Shown: positions 1 to 64,000 of the stretch, one piece after another | Layout: every line of letters begins with the position of its first letter | How positions within the stretch are numbered: position 1 is the first letter of the stretch | DNA from: an uncultured Prevotellaceae bacterium | GTDB taxonomy: Bacteria > Bacteroidota > Bacteroidia > Bacteroidales > Bacteroidaceae | Direction: 5' to 3' | Assembly: GCA_947169115.1 (NCBI GenBank) | Contig: CAMVOK010000002.1 | Coordinates: 1-64,000, forward strand | Length of the DNA: 64,000 bases | Translations under genes and position numbers: made by a program | Notes under the pieces: model-generated | What the model was told of the DNA's origin: nothing | Databases searched by the model: none | What the model saw: only the letters and a program-made list of their open reading frames with translations

Positions 1-177
1 GTGGCAAAAATGGTCGGATATTTTGAGGAAATCGGGTGCAGAATGTGCAGTACATACTCATAATGTTTCCCAAATGTTTCCCAAATTTGCCGTAAGGTGC
101 TGAAAATCAGTTCCATTTAGCCGCCGCGCAGGCAGCTGTCGAGGAATAATCGAAAGATGCTGAAAATTAGTGAGATA

Positions 178-212
178 CGAGGCAAGTACTTGGCAAACAG
201 GTACTTGCCTCG
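178..212. repeat. Perfect 12-bp inverted repeat (CGAGGCAAGTAC / GTACTTGCCTCG), 11-nt loop
   Basis: Read directly from sequence. Confidence 0.8.
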
Positions 213-276
213 CTTCTTTTTGCTCATATTCTGCACGTTATATGTGCAGAACGTGTTGGGCAAGTACCCCAATTTG

Positions 277-392
277 TTGACCAGATTTTCAGGCCATGTT
301 GACCAAGCAAAAAAACGGTATCGGCACAAAAGGCGAAAAATACCCCCTTTGTTTGCGATATGTTGACCAGATTTTCAGGCCATGTTGACCAG
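277..392. repeat. Direct repeat TGTTGACCAGATTTTCAGGCCATGTTGACCA, two copies
   Basis: Same ~30-nt string near 277-305 and 361-390. Confidence 0.8.
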
Positions 393-473
393 ATTTAATT
401 CTGATTGTGCATGAATAAATGAATTGTAAAACAAGTTCTAAAAGTATTAAACATTTCACTAATTATTAAAATT

Positions 474-1007
474 ATGGCAACGCTTAAACCCACAGTTAAG
501 TCAAAACTAAAGACAGGGATGTACATTGTCCACGTGCTGCTGTTCTGGAGTGGACACGGTCATAACAAAGCTTCCAATGGTGTGGACGAAATGGCTTGGA
601 GAGGTGCAGACTATGGTCAAGGTATGACTGCCAATAAGTTTAAGGAGACCATCAGTCAGATGCAAATAGGTGGGCATCGTAAACTGCTTATCTTGACGGA
701 ACCGTGCTTTTCAGAGGCCGTCATCACACCGCTTGTGGGTACTCCTGGTGTATTGGCCATGTCAAGTGCAGGTCGCTATGAACAATCGTTTGCAGACAAT
801 TGGAGCAGCACACTCGGTGTATGGCGTTGCGACCGCTTCAGCCGAAACATTGTGACCCATTTATCGGACAATCCTTCAACGACATATCGAGACTTGTTTC
901 TTTACTGTGCTCGACGCACGTTAGGATCACATGTACATATTGTCAACTCAGCCAACTTCGGCAACCTTTATACCACTGGACCAGGAGAGTTTTTTGAGAA
1001 AAAATAG
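474..1007 (+). CDS. C13 (legumain-like) peptidase C-terminal fragment, possibly chimeric with an integrase N-terminus
   Basis: SGHG and EPCFSE clan-CD-like His/Cys motifs; LGVWRCDRFSRN...GSHVHIVNSANFGNLY; first ~19 aa resemble Bacteroidetes tyrosine integrase N-termini. Confidence 0.6.
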   Translation: MATLKPTVKSKLKTGMYIVHVLLFWSGHGHNKASNGVDEMAWRGADYGQGMTANKFKETISQMQIGGHRKLLILTEPCFSEAVITPLVGTPGVLAMSSAGRYEQSFADNWSSTLGVWRCDRFSRNIVTHLSDNPSTTYRDLFLYCARRTLGSHVHIVNSANFGNLYTTGPGEFFEKK

Positions 1008-1072
1008 ATTGAGGTACAAAAAAGGGGTGATTCCAGTGAACCCTTGTTGCAATCCTCCGTTGTTGCAGGATT

Positions 1073-2272
1073 TTAGTCTTGTAGTTTTGCTAAACCTCCT
1101 TCGGATGTCTCTTTATAGAGGGAGGGCAGGTCGTGTCCCGTTTGTTTCATGACACGCACGACGCGGTCGAACGACACACGGTGCTGACCGTCGGAGAGCG
1201 AAGCGTAGAAGTTGGCGTCGAGGGCACGGGCTGCGGCAAAGGCATTCCGTTCGATGCAGGGAATCTGTACCAGTCCGCAGACGGGGTCGCAGGTCATGCC
1301 CAAGTGATGTTCGAGCCCCATTTCGGCCGCATACTCAATCTGGGTGACACTGCCGCCGAAGAGCTGACAGGCAGCAGCGGCTGCCATGGCACTGGCCACG
1401 CCAACCTCGCCCTGGCATCCTACGTCGGCACCTGATATGCTGGCATTGTATTTCACCAGATTCCCAATGAGTCCTGCCGTGGCTATGGCATGGAGCATGC
1501 GCTCCTCGGTGAAGCGATGGTTGTGTCCCAGATGGTAAAGTACGCCCGGCATAACGCCACACGACCCGCAGGTCGGAGCCGTGACAATGAGTCCGCCCGA
1601 GGCATTCTCCTCGCTTACGGCCAAGGCATAGGCATAGACGAGACCGGAACTTTGCAGATTGGCCTTGTAGCCCATCGCCTTGGTGTAATAGATGGGTGCC
1701 TTGCGCTGGAGACCCAAGGGGCCAGGCAGCACACCCTCGCGGTTGATGCCACGCTCTACGGCTTCGCACATCACCTGCCATACTCGTCGCAGATAGTCCC
1801 ATATCTCGGGTCCTTCGTTCTGTTCTACGTATTCCCACAGCGAGCATCCCGTCTTGTTGCACCACCCGATAATCTCCTTCATGGTAGTAAGGGGATAGAC
1901 CCGACGGTGTTCAATGGCATCGTCGGGGCCTTGCGAGAGTGCCCCGCCACCGATGCTATATACCGTCCATTCGTCGTAAAGCGTAGTGTCTGGCTGTACG
2001 ACGGCAAACTTCATGGCGTTGGGGTGGTAGGGCAGTCGGGTGTGGGGTTCCCAGTGCAGACTGACAGAGCCTTGCTGTTCAAGCACACGCAAGATGGCCT
2101 GGTCGGTCATGTGCCCGCGACCGGTAGCTGCCAGCGAGCCATAGAGCACCACGTCGAAGTTCTTGGCCTCGGGGTGGCGTTGCAGGTAAATCTTGGCCGC
2201 TGACTGCGGTCCCATGGTATGGCTGCTTGACGGGCCAATGCCGATGCGATAGAGATGACGTAGGGATTCCAT
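1073..2272 (-). CDS. sdaA: L-serine ammonia-lyase (single-chain Fe-S serine dehydratase)
   Basis: GPSSSHTMGP motif, SIGGGAL, TAPTCGSCGVMPG. Confidence 0.93.
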   Translation of the reverse strand: MESLRHLYRIGIGPSSSHTMGPQSAAKIYLQRHPEAKNFDVVLYGSLAATGRGHMTDQAILRVLEQQGSVSLHWEPHTRLPYHPNAMKFAVVQPDTTLYDEWTVYSIGGGALSQGPDDAIEHRRVYPLTTMKEIIGWCNKTGCSLWEYVEQNEGPEIWDYLRRVWQVMCEAVERGINREGVLPGPLGLQRKAPIYYTKAMGYKANLQSSGLVYAYALAVSEENASGGLIVTAPTCGSCGVMPGVLYHLGHNHRFTEERMLHAIATAGLIGNLVKYNASISGADVGCQGEVGVASAMAAAAACQLFGGSVTQIEYAAEMGLEHHLGMTCDPVCGLVQIPCIERNAFAAARALDANFYASLSDGQHRVSFDRVVRVMKQTGHDLPSLYKETSEGGLAKLQD

Positions 2273-2307
2273 GATATCAGATACGTTTCTGATGTGTGTT
2301 TTTATAA

Positions 2308-3210
2308 TTAACTGAAGATTATCGTCTTGTTCTTATAGGTCAGAATCTTGCGGTCGATGTGCTTGGAGACGGCGCGCGAGAGTACTATCTTCTCCAGGTC
2401 CTTGCCCTTTAGGACAAGACTCTCCGGCGTGTCCTTGTGCGAGATTCGGGCTACGTCCTGCTCGATGATGGGGCCTGCGTCGAGTTCGGCCGTAACGTAG
2501 TGGCTTGTCGCTCCTATTATCTTCACGCCGCGAGCCCATGCCTGATGATAGGGTTTGGCCCCGACGAAGGCTGGAAGAAAAGAGTGGTGGATGTTGATGA
2601 TGTGGTGTGGGTAGTTGGCAATCATCTCGTCGCTGATTATCTGCATATAGCGTGCCAGCACGATGAAGGTAACGTGCTTCTCCCTCAGGAGTTCCATCTC
2701 GGCAGCCTCCACCTCGGCTTTGTTAGAGTGGTCCTTACGGATGTTCCACACATAGTAGGGGATGTCGAACTGCTCTGCCACGTAACGAAGGTCCTCGTGG
2801 TTTGAGACGATGCAGGGGATATCTACGTTCCACTCCCCGGCCTTGTAGCGAGCCAGAAGGTCGTAGAGACAGTGACTCATACGGCTCACGAATATGGCCA
2901 TGCGCGGCCGCTCGTCGCTGTAGTAGAGACTGAAGGTCATTCCGTAGCGCTGTGCGTATAGCGTGGAGAGGTACTCCTTAATCTTTGTCTTCGGCACCAG
3001 GAAACCGTTGAGTTCCCATTCTATGCGCATGAAGAACACGCCATCCTCACGGTCGACGTACTGGTCGAGATAGACGATGTTGCCATGATTGTCTGTAATG
3101 AACTTCGTTATCTCGCTGATGATGCCCGGTTGGTCGGGGCAGTGTAATAAAAGTATAGCGGTTCCACCCCCAACCGGGGAAGATGCGCTTGATGGTTGTA
3201 TGTTATTCAT
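2308..3210 (-). CDS. purU: Formyltetrahydrofolate deformylase
   Basis: N-terminal ACT-like region plus formyltransferase motif (INIHHSFLPAFVGAKPYHQA). Confidence 0.93.
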   Translation of the reverse strand: MNNIQPSSASSPVGGGTAILLLHCPDQPGIISEITKFITDNHGNIVYLDQYVDREDGVFFMRIEWELNGFLVPKTKIKEYLSTLYAQRYGMTFSLYYSDERPRMAIFVSRMSHCLYDLLARYKAGEWNVDIPCIVSNHEDLRYVAEQFDIPYYVWNIRKDHSNKAEVEAAEMELLREKHVTFIVLARYMQIISDEMIANYPHHIINIHHSFLPAFVGAKPYHQAWARGVKIIGATSHYVTAELDAGPIIEQDVARISHKDTPESLVLKGKDLEKIVLSRAVSKHIDRKILTYKNKTIIFS

Positions 3211-3258
3211 ATTTTCATGAGTGTTAATACTAACTACTCCATCCCCAACAAGGGTGGA

Positions 3259-4722
3259 CTAGGGAAGAGGCTCCCTCCTAACCAGAAGCACCACGTTCTC
3301 AACGTGTTGCGTATGCGGGAACATATCGACGGGCTGGATGCACAGGCCCTTGTAGTCGGCATCGAGAAGCTGAAGGTCGCGCGCCTGAGTGGCAGGGTTG
3401 CAGCTCACATATACTATGCGTTCGGGAGCAGCCCTCAGAATGGTCTGCACCACATCGGGATGCATGCCGGCACGGGGAGGGTCGGTGATGACGATGTCGG
3501 GGCGACCGTGCTCGCGGATGAACTCGTCCGTAAGGATGTCCTTCATGTCTCCTGCATAGAACCGGGTGTTCGTTATGCCGTTTATCTCCGAATTTTCCTT
3601 CGCATCCTCGATGGCTTCGGGCACATACTCGATGCCTATCACCTCGCGGGCACCTCGTGCCACAAAGTTCGCAATAGTGCCCGTACCCGTATAGAGGTCG
3701 TAGATGAGAGGCTTGTCCGATTGCCCGTTGTGTATATTGCATTGTGTGTCACCAAAGGCCAGCTCCCTCGCTACCTTATATAATATATATGCCTGCTCGG
3801 TGTTCGTTTGGTAGAACGACTTCGGACCTACCTTGAAGCGCAGGTCCTCCATGTGCAGGAAGATGTGGTCTTCTCCGCTATATACCTCCACAGGTAAGTC
3901 CCCGAACGTATCGTTATACTTTGTGTTATTTACCCACAGCAGGCTCGTCACCTCGGGGAACGTTCCTTTCAGGTGCTCCATTAGTTCCATGGCCTGGCGG
4001 CGTTCCTCTTCCGAAAGGATGCAGAACTGGATGAGGAGCATAATCTCCCCGCTGTTGCTCAGCCTAATCATCAATCCCCGGAGCAGACCCGTATGTTCGC
4101 GTGCGTCGAAGAATGATAGGCCGTTCGCAATGGCCCAGTCGCGGATGTCGTTGCGCAGACGGTTGTTCTCGTCGTCCATCAAGTAACATTCCTCGATGGG
4201 TAATATCTTGTCCCAGGCTCCACCGGCATGGTACCCGACGGCACCGGCAGGACGTTGACGACTTTCAACTTCCTTCATCTCTTCCCTCGTTAGCCATATC
4301 TTGTTGGCACAGCCGAACTCCACCTTATTGCGGTACTCACGCGTCTTTGCGCTCCCAAGGATAGGACGGCACGGGGGCAACTCCACCTTGCCGATGCGCT
4401 CCAGACTGTCCATTACCTGCTTCTGTTTCCATCGCAGCTGTTCGGAGTAGGGCAGCATCTGCCACTTGCAGCCGCCGCAAACGCCGAAGTGTCGGCAGAA
4501 TGGCTCAACACGTTTATCGCTGTACTTGTGGAACTTTATGGCCTCTGCCTCCGCATAGTGGTGCTTCTTCTTCGTCAGTTTCAGGTCAACAACGTCCCCG
4601 GGAACCACCCAGGGAACGAACACAACCAGGTCGTCAACGCGCACCAAAGCTTTCCCTTCGGCCGCAACGTCTGTTATCTCTATCTGCTCCAATACGGGGA
4701 GTTCCTTGCGTCGTCTGCTCAT
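3259..4722 (-). CDS. rlmD: 23S rRNA (uracil-5-)-methyltransferase, RlmD family
   Basis: TRAM-like N-terminus, CGGCKWQ cluster, YDLYTGTGTIANF, DPPRAGMH, VSCNPATQARD. Confidence 0.9.
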   Translation of the reverse strand: MSRRRKELPVLEQIEITDVAAEGKALVRVDDLVVFVPWVVPGDVVDLKLTKKKHHYAEAEAIKFHKYSDKRVEPFCRHFGVCGGCKWQMLPYSEQLRWKQKQVMDSLERIGKVELPPCRPILGSAKTREYRNKVEFGCANKIWLTREEMKEVESRQRPAGAVGYHAGGAWDKILPIEECYLMDDENNRLRNDIRDWAIANGLSFFDAREHTGLLRGLMIRLSNSGEIMLLIQFCILSEEERRQAMELMEHLKGTFPEVTSLLWVNNTKYNDTFGDLPVEVYSGEDHIFLHMEDLRFKVGPKSFYQTNTEQAYILYKVARELAFGDTQCNIHNGQSDKPLIYDLYTGTGTIANFVARGAREVIGIEYVPEAIEDAKENSEINGITNTRFYAGDMKDILTDEFIREHGRPDIVITDPPRAGMHPDVVQTILRAAPERIVYVSCNPATQARDLQLLDADYKGLCIQPVDMFPHTQHVENVVLLVRREPLP

Positions 4723-4833
4723 TGCCTTCTCAATTTATCGGCTACAAAGAATAATCTTGGGACTATTTGGTAACATAGAAAAAGCGCGTCACAAAACTCC
4801 GTGACGTGCTTTTCCTATGTGCCATACTCACTT

Positions 4834-5772
4834 CTATATCAGATATTGGTCACTGATGCTTTCGTTGTTCTGTACGCGGGCAATGGTCGATGCAATCAGT
4901 TCGGCAGCACTAATCTGCTTCACCTTGGTGCAGTCGCCGCTGTAAGGTATGGTATCTGTGAACACCATTTCCACTAATGGACTCTTCGTTACTCGCTCTG
5001 AGGCAGGGCCACTCATGATGCAGTGGCTCGCAATGGCACGGACGGACTTGGCACCGTTGGCTATCATTAGCTCGGCAGCTTTGGTAATGGTGCCGGCTGT
5101 ATCTACGATATCGTCAAGCAAAACCACATTGGCTCCTTCAACGTCACCAATCACCTGCATGTGGGCAACCTCATTAGGCTTGCGGCGCGTCTTATTGCAG
5201 AGCACCAACGGGCACTGGAGGAACTTGCTGTACGTGGAAGCTCGTTTTGAACCGCCAACGTCGGGAGTGGCAATCACCAGGTTCTCCAGTTTCAGGCTTT
5301 GGATATAGGGCAGCATGACGCTGGAAGCATACAGATGGTCAACAGGAATATCGAAGAAGCCTTGTTCCTGGTCGGCATGTAAGTCCATGGTGATAACGCG
5401 ATTCACGCCGGCAACACTGAGCATGTCGGCCACAAGCTTGGCACCAATAGCCACGCGAGGACGGTCCTTGCGGTCTTGACGTGCCCATCCGAAGTAGGGA
5501 ATGACAGCATTGATGGTGCGTGCTGAAGCACGTTTGGCCGCATCTATCATTAAGAGCAGCTCCATCAGGTTATCGGCATTGGGGAAAGTGGATTGTACGA
5601 GATAGACGTCGCGTCCGCGAATGCTTTCCTCATAGCTGACGGAAAATTCACCGTCGGCAAAGCGGGTTACAACCAGATTGCCCAGAGGACAACCGAGCGC
5701 AGTACAAATCTTCTCGGCCAAATAGCGAGTACGTGTGCCGCTAAAGACCAGAAATTGTTTGTTTACCATCAT
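4834..5772 (-). CDS. prs: Ribose-phosphate pyrophosphokinase
   Basis: DLHADQEQGFFDIPVDHLYAS, VLLDDIVDTAGT. Confidence 0.95.
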   Translation of the reverse strand: MMVNKQFLVFSGTRTRYLAEKICTALGCPLGNLVVTRFADGEFSVSYEESIRGRDVYLVQSTFPNADNLMELLLMIDAAKRASARTINAVIPYFGWARQDRKDRPRVAIGAKLVADMLSVAGVNRVITMDLHADQEQGFFDIPVDHLYASSVMLPYIQSLKLENLVIATPDVGGSKRASTYSKFLQCPLVLCNKTRRKPNEVAHMQVIGDVEGANVVLLDDIVDTAGTITKAAELMIANGAKSVRAIASHCIMSGPASERVTKSPLVEMVFTDTIPYSGDCTKVKQISAAELIASTIARVQNNESISDQYLI

Positions 5773-5800
5773 GTTGGATAGGGAGTTATGAAGTTAGGTT

Positions 5801-6409
5801 TTATTCCGTAATTTGTCGAAGTTTGCGGAAATGCGCAATGAGGTCTTTGTAGTCATAACCTCTGTGGATGTTGAAACGCTTCCATAAGTCGCCGCGAATC
5901 ACCACACCGCCGAATCCGTATTGGCGTATCTCTGGGATGTTCTCCAACGATATGCCTCCTTGTGCCATCACATGTTTGTCGATAGTTCCTCTCCTCGTGG
6001 CAATGGCAAGGTCGTCGGCCGTAAAGCGGGCAATATAGTTAGGTTCCGATATGCTGTCAAATACGTTCTTCAGGATAACGTACTTACTCTGCGACTTCTT
6101 CTCTACTATCTCATCAAGCGAATAGCAGGTACGGCTAATCATGTCATGATAGTCCGCTGGAGCCGTAGGATTATGGTGACTCAGATGGATTCCCATAAGG
6201 TTGAACTCTTCTTTTAGGTAGAAGTGGTCGTGTACGACAATTCGTTTATGGTACTGGTCGGGAAGTAAAGTCAGCAGTCTTTCGCAGAAGACAGGCTCAC
6301 TGTTAGGCTTCCTAAGATGCAGAATGTCAAGACCCTCCTCGAAAAGAGTTGTCAGTATCTTGTCTTCTTCAATGAAGAAATCTGGCGATGTAAGTAGAAT
6401 TAGTTTCAT
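5801..6409 (-). CDS. Thiamine-phosphate synthase-like (ThiE/TenI) protein
   Basis: MKLILLTSPDF...ILHLRKP...GIHLSHHN...VMAQGGI; the internal Met at 6409 is the likely start. Confidence 0.75.
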   Translation of the reverse strand: MKLILLTSPDFFIEEDKILTTLFEEGLDILHLRKPNSEPVFCERLLTLLPDQYHKRIVVHDHFYLKEEFNLMGIHLSHHNPTAPADYHDMISRTCYSLDEIVEKKSQSKYVILKNVFDSISEPNYIARFTADDLAIATRRGTIDKHVMAQGGISLENIPEIRQYGFGGVVIRGDLWKRFNIHRGYDYKDLIAHFRKLRQITE

Positions 6410-6487
6410 GTCCTCTGCTAAATCCAGTGCAAAGATACAAATAAGCGAGCGAAATGCCAAATTTCTTTGCAAAATGTTTGCGTATCT

Positions 6488-7711
6488 TCAGTGGACAACA
6501 CGATGCTCGATTATGATGTTCTCTGCTACTACATAGCCCATGGTCCACGCAGCTTGAAGGTTAAACCCACCCGTGACGGCATCTACGTCAAGGACTTCTC
6601 CAGCGAAATAAACGCCAGGGTGGGATTTGGAAGCAAGTGTCTTGGGATTGATAGCCTGTAAGGATACACCACCAGATGTTACAAACTCGGCTTTGTAAGT
6701 ACATCGTCCGTCTGTCTGATAACTATCGGCCGTGAGCGTGTTGACAAGACGGTTTAGCTCCTTACGGTTCAACGTGTTCCAACGGTGGCTTTCATCTATG
6801 CTTGCTCGTTTAAGTATCATTTTCCAGTGACGTGAAGTAAGGTGCGTCGGATAGTAGTTGGAGATGTTTTTGTCTGTTCCTTGGTATGATTGTAAGCATT
6901 CTCGTACCTTATTCTCGTTTTCCCCGTGCATCCAGTTGATAGTAACGGTTGCATGGTAGTCATGCTCCGCAAGATAGCGTGCCGCGTATGAGGATAATCG
7001 CAGAACGGCGGGACCACTTATCCCAAAATGGGTAAGAAGAATGGTAGATTGTGCTTGGAAGTTAGTGCCGGCAATAGATATACGACAATCTTCTATGACA
7101 ATGCCTGTTAGGTCACGGATGGCTTGGTCATTAATGTTCAAGGCAAATAATGATGGAACAGGAGATACTATAGGAAGCTGAAGTTCGGACAGGAAGTTGA
7201 GGCCGGAAAAACGTGGGGAGCCTCCAGTGGTAACCACAATCGCATCATAATCCTCCTTACCTTCATTTGTTATAATATCGTAGGTTGGATAATGGGGGGT
7301 AATGGATAAAACGCGCTGGTTTATTCGTAGGTGGATGCCAGAGGTTCTTATCCCTTGGAGTAGGATGTTAACGATCTGCATGGCATTCTGTGAGCGCGGA
7401 AATATACACTGGTCTGGTTGGGTCGTCAGTTCCACACCCATTTCTTCCCACCATCTTCTTGTGTCTTCAGGAGAGAATCTGTGAAATAGTCGTTGCATAA
7501 GACGGCTGCCGCGAGGATATACCTGATTGAGGTCCGACACATCGCGGAATGTGTTGGTCAAGTTGCATCGACCACCTCCTGTGATGGCTAATTTGGCCAT
7601 GGGACGACTGCTGCGTTCATAAATAGTGATGTCGATACTCGGCATCATACGTTTCAGGTTGACTGCGCAGAAGCATCCTGCAGCCCCAGCTCCGATTATT
7701 GCAACTTTCAT
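6488..7711 (-). CDS. NAD(P)/FAD-dependent oxidoreductase (HI0933/BaiN-like flavoprotein)
   Basis: GAGAAGCFCAVNL, GGGRCNLTN, GGVSLQAINPKTLASK, GEVLDVDAVTGGFNLQAAW. Confidence 0.9.
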   Translation of the reverse strand: MKVAIIGAGAAGCFCAVNLKRMMPSIDITIYERSSRPMAKLAITGGGRCNLTNTFRDVSDLNQVYPRGSRLMQRLFHRFSPEDTRRWWEEMGVELTTQPDQCIFPRSQNAMQIVNILLQGIRTSGIHLRINQRVLSITPHYPTYDIITNEGKEDYDAIVVTTGGSPRFSGLNFLSELQLPIVSPVPSLFALNINDQAIRDLTGIVIEDCRISIAGTNFQAQSTILLTHFGISGPAVLRLSSYAARYLAEHDYHATVTINWMHGENENKVRECLQSYQGTDKNISNYYPTHLTSRHWKMILKRASIDESHRWNTLNRKELNRLVNTLTADSYQTDGRCTYKAEFVTSGGVSLQAINPKTLASKSHPGVYFAGEVLDVDAVTGGFNLQAAWTMGYVVAENIIIEHRVVH

Positions 7712-7767
7712 GGCACAAAGATATGAAATATTTCATAATCCACGACTCACAATTCGTAATTATTCCT

Positions 7768-7775
7768 TATCTTTG
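7768..7775 (+). promoter_or_regulatory. Bacteroidetes -7 element TATCTTTG
   Basis: TAnnTTTG match upstream of rmuC. Confidence 0.7.
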
Positions 7776-7793
7776 TCGGCAAACATGTGAATT

Positions 7794-9182
7794 ATGGAAT
7801 ATATATATATAATAATAGGTATAGGGATAGGTCTGGTTGTCGCTTACTTCTTAGTGGCAAAACAACGCACGCAAATTGCTTTGCTGGAGCAAGAAAAGAA
7901 ACATTTGGAGGAAACGGCTCAGAAGGAGCGGACGGATGCGGCTAACTATGTGATGGAATTGGAGGCCCGTCATAAAGAACAATTGGATGAGCAAAGGGTA
8001 CAACATAAAGAACAATTGCAAAAAACAGAGACACAGTATCAAGAGGCACTGAAACAGATGAATCTTCAGCATGAAGAGCAGATGCGGCAACAGATGACAC
8101 TCATCAAGGCTGAAATGAATACAGCCTCGGAGCGCATACTAAAGGAACGTGCCGAGCAATTGTCCTCGGCTAATAAGGAACAGTTGGCCACTATACTGAA
8201 TCCATTACAGACTCATATCCAGCAGATGCGAGAGGCGGTGGAGAAAAGCGACCGTGAGCAGACGGCAACCATGCAGCGTCTTGATGCCTCCATAAAGACC
8301 AGTTTCGAACTAAGCCGCAGGGTGGGGGAACGAGCCGACAGGCTTACGCAAGCATTGACAGGCGAGAATAAGACCCAGGGAAACTTTGGCGAGCTTCGCC
8401 TGAAGCAATTGCTCGAGGAAATGGGACTTGAAGAAGGTGTGCAATTTGAATTGCAGGAAACGATGAAGGACAGCGAAGGACGCACCATCTATGAAGAGGA
8501 AGGTCATCGCATGATTCCCGATGCCATCCTGCATTTCCCTGACCAACGAGATGTTATCATTGACTCTAAGATGTCGTTTACCGCATTTGAGGATTACCAC
8601 AATGCTCAAACCGAAGAACAACGACAGGATGCTTTGCGTCGGCATATAGCCAGTATGCGAGCACATGTTTCGGAACTATCTCGCAAGAATTATACAAAAT
8701 ACATCAAAGAGAATCGTGCAAGGCTCGATTTCGTACTTATGTATGTGTTCTCAGAGTCGGCTCTGAACTTAGCACTCTCCAATGCTCCCACGTTATGGAA
8801 GGAAGCCTATGACAAAGGCGTGGTTATCAGTGGCTCTCAGAATCTATATATGATGCTGCGCGTATTGGAAATGACATGGCGACAAGTACGTCAGGTTGAG
8901 AACCAACAACAAATCATGCAATTGGCGAATCTTATGGTTGATCGTGTGCAATTGTTCGCAGAACGTATGAATGAGGTGCGTCGTCAATTTGAGAAGACAA
9001 GTGAGGCTTTTGAGAAGGTCCAGGCAAGTACTGCCGACAATGGCCAAAGCATCATCACCACAGCTCGTCAACTTCTGAAGATGGGGGCGATAGAGAATCC
9101 GAAACGAAAGAAATCCTTGAAAGACACACAAAACGTGCTTGAAGTTCCTTTTGTTGAAGACGAAAAAGAAAATAATCTTTAA
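7794..9182 (+). CDS. rmuC: DNA recombination protein RmuC
   Basis: N-terminal TM plus coiled coil; GNFGELRLKQLLEEMGL; DSKMSFTAFEDY. Confidence 0.92.
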   Translation: MEYIYIIIGIGIGLVVAYFLVAKQRTQIALLEQEKKHLEETAQKERTDAANYVMELEARHKEQLDEQRVQHKEQLQKTETQYQEALKQMNLQHEEQMRQQMTLIKAEMNTASERILKERAEQLSSANKEQLATILNPLQTHIQQMREAVEKSDREQTATMQRLDASIKTSFELSRRVGERADRLTQALTGENKTQGNFGELRLKQLLEEMGLEEGVQFELQETMKDSEGRTIYEEEGHRMIPDAILHFPDQRDVIIDSKMSFTAFEDYHNAQTEEQRQDALRRHIASMRAHVSELSRKNYTKYIKENRARLDFVLMYVFSESALNLALSNAPTLWKEAYDKGVVISGSQNLYMMLRVLEMTWRQVRQVENQQQIMQLANLMVDRVQLFAERMNEVRRQFEKTSEAFEKVQASTADNGQSIITTARQLLKMGAIENPKRKKSLKDTQNVLEVPFVEDEKENNL

Positions 9183-9277
9183 TCCCCAATCCAAAATATT
9201 TTCGTACCTTTAACCACGTTTTAGGTACTTTCATTCGGAAATGCCCAATTATATTTGGTATTTCGCTCATTTATTCG

Positions 9278-9285
9278 TACCTTTG
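9278..9285 (+). promoter_or_regulatory. Bacteroidetes -7 element TACCTTTG
   Basis: TAnnTTTG match upstream of rpsP. Confidence 0.65.
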
Positions 9286-9343
9286 CGCCCAATGCCACGA
9301 GATGGCAGAAGTTTCAAACCTATTAAATAAAATTTTTTAACTA

Positions 9344-9892
9344 ATGGCAACAAAAATTAGATTACAGCGTCATGGCCGTAAGGGGTATGCCTTTTACAGC
9401 ATTGTGATCGCTGATGTAAGAGCTCCACGTGATGGTAAGTTTACAGAGAAGATTGGTACTTACAATCCCAACACCAATCCCGCCACTGTAGATTTGAAAT
9501 TCGACCGCGCTCTGTATTGGGTAGAAGTTGGTGCACAGCCTACTGATACCGTTCGTAACATCCTCAGTCGCGAAGGTGTATACCTGATGAAGCACCTGAA
9601 GGGTGGCGTAAAGAAGGGCGCATTCGACGAGGCCGCCGCACAAGCTAAGTTTGATGCTTGGAAGGCAGACCGCCAGAAGGGTCTTGCTGCAATTGAGTCT
9701 AAACTCGCTGCTGATAAGCGTGAAGCCGAAAAGGCTCGCATTGAGGCAGAGAAGAAGGCCGATGCCAAGATTAAGGAGAAGGTAGCTGAGAAGAAGGCTG
9801 CCGAAGCTGCTGCTAAGGCTGAAGCTGAGGCTGCTGCTGCATCAGAGAACACTGAAGCTACAGAGACAAACGCCGAGACCACCGAGGCTTAA
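9344..9892 (+). CDS. rpsP: 30S ribosomal protein S16 with long Ala/Glu/Lys-rich C-terminal extension
   Basis: [39 protein letters not shown]. Confidence 0.95.
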
Positions 9893-10017
9893 ATCGTTAA
9901 TGTTAAAAATTTTATTCTAATAGATTTTTCCAAACAACAGCAGAAAGGGCTCCGCCGTGAGGTGGGGCCCTTCCATTATGATGTATTCTCTCTTATAACC
10001 TCAGATACAGGGATGTG

Positions 10018-10782
10018 TTAATGTCTGCGGTGATATTTTTCCCAGAACTGAGATAGGAAGATAATACACAGCATTGCACTGGTTACAAGATACCCCCATG
10101 TCATGAGTTTACCCCCAAGAACTTCGCAATAGCTGAATTCATCAAAATGTTCTCCAAGTAGCCTTATCTCAATGACTGCCAATGTATTATTGAAGATGTG
10201 AATAATCGAGGTTAAAACAATATTCCCCATCTTCGTATATATGATGCCGAGTATAATACCCATGGCGATGGCAAATGGGACTTGTGCCGGGTTGATGTGG
10301 ATTAATCCAAAAAGGGTTGCCGAAATGAGAATGGCTTGCCATCGGTGGACGCGGTGACGTAGGAGAGAACCGATGATGGCTTCGCGGAAGATAAGCTCCT
10401 CCGTAATTGGTCCAATTAGGGCGATTGCAATAATCCCCCATATATTATATGCCATTGCTCTCATTTCACCTTTCATAAGGTCTGGTAACCCTAATTGTTC
10501 CATTAATAACCCCATGCTGAAGATGCCCATCAAGGCTGCTGCTAAGGCAAGGGGTATGTGACGCCATTTGATATTATTAATGCTAAAGGTCTTTGGACGG
10601 ATAATATGCAGAACGTAACAAACTGCAATGGCGATTATTCCACTAACGATAATACTGCATGCCATGGCCGTCGTCGAGGATATTCCTAAAAGATGAATTA
10701 ACCCCATTAAAAGTCCTGCAGTAATTTGGGAAATAATGAAAATTAGGATTGCAGTTAACGGTTTCCAAAATCTCTTCATCAT
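10018..10782 (-). CDS. CPBP-family intramembrane metalloprotease
   Basis: Multiple TM segments; EELIFREAIIGSLLRHR and GLIHINPAQ motifs. Confidence 0.85.
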   Translation of the reverse strand: MMKRFWKPLTAILIFIISQITAGLLMGLIHLLGISSTTAMACSIIVSGIIAIAVCYVLHIIRPKTFSINNIKWRHIPLALAAALMGIFSMGLLMEQLGLPDLMKGEMRAMAYNIWGIIAIALIGPITEELIFREAIIGSLLRHRVHRWQAILISATLFGLIHINPAQVPFAIAMGIILGIIYTKMGNIVLTSIIHIFNNTLAVIEIRLLGEHFDEFSYCEVLGGKLMTWGYLVTSAMLCIIFLSQFWEKYHRRH

Positions 10783-10845
10783 GATGCTTTTCTATTTTTC
10801 GATGACAAATGTACGAATTTTTTTTCATTTTTCGTATTTAATTCG

Positions 10846-10853
10846 TATCTTTG
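10846..10853 (+). promoter_or_regulatory. Bacteroidetes -7 element TATCTTTG
   Basis: TAnnTTTG match upstream of the rseC-rnf operon. Confidence 0.7.
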
Positions 10854-10878
10854 TACGTATTCTTACACATATTATTAT

Positions 10879-11295
10879 ATGGGTAAACGTCAAATAGAGC
10901 ACCATGGCATTGTTAAACGTGTTATGCCATTAGGGATTAGTGTGGTTGTTGTACAAGAGACAGCGTGTGCTGCTTGTACTGCAGCTCGGCTATGTCATAG
11001 CTCAGAAAAGAATGAAAAACAGATGGATATTTTTTGCTCCAATGCTTCGTCATATAAGGTGGGGCAGGAGGTTGTCATTGTTGGGGAAATGACTTTGGGC
11101 TTACGTGCAACATTGTGGGCTTACGTGTTTCCTTTGATTCTTTTATTAACCACATTGATTGTTTTTGATAGGTTAACGGGAAGTGAGGCTTGGGGTGCCA
11201 TGATTTCGTTGATTTCTCTTGTCCTTTATTTCTCCCTGCTTTATTTGTTTCGACATCGTTTGCAGAGAAACTTCCAGTTTCGTATAAAATCATGA
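10879..11295 (+). CDS. SoxR-reducing-system RseC family protein
   Basis: Cys-rich N-terminus (CAACTAARLCHSSEK), two TM helices, adjacent to rnf operon. Confidence 0.82.
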   Translation: MGKRQIEHHGIVKRVMPLGISVVVVQETACAACTAARLCHSSEKNEKQMDIFCSNASSYKVGQEVVIVGEMTLGLRATLWAYVFPLILLLTTLIVFDRLTGSEAWGAMISLISLVLYFSLLYLFRHRLQRNFQFRIKS

Positions 11296-11328
11296 ATTAA
11301 TATCAATCATTAAAAAATAATAATTATT

Positions 11329-12246
11329 ATGAGTTTGATTTTGGCAATTATTGCATTGGGTGCCATCGGGCTTATTGCTGCCTTGCTGCTCTACTTTGCA
11401 TCACGGAAATTTGCCGTGCATGAGGACGAGCGTATAGGTCAGGTAGGTGCCGTTCTGCCGCAAGCTAATTGTGGCGGTTGCGGATTCCCTGGTTGCGCTG
11501 GTTTTGCAGGTGCTTGTGTGAAGGCTGCCGACGCTGGTTCCCTCGAAGGGCTGCTATGCCCGGTGGGTGGCCAGCCTGTAATGGAACAGGTGGCAGAAAT
11601 CTTGGGCATGGCAGTGGAGGCTTCGGCTCCCAAAGTCGCTGTGGTGCGTTGTAATGGTTCTTGTGAGAATCGTCCGCGTCTGGTGCAGTTCGATGGTGCG
11701 CCCTCGTGTAAGGTACAGCAGATGATTGGTATGGGCGAGACGGGTTGCTCGTATGGTTGCTATGGATGTGGCGACTGTGTGGCTGCTTGTCAGTTCGATG
11801 CCATCCACATCAATCCTGAGACGTTGCTCCCAGAGGTTGATGAAGAGAAGTGCACGGCTTGTGGGGCTTGTGCTAAGGCTTGTCCGCGTCAGATTATTGA
11901 AGTACGCCTGAAAGGTCCTAAAAACCGCCGTATGGTTGTTCTATGTAACAATAAGGACAAGGGAGCCATCGCAAACAAGTGGTGTAAGGCTTCGTGTATC
12001 GGTTGTGGTAAGTGCGTGAAGGTATGTGAGAAGTTCGAGGCTATCACTTTGACAAAGAACCTTGCTTACATCGATGCAGAGAAGTGCAAACTCTGCCGTA
12101 AGTGCGAAGAGGCTTGCCCGAAGGGTGCCATCCACGCCATAAACATGCCGCCGCGTAAGCCGAAGGCCGAGACTCCGAGTATTCCGAATACTCAGAGTAC
12201 TCCGAATGCTCCGACTCAGAATGTAGAACCCTCAAAAGCTGAATAA
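11329..12246 (+). CDS. rnfB: Electron transport complex protein RnfB
   Basis: N-terminal TM, CGGCGFPGCAGFA, multiple CxxCxxCxxxC ferredoxin motifs. Confidence 0.92.
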   Translation: MSLILAIIALGAIGLIAALLLYFASRKFAVHEDERIGQVGAVLPQANCGGCGFPGCAGFAGACVKAADAGSLEGLLCPVGGQPVMEQVAEILGMAVEASAPKVAVVRCNGSCENRPRLVQFDGAPSCKVQQMIGMGETGCSYGCYGCGDCVAACQFDAIHINPETLLPEVDEEKCTACGACAKACPRQIIEVRLKGPKNRRMVVLCNNKDKGAIANKWCKASCIGCGKCVKVCEKFEAITLTKNLAYIDAEKCKLCRKCEEACPKGAIHAINMPPRKPKAETPSIPNTQSTPNAPTQNVEPSKAE

Positions 12247-12249
12247 GAT

Positions 12250-13593
12250 ATGAAGACATTTAAGATAGGAGGAGTTCATCCCGAAGAGAATAAACTGTCG
12301 GCAGGTCAGCCCATTCGTGAGGCTCAGTTGCCTAAACAGGCTATATTTAGCATGTTCCAGCATATCGGTGCTCCCGCAAATGCTGTTGTCAAAAAGGGAG
12401 ACCAAGTGAAAGTTGGAACTCTGCTGGGCGAGGCTGGCGGCTTTGTCAGTGCCCCGATATATAGTAGCGTTAGTGGTAAGGTTAGTAAGGTGGATGTGGC
12501 GCTGGATGCCAGCGGTCTTCGTCGTATGGCTGTGACCGTTGACGTTGAGGGCGACGAATGGGAAGAGAGCATCGACCGCTCGAAGGACCTTATTCGCCTG
12601 AGTGACCGTCCCGAGCTGGATGCCAAGACCATAGTTGAAAAGATAAAGACCGCTGGCATTGTCGGCATGGGTGGTGCTACGTTCCCCACCCATGTGAAAC
12701 TTTGTCCGCCTCCTGGTAAGGTGGCCGAGTGTGTGATTGTGAATGCTGTGGAGTGCGAGCCGTACCTTACAGCCGACCACAGCCTTATGCTTGCGCATCC
12801 TGATGAGATATTAGTCGGTCTTCAGTTGGTAATGAAGGCCGTTGGTGTGACCAAAGGTTACATTGGTATCGAGAATAACAAACCCGATGCCATTCAGTTG
12901 ATGACGGAGAAAGCAAAGCAATATCCCGAAATAGAGGTGGTTCCCTTGAAACTGAAATATCCGCAAGGTGGCGAAAAGCAGTTGATTGATGCCGTCATTG
13001 GCCGTCAAGTTCCTGCTCCTCCTGCATTGCCTATCGATACGGGTGCCATCGTGCAGAACGTCGGCACGTGTTTTGCCATCTACGAGGCCGTGATGAAGAA
13101 CAAGCCCCTTATAGACCGTGTCATCACCGTTACGGGCAAGAGTTTGAAACATCCCTCGAACTTGTTGGCACGACTGGGAACACCGTTTAGCCAACTGATT
13201 GACGAGTGCGGTGGACTGCCCGAAGATACGGGTAAGGTTATTGGTGGTGGTCCCATGATGGGTAAGGCATTATTGAGTTTGGATGTGCCCATGACAAAGG
13301 GGTCGAGTGGTTTGCTCATCATGAACGACAAGGAGGCCAAGCGTGCCGAGGTTGATCCCTGCATTCGTTGTGCTAAGTGCGTGGGTGCCTGTCCCATGGG
13401 ACTGGAACCCTATCTGCTGGCCAAGGTCAGCGAGCTGCGCGACTGGGATGCTGCCGAGCAAGAGGACATCACTTCTTGCATCGAGTGTGGTTCGTGTCAG
13501 TTCACCTGTCCAAGTCATCGTCCTCTGCTCGACTACATTCGTTTGGGTAAATCAACCGTAATGGGTATCATTCGCAGCAGAGTTGCCAAGTAA
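12250..13593 (+). CDS. rnfC: Electron transport complex protein RnfC
   Basis: GGVHPEENK, GMGGATFPTHVKL, two 4Fe-4S motifs. Confidence 0.93.
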   Translation: MKTFKIGGVHPEENKLSAGQPIREAQLPKQAIFSMFQHIGAPANAVVKKGDQVKVGTLLGEAGGFVSAPIYSSVSGKVSKVDVALDASGLRRMAVTVDVEGDEWEESIDRSKDLIRLSDRPELDAKTIVEKIKTAGIVGMGGATFPTHVKLCPPPGKVAECVIVNAVECEPYLTADHSLMLAHPDEILVGLQLVMKAVGVTKGYIGIENNKPDAIQLMTEKAKQYPEIEVVPLKLKYPQGGEKQLIDAVIGRQVPAPPALPIDTGAIVQNVGTCFAIYEAVMKNKPLIDRVITVTGKSLKHPSNLLARLGTPFSQLIDECGGLPEDTGKVIGGGPMMGKALLSLDVPMTKGSSGLLIMNDKEAKRAEVDPCIRCAKCVGACPMGLEPYLLAKVSELRDWDAAEQEDITSCIECGSCQFTCPSHRPLLDYIRLGKSTVMGIIRSRVAK

Positions 13594-13595
13594 AA

Positions 13596-13735
13596 GCCCC
13601 CCTAAACCCCTCCCGAGGGAGAGGCGTGGTTACGCTTAAGAAATAAAATAGAATGTAAAACAATAATTAAAGCCCTAAACCTCAAATGTATATACGCCTT
13701 CCCCTCGGGGAGGGATTGAGGAGGGGGTCGTGATA
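13596..13735. repeat. G/C-rich inverted-repeat element between rnfC and rnfD
   Basis: CCCCTCCCGAGGGA... and ...CCCCTCGGGGAGGG arms; related to 34053-34200. Confidence 0.7.
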
Positions 13736-13737
13736 TT

Positions 13738-14733
13738 ATGAATAAATTAATAGTTTCCCTTTCACCACATGTTCATGGAGGCGACTCCGTGCAGAAGAAC
13801 ATGTATGGTGTGTGCATAGCCTTGCTGCCTGCCATGCTGGCCAGCTTCTATTTCTTCGGATTGGGAGCCGTGACAGTCATGCTGACATCTATCTTGGCTT
13901 GCGTGTTTTTTGAGTGGGCTATCACAAAGTTTGTGCTGAAGCGTCAGCGGCTTACCATTCTCGATGGCAGTGCCATCCTTACAGGTATGCTTCTGGCCTT
14001 CAACTTGCCCTCTAACCTTCCCCTGTGGATAATCATCTTGGGTGCCCTGTTTGCTATCGGTGTCGGCAAGATGACCTTCGGCGGTCTGGGACAGAACATA
14101 TTTAATCCCGCCCTCGCAGGTCGTGTGTTCTTGCTGATTTCATTCCCCGTGCAGATGACCACATGGCCTGTCAGCGGAGAGATGACCTACTTGGATGCTC
14201 AGACCGGTGCTACACCTTTGAGCCTCATGCAGAAAGCAATCTTGGAGAAGGATGCTTCCATACTGAATGATCTGCCATCGAGCCTCGACATGCTTATTGG
14301 CCAGACGGGAGGCTCGCTTGGTGAGGTTAGTGCCCTGTTGCTGTTGTTGGGCTGCATATTCATGCTCTGCAAAAAGATAATCACTTGGCACATTCCCGTC
14401 AGCATTATTGCAACCGTATTGGTATTTGCAGGTTTGCTGCATCTGGCCAATCCCATCTATGCCAATCCCTTGCAGGTCATCTTCTCGGGTGGTTTGATGC
14501 TGGGTGCATGCTATATGGCCACTGACTATGTAACCTCACCTATGGCCCCCAAAGGTCAACTCATTTATGGCGTATGCATTGGTTTGTTGACGGTCATCAT
14601 CCGTAACTGGGGCGCTTATCCCGAGGGCATGTCGTTCGCCATCATCATCATGAACGCCTTTACACCGCTCATCAATAACTATTGCAAGCCCACCCGCTTT
14701 GGCGAAGTGGCAAGAAAGGAGGCCGCAAAATGA
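13738..14733 (+). CDS. rnfD: Electron transport complex protein RnfD
   Basis: Polytopic membrane protein; GKMTFGGLGQNIFNPAL; gene order. Confidence 0.92.
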   Translation: MNKLIVSLSPHVHGGDSVQKNMYGVCIALLPAMLASFYFFGLGAVTVMLTSILACVFFEWAITKFVLKRQRLTILDGSAILTGMLLAFNLPSNLPLWIIILGALFAIGVGKMTFGGLGQNIFNPALAGRVFLLISFPVQMTTWPVSGEMTYLDAQTGATPLSLMQKAILEKDASILNDLPSSLDMLIGQTGGSLGEVSALLLLLGCIFMLCKKIITWHIPVSIIATVLVFAGLLHLANPIYANPLQVIFSGGLMLGACYMATDYVTSPMAPKGQLIYGVCIGLLTVIIRNWGAYPEGMSFAIIIMNAFTPLINNYCKPTRFGEVARKEAAK

Positions 14734-15317
14734 AAAAACTGAAATCTACATTGCCTAATATGGTAATTGTGCTGACCTCGATTGCCGTTGTGGCAGGTCT
14801 TGCATTGGGCTATGTGAATAGCATTACGGCTGAACCCATAAAGCAAATCAAGGCACAGCAACTTGCCGATGGAATCAAGGCCGTATTGGCAGCCGATGAA
14901 TTGAATGTTGAAGAGCCTATAACGCTGGATGATGGTGCTGTCATTTATCGTACGGACAAGGGCGTTGCGGTACAAGCTACTGACCCCAATGCTTTTGGTG
15001 GCAAATTGACTGTGCTTGTGGGCTTCAACGCCGAAGGCCTAATTCAGGGTTATCAAATATTGGAAACCGCAGAGACTCCGGGCTTGGGTGCCAAGGCTGG
15101 CGAATGGTTCCAAAAAGACCAGAAGGGTGACATCATAGGTAAGCAAGCTGGTAACCTCACCGTATCGAAGGATGGGGGAGAGGTGGATGCCATCACGGCT
15201 TCTACCATCACAAGTCGAGCATTTCTGCGTTGTGTGAATGCTGCCTACGAGGCACTGAGTAGCCAGCAGGAGGATGCACAGAGTGGTGCTTCCCAACAAG
15301 TTAAGAATGAAGAATAA
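14730..15317 (+). CDS. rnfG: Electron transport complex protein RnfG
   Basis: Single TM; DAITASTITSRAF flavinylation-like motif; ATGA overlap with rnfD. Confidence 0.9.
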   Translation: MKKLKSTLPNMVIVLTSIAVVAGLALGYVNSITAEPIKQIKAQQLADGIKAVLAADELNVEEPITLDDGAVIYRTDKGVAVQATDPNAFGGKLTVLVGFNAEGLIQGYQILETAETPGLGAKAGEWFQKDQKGDIIGKQAGNLTVSKDGGEVDAITASTITSRAFLRCVNAAYEALSSQQEDAQSGASQQVKNEE

Positions 15318-15319
15318 GT

Positions 15320-15422
15320 AGAAAGGTGCAAGGAGCAAGGTACAAGAGGATACGCTTGCTGCTTGTGATAAAGAATAAAGTACGAAACATTTCTCTTGCT
15401 CCCTGTTCCTTGCTCCTTTCTC
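15320..15422. repeat. Hairpin-forming word-repeat element R1 (GCAAGGAGCAAGG...CCTTGCTCC)
   Basis: Near-identical to 16026-16130 and 16759-16867. Confidence 0.85.
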
Positions 15423-15437
15423 CAAAATTGTAAAGAT

Positions 15438-16022
15438 ATGAATAACATAAAAGTATTTCTAAATGGTCTTATTAAGGAGAATCCTACCTTTGTTCTTCTC
15501 CTTGGTATGTGTCCTACATTGGGCACAACATCTTCAGCCTTCAATGGTATGTCGATGGGACTTGCCACAATGGCCGTTTTGGTGTTCTCGAACCTGATAA
15601 TCTCACTTATCAAGAACCTAATCCCTGATATGGTGCGCATTCCATGCTACATTGTGGTGATTGCTTCTTTGGTAACCATCCTGCAGATGCTTATCAAGGC
15701 ATACGCTCCTGCTGTGGATGCTTCCTTGGGTTTGTTCATTCCCCTGATTGTGGTGAACTGCATCATCCTTGGACGCGCCGAGGCCTTTGCTGCCAAAAAC
15801 GGAGCCATTCCCAGCATCTTCGATGGCTTGGGTATCGGACTTGGTTTCACTTGGGCATTGACCCTGTTGGGTGCTTGTCGCGAGTTTTTGGGTACAGGCA
15901 AAGTGTTCGGCTTCACGTTGTTCCCCGAACAGTATGGTGCTCTTCTCTTTGTCCTTGCTCCAGGTGCCTTCATCGTACTGGGTTATCTCATTGCAGTATT
16001 CAACAAACTAAAGACTAATTAA
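15438..16022 (+). CDS. rnfE: Electron transport complex protein RnfE
   Basis: ENPTFVLLLGMCPTLGTT, polytopic, gene order. Confidence 0.92.
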   Translation: MNNIKVFLNGLIKENPTFVLLLGMCPTLGTTSSAFNGMSMGLATMAVLVFSNLIISLIKNLIPDMVRIPCYIVVIASLVTILQMLIKAYAPAVDASLGLFIPLIVVNCIILGRAEAFAAKNGAIPSIFDGLGIGLGFTWALTLLGACREFLGTGKVFGFTLFPEQYGALLFVLAPGAFIVLGYLIAVFNKLKTN

Positions 16023-16025
16023 GTG

Positions 16026-16130
16026 GGAAGGTGCAAGGAACAAGGTGCAAGAGGATACGCTTGCTGCTTGTAATAAAGAATAAAGTAAAAAACATTTCTC
16101 TTGCTCCCTGTTCCTTGCCCCCTGCTCCTA
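16026..16130. repeat. Hairpin-forming word-repeat element R2
   Basis: Near-identical to R1 and R3. Confidence 0.85.
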
Positions 16131-16142
16131 AATAACTAAATT

Positions 16143-16757
16143 ATGGCATTCTTACTTATATTTATCACAGCGATATTCGTTAATAATATCGTACTGAGTC
16201 AGTTCCTCGGCATCTGTCCGTTTCTAGGTGTGTCGAAGAAAGTGGAGACAGCTATGGGTATGGCTGCTGCCGTAGCCTTTGTATTGGTCATTGCCACGCT
16301 GGTGACCTATCTCATTCAAATCTATGTGCTGAACGCCTTTGGGTTGGAGTACTTGCAGACCATAGCCTTCATCCTCGTCATTGCAGCCCTTGTGCAGATG
16401 GTGGAGATTGTACTGAAGAAGGTCAGTCCTGCCCTGTATCAGGCTCTGGGCGTGTTCCTGCCCTTGATTACTACGAACTGTTGCATCTTGGGTGTAGCAA
16501 TCCTCGTTGGTAACGGCACATACGATGCCGCAGGCATGGAACCCGGACTGGTCAGCGGCGTATGGTTTGCGCTGTGCACAGCTATTGGTTTTGGCTTGGC
16601 TCTTATTGTCTTTGCTGGCATTCGCGAGCAATTGGCCCGCATGGATGTTCCCAAAGGCATGCAGGGAATGGCTATCGCCCTTGTTGTCGCAGGTCTGCTC
16701 AGTATGGCGTTCATGGGCTTCAGTGGTGTCAACAACGGATTGGCAAAGCTGTTTTAA
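16143..16757 (+). CDS. rnfA: Electron transport complex protein RnfA
   Basis: NNIVLSQFLGICPFLGVSKK; polytopic; gene order. Confidence 0.93.
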   Translation: MAFLLIFITAIFVNNIVLSQFLGICPFLGVSKKVETAMGMAAAVAFVLVIATLVTYLIQIYVLNAFGLEYLQTIAFILVIAALVQMVEIVLKKVSPALYQALGVFLPLITTNCCILGVAILVGNGTYDAAGMEPGLVSGVWFALCTAIGFGLALIVFAGIREQLARMDVPKGMQGMAIALVVAGLLSMAFMGFSGVNNGLAKLF

Positions 16758-16758
16758 G

Positions 16759-16867
16759 AGGGAAGATGCAAGGAGCAAGGTGCAAGAGGATACGCTTGCT
16801 GCTTGTAAAAAAGAATAAAGTACAAAACATTTATCTTGCTCCTTCCCCCTTGCTCCTTGCACCTAAA
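16759..16867. repeat. Word-repeat element R3, left flank of the four-helix-bundle ORF
   Basis: Near-identical to R1 and R2. Confidence 0.85.
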
Positions 16868-16878
16868 AGAATATTAAC

Positions 16879-17265
16879 ATGGAAGATTTTTATTATCGGA
16901 ACCTAAAAGTATATGAACAAGCCAAGCAATTGGTTGCAGATGTATATGCTCTTACGCGTATGTTCCCGCCTCAGAAATTGTATGGGTTAACAAACCAGAT
17001 ACAACGTGCGGCAATATCTGTACCATCTAATATTGTTGAGGGCATGGGGCGATTCTCGCTGAAAGAACGAATCCATTTCATCGAGATAGCATATGGTTCG
17101 ATGATGGAAACAATGTGTCAGTTGGAATTATCTGAAATGTTAGGATATATCACTCCCGAAGTATTAACAGAGCAGGATGATAAAATCAGGCGATTGTCAC
17201 GTATGCTTCTGGGATTAAAACATTCGTTTGAAGAGAAACAGAATATTATTAACCAGACAAGGTAG
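16879..17265 (+). CDS. Four-helix-bundle protein (S23 / 23S-IVS-encoded type)
   Basis: NLKVYEQAKQLVADVYALTRMFPPQKLYGLTNQIQRAAISVPSNIVEGMGRFS. Confidence 0.92.
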   Translation: MEDFYYRNLKVYEQAKQLVADVYALTRMFPPQKLYGLTNQIQRAAISVPSNIVEGMGRFSLKERIHFIEIAYGSMMETMCQLELSEMLGYITPEVLTEQDDKIRRLSRMLLGLKHSFEEKQNIINQTR

Positions 17266-17325
17266 TAAGTCGCAACAAGCAGTGTATTCCTCCTGCTCCT
17301 TGCCCCTTGCCCCTTGCTCCTAAAA
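17266..17325. repeat. Right inverted-repeat flank (R4) of the four-helix-bundle ORF
   Basis: Reverse complement (AGGAGCAAGG...CAGGAGGAATACACTGCTTGT) resembles the 5' half of R1-R3. Confidence 0.7.
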
Positions 17326-17333
17326 ACAAAGCT

Positions 17334-18371
17334 ATGAAAGAAACAATTTTGGTAACTGGCGGTTGTGGCTTTATTGGTTCGCACACCACCGTTGAGTTGC
17401 AGGAAGCAGGTTACGACGTTGTCATTGTCGATAACCTGAGTAATTCACGCATCGAGGTGCTTGACGGCATAGAGAAGATTACAGGCATTCGTCCTGCATT
17501 CGAGAAGGTTGACCTTCGCGACATGGACGCAACGGAGGCTGTCTTCAAGAAGTATCCGAAGATTAAGGGTATCATCCACTTTGCAGCTTCTAAGGCTGTG
17601 GGTGAGAGCGTAGAGAAACCCTTGTTGTACTATCGTAACAATCTTGTTTCTCTTATCAACCTGTTGGAACTTATGCCCAAGTACGACGTGAAGGGTATCA
17701 TCTTCTCTTCTTCTTGCACCGTCTATGGTCAGCCCACGAAAGAGAATCTGCCCGTCACCGAGCAGGCTCCCATCCAGAAGGCGCTCAGCCCCTACGGCAA
17801 CACGAAGCAGATTAACGAGGAAATCATCCAGGACTACGTTCACTCTGGTGCTCCCATCAAGTCGGTAATCCTGCGATACTTCAACCCCATTGGTGCACAT
17901 CCCACAGCCGAGATTGGTGAACTTCCCATCGGTGTGCCCATGAATCTGATTCCTTTCGTTACGCAGACTGCCATTGGTGTTCGCAAGCAACTGAAGATAT
18001 TTGGTAACGACTATGATACTCCTGACGGAACCTGCATCCGCGACTACATCTATGTAGTTGACCTCGCCAAGGCTCATGTAAAGGCTATGACCCGCGTGCT
18101 GGAAGGCGATGGTGACAAGGTGGAAGTATTCAACATCGGTACTGGCCGTGGTCTTTCTACGTTGGAGGTTGTCGAAGGCTTCGAGAAGGCTACCGGCGTG
18201 AAGGTCAACTGGGAATACGCTCCCCGTCGCGAGGGTGATATCGAGAAGGTGTGGGGTAATGTTGACAAGGCCAACAAGGTGCTTGGCTGGAAGGCAGATA
18301 CTCCTACCGATCAGGTTCTTGCTTCTGCCTGGAAGTGGCAAGAGAAGCTCCGTGCCGACGGTATCATGTAA
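17334..18371 (+). CDS. galE: UDP-glucose 4-epimerase
   Basis: ILVTGGCGFIGSHT, SSSCTVYG, SPYGNTK. Confidence 0.93.
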   Translation: MKETILVTGGCGFIGSHTTVELQEAGYDVVIVDNLSNSRIEVLDGIEKITGIRPAFEKVDLRDMDATEAVFKKYPKIKGIIHFAASKAVGESVEKPLLYYRNNLVSLINLLELMPKYDVKGIIFSSSCTVYGQPTKENLPVTEQAPIQKALSPYGNTKQINEEIIQDYVHSGAPIKSVILRYFNPIGAHPTAEIGELPIGVPMNLIPFVTQTAIGVRKQLKIFGNDYDTPDGTCIRDYIYVVDLAKAHVKAMTRVLEGDGDKVEVFNIGTGRGLSTLEVVEGFEKATGVKVNWEYAPRREGDIEKVWGNVDKANKVLGWKADTPTDQVLASAWKWQEKLRADGIM

Positions 18372-18385
18372 TCTTCCGCGTTATT

Positions 18386-18428
18386 AAAAAGGGGCATGTC
18401 AGAATAAAAACTGACATGCCCCTTTTTT
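18386..18428 (+). terminator. Rho-independent terminator after galE
   Basis: GGGGCATGTCAG-aataaaaa-CTGACATGCCCC followed by T-run. Confidence 0.9.
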
Positions 18429-18456
18429 TATTTGTCAACATCGAAACACACAAAAC

Positions 18457-19017
18457 TCACGGATTGTCTATAATGTCTTTTTCGTAGAAATATCTCCAAA
18501 GGGGAGCTGCCATCAAGGCTTGCTGTATTTCGCCATTCAATAATAGTTGTCGAACTTCCTCGGGTTCCATTTCATAAACGGCAATATCCTCGGTCTGCTC
18601 TAAGTGCTGTGTGCTGGTTTTCTCAACTCCTACGGCAATAAGTGTATGGCTGACATTTGTACAAGCCGATGAGTTGGGACACAAGGTCATAAAGTGTTTC
18701 CATTCTCCACCGGTGTAGCCCGTTTCTTCGTACAATTCGCGTTGGCCTGCCTGTAGTGGAGGTTCTCCGTCTTCTATTACGCCAGCAGGAATCTCATAGG
18801 CAACCACTCCACGGGCGTGGCGGTATTGTCGTTCCATGATGAACTTGCCTTCTTTGTTGATGGCGATGATGTTTACCCAGTCGGGATATTCCAATACATA
18901 GAATTCCTTGTGCTCTGCTCCGCTTGGCAGCCTGACATGGTCGCGACGAGCCGTCATCCATGGGCGACGTATCAAGTATTCGCTGTTAAGCAGTGTCCAT
19001 TTCTGAATGTCTTTCAT
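18457..19017 (-). CDS. NUDIX hydrolase
   Basis: PPLQAGQRELYEETGYTGGEW Nudix-box variant. Confidence 0.88.
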   Translation of the reverse strand: MKDIQKWTLLNSEYLIRRPWMTARRDHVRLPSGAEHKEFYVLEYPDWVNIIAINKEGKFIMERQYRHARGVVAYEIPAGVIEDGEPPLQAGQRELYEETGYTGGEWKHFMTLCPNSSACTNVSHTLIAVGVEKTSTQHLEQTEDIAVYEMEPEEVRQLLLNGEIQQALMAAPLWRYFYEKDIIDNP

Positions 19018-19023
19018 ATCCTT

Positions 19024-19299
19024 TTACTTGTTTCCGTGGAGTAGATACCATCCGAGAAGTCCCAGTTGTAGAATCAAGATAAAGGGAATGCCAAGGCGGA
19101 ACGACCAGTGCTGCGTCTTGTGATGCCATACTTGCATGCCCAGTAGTGCCCCGATGCTTCCACCAAAAATGGAGAGTAAGAAAAGGGTGGATTCCGGCGT
19201 GCGCCATTTCTCGTTTTTAGCCTTCCATTTGTCTATTCCAAAAACAACGAACGTGATAATGCTCATTGCCAGAATATAGATTACAAAATACTTCCACAT
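19024..19299 (-). CDS. DUF1294-family membrane protein
   Basis: FGIDKWKAKNEKWRTPESTLFLLSIFGGSIGALLGM. Confidence 0.85.
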   Translation of the reverse strand: MWKYFVIYILAMSIITFVVFGIDKWKAKNEKWRTPESTLFLLSIFGGSIGALLGMQVWHHKTQHWSFRLGIPFILILQLGLLGWYLLHGNK

Positions 19300-19313
19300 T
19301 TTTTTTTATTTAA

Positions 19314-20150
19314 TTATTTCTTCTGATACACTCTTACGTAGTCAATCTGGTATAGCATGGGGAAGGCGTCGTGCTGGGGTCTGCCGCCGTTGATGCCTCC
19401 GATGGCTAAGTTCAGCAGAATGTAGTGGGGCTGTTGCATAGGGTTCCTATGATGCCCAATTCCTCCGTTCTGCGTTTTATTCAAGGAAACCTCGTTTAGG
19501 AGTTCGTCATCTAAGTATATTCTTAGATAATCTTCTTGCCAGTCCATCACCCATGTGTGGAACTTCTCGTTCCAGTACGGGTCTTTGTCGAGAAAATGCT
19601 GATAGGGAATGCGCTTCGAATCCCATACGGCATTGTTGGGGAGGTCGTTTCCCCAGGCTGCATTGGCTAAAATGTGGGGCGTTCCGTTAATGTGGTAATA
19701 CTCCATAACGTCAATCTCCCCACAGGAGGGCCATGGCATGGATGTTCCTAACGTCCATATTGCCGGCCAAGACCCCATGACAGCTGGAATCCGGGCACGA
19801 ACTTCCAGTCGTCCGTAAAGGAAGGAGAAAGTTCCTCGTGTGTTGATGCTGCCACTGCTGTATTTCGCATACGGGCGGCGTTTCCTCCAGTCACGCGCAT
19901 GCTCAGTATATTGTGGATTGGGAATGCTGTCTATGCGTCCCTCAAGGATGAGGAAACCGTTCCTTGTATTTGCGTTTTCGGGTTGATACCATTGGTCTTC
20001 CTCGTTACGTACAAACCCATGTTCGGAGTGCCATACCTCCCAGTTTACGGTCTCGCCGTCAAATTCGTCGTGAAACACAAGCTGCCACTCGTCCTGAGCG
20101 TAACATATGATTGGGACGAACAGGACTATAAGACTCAATAATTTATTCAT
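19314..20150 (-). CDS. Secreted glycoside hydrolase family 16 protein
   Basis: Signal peptide; WPAIWTLG...GEIDVMEYYHING. Confidence 0.9.
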   Translation of the reverse strand: MNKLLSLIVLFVPIICYAQDEWQLVFHDEFDGETVNWEVWHSEHGFVRNEEDQWYQPENANTRNGFLILEGRIDSIPNPQYTEHARDWRKRRPYAKYSSGSINTRGTFSFLYGRLEVRARIPAVMGSWPAIWTLGTSMPWPSCGEIDVMEYYHINGTPHILANAAWGNDLPNNAVWDSKRIPYQHFLDKDPYWNEKFHTWVMDWQEDYLRIYLDDELLNEVSLNKTQNGGIGHHRNPMQQPHYILLNLAIGGINGGRPQHDAFPMLYQIDYVRVYQKK

Positions 20151-20679
20151 TGTCCTTGGAGTTTGCTGTTCGCAGTATTAGGGTAGTAGCTCCAATGGTG
20201 ATGATGCTGCCTTCTTCCAGACGTATGCGGTCTTGGTCACGTAGGATTTCGTTCATGTAGAAAGTCCCCGTGTTGCTTGGTGCATCTCGCAGTATGTATT
20301 GCAGTTCCCCGCGCTTGTTGCGTTGCACCCGTATGATGCAATGTTTCGTATCTACGCTTGGGTCCACTGTTTCTATGGGGGTGTTGATGTTCGTACCTTT
20401 TACGTAGCGTCCAATCACATTGTCGCCCATGTGTAGGGGGAGAACCTGTTTGTAGTGAAATACATTCTCCACAACAACGATGCTTCCGTATGTCTCGGCA
20501 TTCGCTTGTTCGTCGAGGAACTTTTCTTCGTGTTTACTACGAAGTTTACTGGTTCCGATGCGTATGCCGAACTGTTTATGACATTCAGGGCATTCGAAGA
20601 CCAGTTGCTGACCGTCGCTATATTGGGTTTCGTCAAAGGTGATATAGTTATCACATTTGGGACAACGAACCCTTTTCAT
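20143..20679 (-). CDS. Zinc-ribbon plus FHA domain protein
   Basis: CPKCDNY...CPECHKQFG; IGRYVKGT...VSTKHCIIR-like FHA core. Confidence 0.8.
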   Translation of the reverse strand: MKRVRCPKCDNYITFDETQYSDGQQLVFECPECHKQFGIRIGTSKLRSKHEEKFLDEQANAETYGSIVVVENVFHYKQVLPLHMGDNVIGRYVKGTNINTPIETVDPSVDTKHCIIRVQRNKRGELQYILRDAPSNTGTFYMNEILRDQDRIRLEEGSIITIGATTLILRTANSKDNE

Positions 20680-20700
20680 GTTATTGGGGAAAATTGGGAT

Positions 20701-21669
20701 TTATGAATGGTGAACCCATGCCGAACGGTATTCCGAGGAACGCTGTCTGATTTCCCGTGCGGCATCGTTAGCCTCTTCCTCCGTGTTGAAATGGCCGACG
20801 ACCACTCGGTTCATGGAACCGTTGGAGACAATGCGGGCACTGACAAATCCCCGTGAGGAAAGCGTGTTGACATAGCGTGTGGCGTTCTCCATGGAGATGG
20901 CACTTGCCAATACGATGTAATATTCTTCCTTGGCGATAGGCTGTTCAACAGTTTCTTGGGGCGTTGATGCAGGTTCTGTCTTTTCCGTTGCTGTTGTATT
21001 CTCCTCTTCTGATGCCGCAGGCTGGATGTTCAGGCCTGGAGTCGTGGGGAACAGCAATTCCTGTATGCTGCTCCGCAGTTCAAAACCGTTCCCATACTGT
21101 GTAGGACTGTTGAATACAATGAAAAGCAGTATGGCAGCGCAGGCGGCAGCAACAAAGTTGGCGATTCTACGGTTTATTCGGATGACAATAGCCTTTTCGT
21201 CGGCCTCCATGGATGCCGTGATGGGCACAACTTTGGCTACCTTCTTATCTTCTAATGAAGCAAAATGGAATGTGTCTAATCCATAATACTCGGGTGTCGT
21301 AACGCCCGCATCATGGGCCGTGAACTGTATGTCCTTTCCGTCTTCGCTTGTGAAAATACCAATTGCACCGAAGTCCACGCACCCTTCGTCCTCCAGGGTC
21401 TGTGTGATTTCCGTTACCCATTCACCAAGTCTTTGTCCGGCTTGTTGTTCCGTAAGGTTGTAGATGTCGGAAATGGCACGCACAACGAGGTCATCGCTAT
21501 GCATTAGGTTGGCATTGAAACGAACCGAACGATAGGGGGGGAGAATCTCATCGTCCACCTCGTTACGGACAGCCTCAATCTGCTGAACGATGAAAGTACC
21601 CAACCCCGGTATAACTACGTAATCGTGATTGAGTAATAGGTATTCTACTAAAGTGGACATTTGATTCAT
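20701..21669 (-). CDS. HU-CCDC81-like plus SPOR domain membrane protein
   Basis: LVEYLLLNHDYVVIPGLGTFIVQQ; internal TM; C-terminal SPOR-like YYIVLASAISMENATRYVNTL. Confidence 0.78.
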   Translation of the reverse strand: MNQMSTLVEYLLLNHDYVVIPGLGTFIVQQIEAVRNEVDDEILPPYRSVRFNANLMHSDDLVVRAISDIYNLTEQQAGQRLGEWVTEITQTLEDEGCVDFGAIGIFTSEDGKDIQFTAHDAGVTTPEYYGLDTFHFASLEDKKVAKVVPITASMEADEKAIVIRINRRIANFVAAACAAILLFIVFNSPTQYGNGFELRSSIQELLFPTTPGLNIQPAASEEENTTATEKTEPASTPQETVEQPIAKEEYYIVLASAISMENATRYVNTLSSRGFVSARIVSNGSMNRVVVGHFNTEEEANDAAREIRQRSSEYRSAWVHHS

Positions 21670-21766
21670 GATGCAAAGGTAATGCTTTTTTTCTAAATCT
21701 ACCAACATTCAGTTGTCTTTTTTGAAACTTTTTCTGCCTCTCTTTGTATAATTGGATTATAATCAA

Positions 21767-21774
21767 TATCTTTG
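21767..21774 (+). promoter_or_regulatory. Bacteroidetes -7 element TATCTTTG
   Basis: TAnnTTTG match upstream of rfbC. Confidence 0.7.
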
Positions 21775-21801
21775 TGGTAAAATAAAAAATTATTTGCGAT
21801 T

Positions 21802-22350
21802 ATGGAATATATAATGACTTCACTTGAGGGTGTATGGATACTTGAACCAAAGGTGTTTGGTGATTCACGTGGTTATTTCATGGAGACGTATCAAAAGGCT
21901 GATTTTGAGCGTCATATAGGTGATATTACTTTTGTGCAGGACAATGAGTCCAAGTCATCTTATGGCGTATTGCGTGGTCTGCATTACCAGAAAGGAGACT
22001 TTAGTCAGGCCAAGCTTGTACGTGTGATAAAAGGGCGTGTCCTGGACGTTGCCGTGGATTTGCGTAAGAGTTCGCCCACTTTTGGTCAGCACTTGATGGT
22101 GGAACTCAGCGAGGAAAACAAACGCCAGTTCTTCATACCCCGTGGCTTTGCACATGGCTTCTTGGTCATGAGTGAAGAAGCCGTATTCTGTTATAAGGTG
22201 GACAACGTGTATGCGCCACAGGCAGAGTGCTCCATTCGTTTCGACGACCCCACGCTCAATATTCAGTGGCCCATTCCTGCCGAAGACATGAATCTGTCGC
22301 CCAAGGATACGAATGGCGTAGAACTAAAAGACGCTGTTCTGTTCGACTGA
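21802..22350 (+). CDS. rfbC: dTDP-4-dehydrorhamnose 3,5-epimerase
   Basis: GVWILEPKVFGDSRGYFMETY, RGLHYQ, FIPRGFAHGF. Confidence 0.95.
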   Translation: MEYIMTSLEGVWILEPKVFGDSRGYFMETYQKADFERHIGDITFVQDNESKSSYGVLRGLHYQKGDFSQAKLVRVIKGRVLDVAVDLRKSSPTFGQHLMVELSEENKRQFFIPRGFAHGFLVMSEEAVFCYKVDNVYAPQAECSIRFDDPTLNIQWPIPAEDMNLSPKDTNGVELKDAVLFD

Positions 22351-22701
22351 TTTCAGGGATATTTCCACACCTGCCCCCTCGCATTGCAGACCTGCAATCG
22401 GGGGGGTAAGTTTTGTTAGGCGCACGGTGACTTGGGTGAGGGTGGGGTACTTCCGCAACAGGCTATGGCCAATTCTTCCGGCCACGTGTTCCAGCAGTTT
22501 GCTGGGTTTACTCATTTCCTCGCGTATGGTATCTGCCATATCTGCATAGCTGACGGTGTCCGTAAGCTGGTCGCTTTCGACAGATGCTGTTTGGTTGGTC
22601 TCAGCCTCTACCGTGACGAGGAAGTCTGCCCCGACCACTCGTTCCTGGGGCATGACTCCGTGGTATGCATGTTGCCGTATGTTATTCAGGAATATCTTCA
22701 T
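22324..22701 (-). CDS. folB: Dihydroneopterin aldolase
   Basis: IFLNNIRQHAYHGVMPQERVVGADF; VTVRLTKLTPPI. Confidence 0.9.
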   Translation of the reverse strand: MKIFLNNIRQHAYHGVMPQERVVGADFLVTVEAETNQTASVESDQLTDTVSYADMADTIREEMSKPSKLLEHVAGRIGHSLLRKYPTLTQVTVRLTKLTPPIAGLQCEGAGVEISLKSVEQNSVF

Positions 22702-23212
22702 CAGTTGTGTTCTCTCCAGGAATGTATTTCTTCAGGGCACGCACCACACCGGCCTTCCATGTGTTGATGCTCTCGCCCTCAAGGGAGAGGGAACCAACCA
22801 GTTTGACCACATTCTCAATGGGCATTCGGTAACGCAACATGCCGGAGATGAGTTTGGCATAGTTCCAAAACTCTTGATTGAATTTCTCGTTCAGTCCCTC
22901 CACGGTTATCTTATAGCCTCGTTTGTTCTGGAACTGGAAGTCGTATCGCTTTCCCACAGGGGTGACAACCTTGATGATTCGGCCCTGACTGACGCTCTTA
23001 GGTATCATGATGCCCTCGTCGTCGTCCATCAGACCTGTGAATATCTCGTAGGGACGTCCGTCGAGTAGTCCGACGAAAGCCACCCAACGGTCCTTGTTGT
23101 TCTGAAAACGTACGATGTCACACTCAAGCACGTCGGGGCGTTTCTCCATCACCTCGGGCTGAGCAACTTCTATTAATGTTTGTTCCATGATTGTGTCGTA
23201 TATATGCTGCAA
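22682..23212 (-). CDS. Stand-alone domain resembling the C-terminal part of class II (B12-dependent) ribonucleotide reductase
   Basis: RPDVLECDIVRFQNNKDRWVAFVGLLDGRPYEIFTGL...NYAKLISGMLRYRMPIENVVKLVGSL...SINTWKAGVVRALKKYI. Confidence 0.75.
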   Translation of the reverse strand: MQHIYDTIMEQTLIEVAQPEVMEKRPDVLECDIVRFQNNKDRWVAFVGLLDGRPYEIFTGLMDDDEGIMIPKSVSQGRIIKVVTPVGKRYDFQFQNKRGYKITVEGLNEKFNQEFWNYAKLISGMLRYRMPIENVVKLVGSLSLEGESINTWKAGVVRALKKYIPGENTTDEDIPE

Positions 23213-23229
23213 ATTTAGGAATTATTTCG

Positions 23230-23237
23230 TACATTTG
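23230..23237 (+). promoter_or_regulatory. Bacteroidetes -7 element TACATTTG
   Basis: TAnnTTTG match upstream of the nitroreductase. Confidence 0.65.
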
Positions 23238-23260
23238 CAAAATAATAATATAATAAAGGT

Positions 23261-24007
23261 ATGTTGAAGGATATGTTATGCCGGCGGACAACCATCCGCC
23301 GCTACCGCAAAGAGGACGTGAGCGATGCCCTGATAGATGAGTTGTTGGATTCAGCCATGCGCACGCAGACCATGGGGAACTTGCAGCTCTACAGCGTAGT
23401 AAGAACTCGTAGCGAGGAGATGAAGCAGCGTCTCCTGCCCACTCATTTCGGGCAGCCCATGGTTGTGGATGCCCCGGTCGTGCTGACCATCTGTGCCGAT
23501 TTCCACCGTACCACACGTTGGTGTGAGGAACGCGAGGCCCAGCCTGGCTATGGCAATGTGCTCAGTTTGATGAATGCCATGAGCGATGCCCTGCTCTTCA
23601 CACAAACCTTCTCCCTGCTGGCCGAGGAGGCCGGACTTGGCTTGTGCTATCTGGGAACCACAATTTATAACCCCGGACAGATTATCGATGTGTTGGGCCT
23701 GCCCCAGTTGGTTATGCCCGTGGCAACTCTCACCGTAGGGTGGCCCGACGAACGTCCCGTCATCTCCGACCGTCTGCCCCTTTCGGCAATCGTACACGAA
23801 GAGACCTACCACGACTACAGCCGTGCCGACATCGACCGCCTCTACCAGCCCAAGGAAGCCTTACCCGAGAACCGAGAGTTCGTGCGAGTGAATGGCAAAC
23901 AGACTTTGGCACAGGTCTTCACCGACTGCCGCTACCGTCGTGAGGACAACGAAGCTATGTCGGAAACCTTCCTGGAGACCATGCGCCGACAAGGGTTTAT
24001 GGTTTAA
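23261..24007 (+). CDS. Nitroreductase family protein
   Basis: RRTTIRRYRKEDVSDALIDELLDSAMRTQTMGNLQLYSVV. Confidence 0.9.
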   Translation: MLKDMLCRRTTIRRYRKEDVSDALIDELLDSAMRTQTMGNLQLYSVVRTRSEEMKQRLLPTHFGQPMVVDAPVVLTICADFHRTTRWCEEREAQPGYGNVLSLMNAMSDALLFTQTFSLLAEEAGLGLCYLGTTIYNPGQIIDVLGLPQLVMPVATLTVGWPDERPVISDRLPLSAIVHEETYHDYSRADIDRLYQPKEALPENREFVRVNGKQTLAQVFTDCRYRREDNEAMSETFLETMRRQGFMV

Positions 24008-24012
24008 GTTTA

Positions 24013-24472
24013 GTAATCGGACACCCGTTAGGGCTACGCTTGCGTGGCGAAGCGGTGTAAAACTGGCTTGAGATAGTTACAATCTCAGTCCGTTTCCGTT
24101 ACTTCTGTATATCCCTGCGTCCGCTATATGGACCTCCGTTTTGTGACATCAATGTCACAAACCGAGGCATAAGGAAATTTCGCTTTGTGACATATACAGT
24201 CACAAGTCGAATCATAAGGCCGTTTCGTTTTGTGCCACCAATGTCACAAAACAGAGGTTGTACTCAATGTCTGTACTCCTCCGGGGAGGCAATTGCGAGT
24301 TATGTGTTTGAGCAATTGGGGAGCATAGCGACGGTGGCAAAGGTAGGGGTGGTAGCGTCAAGAGGAAAGTATGATGGTTCGTTACATTTATTTTATGGCT
24401 GTCTAAACCACCCCTGCCCCTCCTTTCTTGCTCCGTTGCTCTACGCAAGCGTAGGCTTCGTCGTCCGATTAC
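24013..24472. repeat. Region bounded by inverted repeats GTAATCGGAC..CTACGCTTGCGT / ACGCAAGCGTAG..GTCCGATTAC
   Basis: Arms 24013-24045 and 24443-24472 read directly. Confidence 0.65.
24086..24256. repeat. 44-bp-period array of TGTGACA palindromes (copy A)
   Basis: Palindromes at 24141-24160, 24185-24205, 24228-24251; long near-identical copy at 53797-53966. Confidence 0.88.
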
Positions 24473-24579
24473 AAAAAGGAGGGGAATTGAAGTTGCGCTT
24501 TCTTTTTGCAACGGTTGCGTTTCATTCGCCTGCCCATAAAATTTTTCTCTTTTCTCTTTTCATTTTTATCTATTCTTTG

Positions 24580-24587
24580 TATATTTG
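24580..24587 (+). promoter_or_regulatory. Bacteroidetes -7 element TATATTTG of leader RNA copy A
   Basis: TAnnTTTG match ~70 nt before the structured element. Confidence 0.65.
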
Positions 24588-24648
24588 TCATCGTAAACCA
24601 AAAACAATACGCCTATGGACTAACAACGACCTAAGCAAAAAGACATTA

Positions 24649-24827
24649 TAAAAAGAGCGTTAAGCTTTTGTAGCTTCACTTCGGAATCTGGACAATTCCA
24701 CCATATCAGGAGCGACATCAGTGTTAGCGTCCACGCTGTGTATAGCGTGGGCATGACTGATTTCCTGATATGGGCAAGTCCAGAGCCTCGAAGTGAGATC
24801 ATACAAAGTCAGCCCCCGCTATTTTTA
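24649..24827 (+). ncRNA. Structured leader RNA, copy A
   Basis: Nested helices 24649-24659/24817-24827, 24667-24672/24802-24807, 24676-24683/24789-24796, 24687-24693/24778-24784, 24701-24711/24763-24773, 24717-24722/24756-24761, 24731-24737/24744-24750; architecture shared with 54331-54506. Confidence 0.75.
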
Positions 24828-24913
24828 TTTTGCCTGCTTCCCATCCGTGACTAATCTGTCTGCCAAAGGGGCACAGCGGACGCTAACACAATACTCTATT
24901 AATTACCCAAACA

Positions 24914-27676
24914 ATGAAAAAACTTTTATTATTTTTTTGCCTGCTACTGACTAGTCTTGGTAGCAAGGCTCACGACTTCGAGGTTAATGGTATTTATTAC
25001 AACATCACCTCATCCTCTTCCCCCTACACTGTTGAGGTAACTTATCGAGGTAATCGTCCCTCTTCATACAACGAATACATAGGTAGTTTCACCATCCCAG
25101 AATCTGTTACGAACAACAGCAAGACCTACAGCGTAACAAGTATCGGCAGTGAAGCGTTCTATGGCTGCAGTGGCCTAGCCTCCATCACCATTCCCAACAG
25201 TGTGACCAGCATCGGTGGTTATGCATTCTATGAATGCAGCGACTTGACCTCCATAACCATCCCCAATAGCATGACAAGCATCAGTAGTTTTACGTTTCAA
25301 AACTGCAGTGGCTTGACCTCCGTCACCATTCCCAACAGCGTGACCAGCATCGGTAGTCATGCGTTCTCTGGTTGCACTGGTCTGACCTCCATCACCATTC
25401 CCAACAGCGTGACAAGTATCGGTATGGGTGCGTTTCGGTATTGCTATGATCTGACCTCCGTAACTATCCCCAACAGTGTGACAAGCATCGCCGGTTCTGC
25501 GTTCTCTGATTGCCGTGGCCTGACCTCCATCACCATCCCCAACAGCGTGACAAGCATCGGCGGTGGGTTGTTCTCAGGATGCTGTAGTTTGGAGACAATT
25601 GCCGTAAATAGTGGAAACATGGTCTATGATTCCCGTGAAGGATGTAATGCCATTATTGAGACAGTTTCCAATACATTGATTGCAGGATGCAAGAATGCCA
25701 TCATCCCAAACAGCGTGACCAGCATTGGTGAGGCTGCGTTCTCTGATTGCAGTGACCTGACCTCCGTTATCATCCCCAACAGCGTGACAAGCATCGCCGG
25801 TTCTGCCTTCTCTGATTGCCGTGGCCTAACCTCTGTCACTATCTCCAACAACGTGACAAGTATCGGCGGTTCTGCGTTCCGAAATTGCACAAACTTATCA
25901 TCTGTCATCATTCCTAACAGCGTGGCAAACATAGGCAAGTGGGCGTTCGATGGCTGCGAAGCCCTAAATTTAATATATTGCGATAGAGAAGAACCTCCTT
26001 CTGCTAAGGATGACTCTTTCCCCAACGGAGTTTCGGCAATAATACCCAATAATGTCGCTGCATATAAAACAGCATTAGGATGGAGAAATTTAGCAATTAA
26101 TATTCCATTTGCACTCAGAGGAACAACACAATCGACCATTACGCTAAGAACTTCTGCATACTTTACCGACCAGAAAGTGGTGTATGGCGGTGTTACATAT
26201 ACCCCATCAAATGGCATTGTTAAAATAACTAATCTTGCACCAAACAAGAAATATTCTATACCAGTAACAGGGAAATATGAGGGAAAAGAACTAAGTGCGG
26301 TTGTGACGGCACAGACAAAGACTATTTATGTAAGTAACGTTTGGAGGATAGATAGAACAAACACGACGCTCACTATATTTTGTGGCAATTCAGATAATGT
26401 CCACGAAGCTTCCTCATGGTGGGGTGCTTATGATGCTGGAGACGCAATTGTAACCTATGCTGGTTTTGAGAATTATGGAATGGGTTCTGACTATGAATTT
26501 TCTTCTAATGCACCGATAATAGGTACACGAAATTTCAAAGGGAAAAAAATTGTAATTGATGGACTTGTCCCAGGTAAAGAATATTCTTTTTCTTTTGTGG
26601 TTAAAACAAGCGACGGTAGTGAGTTTAGGTCTACTGGAAGTTCGCAAACCTTGGATATTACTGCTAAGGGAAGTGCTATAATGCAAACGGCTTCATCGGC
26701 AACACTGAAGGGAGAACTACAAGATTTGATAGATGCAACTATAGAGAGTATAGGTTTTGAGGAAAATGAGTATAAATCAGACGAATTGAAATTTTGCGGT
26801 TTGAAGCCTAACACTTCCTATTCGAAGACATTCAAGGCAACATTCAAAGAAGGAGGTTCCGTAACAGCTGATATCACTTTCAAAACATCATCTCTCACCC
26901 TCGAAACCCTACAGCCAAAGGTAATCAGCGAGGGCAATGTTATTGTAGCGGCCAAGTCGAATCTTGATGACGAGGAGACAAACGTGGGATTTGAGTGGCG
27001 CAGACAGGATTGGAACGATGACTTCGACTCGAAGACGGGTGGTGCCTACCTGTACAACGGAGAAATGGAGGGCTACATCCGTAACCTTAACGCAAACTAC
27101 CTGTGGAAATTCCGTCCGTACTACGAGGCCAACGACGGAACACGCTACTACGGTGAATGGAAGGGGCTTGACCCATCGGACTACTCATACTTCGAACCCA
27201 CGGTACATACCTATGCCAATGTGACGGTGAACGAGAATACGGCTATGGTGAAGGGCTACGCCCAGCGTGGAACAGACAACGTGACGAGTCAGGGATTCCT
27301 GTACTGGCCAAACGACGGAAACTATGTAAAGGCTGAACAGCCCATGCGCGTGACGGAAGTGCCCGACGATGCAAAGAAGGTAACGGCCAAAGGTACGGTG
27401 ATGACCGCCAAACTGACGGGTTTGTCGTATAACACAACGTACAGCTACGTGGCCTTCGTGGAGACCTCAGAGGGTGAGACGTTCTACGGTGAGGAAATGA
27501 CCTTCCAGACGGACGATGACTTGACGGGAATTGAGCCAATTCATAATGCACCATCCATAATGCATAATGAAGAGGCTATTTATGACCTGCAAGGTCGCCG
27601 CCAGACAAAGATGCAGAAGGGTATCAACATCATCCGCATGAGCAACGGCACGACTCGCAAGGTGCTGGTTATGTGA
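24914..27676 (+). CDS. BspA-like leucine-rich-repeat (LRR_5) surface protein
   Basis: Signal peptide; tandem 'LTSITIPNSVTSIGGSAF..C' repeats; C-terminal YDLQGRR motif. Confidence 0.92.
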   Translation: MKKLLLFFCLLLTSLGSKAHDFEVNGIYYNITSSSSPYTVEVTYRGNRPSSYNEYIGSFTIPESVTNNSKTYSVTSIGSEAFYGCSGLASITIPNSVTSIGGYAFYECSDLTSITIPNSMTSISSFTFQNCSGLTSVTIPNSVTSIGSHAFSGCTGLTSITIPNSVTSIGMGAFRYCYDLTSVTIPNSVTSIAGSAFSDCRGLTSITIPNSVTSIGGGLFSGCCSLETIAVNSGNMVYDSREGCNAIIETVSNTLIAGCKNAIIPNSVTSIGEAAFSDCSDLTSVIIPNSVTSIAGSAFSDCRGLTSVTISNNVTSIGGSAFRNCTNLSSVIIPNSVANIGKWAFDGCEALNLIYCDREEPPSAKDDSFPNGVSAIIPNNVAAYKTALGWRNLAINIPFALRGTTQSTITLRTSAYFTDQKVVYGGVTYTPSNGIVKITNLAPNKKYSIPVTGKYEGKELSAVVTAQTKTIYVSNVWRIDRTNTTLTIFCGNSDNVHEASSWWGAYDAGDAIVTYAGFENYGMGSDYEFSSNAPIIGTRNFKGKKIVIDGLVPGKEYSFSFVVKTSDGSEFRSTGSSQTLDITAKGSAIMQTASSATLKGELQDLIDATIESIGFEENEYKSDELKFCGLKPNTSYSKTFKATFKEGGSVTADITFKTSSLTLETLQPKVISEGNVIVAAKSNLDDEETNVGFEWRRQDWNDDFDSKTGGAYLYNGEMEGYIRNLNANYLWKFRPYYEANDGTRYYGEWKGLDPSDYSYFEPTVHTYANVTVNENTAMVKGYAQRGTDNVTSQGFLYWPNDGNYVKAEQPMRVTEVPDDAKKVTAKGTVMTAKLTGLSYNTTYSYVAFVETSEGETFYGEEMTFQTDDDLTGIEPIHNAPSIMHNEEAIYDLQGRRQTKMQKGINIIRMSNGTTRKVLVM

Positions 27677-27764
27677 GCGCAAAGCGATGCTTGCATCAGC
27701 TATGCCGAACGTGAAGCAGCTCGAACAAGGTTCAAGGTGCTGGTTAAGTAAAAAAAAGAGTAAG

Positions 27765-27800
27765 AAAAATGGAAGAGGCCAATCAGCCTCTTCCATTTTT
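27765..27800 (+). terminator. Rho-independent terminator after the BspA-like gene
   Basis: AAAAATGGAAGAGGC-caatca-GCCTCTTCCATTTTT. Confidence 0.88.
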
Positions 27801-27834
27801 ATAATAAAGCATAAACATACCTCAAAGCCAATGT

Positions 27835-27917
27835 TAGTGGGCAACGCCTCCGAATGTTGCAGGAGAGATGGTTGACTTCCGTTTCCTGCACGCAACGCTC
27901 GGAGGCGTTGCCCACTA
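27835..27917. repeat. Long hairpin element (TAGTGGGCAACGCCTCCGA..GCAGGA / TCCTGCA..CGGAGGCGTTGCCCACTA), copy A
   Basis: Near-identical element at 56277-56358. Confidence 0.88.
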
Positions 27918-28021
27918 GTTCAACCCTTGGTTTGGGCAATCAAAACATGTTGGTTGGGCAAGCAACATATAACGATTGCCCCAATCAATGGATGATGGTT
28001 GTGGCAACCGTTGAGGGGCTG

Positions 28022-28999
28022 TTACGGAATCAGGAACCTTAGCCACTCCTGTCGGACGGAGACTTCTATGGGAAATTGTACGTCGGTAAGTACTTGTCCG
28101 TCGATGCTGATGCAGGCGTTGCCAATTTCCTCGATGCGAATCTTCTGGCGTGAACGGTAGGGACGGACGTTGCGGTGACTGAGGAGACGACCAGTGACGA
28201 GCATATACATACCTGCTACGAGTTGAGAGATGGCAGGGTGGGAGAGTGTGGTGACATCGAGCATGCCATTGTAGGGTACAGCATTGGGGGTAAGTCCGTA
28301 GCCATAGGAGTTGCCGATGCAGATGTTCATGAACGAACCTTCCAGTGTTTCGTGATTGACCGTGAAGCGTGCGTGGTGCTCCATGCGATGGAAGAGCATA
28401 AGGAAGAAACTGGACAGGTAGGAGAGGGAGGAGAGTCCCCAGAAACGATAGGTCTTGTGCTTGATGTTGACAATACTGGCTGCCAGGCCGATATTCAGGC
28501 AGTTGAGGAAAAACCTCTCCCCAGCCCTCCCCCAAGGGGAGGGAGACGCACAGTCGCCAGAGGGCAATTCCCCCTCTTTGGTAGGGGAAAAGGGGGAGAT
28601 GGAAGTGATACATCCCACATCAACTTTGCGCTCGCGCCCCTTGATGAGTACGTCCACGGCTTTTATGGGGTCTTCCTCGTCGATATCCCAGAAGTGGGCA
28701 TAGTCGTTGCCGTGACCGTTGGGGATGACGCCAAAAACAATGTCGTTATGTGCTTCGGGATAGGCAGACAGGGCACCGGAGATGGCTGAGTTGAGTGCTC
28801 CGTCGCCACCCACGATGATGATGGTCTTGTAACCATTGTTGGCCAACATGGCTCCCAGACGGTATTCCGAACCTGCGCCTTCGCTTTGGACAAAGTCGTA
28901 GGCTATGCCTTTTTCGTTTAGGTACTTGCGAATCTTTTCCCACCGTTTGTGGGTGCGAAGTACGCCGCTCTTCGGACTATAGATGATTCCCCAACGCAT
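28022..28999 (-). CDS. Diacylglycerol/lipid kinase family protein
   Basis: IIYSPKSG, VGGDGALNSAISG, GVIPNGHGNDYAHFW; apparent internal repeat-derived insertion. Confidence 0.85.
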   Translation of the reverse strand: MRWGIIYSPKSGVLRTHKRWEKIRKYLNEKGIAYDFVQSEGAGSEYRLGAMLANNGYKTIIIVGGDGALNSAISGALSAYPEAHNDIVFGVIPNGHGNDYAHFWDIDEEDPIKAVDVLIKGRERKVDVGCITSISPFSPTKEGELPSGDCASPSPWGRAGERFFLNCLNIGLAASIVNIKHKTYRFWGLSSLSYLSSFFLMLFHRMEHHARFTVNHETLEGSFMNICIGNSYGYGLTPNAVPYNGMLDVTTLSHPAISQLVAGMYMLVTGRLLSHRNVRPYRSRQKIRIEEIGNACISIDGQVLTDVQFPIEVSVRQEWLRFLIP

Positions 29000-29051
29000 G
29001 ATTCTAAATTAAGAGTTAAGAATTAAGAGTTAAGAATTAACTTTTCACTTT

Positions 29052-29810
29052 TCATTTTTCATTCCACAAATCCATTATCGTGGCTATTTTATCTTCCATC
29101 GGCAGTGTGGCATCTATCCAGTGGATGGGTATGCCTCGTCGTTCCTCCATGCCGCGGAACCATGTCATCTGTCGCTTGGCGAACTGGTGGATGGCGATTT
29201 CCAATTGTTGGAACATTTCATCGTAGGTAAGCTGGCCTGTGAGGTAGAGTGTGACGTATTTGTATTCGAGACCATAGCGTATGAGCCTTTCGGGCGGCAG
29301 ACGTTTCAGAAGTTGCTCCACTTCTTCTACCATGCCGTTGTTTAGTCGTTCCTTTAATCTCTTGGTTATCTTCTCTCTACGTAATTCACGGTCTATCTTT
29401 ACTCCAATATTCAGACTCCTGCGCTCGGGGAAGCGAACCGAACCCAATTCGTAGCTTTTCAGCACCGATTCGATGTACAATCCCGTACCTCCGCACATGA
29501 CAGGAATGCGGCCACGGGCGGTGATGTCCATGTAAGCATTTTGGAAAGCACACTGGAACTCATAGACGTTGAATCTGTACCCTGCTTCTACGATATCTAT
29601 AATATGGTATGGAACCTGCTCGCCATCCACCCAGTAGTCATCGAGGTCTTTGCCCGTGCCTATGGTCATATCGCGATACACCATACGACTATCGGCCGAG
29701 ATGACTTCTCCGCCAATCCTGTGACAAAGCTGTGCTGCCAGTGGCGTCTTGCCGCTTGCCGTGGGACCGAGTATGGTAATTAAATCATAATTCACGGGGT
29801 TGAATGTCAA
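29052..29810 (-). CDS. miaA: tRNA dimethylallyltransferase (short MiaA paralog type)
   Basis: ITILGPTASGKTPLAAQL, GGEVISADSRMVYRDM, GGTGLYIESVL. Confidence 0.88.
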   Translation of the reverse strand: MTFNPVNYDLITILGPTASGKTPLAAQLCHRIGGEVISADSRMVYRDMTIGTGKDLDDYWVDGEQVPYHIIDIVEAGYRFNVYEFQCAFQNAYMDITARGRIPVMCGGTGLYIESVLKSYELGSVRFPERRSLNIGVKIDRELRREKITKRLKERLNNGMVEEVEQLLKRLPPERLIRYGLEYKYVTLYLTGQLTYDEMFQQLEIAIHQFAKRQMTWFRGMEERRGIPIHWIDATLPMEDKIATIMDLWNEK

Positions 29811-29931
29811 ATGTCAAATGTTGAAAAACGAGTTTTGCTCTACACTCGCTTAATCGCAGACTTCAATGTTCAATTCTCAATGTTCAATGTTCAATACTCC
29901 TCCCCATTAAGGGGAGGCAGGGAGGGGGCCG

Positions 29932-30633
29932 TTATCCCATCTTTGATATGCGATCCAGTTCGGCTTCGTTAATGATTTTCACTTTCTTGCCGTCGATGGC
30001 CACCAGACGTTCGGAGGCAAAGGCGCTTAGTGTGCGAATGGCGTTGCTTGTGGTCATGTTCGACAGGTTGGCCAAGTCCTCACGGCTTAGGTAGATGGAC
30101 AATGTGCAACCGTCTTCTTCCACTCCGTAGCTGTCTCTGAGGAACAGCAGGGATTCGGCGAGTCGTCCGCGGATGTGCTTTTGTGTGAGGTTGACCGTTC
30201 GTTCGTCGGATATCCCCAGCAGTTTCGACAGTCCCAGGATGAAGAACCATGCCACATCGTTGTTGCTGCGGATAAGAGATATGATGAAGGGTAGGGGTAT
30301 TTTGGCGATAACGGATGGTTCGAAGGCGGCAGCTGTGGCTTGTAAGGCTTCGCCGGCAATATAGGCGCGATATCCAAAATATTCGACAGGTTTGTACAAC
30401 CGCATGGTCTGGCTACGGCCACCTACGCCATCCTTATATACTTTTACCTTGCCAGAGAGGAGACAGAGCAGGAAACGAGGTTGTTCGCCTTCCTTGTAGA
30501 TGATTTCGTTCTTCTTATATTCCTGAACTATCAGACATTTACGAAGTTGCTCTTGTTGTTCCTCTGTGAGGAGTTTGTTGAGCGATTCTATCTTTTGGAA
30601 TACGTCTATCGTATTTTCTGCTTTCTTTGACAT
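29932..30633 (-). CDS. Crp/Fnr family transcriptional regulator
   Basis: cNMP-like domain (YKEGEQPRFLLCLLSGKVKVYKDG) plus HTH (LSREDLANLSNMTTSNAIRTLSAF). Confidence 0.88.
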   Translation of the reverse strand: MSKKAENTIDVFQKIESLNKLLTEEQQEQLRKCLIVQEYKKNEIIYKEGEQPRFLLCLLSGKVKVYKDGVGGRSQTMRLYKPVEYFGYRAYIAGEALQATAAAFEPSVIAKIPLPFIISLIRSNNDVAWFFILGLSKLLGISDERTVNLTQKHIRGRLAESLLFLRDSYGVEEDGCTLSIYLSREDLANLSNMTTSNAIRTLSAFASERLVAIDGKKVKIINEAELDRISKMG

Positions 30634-30747
30634 GATAAATGGCCAAATATTTATGTTTTATGACACAAATTTAGCAGTTTCTGAACGAATGGACAAGGAA
30701 AATGCAAATTAATTTACCAAAAGCTTTTTCCTTTAAATTATTTTGTC

Positions 30748-30755
30748 TAAATTTG
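30748..30755 (+). promoter_or_regulatory. Bacteroidetes -7 element TAAATTTG
   Basis: TAnnTTTG match upstream of the debranching enzyme. Confidence 0.6.
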
Positions 30756-30795
30756 AGTGTCCGAAAATCATAAAAAACACAAAACATAATCAACT

Positions 30796-32742
30796 ATGAG
30801 TTATTTGCGCTTTGACAAGACTCTGATGACGAATCTGCAAGAATCCCTGCCCAAGGAAATTCTTCGTTCGAATCGCAGTGGAGCCTACTCGTGTACGACC
30901 CTGGTGGATTGTAACACGAGAAAGTATCATGGCCTGTTGGTTGTGCCTGTGCCTGAGTTGGATGACGAGAACCATGTCTTGCTTTCCTCGTTGGATGCAA
31001 CGGTGATACAGCATGGGGCTGAGTTCAATCTCGGTTTGCACAAGTACAACGGCGACAACTTCGCTCCCCGAGGCCATAAGTACATTCGTGAGTTTGACAG
31101 TCTGCAAGTGCCCACAACCTTGTATCGTGTGGGAGGCGTGTTGCTGAAACGCGAAATGGTGTTCCAGCATTTCGAGAACCGCCTCATCATCCGTTACACC
31201 TTGCTGAATGCCCACAGCGAGACCACGCTTCGCCTGCGTCCGTTCCTGGCATTCCGAAGTGTACGTGAATACACCCACGAGAACAGTCGTGCCAGTCGCG
31301 ATTACTACGAGGTGGAGAACGGCATCAAGACCTGCATGTATCCGGGTTATCCCGATTTGTATATGCAGATCAACAAGGCCAACAAGTTCATTTTCCAGCC
31401 CGACTGGTATCGTGGCGTGGAATATCCGAAGGAACAGGAACGTGGATATGCAACGAACGAGGACTTGTACGTACCTGGCTATTTCGAGTTCAACATCAAG
31501 AACGGCGAGAGCGTGGTCTTCAGTGCCGGACTTTCCGAGGTGAAGACCGACACGTTGGCACAGTTGGCAGACTTTGAGGTGAACGTGCGAACTCCGCGCG
31601 ATAACTTCTATAACAACCTTGTGAACAGTGCCCATCAGTTCATCATCAGTCGTGATGGCGAAAACTACGTGCTGGCTGGCTATCCTTGGTTCAAGTGCCG
31701 TGCGCGTGACCTCTTTATCTCTCTTCCCGGTCTGACCTTGACCAACAACGAGGTGGAGAAGTTCGAACTGGTGATGAAGACGGCCGAGAAGGCTATCCGC
31801 CAGTTTATTGCCGGTGACCCGATTGGGGTGAAGATCTACGAGATGGAACAGCCCGACGTGCTCTTGTGGGCTGTGTGGTGCATCCAGCAGTATGGCAAGA
31901 TTGTCGGTTTGCAGAAGTGCATCGACAAGTATGGCCGTCTGGTACAGGACATCATGGAATGGATTCGTGCCGACAAGCATCCCGGACTGGAATTGCGGAA
32001 CAATGGCCTTCTGTATGCTCCTGGAGGTAAGGAGAAGGCTATAACATGGATGAACAGTTCATCCTTCGGTCGTCCCATCGTTCCCCGTACGGGCTTCATC
32101 GTAGAGTTTAATGCCTTGTGGTACAATGCCCTGATGTTCAGTGCCGAGATTTGTCGTCAGGTAAAGGACGAGACCATGGCAATTACCCTTGGCGGTTTGG
32201 CCAGCAAGGCAGGAGCCAGTTTCATAGAGGTATTCCTCAACGAGCATGGTTATCTGCTTGATTATGTTGACGGAAACATGATGTCGTGGGAGGTTCGTCC
32301 GAACATGGTATTTGCCGTTGCCTTCGACTACAGTCCCTTGGATGCCAAACAGAAGAAGTCCGTGCTCGACTTCTGCACCAAGGAACTGCTCACCCCGAAG
32401 GGTCTGCGTTCGCTGAGTCCCAAGAGCGGTGCTTACAATCCCATGTATGTCGGTCCACAGCAGCAGCGCGACTATGCCTACCATCAGGGTACGGCATGGC
32501 CATGGTTGGCAGGCTTCTACATGGAGGCATGTCTGCGTGTCTTCGGACGCAGTCGTGTCAGCTTCATCGAGCGTCAGCTTGTGGGCTATGAGGAAGAACT
32601 CTTCTACCACTGCATCGGCACCATTCCCGAGCTGTTCGACGGCAATCCGCCCTTCCACGGACGAGGTGCCATCTCGTTTGCTATGAACGTGGCAGGAATC
32701 ATGCGTGTAGTGAAGTTGCTTGATAAATATAATGAATATTAA
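30796..32742 (+). CDS. Glycogen debranching enzyme (amylo-alpha-1,6-glucosidase family)
   Basis: NRSGAYSCTTLVDCNTRKYHGLLV; YPWFKCRARDLFISLPGL; AYHQGTAWPWLAGFYMEA. Confidence 0.9.
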   Translation: MSYLRFDKTLMTNLQESLPKEILRSNRSGAYSCTTLVDCNTRKYHGLLVVPVPELDDENHVLLSSLDATVIQHGAEFNLGLHKYNGDNFAPRGHKYIREFDSLQVPTTLYRVGGVLLKREMVFQHFENRLIIRYTLLNAHSETTLRLRPFLAFRSVREYTHENSRASRDYYEVENGIKTCMYPGYPDLYMQINKANKFIFQPDWYRGVEYPKEQERGYATNEDLYVPGYFEFNIKNGESVVFSAGLSEVKTDTLAQLADFEVNVRTPRDNFYNNLVNSAHQFIISRDGENYVLAGYPWFKCRARDLFISLPGLTLTNNEVEKFELVMKTAEKAIRQFIAGDPIGVKIYEMEQPDVLLWAVWCIQQYGKIVGLQKCIDKYGRLVQDIMEWIRADKHPGLELRNNGLLYAPGGKEKAITWMNSSSFGRPIVPRTGFIVEFNALWYNALMFSAEICRQVKDETMAITLGGLASKAGASFIEVFLNEHGYLLDYVDGNMMSWEVRPNMVFAVAFDYSPLDAKQKKSVLDFCTKELLTPKGLRSLSPKSGAYNPMYVGPQQQRDYAYHQGTAWPWLAGFYMEACLRVFGRSRVSFIERQLVGYEEELFYHCIGTIPELFDGNPPFHGRGAISFAMNVAGIMRVVKLLDKYNEY

Positions 32743-32760
32743 TAGAAAGGAGGAACCAAT

Positions 32761-34050
32761 ATGAAAGTTTTAATGTTCGGATGGGAGTTCCCTCCTAAGA
32801 TTTATGGTGGACTGGCTGTTGCCTCATACGGTATCACGAAGGGTCTGAGCGTGCAGAACGACGTGGAGACCACATTCTGTATGCCAAAGCCCACAGGCGA
32901 CGAGGAGAAATTCCTCAAGATTATCAATATGAGTCAGGTGCCTGTCGTATGGCGCGATGTTCAGTATGACAACATCAAGGACCGCTTCGTCGGACACACG
33001 GCAGAGGACTACTATCGCTTCCGCGACCATCTGTATGCCGACTTCAACTATCTGCAAGGGCTTGACGACCTTGGTTGCATTGGTTTTGCCGGTGGTTATC
33101 CTGGCAATCTGCACGAGGAAATCAACAACTTCAGCATCATTGCCGGTGTGTTGGCACGTTCGGAGCAGTTCGACATCATTCATGCCCATGACTGGCTGAC
33201 TTATCCTGCTGGTGTACATGCCAAGATGGTGAGTGGTAAGCCCCTGTGCATCCATGTTCATGCCACCGACTTCGACCGCTCGCGTGGTAAGGTCAATCCT
33301 ACGGTCTATTCGATTGAGAAGAATGGTATGGACCATGCCGACTGCATCATGTGTGTATCTGAGTTGACCCGTCAGACGGTTATCAACCAGTATCATCAAG
33401 ACCCACGCAAGTGTGTGGCCATGCACAATGCCGTTTATCCCTTGAGCGAGGAATATCAGGCCATCGTGCCTCATAAGAATCCCAAGGAGAAGGTTGTCAC
33501 CTATCTGGGTCGTATCACCATGCAGAAGGGTCCCGAATACTTCATCGAGGCTGCCAAGCGCGTACTGAACCGTAGCCGCAACATCCGTTTCTGCTTTGCC
33601 GGCAGCGGTGATATGATGAATGCCATGATCGACCTGGCTGCAGCCTACGGCATTGCCGACCGTTGCCACTTCCCTGGCTTCCAGCGTGGCAAGCAGGTCT
33701 ATGAGTGCTACAAGAACTCCGATGTCTTTGTCATGCCTTCGGTGAGCGAACCCTTCGGTATTGCTCCGTTGGAGGCCATGCAATGTGGTTGCCCGAGCAT
33801 CATTTCGAAGCAGTCCGGCTGTGGTGAGATTCTGGAGAATGTCATCAAGGTTGACTACTGGGACATCGATGCCATGGCCGACGCCATCTACTCCATCTGT
33901 ACCAACGAGGCCTTGCACAAGTATCTGGCCGAGGAAGGTATGAAGGAGGTGGACGGCATCACCTGGGAAAAGGTGGCCATCCGCATTCGTTCCTGCTACG
34001 ACCAACTCATCAACCGTGGTTACTTCGATGTGAATGATTATAAAGCATAA
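32761..34050 (+). CDS. GT4-type glycosyltransferase (glycogen synthase-like)
   Basis: KVLMFGWEFPPKIYGGLAVASYGITKGL; HAHDWLTYPAG; MPSVSEPFGIAPLEAMQCG. Confidence 0.9.
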   Translation: MKVLMFGWEFPPKIYGGLAVASYGITKGLSVQNDVETTFCMPKPTGDEEKFLKIINMSQVPVVWRDVQYDNIKDRFVGHTAEDYYRFRDHLYADFNYLQGLDDLGCIGFAGGYPGNLHEEINNFSIIAGVLARSEQFDIIHAHDWLTYPAGVHAKMVSGKPLCIHVHATDFDRSRGKVNPTVYSIEKNGMDHADCIMCVSELTRQTVINQYHQDPRKCVAMHNAVYPLSEEYQAIVPHKNPKEKVVTYLGRITMQKGPEYFIEAAKRVLNRSRNIRFCFAGSGDMMNAMIDLAAAYGIADRCHFPGFQRGKQVYECYKNSDVFVMPSVSEPFGIAPLEAMQCGCPSIISKQSGCGEILENVIKVDYWDIDAMADAIYSICTNEALHKYLAEEGMKEVDGITWEKVAIRIRSCYDQLINRGYFDVNDYKA

Positions 34051-34052
34051 GA

Positions 34053-34200
34053 GACCCCACCCCCCTTTCCCCTCCCGAGGGAGGGGAGTGGTTACAACTG
34101 AAAACATAACAATTGAGAGTAATAAATTAAAATAGAATTAGTCCTGAACCTCTAAACGTATATACGCCCTCCCCTCGGGGAGGGAATGGGGAAGGGGTCC
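34053..34200. repeat. G/C-rich inverted-repeat element between glycosyltransferase and GH57
   Basis: GACCCCACCCCCCTTTCCCCTCCCGAGGGA ... TCCCCTCGGGGAGGGAATGGGGAAGGGGTC. Confidence 0.75.
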
Positions 34201-34215
34201 TTAAAATTAAAGATT

Positions 34216-35685
34216 ATGAAAACCATTTGCTTATATTTCGAGATTCATCAGCCTGTGCATCTCAAACGTTACCGCTTCTTCGAAATCGGTACCGACCATT
34301 ACTATTATGATGATTACGAGAACGAGCGTGCCATCACCGAAACTGCCCAGAAGAGTTACATACCCGCACTCTCCACCATGTTGGAGATGACGAAGATGTA
34401 CGGCAAGCAGTTCAAGGTGGCATTCTCCCTCTCGGGTGTAGCCATCGAACTCCTGGAGGTTTATGCCCCCGAGGTCATCGAACTCTTGCAGCAACTTGCC
34501 GAGACGGGATGTGTGGAGTTCCTGGCAGAACCATACAGCCACGGTCTGTCTTCGCTGGCCAACGAGGAAGTCTTCATAGAGGAGACCAAGCGTCTGGCCA
34601 AGAAAATCAAGGAGATGTTCGGTCAGACCCCGAAGGTAATGCGCAACTCCTCGCTCATCTACTCCGACGAGATTGGAGCCCTGGCAGGTCGCATGGGCTT
34701 CAAGGGCATGATAGCCGAGGGTGCCAAGCACATACTGGGATGGAAGAGTCCCCACTTCGTTTATAATTGCGCTATGGACCCCAATGTCAAGCTCCTGTTG
34801 CGCGACTATAAGCTCTCCGACGACATCTCCCTGCGCTTCAACGATTCTTCTTGGAACGAATATCCCCTGTTCGCCGACAAGTATGTTGACTGGATTGCCC
34901 AGTTGCCCGAAGACGAACAGGTCATCAACATCTTCATGGAGCTCTGTGCCCTGGGCATCTTCCAGCCCCTGTCGAGCAACATTCTGGAGTTCCTGAAGGC
35001 ACTGCCCGCTGTGGCCAAGCAGAGAGGCATCGTGTTTGCTACTCCCAGCGAGATTATCAGCAAGACCAAGTCAGTAGGTCCCATGGAGGTGGTATATCCC
35101 GTATCGTGGAACGACGAAGAGCGCGACACCTCGTGCTGGCTCGGAAACGGCATGCAGCGTGAGGCCTTCAACAAACTCTATCAAGAGGCCGACCGCATTC
35201 TGGCTTGCAAGGACCGCCGCATTAAGCAGGATTGGGACCGCATACAGGCCTCCAACAACTTCCGCTTTATGACCACCAAACCTGCCAGCGTGGGCATGTA
35301 CCGTGGTTTCTACGACAGTCCATACGATGCCTTCACGAACTATATGAACGTCCTGGGCGACTTCATCAAGCGCGTTCAGGACCTCTTCCCGATGGAAGTA
35401 GAAAGCGACGAGCTCAATGCTCTCTATACCACCATCCACAACCAGGGAGAAGAGATTGCCGTTCGCGACAACGAAATCAGCCGCCTGCGTGCCCGTCTGG
35501 AGAAGTACGAGCCCACCCCCGATGCTGAAAGTCCCAAGTCGATGAAAACGGAGCCGGCAGAGAAACCCGCAGAAAAGAAGCCAGCAGCCAAGAAGGCTCC
35601 TGCCAAGAAGCCCGCTCCCAAGAAGGAAGCTGCTCCCAAGAAGGAGACAATTGCCAAGAAAGCACCTGCCAAGGCTAAGAAGTAA
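34216..35685 (+). CDS. Glycoside hydrolase family 57 (alpha-amylase-like) with Lys/Ala/Pro-rich tail
   Basis: ICLYFEIHQPVHLKRYRFF; EFLAEPYSHGLSSL; tail EKPAEKKPAAKKAPAKKPAPKKE. Confidence 0.9.
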   Translation: MKTICLYFEIHQPVHLKRYRFFEIGTDHYYYDDYENERAITETAQKSYIPALSTMLEMTKMYGKQFKVAFSLSGVAIELLEVYAPEVIELLQQLAETGCVEFLAEPYSHGLSSLANEEVFIEETKRLAKKIKEMFGQTPKVMRNSSLIYSDEIGALAGRMGFKGMIAEGAKHILGWKSPHFVYNCAMDPNVKLLLRDYKLSDDISLRFNDSSWNEYPLFADKYVDWIAQLPEDEQVINIFMELCALGIFQPLSSNILEFLKALPAVAKQRGIVFATPSEIISKTKSVGPMEVVYPVSWNDEERDTSCWLGNGMQREAFNKLYQEADRILACKDRRIKQDWDRIQASNNFRFMTTKPASVGMYRGFYDSPYDAFTNYMNVLGDFIKRVQDLFPMEVESDELNALYTTIHNQGEEIAVRDNEISRLRARLEKYEPTPDAESPKSMKTEPAEKPAEKKPAAKKAPAKKPAPKKEAAPKKETIAKKAPAKAKK

Positions 35686-35730
35686 TCTAACAGTAGGGTA
35701 GTACCCAAGCGTCGCTACCCACAACCCCAC

Positions 35731-35772
35731 GTTTGCCCTTGCACATTGCTGTGCAGGGGCAAACTGTTTTAT
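35731..35772 (+). terminator. Terminator-like hairpin after GH57
   Basis: GTTTGCCCTTGCACA-ttgc-TGTGCAGGGGCAAAC then TGTTTT. Confidence 0.75.
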
Positions 35773-35922
35773 ATCCTGTTATCTTTCTCCTGTAGCTTCT
35801 ATCAATGATTCAGAAAGAGGTCAGTGAATGCTTACGATATAGGTTTCTCAGATATGTACAACAAAACAACAGCAGCAATATGCTTCACTTGAAGGTAAGT
35901 GTTTGGAGAGAGGGATAATAAG

Positions 35923-35971
35923 AAAAAAAAAACATCCCCCTGCAACCTTTTGGAAGCAGGGGGATGTTTTT
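35923..35971. terminator. Bidirectional terminator-like hairpin
   Basis: A-run + ACATCCCCCTGC-aaccttttggaa-GCAGGGGGATGT + T-run. Confidence 0.85.
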
Positions 35972-36013
35972 GTGTTTAGCGTATCGGCACAGAAGGACTA
36001 TGCCGAATTGCTA

Positions 36014-37030
36014 TTAATGATTCAGGGCGAGGTCAACGTTTACGGCGCAAGCTACGGAGCAACCTACCATGGGGTTGTTACCGATGCCCAGGAAGCCCAT
36101 CATCTCTACGTGAGCGGGCACTGAGCTGGAACCTGCGAACTGAGCATCTGAGTGCATGCGACCCAGGGTGTCGGTCATACCGTAGGAAGCAGGACCTGCG
36201 GCCATGTTATCGGGATGCAGGGTACGACCCGTACCACCACCGCTGGCTACAGAGAAGTAGGGCTTACCGGCACGGATGCGCTCCTTCTTGTACGTTCCGG
36301 CTACGGGGTGCTGGAAGCGAGTGGGGTTGGTAGAGTTACCGGTGATGGAGACATCAACGTCCTCCTTCCACAGGATAGCCACGCCTTCGCGAACGTCGTC
36401 GGCACCGTAGCAGTTCACAGCAGCACGAGGACCGTTGGAGTAAGCGATACGCTTAACTTCCTTCAGTTCACCCGTGAAGTAGTCGAACTGTGTCTGTACG
36501 TAGGTGAAACCATTGATGCGGCTGATAATCATGGCGGCGTCCTTGCCCAGACCATTCAGGATGCAGCGCAGGGGCTTGTCGGCTGGTCTTGACTTGTTGG
36601 CCATCTGTGCAATCTTGATAGCTCCCTCGGCGGCAGCGAAACTCTCGTGGCCAGCCAGGAAGGCGAAGCACTTGGTTTCGGGGGTGAGCAGACGGGCTGC
36701 CAGTTCACCGTGTCCGATACCTACCTTACGGTCGTCGGCAACAGAGCCGGGGATGCAGAACGACTGCAGGCCCTCACCGATGTAGTTGGCAGCCTCTACG
36801 GCGTCCTTAGCCTTCTCCTTCAGGGCGATGGCTGTACCTACAACGTATGCCCACTTGGCGTTCTCGAAGCAAATCATCTGGGTCTCCTCACAGGTCTTGT
36901 AGGGGTCGAGTCCAGCTGCTTCACAAATTTGGTTAGCCTCCTCGATGGAAGCAATGCCGTGCTTATTCAGACAAGCAAGAATCTGCTTGATACGACGGTC
37001 TTGGCTCTCGAATTTAACTTCTCTAATCAT
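36014..37030 (-). CDS. GGGtGRT family protein (uncharacterised)
   Basis: SVASGGGTGRTLHPDNMA signature. Confidence 0.88.
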   Translation of the reverse strand: MIREVKFESQDRRIKQILACLNKHGIASIEEANQICEAAGLDPYKTCEETQMICFENAKWAYVVGTAIALKEKAKDAVEAANYIGEGLQSFCIPGSVADDRKVGIGHGELAARLLTPETKCFAFLAGHESFAAAEGAIKIAQMANKSRPADKPLRCILNGLGKDAAMIISRINGFTYVQTQFDYFTGELKEVKRIAYSNGPRAAVNCYGADDVREGVAILWKEDVDVSITGNSTNPTRFQHPVAGTYKKERIRAGKPYFSVASGGGTGRTLHPDNMAAGPASYGMTDTLGRMHSDAQFAGSSSVPAHVEMMGFLGIGNNPMVGCSVACAVNVDLALNH

Positions 37031-37044
37031 GGCTCGTCCTCCTA

Positions 37045-37746
37045 TTAGTTTTTACGTGGGTCAATACTCTTCACTGCACCGTCCTCGGCCTTTGTGCGAC
37101 CGTAGGTGCCTGTAACACTCTTCAGAGCCTCGTCGGCGGGAACGCCCTTCTTGATGGCATCCATGAACTTGCCCATGTGGACAAACTCGTAACCGCAAAC
37201 TTGGTCGTCCTTGTCGAGATACATCTTGGTGATGTAACCCTCGGTCAGCTGCAGGTAGCGTGTGCCCTTAACCTTTGTGCCATACAGCGTACCTGTCTGA
37301 GAGATGAGACCCTTACCCAGGTCTTCCAGACCAGCACCTACCATCAGACCACCCTCGGAGAAGGCACTCTGTGTACGACCATAGACAATCTGCAGGAACA
37401 ACTCACGCATAGCGGTGTTGATGGCATCGCAAACGAGGTCGGTGTTCAGAGCCTCCAACAGAGTCTTGCCGGGCAGAATCTCACTTGCCATAGCGGCAGA
37501 GTGTGTCATGCCAGAGCAACCGATTGTCTCAACGAGGCATTCCTCGATGATGCCTTCCTTCACGTTCAGCGTCAGTTTGCAGGCACCCTGCTGGGGAGCG
37601 CACCAACCGATACCGTGGGTCAGACCACTGATGTCCTTAATTTCTTTTGCTTGTACCCACTTGCCTTCCTCTGGGATAGGAGCGGGACCATGGTTGGGGC
37701 CTTTGGCCACGCAACACATGCCTTGAACTTCTTTACTGTAAACCAT
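37045..37746 (-). CDS. NifU-like iron-sulfur cluster assembly scaffold-type protein
   Basis: ECLVETIGCSGMTHSAAMASEILPGKT; conserved Cys residues; paired with the GGGtGRT gene. Confidence 0.75.
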   Translation of the reverse strand: MVYSKEVQGMCCVAKGPNHGPAPIPEEGKWVQAKEIKDISGLTHGIGWCAPQQGACKLTLNVKEGIIEECLVETIGCSGMTHSAAMASEILPGKTLLEALNTDLVCDAINTAMRELFLQIVYGRTQSAFSEGGLMVGAGLEDLGKGLISQTGTLYGTKVKGTRYLQLTEGYITKMYLDKDDQVCGYEFVHMGKFMDAIKKGVPADEALKSVTGTYGRTKAEDGAVKSIDPRKN

Positions 37747-37877
37747 ATTGTTAATTAGTTAATAAGTGTGAAAGTTGTGTTTCTCCCTGCAAATGTACCT
37801 AAAAATAGTGATATTGCCTAATAATTGTACCCTTTTTTCGTTACATGTGCTTAGTTTTTTGTACTTTTGCGCTCATT

Positions 37878-38381
37878 ATGATAGTTAGTATTAGCGAAAA
37901 AGACATTATCGATGCTGCTCAGAAGGGCAGCGATGCCTTTGTGGATTTAGTGGCCCAAAAGACCCTGCAAGCCATTGGCGGACAGTTGACGGCTGACACT
38001 ATGCCGTCGTTGACTGCCGACCAAATAACACTACTGGCCTATCAAATCCTGAAACAGGAGGTTATGGAGGGTGGTTTCATACAACTCATCCATAACGGCT
38101 ATGGTTCTTTTATCTTCCTCAATCCCTTCGCTAAAGCCATGCGACTGGTTGGTGCTAAGGAACTTACGGATTTGATATACGAAGGCAGAAAACTCTTTGA
38201 GAAGTACGGAGACGAGCTGACAGGAGATTGTACGGACGAGGAGTTTATGGCATTGTATGAGCAATATGAGGAGTTCGATGAATTAGACGATGCCTTTATC
38301 GAGATGGAGCCCGAGGTGACAGACATTCTGGCTCACTACATCGATGAACGCATAGATAAGTTTGTGAAGGTGGAAAAGTGA
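37878..38381 (+). CDS. Conserved hypothetical protein
   Basis: Intact ORF upstream of and overlapping smpB; TACTTTTG promoter at 37862-37869. Confidence 0.75.
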
Positions 38382-38854
38382 TGGCAGCAAAGAAGGAATT
38401 TGTAAGTAAGGTAAACATCAAGAACAAGAGAGCGGCATTCGACTTCTTGTTGCTGGATGACTATACGGCTGGCATTGTACTTACCGGAACTGAAATCAAG
38501 AGCATCCGTGCCGGAAAGGCCAGTTTGGTGGATACATATTGCTTGATTATCAATGGTGAGGTGTGGGTGAAGAACATGTACATTGCCCACTACGAACACG
38601 GTTCGTATAACAACCATGTGGAACGTCGCGACCGCAAGCTCCTGCTCAACAGACGTGAAATCCGAAAACTCGCCTCTGCCGTCAAGGCACCGGGGTTCAG
38701 CATTGTTCCTACCTTATTATATATAGATGAGAACGGACGTGCAAAGCTCGACATCAGTGTAGCCCGAGGCAAGAAGGAATATGACAAGCGCGAGACGCTG
38801 AAGGAAAAAGAAGACCGAAAGGAAATTGCCAGAAAATTTAAGAGAATTTTCTGA
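38381..38854 (+). CDS. smpB: SsrA-binding protein SmpB
   Basis: [40 protein letters not shown]. Confidence 0.95.
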
Positions 38855-38884
38855 CAATTTCCTGCACGATTGTAAAGACAACAA

Positions 38885-41791
38885 ATGAAAAGAAATAGCA
38901 CAGACAACTCTGCACTCTGCACTTTGAACTCTGAACTCAATACTTTGCACTCTGAACTGGCAAAGAGGATTCTTTGCCTCGACGGTGCAATGGGTACCAT
39001 GCTGCCACGCGGCAAGGGGCTGGGCGATTTGCTCTGTCTGACCGAACCAGACATTATACGTGATATTCACGAACAATATCTACAGGCTGGAGCTGACCTC
39101 ATTACCACCTGTACTTTCAATGCACAACGCATTTCGCTCAGTGACTACCATGCCCAGATGCTTGTCCGTGAGATAAATCTGGCTGCGGCAAAGCTCGCAA
39201 GGGAGGTAGCCGACGAGTATTCTACACCCGAAAAACCTCGTTTCGTGTTGGGTTCTGTGGGACCAACGGGTAAGAGTTGTTCCATTAGTCCAGACGTGAA
39301 CAATCCAGCCCTGCGTTCCATCGGTTTTGATGAACTTGCAGAAGCATACGAGGAACAAATGGTGGCCTTGATAGAGGGTGGGGTAGATGCTCTTCTGATG
39401 GAGACCATTTTTGATGTTCTGAATGCCAAGGCCGGGATTTATGCGGCTGAGCGGGCCATGAAGAAGACGGGACGACGAGTGCCTCTCATGCTCAGTGTGA
39501 CCATAAGCGACAAGTCTGGTCGTACGTTGTCGGGACAGACCATTGAGGCGTTTCTTGTTTCTATTTCCCATGCCGATATTTTCAGCGTTGGCTTCAATTG
39601 TTCGTTCGGGGCTCGCGATATGTTTCCCAATCTTCGTACGTTGGCTCATTTGGCACCCTATTATATCAGTGCTTATCCCAATGCCGGACTGCCCAATGCT
39701 TTTGGTGAGTATGACCAGACCGCAGACATGATGTTGCAGGAGATGATTCCCTTTGTTGAGGAAGGACTTGTAAACATCATCGGTGGCTGTTGTGGCACTA
39801 CCCCCGAGCACATAAGGCAGATAGCCCAGTTGACAAATTCCGGCGCAAAGCCACGAGTTCGCCCCATTGATATGGCGGACATCACCCCAAACTCTACACT
39901 CATAACTCAAAACTCTGCACTGGCGAAACCCCAGCTTCGCCTCTCCGGTTTGGAACCCCTTGTCCTGACTCCAGAAATTGGATTCATCAATGTGGGTGAG
40001 CGATGCAATGTGGCAGGGAGCAGAAAGTTTCTTCGTCTGATAAATGAAGGAAACTATGAAGAGGCACTAAGTATTGCCCGCAAGCAGGTGGAAGCCGGAG
40101 CTATGGTGCTCGACATCAATATGGACGATGGTTTGCTGGACGCACGTAAGGAGATGACCACCTTTGTGAATCTTATAGGCAGCGACCCCGATATTGCCCG
40201 TGTGCCCTTGATGATTGATTCCTCTGACTGGCGGGTAATCGTGTCGGCACTGAAGTGTCTGCAAGGCAAGGCTATCGTGAATAGTATTTCGTTGAAGGAA
40301 GGGGAAGAGGTCTTCTTGAGTCATGCCCGTGAACTTCGTCAGTATGGGGCGGCAGTTGTGGTGATGTTGTTTGACGAACAAGGACAGGCAACCACCTTCG
40401 AACGCCGTATTGAGATTTGTGAGAGGGCATACCGTCTGCTGACAGAAAAGGCAGGCTTTCCTCCCTGCGATATTGTTTTTGACCCTAATGTCTTGGCTAT
40501 ATGTACGGGTATGGCAGAGCATGACTATTATGCTGAAGATTTCATCCGTACGATAGATTGGATACGTGAACATTTGCCTTTGGTTCATATCAGCGGTGGC
40601 ATAAGTAATCTCTCGTTTGCCTTCCGTGGGAATAATTTCCTGCGCGAAGCCATGCATGCCGTATTCCTGTATCATGCCCGTCAGCATGGAATGGACATGG
40701 CCATTATGAATCCGTCGGCCAAAGTCATGTATAGCGATATTCCGTCAGATTTATTGGCCATGCTGGAGGATGTAATACTTCATCCCTCAGTTGAAGCACG
40801 TGAACGATTGATAGAATATTCAACATCAGAACTTGAAACTCAGCAGAATGTAGAGGCCTCGGCTGATGTTACGCTTGAAAAACCATCCGTGGAGCAACGT
40901 CTTATTACGGCTCTACAGCGCGGCATTAGCGATAATCTGGAGGCCGATCTTGCTGAAGCCTTGCAGACATACCCACATGCTGTTGACATCATAGAAGGCC
41001 CATTGATGCAGGGGATGAAACTTGTTGGTCAATTGTTCGGGGAGGGTAAGATGTTCTTGCCCCAAGTCGTAAAGACAGCCCGTACCATGAAGCAAGCGGT
41101 GGAATTGCTAACGCAAAGTTCAGAGTTCAAAGTTCAAAGTGCAGAGTCAGCAACTCAGAACTCTAAACTCAGCACTCTAAACTCTGAACTTTGCGTCAGC
41201 AATTCTGACTCTAAACTCAGCACTCAGAATTCTGAACTTTGCGTCAGCAATTCTGAACTGGTTTCGCCAAAAGCGAAACCTACCATTTTGTTGGCTACAG
41301 TCAAGGGCGATGTGCATGATATTGGAAAGAACATTGTCGGGGTGGTGATGGCATGCAATGGCTATGAAATTATCGACATGGGTGTGATGGTTCCTGGTGA
41401 GGAGATTGTTCGCAAAGCGTGTGAGGTTAAGCCCGATATCATTGGCCTGTCGGGGCTGATAACTCCGTCTTTGGAGGAGATGACACGCGTTGTGGGCTTA
41501 TTACATGAGGCTGGCATTCATGTTCCTGTTATGATTGGAGGTGCCACTACGAGCCCGCTCCATACAGCCTTGAAAATTGCTCCGGTGTACGAAGGACCTG
41601 TAATTTGGGTTAAAGATGCCAGTCAGAACGCTCCTCTGGCTTCTCGTTTCCTCAGCGATGAAACGAAGAATGAGGCGTTTGAAAGTCTGAAACAGGAGCA
41701 GGAAGAACTTCGCCGAGGTGCATTGCGCTCAGACTCAGAACCAATACCATTTGAAGAAGCCCGTAAGCGTAAACCAAATTTCTTTGCATGA
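38885..41791 (+). CDS. metH: Cobalamin-dependent methionine synthase (Hcy, folate, B12 domains; no C-terminal activation domain seen)
   Basis: DGAMGTMLPRG; GERCNVAGSRKFLRLI; VKGDVHDIGKNIVGVV. Confidence 0.93.
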   Translation: MKRNSTDNSALCTLNSELNTLHSELAKRILCLDGAMGTMLPRGKGLGDLLCLTEPDIIRDIHEQYLQAGADLITTCTFNAQRISLSDYHAQMLVREINLAAAKLAREVADEYSTPEKPRFVLGSVGPTGKSCSISPDVNNPALRSIGFDELAEAYEEQMVALIEGGVDALLMETIFDVLNAKAGIYAAERAMKKTGRRVPLMLSVTISDKSGRTLSGQTIEAFLVSISHADIFSVGFNCSFGARDMFPNLRTLAHLAPYYISAYPNAGLPNAFGEYDQTADMMLQEMIPFVEEGLVNIIGGCCGTTPEHIRQIAQLTNSGAKPRVRPIDMADITPNSTLITQNSALAKPQLRLSGLEPLVLTPEIGFINVGERCNVAGSRKFLRLINEGNYEEALSIARKQVEAGAMVLDINMDDGLLDARKEMTTFVNLIGSDPDIARVPLMIDSSDWRVIVSALKCLQGKAIVNSISLKEGEEVFLSHARELRQYGAAVVVMLFDEQGQATTFERRIEICERAYRLLTEKAGFPPCDIVFDPNVLAICTGMAEHDYYAEDFIRTIDWIREHLPLVHISGGISNLSFAFRGNNFLREAMHAVFLYHARQHGMDMAIMNPSAKVMYSDIPSDLLAMLEDVILHPSVEARERLIEYSTSELETQQNVEASADVTLEKPSVEQRLITALQRGISDNLEADLAEALQTYPHAVDIIEGPLMQGMKLVGQLFGEGKMFLPQVVKTARTMKQAVELLTQSSEFKVQSAESATQNSKLSTLNSELCVSNSDSKLSTQNSELCVSNSELVSPKAKPTILLATVKGDVHDIGKNIVGVVMACNGYEIIDMGVMVPGEEIVRKACEVKPDIIGLSGLITPSLEEMTRVVGLLHEAGIHVPVMIGGATTSPLHTALKIAPVYEGPVIWVKDASQNAPLASRFLSDETKNEAFESLKQEQEELRRGALRSDSEPIPFEEARKRKPNFFA

Positions 41792-42324
41792 CCAAGAAAG
41801 AACTTCGTTGTTTCGTACGCCAACAAAAGGAGTCGTTGTCAGCCGATTTTCCCATCTGGTCGGCGGAAATTTGCCGTAAGATAATGGACTTGCCCGTATG
41901 GCAGAAATCCCGTGTGGTGCTTCTGTATCATGCCCTGTCAGACGAACCCGACTTGCAATCCCTAATGGACGCAGCCTTAGCGTGTGGCAAATACGTGCTT
42001 TTGCCCGTGGTGGATAATGATGATATTTTGCTGAAACCCTATGAGGGAATGGGACACATGCAGAAGGGAGCCTTTGGCATCTATGAACCAGCGGGAGCTA
42101 TATTCCCTCAGTCGCGCTATGCTGAGATTGAACTGGCTTTGATACCAGGTATGGCATTCGACCAAAGTGGTCATCGTTTGGGACGTGGACGTGGTTATTA
42201 TGACCGATTCTTGCCTCGTATCACGCAAGCCTATAAATTAGGGGTTTGTTTCCCCTTCCAGTTGTTAGATGATGTGCCTCATGAGTCCCATGACATCCCC
42301 GTTGATGGTGTCATGGAGCTATGA
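41788..42324 (+). CDS. 5-formyltetrahydrofolate cyclo-ligase
   Basis: LIPGMAFDQSGHRLGRGRGYYDRFL. Confidence 0.92.
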   Translation: MTKKELRCFVRQQKESLSADFPIWSAEICRKIMDLPVWQKSRVVLLYHALSDEPDLQSLMDAALACGKYVLLPVVDNDDILLKPYEGMGHMQKGAFGIYEPAGAIFPQSRYAEIELALIPGMAFDQSGHRLGRGRGYYDRFLPRITQAYKLGVCFPFQLLDDVPHESHDIPVDGVMEL

Positions 42325-42327
42325 ATC

Positions 42328-43605
42328 TTATTTCTGTGGCCGCTTCTGGTTGTCGTTGCCTTTTTTCCGATTGTTGAACTTTCTGTTCTTCCGGTTCTTG
42401 TCATTAAACTTCTTTCCGCCACGCTTATAGGACTTTTTTGTTTTTGCAGGTTTCCCATATTGGGGAGCCTCGCCCAGTTCTTGAGGTACCGTGTTCTTTG
42501 TTATCTCTTTTTCGAGGAAACGCTCAATGTCGCGGAAGCGGGGTTGGTCTTTCTCGTTGACAAGAGTAATGGCTTGTCCTTCTGCTCCGGCACGAGCCGT
42601 TCTTCCGATTCTGTGTACATAATCCTCTGCGTCGTGGGGGACATCGTAGTTGATGACCAGTTGGATGTCGTCAATGTCAATGCCTCGTGCCACAATGTCG
42701 GTGGCTACAAGCACATTCACTTTTTGACTTTTGAACCGGAACATGACATCGTCGCGCTCATTTTGCAGGAGGTCGCTATGCATAGCCCCGACATTAAACC
42801 CTTCGCGGCTTAGCGTAATGGACAAGTCCTTTACTTTGACCTTGGAACCGGCAAAGATAATCACCCTTTCTGGTTTCTTATGCTTGAACATCGACTTTAT
42901 GATGCCGAGTTTCTGGGCCTCGTAACATATATAGGCACTTTGGTGTATGCCATCGGCTGGTTTTGATACGGCAAGGGATATTTCTACGGGGTTATGCAGG
43001 ATGGTCTTTGCCAGTTCAACAATTTTGTCAGGCATTGTTGCTGAGAACATGATTGTCTGTCTTTCTTTCGGCAAAGCACGCTCAATCTGCATGATGTCCT
43101 CGGAGAAACCCATGTCAAGCATTCTGTCGGCCTCGTCAAGAATAAAGAAAGAAACGTGGGACAAATCGATGTTCCCCAGTGCCATGTGGGTGATGAGTCG
43201 GCCAGGTGTTGCAATGATGATGCTTGCTCCTGTGTTAAAGCCACGGACTTCTTGTTCGTATCTAATGCCATCGTTTCCCCCATACACGGCCACACTGCTA
43301 ATGTCAGGCAGATAATAGGCAAAACCCTGCATGGCTTGGTCGATTTGCTGAGCCAGTTCACGTGTGGGAGCCATGATTATGCAGTTGACGGCATCCCGTG
43401 GATAGTCCCCTTCGTCAAGCAAGGAAAGTATGGGGAGCAGATATGCTGCGGTTTTACCTGTGCCGGTTTGGGCTACTCCGATGAGGTCACGTCCTTCGAG
43501 AATAGGTGGAATGGCATGTTCCTGTATGGGGGTAGTTTCTGTGAAGCGCATGTCGTCGAGCGCATCAAGAACATTATCGGAAAGGTCTAAATCGTAGAAG
43601 TCCAT
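42328..43605 (-). CDS. DEAD-box RNA helicase
   Basis: AQTGTGKTAAYLLP, PTRELAQQI, DEAD, SAT, HRIGRTARAG. Confidence 0.95.
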   Translation of the reverse strand: MDFYDLDLSDNVLDALDDMRFTETTPIQEHAIPPILEGRDLIGVAQTGTGKTAAYLLPILSLLDEGDYPRDAVNCIIMAPTRELAQQIDQAMQGFAYYLPDISSVAVYGGNDGIRYEQEVRGFNTGASIIIATPGRLITHMALGNIDLSHVSFFILDEADRMLDMGFSEDIMQIERALPKERQTIMFSATMPDKIVELAKTILHNPVEISLAVSKPADGIHQSAYICYEAQKLGIIKSMFKHKKPERVIIFAGSKVKVKDLSITLSREGFNVGAMHSDLLQNERDDVMFRFKSQKVNVLVATDIVARGIDIDDIQLVINYDVPHDAEDYVHRIGRTARAGAEGQAITLVNEKDQPRFRDIERFLEKEITKNTVPQELGEAPQYGKPAKTKKSYKRGGKKFNDKNRKNRKFNNRKKGNDNQKRPQK

Positions 43606-43724
43606 CGGTTAGAAATATAAAATGTCAAATATTGAATGTCAAATGTAAAATGTAGCCTGCGGAATGGTAAAAGGTAAATTGTCAAATGGTAAATGGCTCA
43701 ATGCTCAATGTTCAATGTTCAATA

Positions 43725-44834
43725 TTATTTCGGAGCCTGTTTGTATAAATAGAAGGCAATGCCACTAAATAAGATGTTTGGAAGCCATACCGCAACAATT
43801 GGGGGGACATTGGCATTCGTGGCAAAGCCGGCAGTTACGGCTTGAAAGAACGCATAGGCTACGCTAAGCACCAGTCCCACACCGAGTGAGAATCCCATTC
43901 CGCCTTTTCGTTTCCTACTGGAAAGCGATACGCCAATGACTGTCATGATGAAGGCGGCAAAGGCAGACGCATAGCGTTTATAGTATTCCACCTGGAAAGG
44001 TTTGAGATTGCCCGTTCCGCGTATGCGAGCACGGTCGATGTATTCCAGAAGTTCTTTATTGGTCATGGTCTCCTGGAAGTTTCGGGTAGAAAGGAAATCG
44101 GAGGGCTCCATGACGATAACGGAGTCTATCTGATTGTGATGGGTAATACGTTCCCTTACTCCCCTCATGTCGCGTATGTTTGCATTGTTGATTTTCCAAT
44201 GGAAACGTTCGTTGGACAGGGTGTCGTATGTTATGCTTGAGGCCGTAAGGTGCGAAACCAACTTCTTCTTTTCGAACTTGTCCAACTGAAAGTGGTAGCC
44301 CGTTTTGCTGGGACCGTCGAAGTGCTCAATAAATGCGATGACACCCGTGTCAACCTGCATCTGTACGTTGTCGGCATACGTGGCATTCTTTTTCCTTCTC
44401 AGATATTGGTTCTCGAATTCCAGTCGGGTAACAGAGCCACGGGGGATAACCTCAGAACCCAGATAAAAGGTGATGGCAGCAATGACGGATGCACTAATCA
44501 GATACGGACGTAGAAGTCTGCGTAGGCTGATGCCGGCACTAATCATGGCAATGATTTCGCTGTTCCCTGCCAGTTTGCTGGTGAAGAAAATGACGGAGAT
44601 GAAAACAAACAGCGATGAGAACAGATTGGCGTAATAGGGCATGAAGTTCAGGTAATAATCGAGGATGATTTCGCTCCATGGTGCCCCGTTCTGAGTGAAC
44701 TTGTCAATCTTGTCGTTATAGTCAAATATCACCGCCACACTGATGATGAGCAGTATGGAGAAGAAATAGGTACCTAAGAATTTGCCGATAATATAGGTAT
44801 CAATTCTTTTCAGGAATGGCGGTCTCAGTCTCAT
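43725..44834 (-). CDS. LptF/LptG (YjgP/YjgQ) family permease
   Basis: IDTYIIGKFLGTYFFSILLIISVAVIFDYNDKIDKF. Confidence 0.88.
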   Translation of the reverse strand: MRLRPPFLKRIDTYIIGKFLGTYFFSILLIISVAVIFDYNDKIDKFTQNGAPWSEIILDYYLNFMPYYANLFSSLFVFISVIFFTSKLAGNSEIIAMISAGISLRRLLRPYLISASVIAAITFYLGSEVIPRGSVTRLEFENQYLRRKKNATYADNVQMQVDTGVIAFIEHFDGPSKTGYHFQLDKFEKKKLVSHLTASSITYDTLSNERFHWKINNANIRDMRGVRERITHHNQIDSVIVMEPSDFLSTRNFQETMTNKELLEYIDRARIRGTGNLKPFQVEYYKRYASAFAAFIMTVIGVSLSSRKRKGGMGFSLGVGLVLSVAYAFFQAVTAGFATNANVPPIVAVWLPNILFSGIAFYLYKQAPK

Positions 44835-44853
44835 GCTTGCATTCTTTTGTTTT

Positions 44854-45984
44854 TCAGAGTCTATTGGTCACACGCCGCATCATGATGGATTTCCAGGCAG
44901 GGAAACTTCCATCGAGAATGTGCTTCCTTGCTTCTCCGACAAGCCATAGGTAGAAGGCGAGGTTGTGTATGCTTGCAATCTCCAGAGCCAACAACTCCTG
45001 AGCCTTAAACAGGTGGTGGAGATAAGCCTTCGTATAGAATGTGTCCACGGATGCCGTACCGTTAGGGTCGATGGGCGTGAAGTCATTTTCCCATTTCTTG
45101 TTTCTTATGTTCATGATGCCTTCGCTGGTAAACAGCATGGCATTGCGTCCGTTTCTTGTGGGCATGACACAGTCAAACATGTCAATGCCACGTTCAATGC
45201 CTTCGAGCAGGTTGGCAGGTGTGCCTACGCCCATCAGGTATCGGGGTTTGTCGGTGGGTAGTATGGCATTGACGACTTCTATCATTTCATACATCACCTC
45301 TGCGGGTTCTCCTACAGCCAGCCCGCCAATGGCGTTTCCATCGGCTTCTTTAGAGGCAATAAATTCAGCGGATTGTGTGCGAAGGTCACGATAGGTGCAT
45401 CCTTGTACGATAGGGAAGAGGCTTTGTTCGTAACCGTATTTGGGTTCGGTCTCGTTGAATCGCTTCAGACAGCGGTCGAGCCATCGGTGGGTGAGTCCCA
45501 GACTTTTCTTGGCATAGTCGTAATCGCTTGTTCCTGGAGGACATTCGTCGAGAGCCATGATGATGTCGGCTCCAATGCTTCGTTCAATGTCCATGACACG
45601 TTCGGGCGAGAAGAAGTGTTTAGAGCCGTCGATATGGCTGGTGAAGTAGCATCCTTCTTCCTTTAACTTGCGAATGCCAGTCAGTGAGAACACCTGAAAA
45701 CCTCCGCTGTCCGTCAGGATGGGTCTGTCCCATCCGATAAACCGGTGCAGACCGCCTGCCTGTTCCAGAATGTCTGTGCCGGGGCGCAGGTACAGGTGAT
45801 ACGTATTTCCAAGAATAATCTGGGCTTTTACTTCTTCCTTCAAATCGCGTTGCAAAACTCCTTTCACACTACCAACAGTTCCCACGGGCATGAAGATGGG
45901 GGTTTCAATCTGCCCATGGGCTGTGGTGAGAAGGCCAGCGCGTGCGCTTGTCTTATCGTCTGTATGTATGAGTTGAAAATGCAT
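44854..45984 (-). CDS. tgt: Queuine tRNA-ribosyltransferase
   Basis: TPIFMPVGTVGSVKGV; LTDSGGFQVFSL; MGVGTPANLLEGIERGIDMFDCVMPTRNGRNA. Confidence 0.95.
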   Translation of the reverse strand: MHFQLIHTDDKTSARAGLLTTAHGQIETPIFMPVGTVGSVKGVLQRDLKEEVKAQIILGNTYHLYLRPGTDILEQAGGLHRFIGWDRPILTDSGGFQVFSLTGIRKLKEEGCYFTSHIDGSKHFFSPERVMDIERSIGADIIMALDECPPGTSDYDYAKKSLGLTHRWLDRCLKRFNETEPKYGYEQSLFPIVQGCTYRDLRTQSAEFIASKEADGNAIGGLAVGEPAEVMYEMIEVVNAILPTDKPRYLMGVGTPANLLEGIERGIDMFDCVMPTRNGRNAMLFTSEGIMNIRNKKWENDFTPIDPNGTASVDTFYTKAYLHHLFKAQELLALEIASIHNLAFYLWLVGEARKHILDGSFPAWKSIMMRRVTNRL

Positions 45985-46014
45985 ATAAATCGAAATTCGT
46001 AGTTCGTGCCGTCA

Positions 46015-48477
46015 CTAATCTTTCTTTTCCTCTGGAACGTTGAGGTTGATGGCATCCTTTACTTTTTCCTCTAACAGGGCATAGTTGAAGACATCCTGAA
46101 CCGTATCGACATAGTGGAACGTTACTCCTTTGAGGTACATTTCGGGAATGTCCTCAATGTCCTTTCGGTTGTCTTTGCAAATGATGATTTCACGTATGCC
46201 GGCGCGTTTGGCAGCCAGAATCTTTTCTTTGATGCCGCCCACGGGTAGCACCTTGCCGCGAAGGGTTATCTCGCCCGTCATCGCCAAGTAGGGGCGAACC
46301 TTCCGTTGTGTGAGGGCGGATGCGATAGAGGTGGCCATGGTAATACCTGCCGATGGACCGTCTTTGGGAGTAGCGCCTTCTGGAACATGCAGGTGGATAT
46401 TCCAATGTTCAAATACACGGGTATCAATGCCCAGTTGGTCGGCATGTGCCCTGATGTATTCCAGAGCCAGCATGGCACTTTCCTTCATCACGTCACCCAG
46501 GTTTCCTGTTATGGTCATCTTTCCTCCCTGGCCTCGGCTTAGACTGGTTTCGATGAACAGAATCTCGCCGCCCACGCTTGTCCATGCCAGTCCGGTTACA
46601 ACGCCGGCATTGTCATTCCCTTGATAGGAATCGCGATTGTAGGGCTCCTTGCCCAGCAAACGCTTTGCTGCTTCGATGTCTATGTTCAGCTCATTATAAT
46701 CCTCGTTGCGGGCAATGTTGAGGGCAATCTTGCGGAATATCTTATTTAATTGTTTTTCCAGATTTCTGACTCCGCTTTCTCGTGTGTAGTGCTCTATGAC
46801 ATATTCAATGGCAGCCTTCGACATTTTTATGTCTTTGCGCTTGGCCAGTCCGTTTGAGTCTTTGGCTTTTCGGATGAGATGCTTTCTTGCGATTTCTATC
46901 TTCTCCTCAGTGCAATAACCTGTTAACTCGATAAGTTCCATACGGTCGAGCAGTGGACGTGGAATCTGACTAATGTCATTGGCCGTCCCAATGAACATTA
47001 CCTTTGAAAGGTCGTAGTCCATGTCGAGGAAGTTGTCGTGGAAAGTAGCGTTCTGTTCCGGGTCGAGTACCTCAAGCAGAGCAGACGAGGGGTCGCCGTG
47101 AACGGTGGTTCCTCCTATCTTGTCTATTTCGTCGAGGATGAATACGGGATTGTTGCTTCCGGCCTTGATAATGTTCTTTAGGATGCGTCCGGGCATGGCA
47201 CCTATGTATGTCCTACGATGTCCTCTGATTTCTGCTTCGTCGTGCAGTCCACCCAAGGAGGCTCTGACATATTTACGTTTCAGTGCCGAGGCAATGCTAC
47301 GTCCCAGTGATGTCTTACCCACTCCGGGAGGGCCATATAGGCAGATAATGGGCGATTTCATGTCGCCGCGTAGCTTCAGTATGGCCAGGTGTTCCAATAT
47401 ACGTTCCTTTACTTCCTCCATGCCATAGTGGTCGTGGTTGAGCACGCGTTCTGCATTACCAATGTTCAGATTGTCCTCGGTGTATTCCTCCCAGGGCAAC
47501 TCCAGTATGGTTTGTAGGTGGTTGAGTTCTACGTTGTAGTCAGGGCTCTGTGGATTGATGCGTTCCAGTTTGCTCAGTCCGTTTAGGAAGGCTTCCTTGG
47601 CGTATGCGGGCATTTGTTTGGCCTCCAGTCGTGCACGCAACTGTTCGGCATCCTTTGTCGGAGTAGAGCCGCCCAGTTCGTCCTGTATGTTCTTCATCTC
47701 CTGTTGCAGGAACCATTCGCGTTGTTGGCGATTCATCTCTACCTGAGTCTGCTGAAGAATGCGGTTCTTCATGTCAACCAGGTTTTGCAGACTGTTGATT
47801 TCCTGTATCAGTTTTGCGGTTCTTTCCTTCACGATGGCCATTCGAAGCATTTCCTGCTTTTGTTCCTCGTCTATGGGAAGACTCGTGCAGAGGAAGTTAA
47901 CCATGAAAATCTCATTGGAGATGTTCAGTACGGCAAACTTGGCCTCGTTGGGCATGTCCTCGTTGGTTTCAATATAGTGGATGGCTCGTTTCCGACTGGT
48001 GTCAGCCAATACGTGGAACTCCAAATCCTGTGGGTTGGGGTAGAAGTCCTTCAACTGTTCTACGTGTGCTTTCAGGTAGGGACGTTGCTGCACGCTGTCG
48101 TGTATCATGATGCGGCTTGCCCCTTGCAGTATGGCCGTGGCCTGTCCGTCGGGCAGTTCAAGTAATTTTACCACACGGGCTGCAATGCCAATCTCATGCA
48201 GATCAGCTACGGTAGGATTCTCTGTATTGACATTCTTTTGGCAGAACGCCCCTATGAACTCTCCTGTTTCATAGGCTCGGGTAACCAGTTGCATGGAACT
48301 CTTCCGTACTATGCGGACAGGCGACATTACGCAAGGGAATAATGTCAGTGCTCGCAAGGGTAGTATGGGAAGGACTTCGGGCAAGGGTTGTTCTGTTATT
48401 TGCCGTATGTCACCCTCAAAGTCTGCGATGAAAGAAAAGGGATTTTGTATGCTGTCTTCATTCATATTCCTATACAT
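46015..48477 (-). CDS. lon: ATP-dependent protease Lon
   Basis: [34 protein letters not shown]. Confidence 0.96.
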
Positions 48478-48607
48478 TATATAAATAAGGCGTGCAAAGA
48501 TACGACAATAAATTAAGAATTAAAAATTCTTGCTCCATTTTGTTGTGCAATCGTGGCTATGCATCCTGTTAAAAATTTAAAAATTGAATTGGTATGGGTA
48601 TTTTTGC

Positions 48608-48615
48608 TATCTTTG
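48608..48615 (+). promoter_or_regulatory. Bacteroidetes -7 element TATCTTTG
   Basis: TAnnTTTG match ~8 nt before the radical SAM start codon. Confidence 0.65.
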
Positions 48616-48623
48616 CGACTGCT

Positions 48624-49526
48624 ATGATGCAATATCGTGAATATGGTCAATGGCTCAGGGAGCAACTGGGCGTGAAGGCGCAGAAGATATCGCTGGACGC
48701 TGGTTTCTCCTGTCCGAATCGTGACGGTCGTCTGGGGCATAATGGTTGCACGTTTTGCAGCAATCCTACGTTCAGTCCGGCTTACTGCCGTACGATGCCG
48801 ACTCTCGAGGCTCAATTGGAAGCAGGGAAAAGTTTTTTTGCCCGTAAATATCCCGACATGAAATACCTGGCCTATTTCCAGGCATATACGAATACTTATG
48901 GAGATACGGAGCGATGCATTTCCCTTTACGAAAGGGCGTTGAAAGTTCCAGATATTGTGGGATTGGTAGTAGCCACGCGACCAGATTGCATGTCAGCGGA
49001 TTTGTTGGATTATTTCGCCGAACTAAACCGTCGTACCTTTTTGGTGATAGAATACGGGATAGAAAGTGCCAACGACGATACGCTCCGACACATCAATCGT
49101 GGTCATACCTTTGCCGATGCTGAGCGAGCTGTCAGAATGACGGAAGAACGTGGAATCCGGGTTGGTGCTCATCTGATTCTGGGTTTGCCAGGTGAGGGAC
49201 ACGAAGAGTTGATGCGTCAGGCTCGTCTCATCGGTCAGTTGCCGTTGACGATTGTTAAACTACATCAGTTGCAGATTATACGTGGCACCCAGATGGAAAA
49301 AGAATGGCAGGAGCACCCTTGGCTCCTGCCCTCTGTAGAAGAATATATCGAATGGGTTCTCGATTACATCTCTCTGTTACCCCCTTCGTTTGTCTTTGAG
49401 CGTTTTGTCAGCAGTGTTCCCGATGATGTCCTCGTTGCACCTCGATGGGGACTGAAGAATCATGAGTTCTCCGATTTGCTGCGTAGCCACATCAACGACC
49501 GCTCGTTCCGTCGGCGCGTACGATGA
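48624..49526 (+). CDS. TIGR01212-type radical SAM protein
   Basis: KISLDAGFSCPNRDGRLGHNGCTFCSN; VATRPDCM; EYGIESANDDTLRHINRGH. Confidence 0.9.
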   Translation: MMQYREYGQWLREQLGVKAQKISLDAGFSCPNRDGRLGHNGCTFCSNPTFSPAYCRTMPTLEAQLEAGKSFFARKYPDMKYLAYFQAYTNTYGDTERCISLYERALKVPDIVGLVVATRPDCMSADLLDYFAELNRRTFLVIEYGIESANDDTLRHINRGHTFADAERAVRMTEERGIRVGAHLILGLPGEGHEELMRQARLIGQLPLTIVKLHQLQIIRGTQMEKEWQEHPWLLPSVEEYIEWVLDYISLLPPSFVFERFVSSVPDDVLVAPRWGLKNHEFSDLLRSHINDRSFRRRVR

Positions 49527-50160
49527 TGCTTTTTGCGATGTTGTGTTTTACGGCTTCCTTCTTTTCTTCAGCCATCTTAATGGCGTTGGCATTCACGCTC
49601 GAGTCGTTGGATATGTGTCCAACATTTTCTTTGGCTCTTTCCACTTCGTCTTTGGCCGCATTTACAGCATCCTGAGCCTTAACCACGTTTTGTTTCTCAG
49701 CTTCAACTTTCTGCTGGGCCTGTGCCACTTTCTGTTCGGCAGCGTTTACTTTCTGCTGGGCGGCCGAAACTTTCTTTTGAGCGGCAACTACCTTCTGTTC
49801 AGCTTTTGTTACAGCAGATTGTGCTTTGTCCTTCTGTTGCTGAAGTTTGGCAACCTGTTTCTTCGCCTGTTCTATTTCCTTGTCGGCAGCAGCCTCGCTC
49901 TTTACGCCCTGCTTGGCAACTTTCAGGTTGCTTTGAGCCACTTTCAGGTCTTCTTGCTTGTTCTTGAGCAATTTCTTCAGGTCGTCGTTTTTCTTGTCAA
50001 TCTTCAGGTCACCCTTTGTCTTGGTGATTTCTTGTTTCAAGCTTTCAATCTCCTTGGTAAACTGGTTTACCCATTCTTGGCTGGTCTTGGTTGACTGTGC
50101 CATGGTATTCATGCTCAAGCAGAGCAGCAATGTTCCTAAAACAAATCTAATACTTCTCAT
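49492..50160 (-). CDS. Secreted coiled-coil protein of unknown function
   Basis: Signal peptide from Met at 50160; long Lys/Ala/Gln/Glu heptad-like repeats. Confidence 0.75.
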   Translation of the reverse strand: MRSIRFVLGTLLLCLSMNTMAQSTKTSQEWVNQFTKEIESLKQEITKTKGDLKIDKKNDDLKKLLKNKQEDLKVAQSNLKVAKQGVKSEAAADKEIEQAKKQVAKLQQQKDKAQSAVTKAEQKVVAAQKKVSAAQQKVNAAEQKVAQAQQKVEAEKQNVVKAQDAVNAAKDEVERAKENVGHISNDSSVNANAIKMAEEKKEAVKHNIAKSIIVRADGTSGR

Positions 50161-50239
50161 AGTTGTGATAAAATGTTTGTAATTAATAATTTTCATGACA
50201 AAGTTACATAAAACTTTTTGAATAACGCAAATGTTTCGC

Positions 50240-50247
50240 TATCTTTG
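50240..50247 (+). promoter_or_regulatory. Bacteroidetes -7 element TATCTTTG
   Basis: TAnnTTTG match upstream of the GH105-like gene. Confidence 0.65.
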
Positions 50248-50268
50248 CCGTTGATAAAATATAAAACC

Positions 50269-52623
50269 ATGAAAAAAAACAATCTTTATTCCTTTGTTCT
50301 ACTTGTTTTGTTCGCTGTATCGGCACATGCCGAAAACTCACGTGAAGTACTTGACCTCATTACAAAGGTCAACAATTACTGGCAGGCTAACAATTCGCCT
50401 TATAAAAGGGCGTTTTGGGACAATGCCGCCTATTACACGGGCAACATGGAGGCTTACCGCATGACGGGTAAGTCCGAATGGTATCAGTATAGCGACCGTT
50501 GGTGCCGTCATAACGAATGGAAGGGAGCTAAGTCGAATGACAAGCGTAACTGGAAGTATGCTTGGTATGGCGAGGGGGACGATTTTGTGCTATTCGGCGA
50601 CTGGCAAATCTGTTTCCAGACCTACGTGGATATGTACAACCTCGTGCCGACAGACTACAAAGTGGCACGAGCCAAGGAGGTGATGGGCTACGAGTGCTCC
50701 ATGTCCGACAACAAATTCTGGTGGTGGGCTGATGCACTTTATATGGTGATGCCCGTAATGACTAAAATGTATAAGCTCACGGGCGAGACGATGTATCTCG
50801 ATAAGCTCCACGAGAATTTCCTTTGGAGCGACTCCTTGATGTGGGATGCCGAAGCCCAGCTCTATTATCGTGACGGCAAGTACATCTGGCCCAAGGTGAA
50901 GACGGCTTGCGACGGAGGTAAGAGTTTCTGGGCCAGAGGCGATGGCTGGGTGTTGGCTGGTTTGGCCAAAGTCCTGGCAGACATGCCTCTTGACTACAAG
51001 GGACGCGACATCTTTGTGCTGCGTTTCCAACAACTGGCAGAGGGTGTGGCTCGTTGCCAGCGTCCCGATGGTTATTGGAGCCGTTCGATGCTCTGTGAGC
51101 AGGATGCCCCAGGACCCGAGACTTCGGGAACGGCTTTCTTTTGCTATGGCCTTTTATGGGGTGTAAATCATGGTTATCTCGACAAAGGGAAATACGGCGA
51201 GACCATAGAGCGCGCATGGAAGTATCTTTCTCAGACGGCCTTGCAGGAGGATGGCAGCATTGGATATGTACAGCCCATCGGTGAGAAACCCGACCCCACA
51301 AAGATTGTGGATGCTCACAGTCAGGCACCGTTCGGCACGGGAGCATGGCTCTTGGCAGCCTGCGAGCGCGTGCGCTATCTCGATAATACTGCCTCTTACG
51401 GCACCAAGCCAGGGGCTCCTGCCGTTGCCAAGAGTGCACGGAGGATGACCTTCACGGTCACGAATCCCTCTGCCGATAATCGTCAGGATGTTGTCGAACT
51501 GGATGCTAAGCAGGTTTTCGACCGTCTGCAGATAGGCGGTGGCCGACAGTTCATTGTCCTTGATGGCGACAACGTAGAACAGCCTTACCAGTTGACACAT
51601 GACGGTAAGCTTCTTGTCCAGGTCTTTGTTGCTCCCGCTGCTTCTGCTACGTTCACGATTGTTACTGGAGAACCCAAGGCTTATCGTTTGGATGTCAACG
51701 GGCGTATTTATCCCAATCGTGAAGACGACCTCACTTGGGAGAATGACCGTAATGCCTGGCGTTTCTATGGCCCCAAGATGCATAATAAGGGTGTGGCGGG
51801 TTTCGACATCTTTGCCAAGAACGTCACTTATCCCATACAGGATCAGCTCTATCATAACGAACTTACCAGTTACGGCGTAAACGAGCGACTGAAAAAACAG
51901 GGCCGTGGTGGCGAATGGGCACAAATCCATCGTGACCTCTATACCTATCACCGTGATAAAGGCCAGGGAATGGATGCCTATACCGTAGGTGCCACTCTGG
52001 GTGCTGGTGCACCTGCCCTGTTGGATGGCGACAAACTGCTCCTGCCTGACGTTTATGAGAAGGCAGACATCCTCGACAATGGTCCTCTGCGCTTCACCGT
52101 CAGCATGGACATGTATGAGCAACATGGCGTGAAGGAACATCGCCTTATCTCTCAGGACAAAGGTATGCATCTGGCACGCTGCATAGTCACCTACGAGCCC
52201 GCCAACAAAGATGACCAAATGGTAAATGCTCAAATGGTAAATGGTAAATGGTTAAATGGTAAATGTCTCTGTGCCGGTATTGCCGTACACGAGAGTCAGT
52301 CTCGCGCGTATGCGATAAATAAGAAGGATAGTTACGTCACATACGCCGATGCCCTTGACACCCCCAAGGGACAGAATGGACAACTCTATATTGGCGTTCT
52401 CTTCCCCGATAAGATGAAGTCGCTCAAATACCTTCCGCTGCCGGAGAAGAAGAGTGGGGCAGTGGGGCACGTTATCGGAGTTTCTCCATGTTCCAATAAA
52501 ATCACATACTATTTCGGTACGGGGTGGAGCAAATACGATGTCCCCGGTCAGCAGGTATGGGATGCCCTCATGCAGGGCTATGCCCGACAGCTGAAACAGC
52601 CTCTCGTGGTTGAAGAGAAATAA
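50269..52623 (+). CDS. Secreted GH88/GH105-type unsaturated uronyl hydrolase with DUF4861-like C-terminal domain
   Basis: WWWADALYMVMPVM; GDGWVLAGLAKVL; RPDGYWSRSM; C-terminal region after ~400 aa. Confidence 0.85.
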   Translation: MKKNNLYSFVLLVLFAVSAHAENSREVLDLITKVNNYWQANNSPYKRAFWDNAAYYTGNMEAYRMTGKSEWYQYSDRWCRHNEWKGAKSNDKRNWKYAWYGEGDDFVLFGDWQICFQTYVDMYNLVPTDYKVARAKEVMGYECSMSDNKFWWWADALYMVMPVMTKMYKLTGETMYLDKLHENFLWSDSLMWDAEAQLYYRDGKYIWPKVKTACDGGKSFWARGDGWVLAGLAKVLADMPLDYKGRDIFVLRFQQLAEGVARCQRPDGYWSRSMLCEQDAPGPETSGTAFFCYGLLWGVNHGYLDKGKYGETIERAWKYLSQTALQEDGSIGYVQPIGEKPDPTKIVDAHSQAPFGTGAWLLAACERVRYLDNTASYGTKPGAPAVAKSARRMTFTVTNPSADNRQDVVELDAKQVFDRLQIGGGRQFIVLDGDNVEQPYQLTHDGKLLVQVFVAPAASATFTIVTGEPKAYRLDVNGRIYPNREDDLTWENDRNAWRFYGPKMHNKGVAGFDIFAKNVTYPIQDQLYHNELTSYGVNERLKKQGRGGEWAQIHRDLYTYHRDKGQGMDAYTVGATLGAGAPALLDGDKLLLPDVYEKADILDNGPLRFTVSMDMYEQHGVKEHRLISQDKGMHLARCIVTYEPANKDDQMVNAQMVNGKWLNGKCLCAGIAVHESQSRAYAINKKDSYVTYADALDTPKGQNGQLYIGVLFPDKMKSLKYLPLPEKKSGAVGHVIGVSPCSNKITYYFGTGWSKYDVPGQQVWDALMQGYARQLKQPLVVEEK

Positions 52624-52842
52624 AAGGAGTTAAAAAGGAGTTATAGGGGAGTTAAAAAGGAGTTAAAAAGACGATACGTATGTTAATTGAGCATTGAACA
52701 TTAACTTCTCACCCTCTCACCCTCTCATCTTAAAGACGTCTAAGGAACTTTCAATCAGTCTAATACTATCGTCCCTTTAACTCCACGAGCGAAGCGAGTA
52801 TAACTCCCCTTTTACTTCCCTTTAACTCCCCTTTCTATAAAA
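52624..52842. repeat. Word-repeat hairpin (GGAGTTAAAAAGGAGTTA ... TTTAACTCCCCTTT)
   Basis: Complementary arms at ~52624-52668 and ~52775-52833. Confidence 0.65.
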
Positions 52843-52880
52843 ATAAGATGGAAATATTTGGTGGATTGGGGAAAAAATAG

Positions 52881-52888
52881 TAATTTTG
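52881..52888 (+). promoter_or_regulatory. Bacteroidetes -7 element TAATTTTG
   Basis: TAnnTTTG match upstream of rpmB. Confidence 0.6.
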
Positions 52889-52938
52889 CACGCTGTTTGG
52901 AAGAAACTATTGGAATAGTTAAAAGAAAAGATTAGAAA

Positions 52939-53199
52939 ATGTCTAAGATTTGTCAAATTACCGGAAAGAAGGCCATGGTCGGAAACAACGTTTCCCACTC
53001 AAAGCGCCGCACAAAGCGTACCTTCGACGTAAACTTGTTCTATAAGAAGTTCTACTATGTAGAGCAGGACTGCTGGATTACCTTGCGTGTATCCGCTGCA
53101 GGTCTTCGCATGATTAACAAGGTAGGACTGGACGCAGCTCTGAATCAGGCCGTTGAGAATGGCTATTGCGACTGGAAGGAAATTAAGGTAATCGGTTAA
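52939..53199 (+). CDS. rpmB: 50S ribosomal protein L28
   Basis: [29 protein letters not shown]. Confidence 0.96.
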
Positions 53200-53222
53200 A
53201 CAAACGAAAGGAGAACCAAGTT

Positions 53223-53411
53223 ATGGCAAAGAAAGCAAAAGGAAACAGAGTACAGGTTATCCTGGAGTGCACCGAGCACAAGGCAAGTGGTATGCCCGGC
53301 ACAAGCCGCTACATCACTACCAAGAACCGTAAGAACACTCCCGAGCGTCTGGAACTGAAGAAGTACAATCCCATCCTGAAGCGGATGACTGTACACAAGG
53401 AAATCAAGTAA
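53223..53411 (+). CDS. rpmG: 50S ribosomal protein L33
   Basis: [44 protein letters not shown]. Confidence 0.96.
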
Positions 53412-53433
53412 TAATCCGTTAAGCTAAGATACA

Positions 53434-53589
53434 ATGGCAAAGAAAACCGTGGCCACCTTGCAGACTGGCAAGACTGATGGCCGTAGCTACACAAAAGTTA
53501 TCAAGATGGTGAAGTCACCCAAGACTGGTGCTTACATCTTCGACGAGCAGATGGTTCCCAACGAAGCCGTTAAGGATTTCTTCAAATAA
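53434..53589 (+). CDS. DUF4295-type small protein (51 aa), not in ORF track
   Basis: MAKKTVATLQTGKTDGRSYTKVIKMVKSPKTGAYIFDEQMVPNEAVKDFFK downstream of rpmB-rpmG. Confidence 0.88.
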   Translation: MAKKTVATLQTGKTDGRSYTKVIKMVKSPKTGAYIFDEQMVPNEAVKDFFK

Positions 53590-53615
53590 ATCCCTGGCTT
53601 TGCCCACACATACTA

Positions 53616-53651
53616 CAAGGCACACTGCGCTACTGCGTGGTGTGCCTTTGT
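53616..53651 (+). terminator. Rho-independent terminator
   Basis: AAGGCACACTGCGC..GCGTGGTGTGCCTTTGTTA. Confidence 0.75.
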
Positions 53652-53796
53652 TATATGCTCAGCTGAGTGTCTTAAGGGGTTTAAGTGTTTAAGGGTTTTT
53701 ATCATAATCCTTAACCCTTCATCCTTCATTCTTAACCCTTCATCCTTCATCCTTAACCTTTAACCCAGTCTCTTCGGGGCGTCCAATAAATAATCC

Positions 53797-53966
53797 CAGT
53801 CCGTTTCCGTTACTTCTGTATGTTCTTGCGTCCGCTTTTTTATCCTCCGTTTTGTGACATCAATGTCACAACTCGAGGCATAAGGAAATTTCGTTTTGTG
53901 ACATATATAGTCACAAGTCGGATCATAAGGGCGTTTCGTTTTGTGCCATCAATGTCACAAACGAAT
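53797..53966. repeat. 44-bp-period array of TGTGACA palindromes (copy B)
   Basis: Palindromes at 53852-53871, 53896-53916, 53939-53961; matches 24086-24256. Confidence 0.88.
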
Positions 53967-54263
53967 ATACACATTGAATGTACTGTACTACCCTAAAAAA
54001 AGTTGAATGGTTTTTACCTTAACCCTGCCATAGGTTGAATGCCTGTTTGGTACCTTAATCCTTAACCCTGGCAAAAGTTGAATCATTCGTTTTCATCTGA
54101 ACAAACAAATGCATTTCACCTCCTCTGGTAGGAGCCCCATCAAACTCCCCTCCTCCGGGGAGGAGGGGTAGGGGTGGTAGCGTCAAGAGGCAAAGTTTCA
54201 TTCGTTTGCGTGTTAGTTTATTGAATTTTGAATTTATAATTTTGAATATTAAATAAAGTTTCC

Positions 54264-54271
54264 TATCTTTG
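54264..54271 (+). promoter_or_regulatory. Bacteroidetes -7 element TATCTTTG of leader RNA copy B
   Basis: TAnnTTTG at the same relative position as copy A. Confidence 0.7.
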
Positions 54272-54330
54272 TTGCATTCAACCAATAATATATACGCCAA
54301 TGAACAGATAAACGCATAGTATAGACATAT

Positions 54331-54506
54331 AGAAGAAGCGTTAGCTTTATATTCTTGTGTTCTAAGAATTGGGGAATTTAAGGAATACTATCAAGAATTG
54401 AGGTTAATGTTCACGCTGATGGCGTGGACTTTTACTCGTTTAAGATAGTAGGTTATCCCCAATACCTTAGGACACGTAGACGAAAGTAATTGTCCACGTT
54501 TTCTTT
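54331..54506 (+). ncRNA. Structured leader RNA, copy B
   Basis: Helices 54357-54366/54466-54475, 54369-54375/54456-54462, 54386-54392/54444-54450, 54409-54416/54422-54429, base CTTT/AAAG 54345-54348/54483-54486; same nesting as copy A. Confidence 0.72.
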
Positions 54507-54571
54507 TTGTGTCTATCAGGAACGACAGAACCAACTCACTTTTTTTATTAACTTTTTAAAACATTACAACT

Positions 54572-54721
54572 ATGAGAAAGAAAACTTACGAGAAACTAAA
54601 CATGAAGGTAATCTCCCTCAGTCAGGAGAACCACCTGATGGTAGCCAGCGACCCCACGACGAACGAGGTAAACGCCACACGCAATAACTACAGCGGCGGT
54701 GCCGCATGGGAATGGATGTAA
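54572..54721 (+). CDS. 49-aa small peptide, not in ORF track
   Basis: MRKKTYEKLNMKVISLSQENHLMVASDPTTNEVNATRNNYSGGAAWEWM. Confidence 0.7.
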   Translation: MRKKTYEKLNMKVISLSQENHLMVASDPTTNEVNATRNNYSGGAAWEWM

Positions 54722-54786
54722 AAAGGAGAGAGAAAATTTAAAATTTAAAAGAGAAAAGAGAAAAAGAGAAAAATTAATTAAAAGTT

Positions 54787-56256
54787 ATGAAGAATATATT
54801 CAATAAGATGTTGGGCGTGTGCCTGACAGTTGTAGCCAGTGCCATGTTCACAGGTTGCTCCAGCGACGAAGAAGCAGTCTCCCAAAGTGCGCCCCAGACG
54901 GGCAAGTTCACCTTGACGGTACGTGCCGAGAAGCAGGGCGTCACACGTGCCCTGGCCATATCCGACGTGGACGGTGACGGGCGCGACGACGTTCAGGCCA
55001 CCTGGACGGCCGGTGACGAGGTACAGGTATTCGATGCCACTACGGGCAATGCCCTGACGGGCGTTCTCACTGCCCAGGGCAGCGGAGCCTCCACGTTGCT
55101 GACGGGAACCGTGGAGGGCACGGTGTCGGTCGGCGATGCCCTGAGGCTGACCTACCTCTCCAGCGACTACAGCAGTCAGGACGGCACGCTGCAGTACATA
55201 GCTGAGAACTGCGACTATGCCGAGGCCACGGTTACGGTGGGCTCGGTGGAGAACGGTGAGGTTACGCCCACGGGCAATGCCGAGTTCGTGAATGCCCAGG
55301 CCATCGTGTGCTTCACATTGATGGAAGTTACAGGTGCTCCCCTCAGTGCCAGTGCCCTGACTGTGGACTATACCACAGGCTCCGTCACCCTTGCTGACGT
55401 CCCATCCTCCACCTACACGGCCAACGGTGGCACGGGTGTTCTCTTCGTAGCTCTTCCTCCCGTCAGCCAGCAGGCCATTACCTTGACAGCCACGGTGGGT
55501 GACGATACCTATACCTACGCCACCTCCTCAGCCGTAACACTCGCAGCTGGTCAGTACCAGCCCATCAGCGTGACGATGACGAAGGAAGTTGTGGACAGGT
55601 CAGGTGTAATAGACGGACGTGCCTACGTTGACCTCGGTCTTCCCAGTGGAACCTTGTGGGCAACCTGCAACGTGGGTGCCGACAATCCCGAAGACTATGG
55701 CCTGTATTTTGCCTGGGGTGAAACTACTGGCTATACGCAGGACACTTCCGACGGCCATAGTTTCGGCTGGGCATCGTACAAATATTACAATGGAGATAAT
55801 GTTGCCCTTACCAAGTACTGCGACGACAGCAGTTATGGCTATAATGGCTTCAAGGACAATTTGACCGAACTCCTCCCCGAGGACGATGCCGCTACGGCCA
55901 ACTGGGGCAGCGGGTGGCGCATGCCGACAATAGAACAGTTTGAGGAACTCATCAACAGCAGTTACACCACCACCACTTGGACTACGCGTAACGGCAAGTA
56001 TGGTAGATTGATAACGAGCAAGATGTCAGGCTACACTAACAGGAGCATTTTCCTGCCGGTCGCAGGGTATCGCTACGATTCGTCGCTCGGCTACGCGGGT
56101 TCGTACGGTTTCTGCTGGTCGCGTACGCTCGGCGCGGGCGGCGCGGGCCCGGGCGGTGCCCGTTACCTGGGCTTCGGTTCGAGCTACATCAGCGCGGACG
56201 GCGACTCCTATCGTTGCTTCGGTCAATCTGTTCGCCCTGTGCGCGTGTCTCAGTAA
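54787..56256 (+). CDS. Surface lipoprotein with FISUMP/CLec-like C-terminal domain and putative DGR variable region
   Basis: Lipobox FTGCSS; YVDLGLPSGTLWATCNVGA; C-terminal GSYGFCWSRTL...GQSVRPVRVS. Confidence 0.85.
   Translation: MKNIFNKMLGVCLTVVASAMFTGCSSDEEAVSQSAPQTGKFTLTVRAEKQGVTRALAISDVDGDGRDDVQATWTAGDEVQVFDATTGNALTGVLTAQGSGASTLLTGTVEGTVSVGDALRLTYLSSDYSSQDGTLQYIAENCDYAEATVTVGSVENGEVTPTGNAEFVNAQAIVCFTLMEVTGAPLSASALTVDYTTGSVTLADVPSSTYTANGGTGVLFVALPPVSQQAITLTATVGDDTYTYATSSAVTLAAGQYQPISVTMTKEVVDRSGVIDGRAYVDLGLPSGTLWATCNVGADNPEDYGLYFAWGETTGYTQDTSDGHSFGWASYKYYNGDNVALTKYCDDSSYGYNGFKDNLTELLPEDDAATANWGSGWRMPTIEQFEELINSSYTTTTWTTRNGKYGRLITSKMSGYTNRSIFLPVAGYRYDSSLGYAGSYGFCWSRTLGAGGAGPGGARYLGFGSSYISADGDSYRCFGQSVRPVRVSQ
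56058..56250 (+). other. Putative DGR variable region with 3' end resembling an IMH
   Basis: Run of NNC/NNT/NNG codons compatible with AAC-type template codons after adenine mutagenesis; ends GGTCAATCTGTTCGCCCTGTGCGC. Confidence 0.72.
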
Positions 56257-56276
56257 ATTAGATTTAGTGGATAACA

Positions 56277-56358
56277 TAGTGGGCAACGCCTCCGAGCGTT
56301 GCAGGACAGATGATTGACTTCTTTTCCTGCAAGCAACGCTCGGAGGCATTGCCCACTA
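56277..56358. repeat. Long hairpin element, copy B
   Basis: TAGTGGGCAACGCCTCCGAGCGTTGCAGGA / TCCTGCAAGCAACGCTCGGAGGCATTGCCCACTA. Confidence 0.9.
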
Positions 56359-56475
56359 ATTCGTAACTCTTGGTTGGGCAATCAAAACATGATGGTTGTA
56401 GCAATCAACATAAAACGATTGCAGCAACCAACTCGTGTTGATTGCTGCAACCAATGTTTTTGTTGTATTACGTGT

Positions 56476-57663
56476 TTACTTCAGCACGCCCAGTTCTTTG
56501 CCTACTTTGATGAAGGCATTGATGCACTTGTCGAGGTGTTCACGACGGTGACCAGCTGAGAGCTGCACGCGGATGCGAGCCTGTCCCTTCGGAACAACGG
56601 GATAGTAGAAGCCCGTGACGTAGATGCCTTCTTCCTGCATCTTGGCGGCAAATACCTGTGACAGCTTGGCATCGTAGAGCATGACAGCACAGATGGCACT
56701 CTGTGTGGGCTTGATGTCGAAGCCGGCAGCCATCATCTTGTCGCGGAAGTAGTTGACGTTCTCTACCAAACGGTCGTGTAGCTCGTTGCTCTCCTTGAGC
56801 ATCTTGAAGACTTCGAGACTGGCACCAATGATACCGGGAGCCAGGGAGTTGGAGAACAGATAAGGACGACTGCGCTGGCGCAAGAGGTCGATGATTTCCT
56901 TACGGCCTGTCGTGAAGCCTCCCAGAGCACCACCGAAGGCTTTGCCTAATGTGCCCGTGTAGATGTCAACACGACCGTAGGTGTTGTAGAACTCGCTTAC
57001 GCCGTGGCCTGTTGCACCTACCACACCTGCCGAGTGGCTCTCGTCCACCATCACCAGGGCATCGTACTTTTCTGCCAGGTCGCAAATCTTGTCCATAGGA
57101 GCAACGTTGCCGTCCATGGAGAACACGCCATCGGTAACCACGATGCGGAAACGTTGTGCCTGTGCCTCTTGCAGACACTTCTCCAGTTCTGCCATATCGG
57201 CATTGGCATAGCGATAGCGCTTAGCCTTGCAAAGACGTACACCGTCAATAATCGAAGCATGGTTCAGGGCATCCGAGATTATGGCATCCTCCTCGGTCAA
57301 CAGAGGTTCAAACACACCACCATTGGCATCGAAACAAGCCGCATAGAGGATGGTATCCTCCGTCTTGAAGTAATCGCTGATGGCAGCCTCCAGTTGCTTG
57401 TGAATGTCCTGTGTGCCACAGATGAAACGTACACTCGACATACCGAAGCCACGTTCGTCCATCATCTTCTTGCTGGCCTCGATGAGCCGTGGATGGTTGG
57501 AGAGGCCCAGATAGTTATTGGCACAGAAGTTGAGTACTTCCTGGCCTTTTACTTGAATGGCAGCCTGCTGTGGGGTCTCAATGAGGCGTTCCTCCTTATA
57601 GAGGCCAGCCTCGCGAATCTCGGCCAGTGTCTGGCAGAGGTGTTCTTTCATTTTTCCGTACAT
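56476..57663 (-). CDS. kbl: Glycine C-acetyltransferase (2-amino-3-ketobutyrate CoA ligase)
   Basis: NFCANNYLGLSNHP; DGVFSMDGNVAPMDKICDLAEKYDALVMVDESHSAGVVG. Confidence 0.94.
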   Translation of the reverse strand: MYGKMKEHLCQTLAEIREAGLYKEERLIETPQQAAIQVKGQEVLNFCANNYLGLSNHPRLIEASKKMMDERGFGMSSVRFICGTQDIHKQLEAAISDYFKTEDTILYAACFDANGGVFEPLLTEEDAIISDALNHASIIDGVRLCKAKRYRYANADMAELEKCLQEAQAQRFRIVVTDGVFSMDGNVAPMDKICDLAEKYDALVMVDESHSAGVVGATGHGVSEFYNTYGRVDIYTGTLGKAFGGALGGFTTGRKEIIDLLRQRSRPYLFSNSLAPGIIGASLEVFKMLKESNELHDRLVENVNYFRDKMMAAGFDIKPTQSAICAVMLYDAKLSQVFAAKMQEEGIYVTGFYYPVVPKGQARIRVQLSAGHRREHLDKCINAFIKVGKELGVLK

Positions 57664-57722
57664 GATTTAGAAGTTTAGAAGATTAGAAGTTTAGAGGTTT
57701 AGGGATTTAGAAGTTTAGAAGC

Positions 57723-57857
57723 CTCACCCCCAACCCCTCTCCGAAGGGCGAGGGGAGTGTTTACTACTAATAGTGACAATTTAATTTTTCTCTTTTAATT
57801 TTTAATTTTTAACTCTTAACTAAGGTTCCCCTCCCCAGGTAGGGTCGGGGTGGGCCT
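57723..57857. repeat. Degenerate G/C-rich inverted-repeat element
   Basis: CACCCCCAACCCCTCTCCGAAGGG... and ...TTCCCCTCCCCAGGTAGGGTCGGGGTGGG. Confidence 0.6.
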
Positions 57858-57930
57858 TGGGTTTAATGTTTTTCGTGGTAAAGGTAAGAAATAATTCTTA
57901 AATCTTCACTCTTAATTCTTATTTTTTTCA

Positions 57931-57938
57931 TATCTTTG
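57931..57938 (+). promoter_or_regulatory. Bacteroidetes -7 element TATCTTTG
   Basis: TAnnTTTG match upstream of tdh. Confidence 0.7.
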
Positions 57939-57970
57939 TGTCGCAAAATACATATAAAGTATATAATACT

Positions 57971-58924
57971 ATGAAGAACATTCTTGTAATTGGTTCGACG
58001 GGTCAGATTGGCTCGGAGTTGACCCGTGAGTTGAGAAAACGTTATGGAGGTAGCCATGTAGTTGCCGGTTACATTGTCGGAGCAGAGCCAAAGGGAGATT
58101 TGCTTGAAGGTGGTCCGGCTGCCATAGCTGATGTGACGGATGCCCAGCATATCGCCGACGTAGTGGAAGAGTTCAAGATTGATACCATTTACAACTTGGC
58201 TGCTCTGTTGAGCGTAGTGGCAGAAAGTCGTCCTCGTTTGGCCTGGAAGATTGGTATTGACGGATTGTGGAAGGTATTGGAAGTTGCCCGTACCCACAAC
58301 TGTTCTGTCTTCACGCCCAGTTCTATAGGTTCTTTCGGTAAGGACACTCCCCACGACAATACTCCGCAGGACACCATACAGCGTCCGCGTACCATTTATG
58401 GCATCTCGAAGGTAACTACAGAACTCTTGAGCGACTATTATCAGCTGAAGTATGGGGTGGACACCCGTTCGGTACGTTTCCCCGGCGTTATCTCTTATGT
58501 GACTCTCCCGGGCGGAGGCACCACTGACTATGCCGTGGATATCTACTATTCAGCTGTTCGTGGTGAGAAGTTCGTTTGTCCGATAGGGAAGGGTACGTTC
58601 ATGGATATGATATACATGCCCGATGCCCTGAAGGCTGCCATCGACATCATGGAGGCTGATCCTGCTCGCCTTGTGCATCACAACGGCTTCAATGTGGCAT
58701 CGATGAGTTTCGACCCCGAAATCATATACCAGGCCATCAAGAAATACAAGCCCGAGTTTGAGATGGAATATCAGGTTGACCCACTGCGTCAGTCGATTGC
58801 AGACTCGTGGCCCAACAAGATGGATGACTCGTGTGCACGTAACGAATGGGATTGGAAGCCTGATTATGACTTGGATGCCATGACCGTGGATATGCTTAAG
58901 AACCTGGAGATTCGCCTGAAATAA
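57971..58924 (+). CDS. NAD-dependent epimerase-type L-threonine 3-dehydrogenase
   Basis: NILVIGSTGQIGSELTREL; YGISKVTTELL; divergent from kbl. Confidence 0.85.
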   Translation: MKNILVIGSTGQIGSELTRELRKRYGGSHVVAGYIVGAEPKGDLLEGGPAAIADVTDAQHIADVVEEFKIDTIYNLAALLSVVAESRPRLAWKIGIDGLWKVLEVARTHNCSVFTPSSIGSFGKDTPHDNTPQDTIQRPRTIYGISKVTTELLSDYYQLKYGVDTRSVRFPGVISYVTLPGGGTTDYAVDIYYSAVRGEKFVCPIGKGTFMDMIYMPDALKAAIDIMEADPARLVHHNGFNVASMSFDPEIIYQAIKKYKPEFEMEYQVDPLRQSIADSWPNKMDDSCARNEWDWKPDYDLDAMTVDMLKNLEIRLK

Positions 58925-58931
58925 TAGGCAC

Positions 58932-60035
58932 TTATTCCGAGAGCAAAACCCTCTGGTAGAATTGTTCGTACTTTCGCGCCACTGTGACATAGTCATGGTG
59001 GCGTTTTATGTATTCGATGCTTTGCTGTTTTAGGAAAGGAATGCGCTCGGGATGTAAAACGAGTTTCTCTACCTCCTCATAAACGCTTTCGTAGGTGGGC
59101 AGGACATTGATGATGGGACGTAGTTCTTCCTCGTGGATGATCTCGTAATTCTCAGGCTCGCCGCCTCCAATACATATTATGCCCTTGCTCATGGCTTCCA
59201 GCGGATTCATGGAGGGTGTGTAGCTGTAGAGTTGGTCGAGGATGGCATCGCAGCCTTCCATCATCTTTGTATATTCCGTAAAGGGAACCGAAACAGCCAC
59301 ATGCAGTTCTGCACGCTCAGGATATTTCCTTACAACCTCCTGTGCTGCACGGAGCATGATGTCGGTGCCTTTGTATTCGCTTCGCCCTTCATGAATGCCA
59401 ATGAACAAATGAACCCTCTCGGGAGGTGCCTGTGATACGGATATGTTTTTAGGCTTGATGGGGAAGGGAATGAAGCATGTCTTCTCGGGGAAATGGGGGT
59501 GATAGCACACGTGGTATTCGTAGAGACCCGTAACAATGCCGTCGCAGTCTTGGGCTATGAATTTATTCAGACGTTCCTTTGCCGTTCCCATCCAGTCTTT
59601 ACGTTCTTTCTCTGCCGATGGGTTGTGACGATGCTCCTTGCCCATATTGAAATCGCTATAGCGCAGGGGCATGGTAGTGTCGCAGGTATTTACCCAATAC
59701 CAGTCCATACCAAAAGCACCCAGGATAATCTTCTTGTTGTGCCTTCTCAGATAACGGTATATGGGAAAGATGCGTTCTGCTTTAATCTCCAGAAACATGG
59801 GGTTGATGAGCTGCACAATGTCGTAGCCACGGAGCTTCGGCAATGTGGCATATAACTTCAGCATAAACTTGATGCCGCCCCATTTGCCAGGGATTCGCAC
59901 GAGGTCAATGTCGCGGGGATAGTCCTTCCAGAAATCTCCGTTCGATACCACGGTTACCTTATGTCCAAGTTGGCGGAGTCCATCGGCCAGCGTGGCATGT
60001 ACATTGCTATATTCTCCTATAAGTAGTATCTTCAT
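58932..60035 (-). CDS. Glycosyltransferase (GT4-like)
   Basis: MKILLIGEYSNVHATLADGLRQLGHKVTVVSNGD; NPLEAMSKGIICIGGGEPE. Confidence 0.82.
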   Translation of the reverse strand: MKILLIGEYSNVHATLADGLRQLGHKVTVVSNGDFWKDYPRDIDLVRIPGKWGGIKFMLKLYATLPKLRGYDIVQLINPMFLEIKAERIFPIYRYLRRHNKKIILGAFGMDWYWVNTCDTTMPLRYSDFNMGKEHRHNPSAEKERKDWMGTAKERLNKFIAQDCDGIVTGLYEYHVCYHPHFPEKTCFIPFPIKPKNISVSQAPPERVHLFIGIHEGRSEYKGTDIMLRAAQEVVRKYPERAELHVAVSVPFTEYTKMMEGCDAILDQLYSYTPSMNPLEAMSKGIICIGGGEPENYEIIHEEELRPIINVLPTYESVYEEVEKLVLHPERIPFLKQQSIEYIKRHHDYVTVARKYEQFYQRVLLSE

Positions 60036-61009
60036 ACGTTTTTGGGAAGTAATGCATATAAGAGTTTGCGTCCGAATCTGCTTAATGTGATTCTCCTGAA
60101 CCACTTGTATTTTAGTGTGTAGTTACGGTAGGGGAGGGGGAATAGTCCTTGTTCGGTGAGTGCCTTGACGCGTTTTTCTATCTGAGGAAAGCTGGGTAAA
60201 TGCGTTAAGGCGTTGTACAGATAGTCCATGGTCAGTTGGGCAACCCGTCTCTCCAGGGCTTCTGCCTCAATGCCCTTCTTCGTTTGGCAGGTCTGCTTGA
60301 GGCGCAGAATGACGTTAAGGTTCTCATTTAACCTTTCCTGTACATTACTTATGTGTAAGGCGGACATTGAATGCTGACGGTAGAAATAGGCTGTGGCTGT
60401 GGTATGGATGGTCTTGCCGGCTTGCAGTATAAGTTGGGGAGTAAATTCCTCATCCTCGCCGTATCTTACCCCCTTGGTAAATCGCAGTGTCTTGAGGACA
60501 TCCCGACGGAAGGCATATCCCCATACTGCACCACGTATGTTATGTTTGAGCATGTACATACATCCTGATTCTGCTTCCTCCTCACGATAGGGCGTATGGG
60601 CAGTTTTGTTATTGCACGTATGATTGAACAGGATCAAGTCTGCTTGTCTCTGTCGCATGAGTGCGATGCAATGTGAATAGCCCTCTGAAATCAGGTAGTC
60701 GTCTCCGTCAATAAACTGTATGTATTGTCCGTTGGCCATTTGCAGGCCTGTGTTCCGGGCCTCGCTGACTCCTTGATGGAGGGTTCTGATATAAACAACA
60801 GAATGGCGGAACCTTTCTATGGCCTTCTTCGGGGATGGATTGCTGCCGTCGTCAATGAGTATGATTTCCCGCTCGTCGGGAGATAGGGGAAGCGAAAGGA
60901 TGCTTTCGATACACTGGGAGAGCATATCGATGGGAGTATTATAGAAGGGCACAATGAAACTAATCAGTTTCGTCCCGTTATCCAGCGCAGTAACTTGTTT
61001 ATTTGGCAT
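60032..61009 (-). CDS. Glycosyltransferase family 2
   Basis: SFIVPFYNTPIDMLSQCIESIL; IDDGSNPSPK; ISEARNTG-like VSEARNTGLQMANGQYIQFIDGDDYL. Confidence 0.9.
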   Translation of the reverse strand: MPNKQVTALDNGTKLISFIVPFYNTPIDMLSQCIESILSLPLSPDEREIILIDDGSNPSPKKAIERFRHSVVYIRTLHQGVSEARNTGLQMANGQYIQFIDGDDYLISEGYSHCIALMRQRQADLILFNHTCNNKTAHTPYREEEAESGCMYMLKHNIRGAVWGYAFRRDVLKTLRFTKGVRYGEDEEFTPQLILQAGKTIHTTATAYFYRQHSMSALHISNVQERLNENLNVILRLKQTCQTKKGIEAEALERRVAQLTMDYLYNALTHLPSFPQIEKRVKALTEQGLFPLPYRNYTLKYKWFRRITLSRFGRKLLYALLPKNV

Positions 61010-61854
61010 GTTCTTTTCAGTCCAAATAGTTGTAAAAGGGTGAGTTTGGGTGTGCCCCAGTATGGCAATACGGGTAATATGGGCTCCTTGCCTGTATGCT
61101 CATACACATACAGTTGTAAGTTCAGCAGATAGGCATAGTAAGCGCGGTCAACCTTTTGGGTGTCTAACGTAGCAAGGTGAGCTTCAAAAAGTTCTTCGAG
61201 ACCGCTGCTTTCAGAATGGGAGGTGATACCTGTGTGATTATAGGTATATACATACATCCCCTTGTCGGTCGTGGCTAAGAGTTTCACTTTTTGGAGTATC
61301 GTTGGATAAGCCCATACGTCCTCGAATTTCTTCCCGATGGGGTAGCGTATGTCCTGAAACAGTCTGCGACTGTATATCTTGTTCCAGGCATAAGTGTGTC
61401 TGTAGGCCTGTGTCTCAAGCCAATACTGATGCATGTCGGAGTACACCTTTGGGGTGAAGGTCAGTATGTGTTGCCTGGGCGAGCCTTTATGAACACATAC
61501 GGGGTATTCTATCATGTCATATTCGGGGTGTTCCGTAAGGATTCCCAATAATGTCTGATAGGTAAACGGAGTTATGTAGTCGTCACTGTCTATAAATGTT
61601 ATATATTCGCCCTGGGCAACATCGATACCTGCATTCCGTGCATCGCTTAGACCTCCGTTCTGCTTGTGGATGACACGTATCCGACTGTCTTGTCGGGCAT
61701 ATCTTTCACAAATCTCCGGTGAGGTATCAGGAGAACCGTCGTTGACCAATATTAACTCGTAGTCACATCCTGTCTGGGACAATACACTTTCTATGCAACG
61801 TGAAAGTGTATCCTCCACACAGTAAACAGGTATGATAATGCTGAGCTTCACCAA
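60964..61854 (-). CDS. Glycosyltransferase family 2
   Basis: LSIIIPVYCVEDTLSRCIESVLSQT; VNDGSPDTSPEIC; LSDARNAGIDVAQGEYITFIDSDDYI. Confidence 0.92.
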   Translation of the reverse strand: MVKLSIIIPVYCVEDTLSRCIESVLSQTGCDYELILVNDGSPDTSPEICERYARQDSRIRVIHKQNGGLSDARNAGIDVAQGEYITFIDSDDYITPFTYQTLLGILTEHPEYDMIEYPVCVHKGSPRQHILTFTPKVYSDMHQYWLETQAYRHTYAWNKIYSRRLFQDIRYPIGKKFEDVWAYPTILQKVKLLATTDKGMYVYTYNHTGITSHSESSGLEELFEAHLATLDTQKVDRAYYAYLLNLQLYVYEHTGKEPILPVLPYWGTPKLTLLQLFGLKRTCQINKLLRWITGRN

Positions 61855-61915
61855 AGTATTTTAAGAGGGTATCAATACCTGAATGCATTGATACCCTCCC
61901 TTGTCTTTTGATTCG

Positions 61916-64000
61916 TTATTTGATTACTTGCTTCTTCTTGCCTACAATATAGAGGCCACGTGTGGGCTTGACTACACGGCGACCCTGCAAGTCGTAGGTG
62001 ACTTGCTGAGCGGTGTCGGCATCAATGTCTTGTATGCCATCGGGGTCAAGCACAGTCAGTGTTCCGTTTTCATAGGTGATTTCATAGTTCTGGGCTTCTG
62101 CACCATATACACGGATTTCATATACACCGGCAGGACTTTCCGGAGTCGCATCACATTCGATGGTAGGCTGCTGAATCAGGACATCTGCCTTTTCACGGTT
62201 CTTAAAGCTCCGATAGGTTACCTCAAACGTGGGATTCTCTTCACCCTTATTGCGGGTATATGACTTGGCTATGATGTTAAGAGGAGCACGCTCAACCGTC
62301 ATCTTACCACTTACGGTAACCAAAGCATGAGTCGTAATGGTACCTGGCTCAACGGTGATTTCGTAATCTCCTACGGGAGTTGTTGCTTCGGCTGTACAAG
62401 TCAAGGTAGGTTCGCCGTTTACAGGGGCTCCCGTGACATTGTAGGTGAACTTACTATTCGTTTTTCCATATACGCGCGAAGCATCATCTGCCGTAACCGT
62501 AGGAATGCCCGTGAACTCTTCGATGGTGCTCTGCCCCCATGTGGCATCATTGCCGTAGGCTTCCATCTGGTTCTTGGGAACAAATGTCTTGAGGGTGCTG
62601 GGGAGCGTTGTGGAAGTGGCATCCACAAGGGCTGTGGCAGCAGGCAGGGCTATATACTTCAACTTAGAACAGCTGGTGAACGCATTGGCACCTATTGTTT
62701 GAACTCCAGCGGGAATGTAAAGCGATACCATGGAAGAGCAGCTCTTGAAGGCTTCGCCGGGAATCTCTGAGATGCCCGTGAAGTATTGCAATTCATCCAG
62801 ACTCTTTAGGGAAACGCTGCGGAAGGTTGTACCAATGTCAGTAACAGCAGCGGCTTCCTCCAGGCTGAACTCGTCATCCTCATTCTGGTCCCAAGCGTTC
62901 AGACAAGTGGACTTGGCCTTGCTGTCAACGAAATCAATGTAATGAAGCTTGTTGCGTAGTGACAAGATGGCTTCGTTGATTTCAGCCTCCGTGCTTTCAA
63001 AGTTGTCATATACGTTGTGTTCTGCTGTGGCTTCAATGCCCTTTGCATCAGCGCGGTCGAGCAGAAGTTTCAGATCCTGACTTAGGGCAAAGAAGGCTTG
63101 GGCTGCTTTTACTTCGTCCACACCGATGAATGCCCATTGGCATCCGAGCGTATTCGAACTGTAACGAACATCCCAGTATAATCCGTATGTGCCATTAGCA
63201 GCATTGGTGGAATGATAGTAGTCAGTTCCGAGATATTCCCCTTCGGTATATGTGGCATCGGTTGAAGGCACCTGGAAGGTATATACATTCTCCTTGCCTG
63301 CTACTGGCATAACCTTCCAATAGGCTTTGGACGATACGCTGCTACCATCGGCAAAGCAGGTCTTTATACCATCGCCAACTTTCGTGTCTGTGTCGGTTCG
63401 GAACAGGATGCCATTGCTGGAAGAGAGGTAATATACGCTTTCAGCCATGGAGCTGCTGCGCTTCAACTGGTATATGGCACCATTGAGGGCAACCACAGCT
63501 TGTGTTCCATAAGCTTCTCCCTTTGATATGCTCTTCAGCATGTCCAGGTTGAGGACATATACGTCCTTGTTCTCCGTGAGGGGTGAGTATTCGACAGCCT
63601 GAACGGCACGCATCTCGCGAATCTCTCCGAACTGCTTCCATACGTCTGCTTTCTCGTATAGTTTCTTAGAACCGTAAGGAACGTAGAGTATGACATTCGA
63701 AAGGGTTACATTGTAGAAGACGTTGTCGCCAATGTCAATATAAGAGGGGTCTGTTACTGCCAGACGCACTTCCTTGAGTTTCTTGCAACCGCTGAAGACC
63801 TCGTTGCCGATGAGTGTGACATTGCTTCCAATCTCTATGGTTTCAAGCTTGGAGCATCCCATAAAGGCACGATAGTAGATGTTGACAACATCAGAAGGCA
63901 GTATGACGCGTTCCAGAGAGGTACAGCCCTTGAAAGAATTGCCGCTGATGTCGTTTGCACCCGTGAAGTATTGCAGGTCGCTAAGGTCTTTTATCAGTGT
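61916..64000 (-). CDS. BspA-like LRR_5 protein with MBG-like domains (5' end outside window)
   Basis: LRR_5 repeats; VYGKTNSKFTYNVTGAP; frame open from 63862 to window edge; C-terminal YDLQGRR motif. Confidence 0.88.
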   Translation of the reverse strand, partial: TLIKDLSDLQYFTGANDISGNSFKGCTSLERVILPSDVVNIYYRAFMGCSKLETIEIGSNVTLIGNEVFSGCKKLKEVRLAVTDPSYIDIGDNVFYNVTLSNVILYVPYGSKKLYEKADVWKQFGEIREMRAVQAVEYSPLTENKDVYVLNLDMLKSISKGEAYGTQAVVALNGAIYQLKRSSSMAESVYYLSSSNGILFRTDTDTKVGDGIKTCFADGSSVSSKAYWKVMPVAGKENVYTFQVPSTDATYTEGEYLGTDYYHSTNAANGTYGLYWDVRYSSNTLGCQWAFIGVDEVKAAQAFFALSQDLKLLLDRADAKGIEATAEHNVYDNFESTEAEINEAILSLRNKLHYIDFVDSKAKSTCLNAWDQNEDDEFSLEEAAAVTDIGTTFRSVSLKSLDELQYFTGISEIPGEAFKSCSSMVSLYIPAGVQTIGANAFTSCSKLKYIALPAATALVDATSTTLPSTLKTFVPKNQMEAYGNDATWGQSTIEEFTGIPTVTADDASRVYGKTNSKFTYNVTGAPVNGEPTLTCTAEATTPVGDYEITVEPGTITTHALVTVSGKMTVERAPLNIIAKSYTRNKGEENPTFEVTYRSFKNREKADVLIQQPTIECDATPESPAGVYEIRVYGAEAQNYEITYENGTLTVLDPDGIQDIDADTAQQVTYDLQGRRVVKPTRGLYIVGKKKQVIK

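Follow-up and report, generated by a model that had tools for sequence, protein, structure and literature searches.

A conserved structured RNA element upstream of secreted and surface protein genes in Bacteroidota, a candidate transcription attenuator

Two copies of a structured RNA element, at 54323-54514 and 24641-24835, both on the + strand, were found in the window, i.e. the whole stretch of 64,000 nucleotides that was analysed. It is close to certain that the element represents a conserved structured RNA family. We consider it probable that it acts as a cis-acting transcription attenuator in the 5' leader of the downstream mRNA, answering to a shared signal, with the helices P6 and P1 forming the ON state and an alternative helix between segments 2 and 3 (2:3) forming the terminator of the OFF state. 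That the element is a cis-acting leader is likely; that termination is regulated is what we infer by reasoning from the sequences compared.

The two copies in the window

The earlier note had placed a structured leader at 54331-54506. Its elements and their order were recovered, but both of its ends were clipped, the conserved element covering 54323-54514. The named blocks are present in the expected order, namely TATCTTTG, ATACGCCAATG, AGACATATAGAAGAAGCGTTAGCTTT, a long nested hairpin, AAAGT...GTCCACG and a T-tract (54499-54508), and the same order is indeed found in the copy at 24641-24835. Compared with dinucleotide shuffles, the folding of the 54323 and 24641 copies reached z = -6.4 and -8.5, respectively, and the fold of either copy is not due to chance. 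Their primary sequences are too diverged to be linked by blastn within the window; the covariance model R3 described below joins them, with 187 and 93 bits. The parts of the 54323 copy and the genes following both copies are as follows.

54264-54271, +, TAnnTTTG promoter -7 box TATCTTTG, assigned by sequence
From 54292, +, block ATACGCCAATG, assigned by sequence
54300-54311, +, mini-ORF ATG-AAC-AGA-TAA, shortly 5' of P1
From 54323, +, block AGACATATAGAAGAAGCGTTAGCTTT, assigned by sequence
54323-54340, +, P1 5' strand AGACAUAUAGAAGAAGCG, partner 54497-54514; 17 P1 pairs in alignment A6, all with double-sided changes
54340-54343, +, 5' side of pseudoknot PK1, GUUA, partner UAAU at 54405-54408
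54353-54365, +, P2 5' strand, partner 54467-54480
54368-54375, +, P3 5' strand AUUGGGGA, partner 54456-54463
54387-54392, +, P4 5' strand, partner 54444-54449; 99.7% of cells paired
54405-54408, +, 3' side of PK1, UAAU, immediately 5' of P6, assigned by covariation
54409-54416, +, segment 1, the P6 5' arm GUUCACGC, assigned by covariation
54421-54435, +, segment 2, the P6 3' arm and its extension GGCGUGGACUUUUAC, partner segment 1 or segment 3
54450-54453, +, PK2 AGGY, partner RCCU at 54464-54467, the two enclosing the P3 3' strand
54475-54481, +, CGUAGAC, kept in the genus, assigned by sequence
54486-54499, +, segment 3 GUAAUUGUCCACGU, complementary to segment 2
54497-54514, +, P1 3' strand, extending across the U-tract as far as GUGUCU
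54499-54508, +, U-tract UUUUCUUUUU
54572-54721, +, 49-aa peptide ORF MRKKTYEKLNMKVISLSQENHLMVASDP..., first gene after the 54323 leader, between leader and lipoprotein
54787-56256, +, lipoprotein with a weak Mfa_like_1 (fimbrillin-like) match
24914-27676, +, BspA-type LRR_5 protein with a signal peptide, 78 nt after the 24641-24835 copy

No Pfam or NCBIfam match was obtained for the 49-aa peptide. The promoter of the 54323 copy is enclosed by a 13-nt inverted repeat (92%; 54030-54042 and 54274-54286), which could, judging from its sequence, be the mark of an invertible promoter; a 14-nt motif around the second arm (54274-54286) occurs just once more in the genome. Further upstream, a cluster of near-palindromic TTTTGTGACATCAATGTCACAA units at 53851-53961 is a possible operator or repeat array.

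Fold and competing helices

Copies of the element were collected using successive covariance models. The structure given by RNAalifold on a first MAFFT alignment was rejected, its middle part being wrong owing to misalignment, and the model R1 derived from it served only for recruiting copies. The model R2, made of two sequences and a hand-set structure, led to R3, which was built from 46 copies. Two sets were analysed, 60 copies phylum-wide and 70 copies from Bacteroidales, i.e. 130 together. In the resulting architecture, P1 closes the element, P2, P3 and P4 form an arm, and a weak P5 with the hairpin P6 makes up the apex. Among the 60 phylum-wide copies, 87.4% of the cells are paired, against 39-45% when the partners are slid, and the value is 96% for P6. 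Double-sided changes affect all 59 model pairs (59/59), and 0/500 shuffles matched the observed pairing. The alignments used here, A5 to A7, were fitted to the model, a bias mitigated by tests independent of it: mutual information calculated with no use of the structure ranks the model pairs at the top, alignment-free folding yields z < -2 in 130/130 copies, and the minimum-energy folds of these copies recover a median of 83% of the P2-P6 model pairs. Two other proposals were dropped: a pairing of the 5' block with P6 (ACGCC/GGCGU) is not kept across copies, and for a retron ncRNA, in which P1 would resemble a1/a2, no reverse transcriptase was found among the downstream proteins scanned.

These data bear directly on the possibility that a mobile or decayed DNA repeat of the MITE or REP kind has come to lie upstream of genes by chance. 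The many copies per genome, the truncated copies on C32 and C8 and the flanks shared by loci L002 and L005 would fit such a repeat. Against it, compensatory changes preserve pairing throughout the element, G-U pairs are strand-consistent, copies are coupled to a promoter, keep a constant orientation to genes and are retained phylum-wide, and blastn found no copy in phage and plasmid records. A repeat free of structural constraint is thus refuted as the sole explanation, and we regard chance placement of a mobile or decayed repeat as very improbable. Recombination of leader cassettes is likely to be the way in which the element spreads.

Several pairings lie outside the nested model. PK1 joins the bases following P1 (GUUA, or GUCC in sister copies) to those just 5' of P6 (UAAU, or GGAU); its lead pair varies between A-U, G-U, U-A and G-C, and its covariation score was reached by 0/500 shuffles. 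PK2 (AGGY...RCCU) is almost invariant and its covariation is weak. The third and most informative pairing involves segment 2, the P6 3' arm, which is complementary to the 3'-terminal segment 3, immediately before the U-tract. The mean duplex energy of 2:3 is -16.6 kcal/mol for cognate segments versus -13.1 for swapped ones (z = -18) and -7.4 for shuffled ones, and here again 0/500 shuffles reached the covariation score. A divergent clade keeps 2:3 with other letters, for instance L266 (GGGUGUUCCU/AGGAACACCC) and L297. The energies of 1:2 and 2:3 are close, and the two helices are both conserved and mutually exclusive.

The element is best read as a transcription attenuator, given that 1:2 and 2:3 cannot form together and that 2:3 lies right against the U-tract. 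Transcription would start just 5' of the element and the RNA would fold into a closed rod, P1 to P6, in which PK1 would fix the apical P6 hairpin. With P6 (1:2) formed and P1 sequestering the U-tract, read-through would occur and the leader would be ON; pairing of segment 2 with segment 3 right before the U-tract would create an intrinsic-type terminator, turning it OFF. One shared ligand, protein or physical signal would bias the choice, and a set of genes, most of them secreted or surface genes, would then answer one cue. P1 pairs, with covariation, bases located past the U-tract, so that a read-through RNA must exist. The helix 2:3 crosses P2-P4, so that its terminator would be either pseudoknotted or formed with P2-P4 opened; a pseudoknot is unusual in a terminator and is the main weakness of the attenuator reading. 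A simple terminator scan called P6 alone and not 2:3. In the genus of the window copy, CGUAGAC and GUCCACG (54475-54498) can by their sequence form a local hairpin, which could provide a second route to a terminator.

Alternatively, the element might be a leader that stabilises the mRNA or controls its translation, acting as a structural 5' cap or as an RNase or membrane-targeting element, and 2:3 would then be no terminator but part of the final tertiary fold. The closed rod at the 5' end is very stable, surface proteins are abundant downstream, and 2:3 might join tail to apex as a pseudoknot formed alongside P2-P4. However, 2:3 is incompatible with P6, itself conserved, and is followed by a U-tract in 80% of the copies, and we hold this explanation to be quite unlikely.

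Transcript ends and comparison with known RNAs

The sequence TAnnTTTG occurs upstream of 47/60 phylum-wide copies (6.2 in shuffles), mostly 15-23 nt before P1, and of 32/70 Bacteroidales copies (2.9 in shuffles), usually 35-60 nt before P1. At the other end, a T-run of at least 5 terminates 104 of the 130 copies, as compared with 5/130 for an A-run control; the window copy has an interrupted U-tract. In Bacteroidales, an ATG followed in frame by a stop codon no more than 5 codons later precedes P1 in 47/70 copies (26.1 in shuffles). The exact pattern ATG-NNN-stop is found in 27/70 of them (5.6 in shuffles, with a maximum of 13) at a near-fixed place before P1, e.g. in L002, L039 and L044. No such enrichment was seen in the phylum-wide set, and the mini-ORFs, 1 to 5 codons long, share no codon. 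Their position and pattern leave room for a translation input in Bacteroidales.

In the trp and his attenuators, segments 1:2 and 2:3 are exclusive, a U-tract comes after segment 3 and a short leader ORF stands at the 5' side. The element resembles them by its exclusive 1:2 and 2:3 helices, with a U-tract at the end of the downstream helix, and, for Bacteroidales copies, by its short 5' ORF. It differs from them by its putative sensor domain, which is long and pseudoknotted, by its long-range 2:3 pairing, and by its mini-ORF of 1-5 codons, which has no bias towards particular codons and which other clades lack. As no leader ORF rich in regulatory codons was found and the mini-ORF is absent in the phylum-wide set, a leader-peptide attenuator of the trp/his kind was rejected. 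The GEMM c-di-GMP riboswitches occur many times in one genome, in front of a variety of surface genes, and combine a conserved fold with an expression platform. The element is likewise multicopy before diverse surface genes and has a conserved structured domain coupled to a putative expression platform, as in a riboswitch, but its sequence and fold are unrelated to GEMM (no Rfam match).

With Rfam 15, no family reached the gathering score in the window, and the same holds at the element positions of 31 additional loci belonging to other genera, clades and families. The window copy gave sub-threshold hits with Prevotella-2 (RF03043; E 4.5, 19.3 bits for a gathering score of 72.1) and with rteR (RF04181; E 2.2, 19.6 bits for a gathering score of 72), and is a member of neither. 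Flavo-1 (RF01705) and Bacteroidales-1 (RF01693) are also structured Bacteroidota RNAs (PMC2864571), and neither matched copies from across the phylum even at E <= 1. The literature searched held no description of the element; for the catalogue of Fremin and Bhatt (PMC8040213) this applies to the main text, and its supplement may include it as an unnamed entry.

Distribution and downstream genes

Using blastn, eight clear copies or part-copies were found in the genome, including diverged ones outside the window. The R3 search recovered 19 places at E <= 0.002 plus a few truncated ones, i.e. about 20 copies. Across the RNA family, the copies stand mostly before secreted or surface genes. The view of the earlier note that one RNA stands before different genes is borne out by these copies. 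R3 matches at E <= 1e-4 were present in 126/151 genomes and 23/25 genera of a family sample, and in 35/297 genomes of a phylum-wide sample, other classes among them. Some of the order's other families had numerous R1 matches, with 22 in genome G040 and 10 in G036. The named carriers are Bacteroidaceae MAGs, including a MAG from horse faeces and another from goat reticulum. No copy was detected by R3 in 80 viral-contig loci carrying a 16-base pattern; the pattern matches are due to chance and double as a negative control. Two truncated copies, L028 and L027 (G000:C32 near 23000 and G000:C8 near 6600), keep only the 5' half, and L028 still has an LRR-like gene downstream. To our knowledge, few cis-regulatory RNAs have been described in gut and environmental Bacteroidota. 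The RNA is about 190 nt long, occurs in 83% of the Bacteroidaceae genomes sampled, at up to about 20 copies per genome, and has no Rfam entry; such a family would rank among the commonest regulatory RNAs of the phylum.

Downstream of the element and on the same strand, an ORF of 100 aa or more follows at a median distance of 55 nt; in some clades the next gene is 130-500 nt off, or none was found. A first count of signal peptides was discarded because its picker favoured ORFs with a signal peptide, and was replaced by unbiased counts. Signal peptides were found in 63/97 (65%) downstream ORFs versus 5/35 (14%) mirror ORFs, located divergently upstream (Fisher p = 3e-7), and, with the unbiased picker, in 70/117 downstream ORFs versus 12/55 window genes (p = 3e-6), both p-values being optimistic in view of the crude signal-peptide rule and the relatedness of the copies.

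This tight spacing, the constant orientation and the contrast between the downstream and mirror sides all argue against an independent sRNA gene acting in trans, whose position would result from cassette duplication and whose downstream genes would merely receive read-through. Such a gene would have its own promoter and terminator, and the element does carry TAnnTTTG and a U-tract at its two ends; some phylum-wide copies are separated from the next ORF by more than 200 nt, and multicopy sRNAs are known in Bacteroides, such as FopS (PMC11697453). However, P1 pairs past the U-tract, so that the functional fold needs read-through, and the rod-like element offers no obvious unpaired conserved seed. 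FopS of Bacteroides thetaiotaomicron, which acts in trans, consists of a single-stranded 5' seed and a terminator hairpin (PMC11697453). The element is like FopS/GibS in being a multicopy Bacteroides-type RNA family with a canonical promoter and a putative terminator (PMC11697453), and unlike FopS in being a closed pseudoknotted rod adjoining the downstream gene. Membership of the FopS/GibS family was rejected, the closed rod contrasting with the seed-plus-hairpin described in PMC11697453, and we judge an sRNA gene unlikely overall.

In this genome, BspA-type LRR proteins follow the element at several places (24914-27676, L002, L034 and L223); the other downstream genes encode a fimbrillin-like lipoprotein, PEGA, Big_2 and SH3 proteins and one DNA methylase. 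The downstream genes have no common pathway; what recurs among them is secretion and the cell surface, regulators and restriction-type genes making up a minority. The earlier suggestion that the element controls a surface repertoire is thus backed by the strong signal-peptide enrichment but tempered by the methylases, XRE-like regulators and sigma factors that also follow it. Its corollary, a control other than metabolite sensing, found no support: many copies before diverse genes would also be compatible with a riboswitch that senses a global signal. Perhaps, and we advance it tentatively, the element defines a phylum-wide Bacteroidota class of riboswitch-like attenuators with a pseudoknotted terminator, in which one global signal (a second messenger, the envelope state, or the translation state via the mini-ORF) would gate secreted, surface and other contingency-type genes. 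If the attenuator reading is true, surface genes as unrelated as those of BspA adhesins, fimbrillin-like lipoproteins and SusC-like transporters are tied to one cue.

Among individual loci, the leader stands immediately before a type III-like DNA methylase (L030), an SNF2/ResIII-PLD helicase (L058) and an EcoRI-type methylase (L060), which by sequence appear to be restriction or defence genes placed behind the same RNA leader. In other clades it precedes ECF sigma factor genes or SusC-like (TonB-dependent) receptors at about 95-230 nt (L264, L276, L284; L241, L245, L246). Short XRE-like regulators of one look (MxHIGxxIxxE...CDRTNVYKIF) follow it in several genera (L056:1108-1335, L224, L303, L306, L316), and those of L056 and L224 had no Pfam match. 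The genes downstream of L002, L005 and L223 share a near-identical signal peptide (MKHKHLTFLLAMLMSM-like) and have different mature domains, as if cassettes of promoter, leader and signal peptide had been swapped by recombination. Finally, at L332 (G000:C4, near 116290), a BspA-like gene carries TTTGTTGCATTCAACCAATAAT, the sequence that immediately follows the promoter of the 54323 copy, but lacks the RNA element.

Follow-up and report, generated by a model that had tools for sequence, protein, structure and literature searches.

A probable orphaned DGR variable region at the 3′ end of a lipoprotein gene in an uncultured Prevotellaceae bacterium

In Treponema denticola isolates without a reverse transcriptase (RT) and template repeat (TR), target genes bearing a variable region (VR) of a diversity-generating retroelement (DGR, a naturally occurring system of targeted mutation) have been described as remnants (PMC4891356). 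Cyanobacteria possess remote variable proteins, one of which retains remnant TR-VR homology and has no proximal RT (PMC7517822), and Thiohalocapsa PB-PSB1 carries trans-diversified as well as degenerate DGR loci (PMC10907252). A large metagenomic survey points out that remote targets would escape its approach (PMC8144416). The most frequent domain reported among DGR target genes is DUF1566 (PMC6642488).

Here we describe a lipoprotein gene from an uncultured Prevotellaceae bacterium whose 3′ end is very probably DGR-written. The window (the whole stretch that was analyzed) is 64,000 nucleotides long and belongs to genome G000, an assembly of 2,735,323 bases in 39 contigs that is 87% complete. 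The features are as follows.

54572 to 54721, + strand: small 49-aa ORF directly upstream of the target gene (from the sequence; homologue at the C13 locus)
54787 to 56256, + strand: DGR-type target gene, encoding a 489-aa lipoprotein (from the ORF)
54787 to 54860, + strand: putative signal peptide of the lipoprotein, including the lipobox cysteine, MKNIFNKMLGVCLTVVASAMFTGC (by eye from the translation)
55621 to 56253, + strand: FISUMP/Lcl_C-like domain with the VR at its end (alignment, AlphaFold2 model, phage-model match)
56050 to 56247, + strand: putative VR, A-depleted and differing from relatives' TR mainly at TR adenines
56227 to 56256, + strand: conserved 3′ end (SVRPVRVSQ, stop), the presumed site of a putative IMH-like element (C13 copy, alignment)

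The target lipoprotein and the composition of its 3′ end

The 489-aa protein has a predicted lipoprotein-type signal (MKNIFNKMLGVCLTVVASAMFTGC-SSDEE), in which the lipobox FTGC is followed by an acidic run past its cysteine. Beyond this lie a weakly fimbrillin-like middle and a FISUMP/Lcl_C-like C-terminal domain, which ends in ...RCFGQSVRPVRVSQ and is presumably surface-exposed and ligand-binding. Pfam returned a weak fimbrillin-like match mid-protein, and both Lcl_C (which we take to be the former DUF1566) and Fib_succ_major at the C terminus, the latter two below threshold; searched alone, the C-terminal domain matched no Pfam family at E ≤ 0.01. We aligned this domain with those of 23 relatives: 11 of the 24 sequences matched Lcl_C (best E = 1.7e-9), and the SVRPV near the end is almost invariant among the aligned relatives. 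AlphaFold2 modeled the domain with a pLDDT of 90.1. Its sole significant match to a viral model was to a phage Fibrobacter succinogenes major paralogous domain protein (E = 5.8e-4), and phage and plasmid collections held distant homologues only, in Lak phages (35% identity) and on a Prevotella nigrescens plasmid (34%). A search of solved structures with the domain model gave no significant match; C-type-lectin entries appeared as weak, noise-level matches and were set aside, and matches to actinohivin (E about 0.004) spanned only about 32 residues and were of no use.

The VR runs from 56050 to 56247, at the 3′ terminus of a gene that ends at 56256. The initial annotation had noted an abruptly G/C-rich gene end, and its composition bears this out: between 56050 and 56250, GC climbs to 0.70 to 0.71 and AT skew drops to values between about −0.45 and −0.53. 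Adenines make up 17 of the 198 nucleotides of the VR (8.6%), compared to 22.9% in the remaining gene, and no other of 12,762 198-nucleotide stretches of the window (both strands) has so low an adenine content. As also noted at the outset, no RT adjoins the gene; the next gene downstream is kbl (56476 to 57663, − strand).

An inverted repeat begins 21 nucleotides past the target-gene stop (56277 to 56358) and recurs in the window at 27839 to 27913, with 26-nucleotide arms (TAGTGGGCAACGCCTCCGAGCGTTGC) and 30 nucleotides between them. Its family is dispersed, with 22 half-sites across the genome; the core half-sites mostly occur as facing pairs, giving a REP/MITE-like appearance. We considered this repeat as a possible DGR target-site hairpin and did not retain it; it is genome-dispersed and not VR-specific.

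Adenine-directed divergence and third codon positions

The TR used here for comparison is that of G154, a genome of the same family but another genus, so the adenine map is approximate for the window VR. The G154 DGR is complete and canonical, comprising a lipoprotein target with a FISUMP-type end, an accessory ORF, a TR, and an RT; its cis VR departs from its own TR at 26 of the 53 adenines but at only 1 of the 135 remaining bases. In a codon-aware alignment with this TR, the window VR carries a different base opposite 39 of 53 TR adenines (74%) and opposite 26 of the 130 remaining TR bases (20%; p = 1.3e-11), an 80% match at non-adenine sites. By codon position, the changed adenines are 24 of 26 at first, 14 of 25 at second, and 1 of 2 at third positions: adenine-directed changes fall on the first two positions and third positions are kept. 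Third positions hold 17 of the 26 non-adenine differences, as expected from drift between species. Divergence was adenine-specific against five TRs from other genomes (best p = 6.9e-12), the four other than that of G154 giving p values between 2.5e-11 and 4.6e-8.

The portion of the domain upstream of the VR served as a control. There, adenines and other bases change alike (for example, 24% versus 23% between the window gene and C16a), with one marginal case in eight (G021, p = 0.047), whereas in the VR the comparisons with relatives show 62 to 85% of adenines and 21 to 46% of other bases changed. Thus, the adenine-specific mismatch pattern that the initial annotation had proposed as a check was seen with a foreign TR, 39/53 versus 26/130. 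With this pattern against a relative's TR and a clean upstream control, the data support a DGR-type VR within a FISUMP-like domain.

Third codon positions point the same way. Between the window gene and its paralogue C16b, 41% of third positions differ upstream and 18% in the VR, while codons with a first- or second-position change rise from 30% upstream to 46% in the VR. The same pattern of kept third positions and freer first and second positions recurs with C6 and with G057, from another species; across the three comparisons, third-position difference is 18 to 24% in the VR and 41 to 54% upstream. Such a combination fits template copying, and fits neither protein-level selection nor a GC-rich foreign insert. 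The effect is missing in C16a and C4, which look older or less closely related.

DGR machinery in the genome and its relatives

The initial annotation placed an RT, Avd, and TR elsewhere, which would make the gene a target diversified in trans. Our searches of G000 did not recover that machinery. An RVT_1 profile had no match in the assembled genome, and a DGR RT profile that we made from eight RTs of relatives likewise found none in this 87% complete assembly. Nucleotide queries made from the VR and from an inferred TR yielded no template repeat, only VR-like gene ends (two on C16, one each on C6 and C2) and a 30-nucleotide tail on C13; neither a near-identical template nor a DGR RT beside it was found in the assembly. 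The Avd model NF033474 gave two weak matches and no genuine Avd; we read both as four-helix 23S rRNA IVP-type proteins and discounted them. A gene for a four-helix-bundle protein of this IVP type, weakly Avd-like by profile, is present in the window at 16879 to 17265, and a second copy lies on contig C19 (L151). TR- and VR-derived patterns had no match in viral contigs.

The C13 tail (G000:C13:20842-20871) is 97% identical to the 3′ end of the VR gene. At G000:C13:20797-21120 (− strand; L022 around 8797 to 9120), a homologue of the 49-aa ORF is followed at once by the last 30 nucleotides of the VR gene. We dropped this match as a TR end, with the small-ORF homologue before it and the same 3′ flank after it; given these two features, the site appears to be a copy of the window locus minus the gene body.

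Four VR-bearing genes, the window gene and three unlinked paralogues, lie at separate loci in G000. Their VRs differ from one another at 11 to 31% of the positions that are not adenine in the foreign TR; part of this arises because their own TR must have carried some other adenines, but third-position differences (TAC/AAT, GGT/GGC) and in-frame indels cannot stem from a single template in current use. Judged by these sequences, one TR cannot at present be serving all four genes. With no RT, Avd, or TR in G000 and no common non-adenine backbone among the four VR genes, present diversification in trans, as initially proposed, is not supported. Among the four, the window VR is the most fully randomized, with changes at 74% of TR adenines, and it lies in an intact gene. 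FISUMP paralogues on C22 and C11 that are not A-depleted show weak or no adenine bias.

Of 139 congeners, about 14 contain a full-length or fragmentary DGR RT. A strict TR pattern had no match across these 139; TR/VR-like matches (E ≤ 1e-5) were found in 33 of them, only 7 of which have a DGR RT, one of these partial. In congeners G064, G066, G010, and G037, matches to the inferred TR adjoin RVT_1 matches, and the RTs have the DGR-type motifs IGNL[ST][ST]Q and [YF]VDD. The DGRs in the genus include one carried by a prophage. In the species genome collection, a TR-type pattern picked out AAC-rich templates in four Bacteroidales records (L111, L113, L114, and L115); in three of these records, a DGR-type RT adjoins the TR within the examined stretch. 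L111 (CAMOWU010000015.1, from a MAG titled "uncultured Bacteroides sp.") and the G154 DGR are one and the same locus.

The DGR target in G064 (C13; L103:6092-8059, − strand) joins a protein-kinase-like gene to a FISUMP-type VR domain, and an accessory ORF, Avd, TR, and RT come after it. DGRs of two genera encode an accessory protein of 160 to 185 aa between the target gene and the TR: in G064 at L103:5496-5990 (− strand), and in G154 (C15, − strand; L149) as an ORF of about 184 aa flanked by VR and TR. The two proteins are 27% identical and share a SAWL motif, and all Pfam and NCBIfam families fell below cutoff for them. In both G154 (L149) and the G037 prophage (L106:4436-5893), the RT ORF traverses the TR as one open frame.

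Origin and present state of the variable region

That the window VR was written by a DGR is, in our view, very probable; that it is also now orphaned is the reading we favor, with less assurance. A Bacteroidales-type DGR would have written the 3′ end of the lipoprotein gene: an AAC-codon-rich template RNA would have been copied by an adenine-error-prone RT, and the resulting cDNA would have replaced the gene end, turning AAC-type codons into GGC, TAC, TTC, TGC, GAC, and AGC. Such mutagenic retrohoming would belong to the past, the DGR having presumably been lost later, and diversification is presumably inactive at present. Most likely, the window VR and its unlinked paralogues are orphaned, fixed remnants of earlier diversification whose genes have been kept intact.

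The strongest competitor, although rather unlikely, is that the gene is an active trans target whose RT/Avd/TR cassette lies in the unassembled 13% of G000 or on a mobile element outside the bin. The assembly is indeed incomplete, DGRs (one of them prophage-borne) are present in the genus, the most randomized of the four VRs sits in an intact gene, and trans diversification is documented elsewhere (PMC10907252). However, neither TR nor RT was found in assembled G000, and the paralogue backbones differ at non-adenine sites, which excludes a common current template for at least most of them. The differing VR backbones, together with the common orphan state in congeners, favor a relic over an active trans target. 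Congeners are mostly 80 to 90% complete, so missing sequence alone would not explain the absence of an RT from them, albeit hypervariable or mobile loci may drop out of bins more than average. A related, improbable scenario is that several unlinked FISUMP lipoproteins of the genus are resident targets of an unlinked DGR that is mostly off the assembled chromosome; if so, targets persist while the mutator comes and goes, for instance on a mobile element present in part of the population.

It is very unlikely that horizontal transfer or gene conversion from a DGR-bearing strain brought in the VR gene, or just its 3′ end, by itself, and that no diversification ever took place in the present lineage. 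Related VR backbones do occur across species and genera, and loss or gain of single targets has been discussed for T. denticola (PMC4891356); against this, the four VR genes occupy separate loci in G000, and their flanking domains diverge as expected for resident paralogues. Least probable is an A-poor end produced by diversifying selection, a composition shift, or a GC-rich foreign insert without any DGR: the TR is available only from a foreign genome and A-depletion alone inflates mismatches at TR adenines, but this explanation is largely refuted by an upstream domain that lacks the VR's adenine bias, VR third positions that are better conserved than those upstream in combination with freer first and second positions, the 80% match to the foreign TR at non-adenine positions, and the C22 and C11 paralogues, which lack A-depletion and have weak or no adenine bias.

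A DGR-written VR can thus be recognized in the absence of its RT by means of the TR of a related organism. In most congeners found to carry TR/VR-like sequences, 26 of 33, no DGR RT was detected, and RT-centered surveys would miss them. If these are relics, DGR diversification often ends with the mutator lost and one variant fixed; if they are instead diversified in trans, DGRs reach further than current counts show.

Of the DGRs compared here, that of G154 also has a lipoprotein target with a FISUMP-type domain ending in ...GQSVRPVRV and the VR at its 3′ end, and its TR can be aligned over its full length to the window VR. Unlike the window gene, for which no machinery was found, its target is adjoined by the accessory gene, TR, and RT, and its VR equals its TR at 134 of 135 non-adenine bases. 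The cyanobacterial and Thiohalocapsa systems differ in having at least one TR and RT in the same genomes, whereas none was found in G000; they resemble it in having VR genes distant from or without an RT and several dispersed paralogues per genome. In T. denticola, the match was shown with TRs of the same species, whereas the window VR is matched only with TRs of other species; what the two share is VR-bearing targets in genomes without a DGR core. The window VR is thus a further case, from Bacteroidales, of the remnant or remote targets already described.
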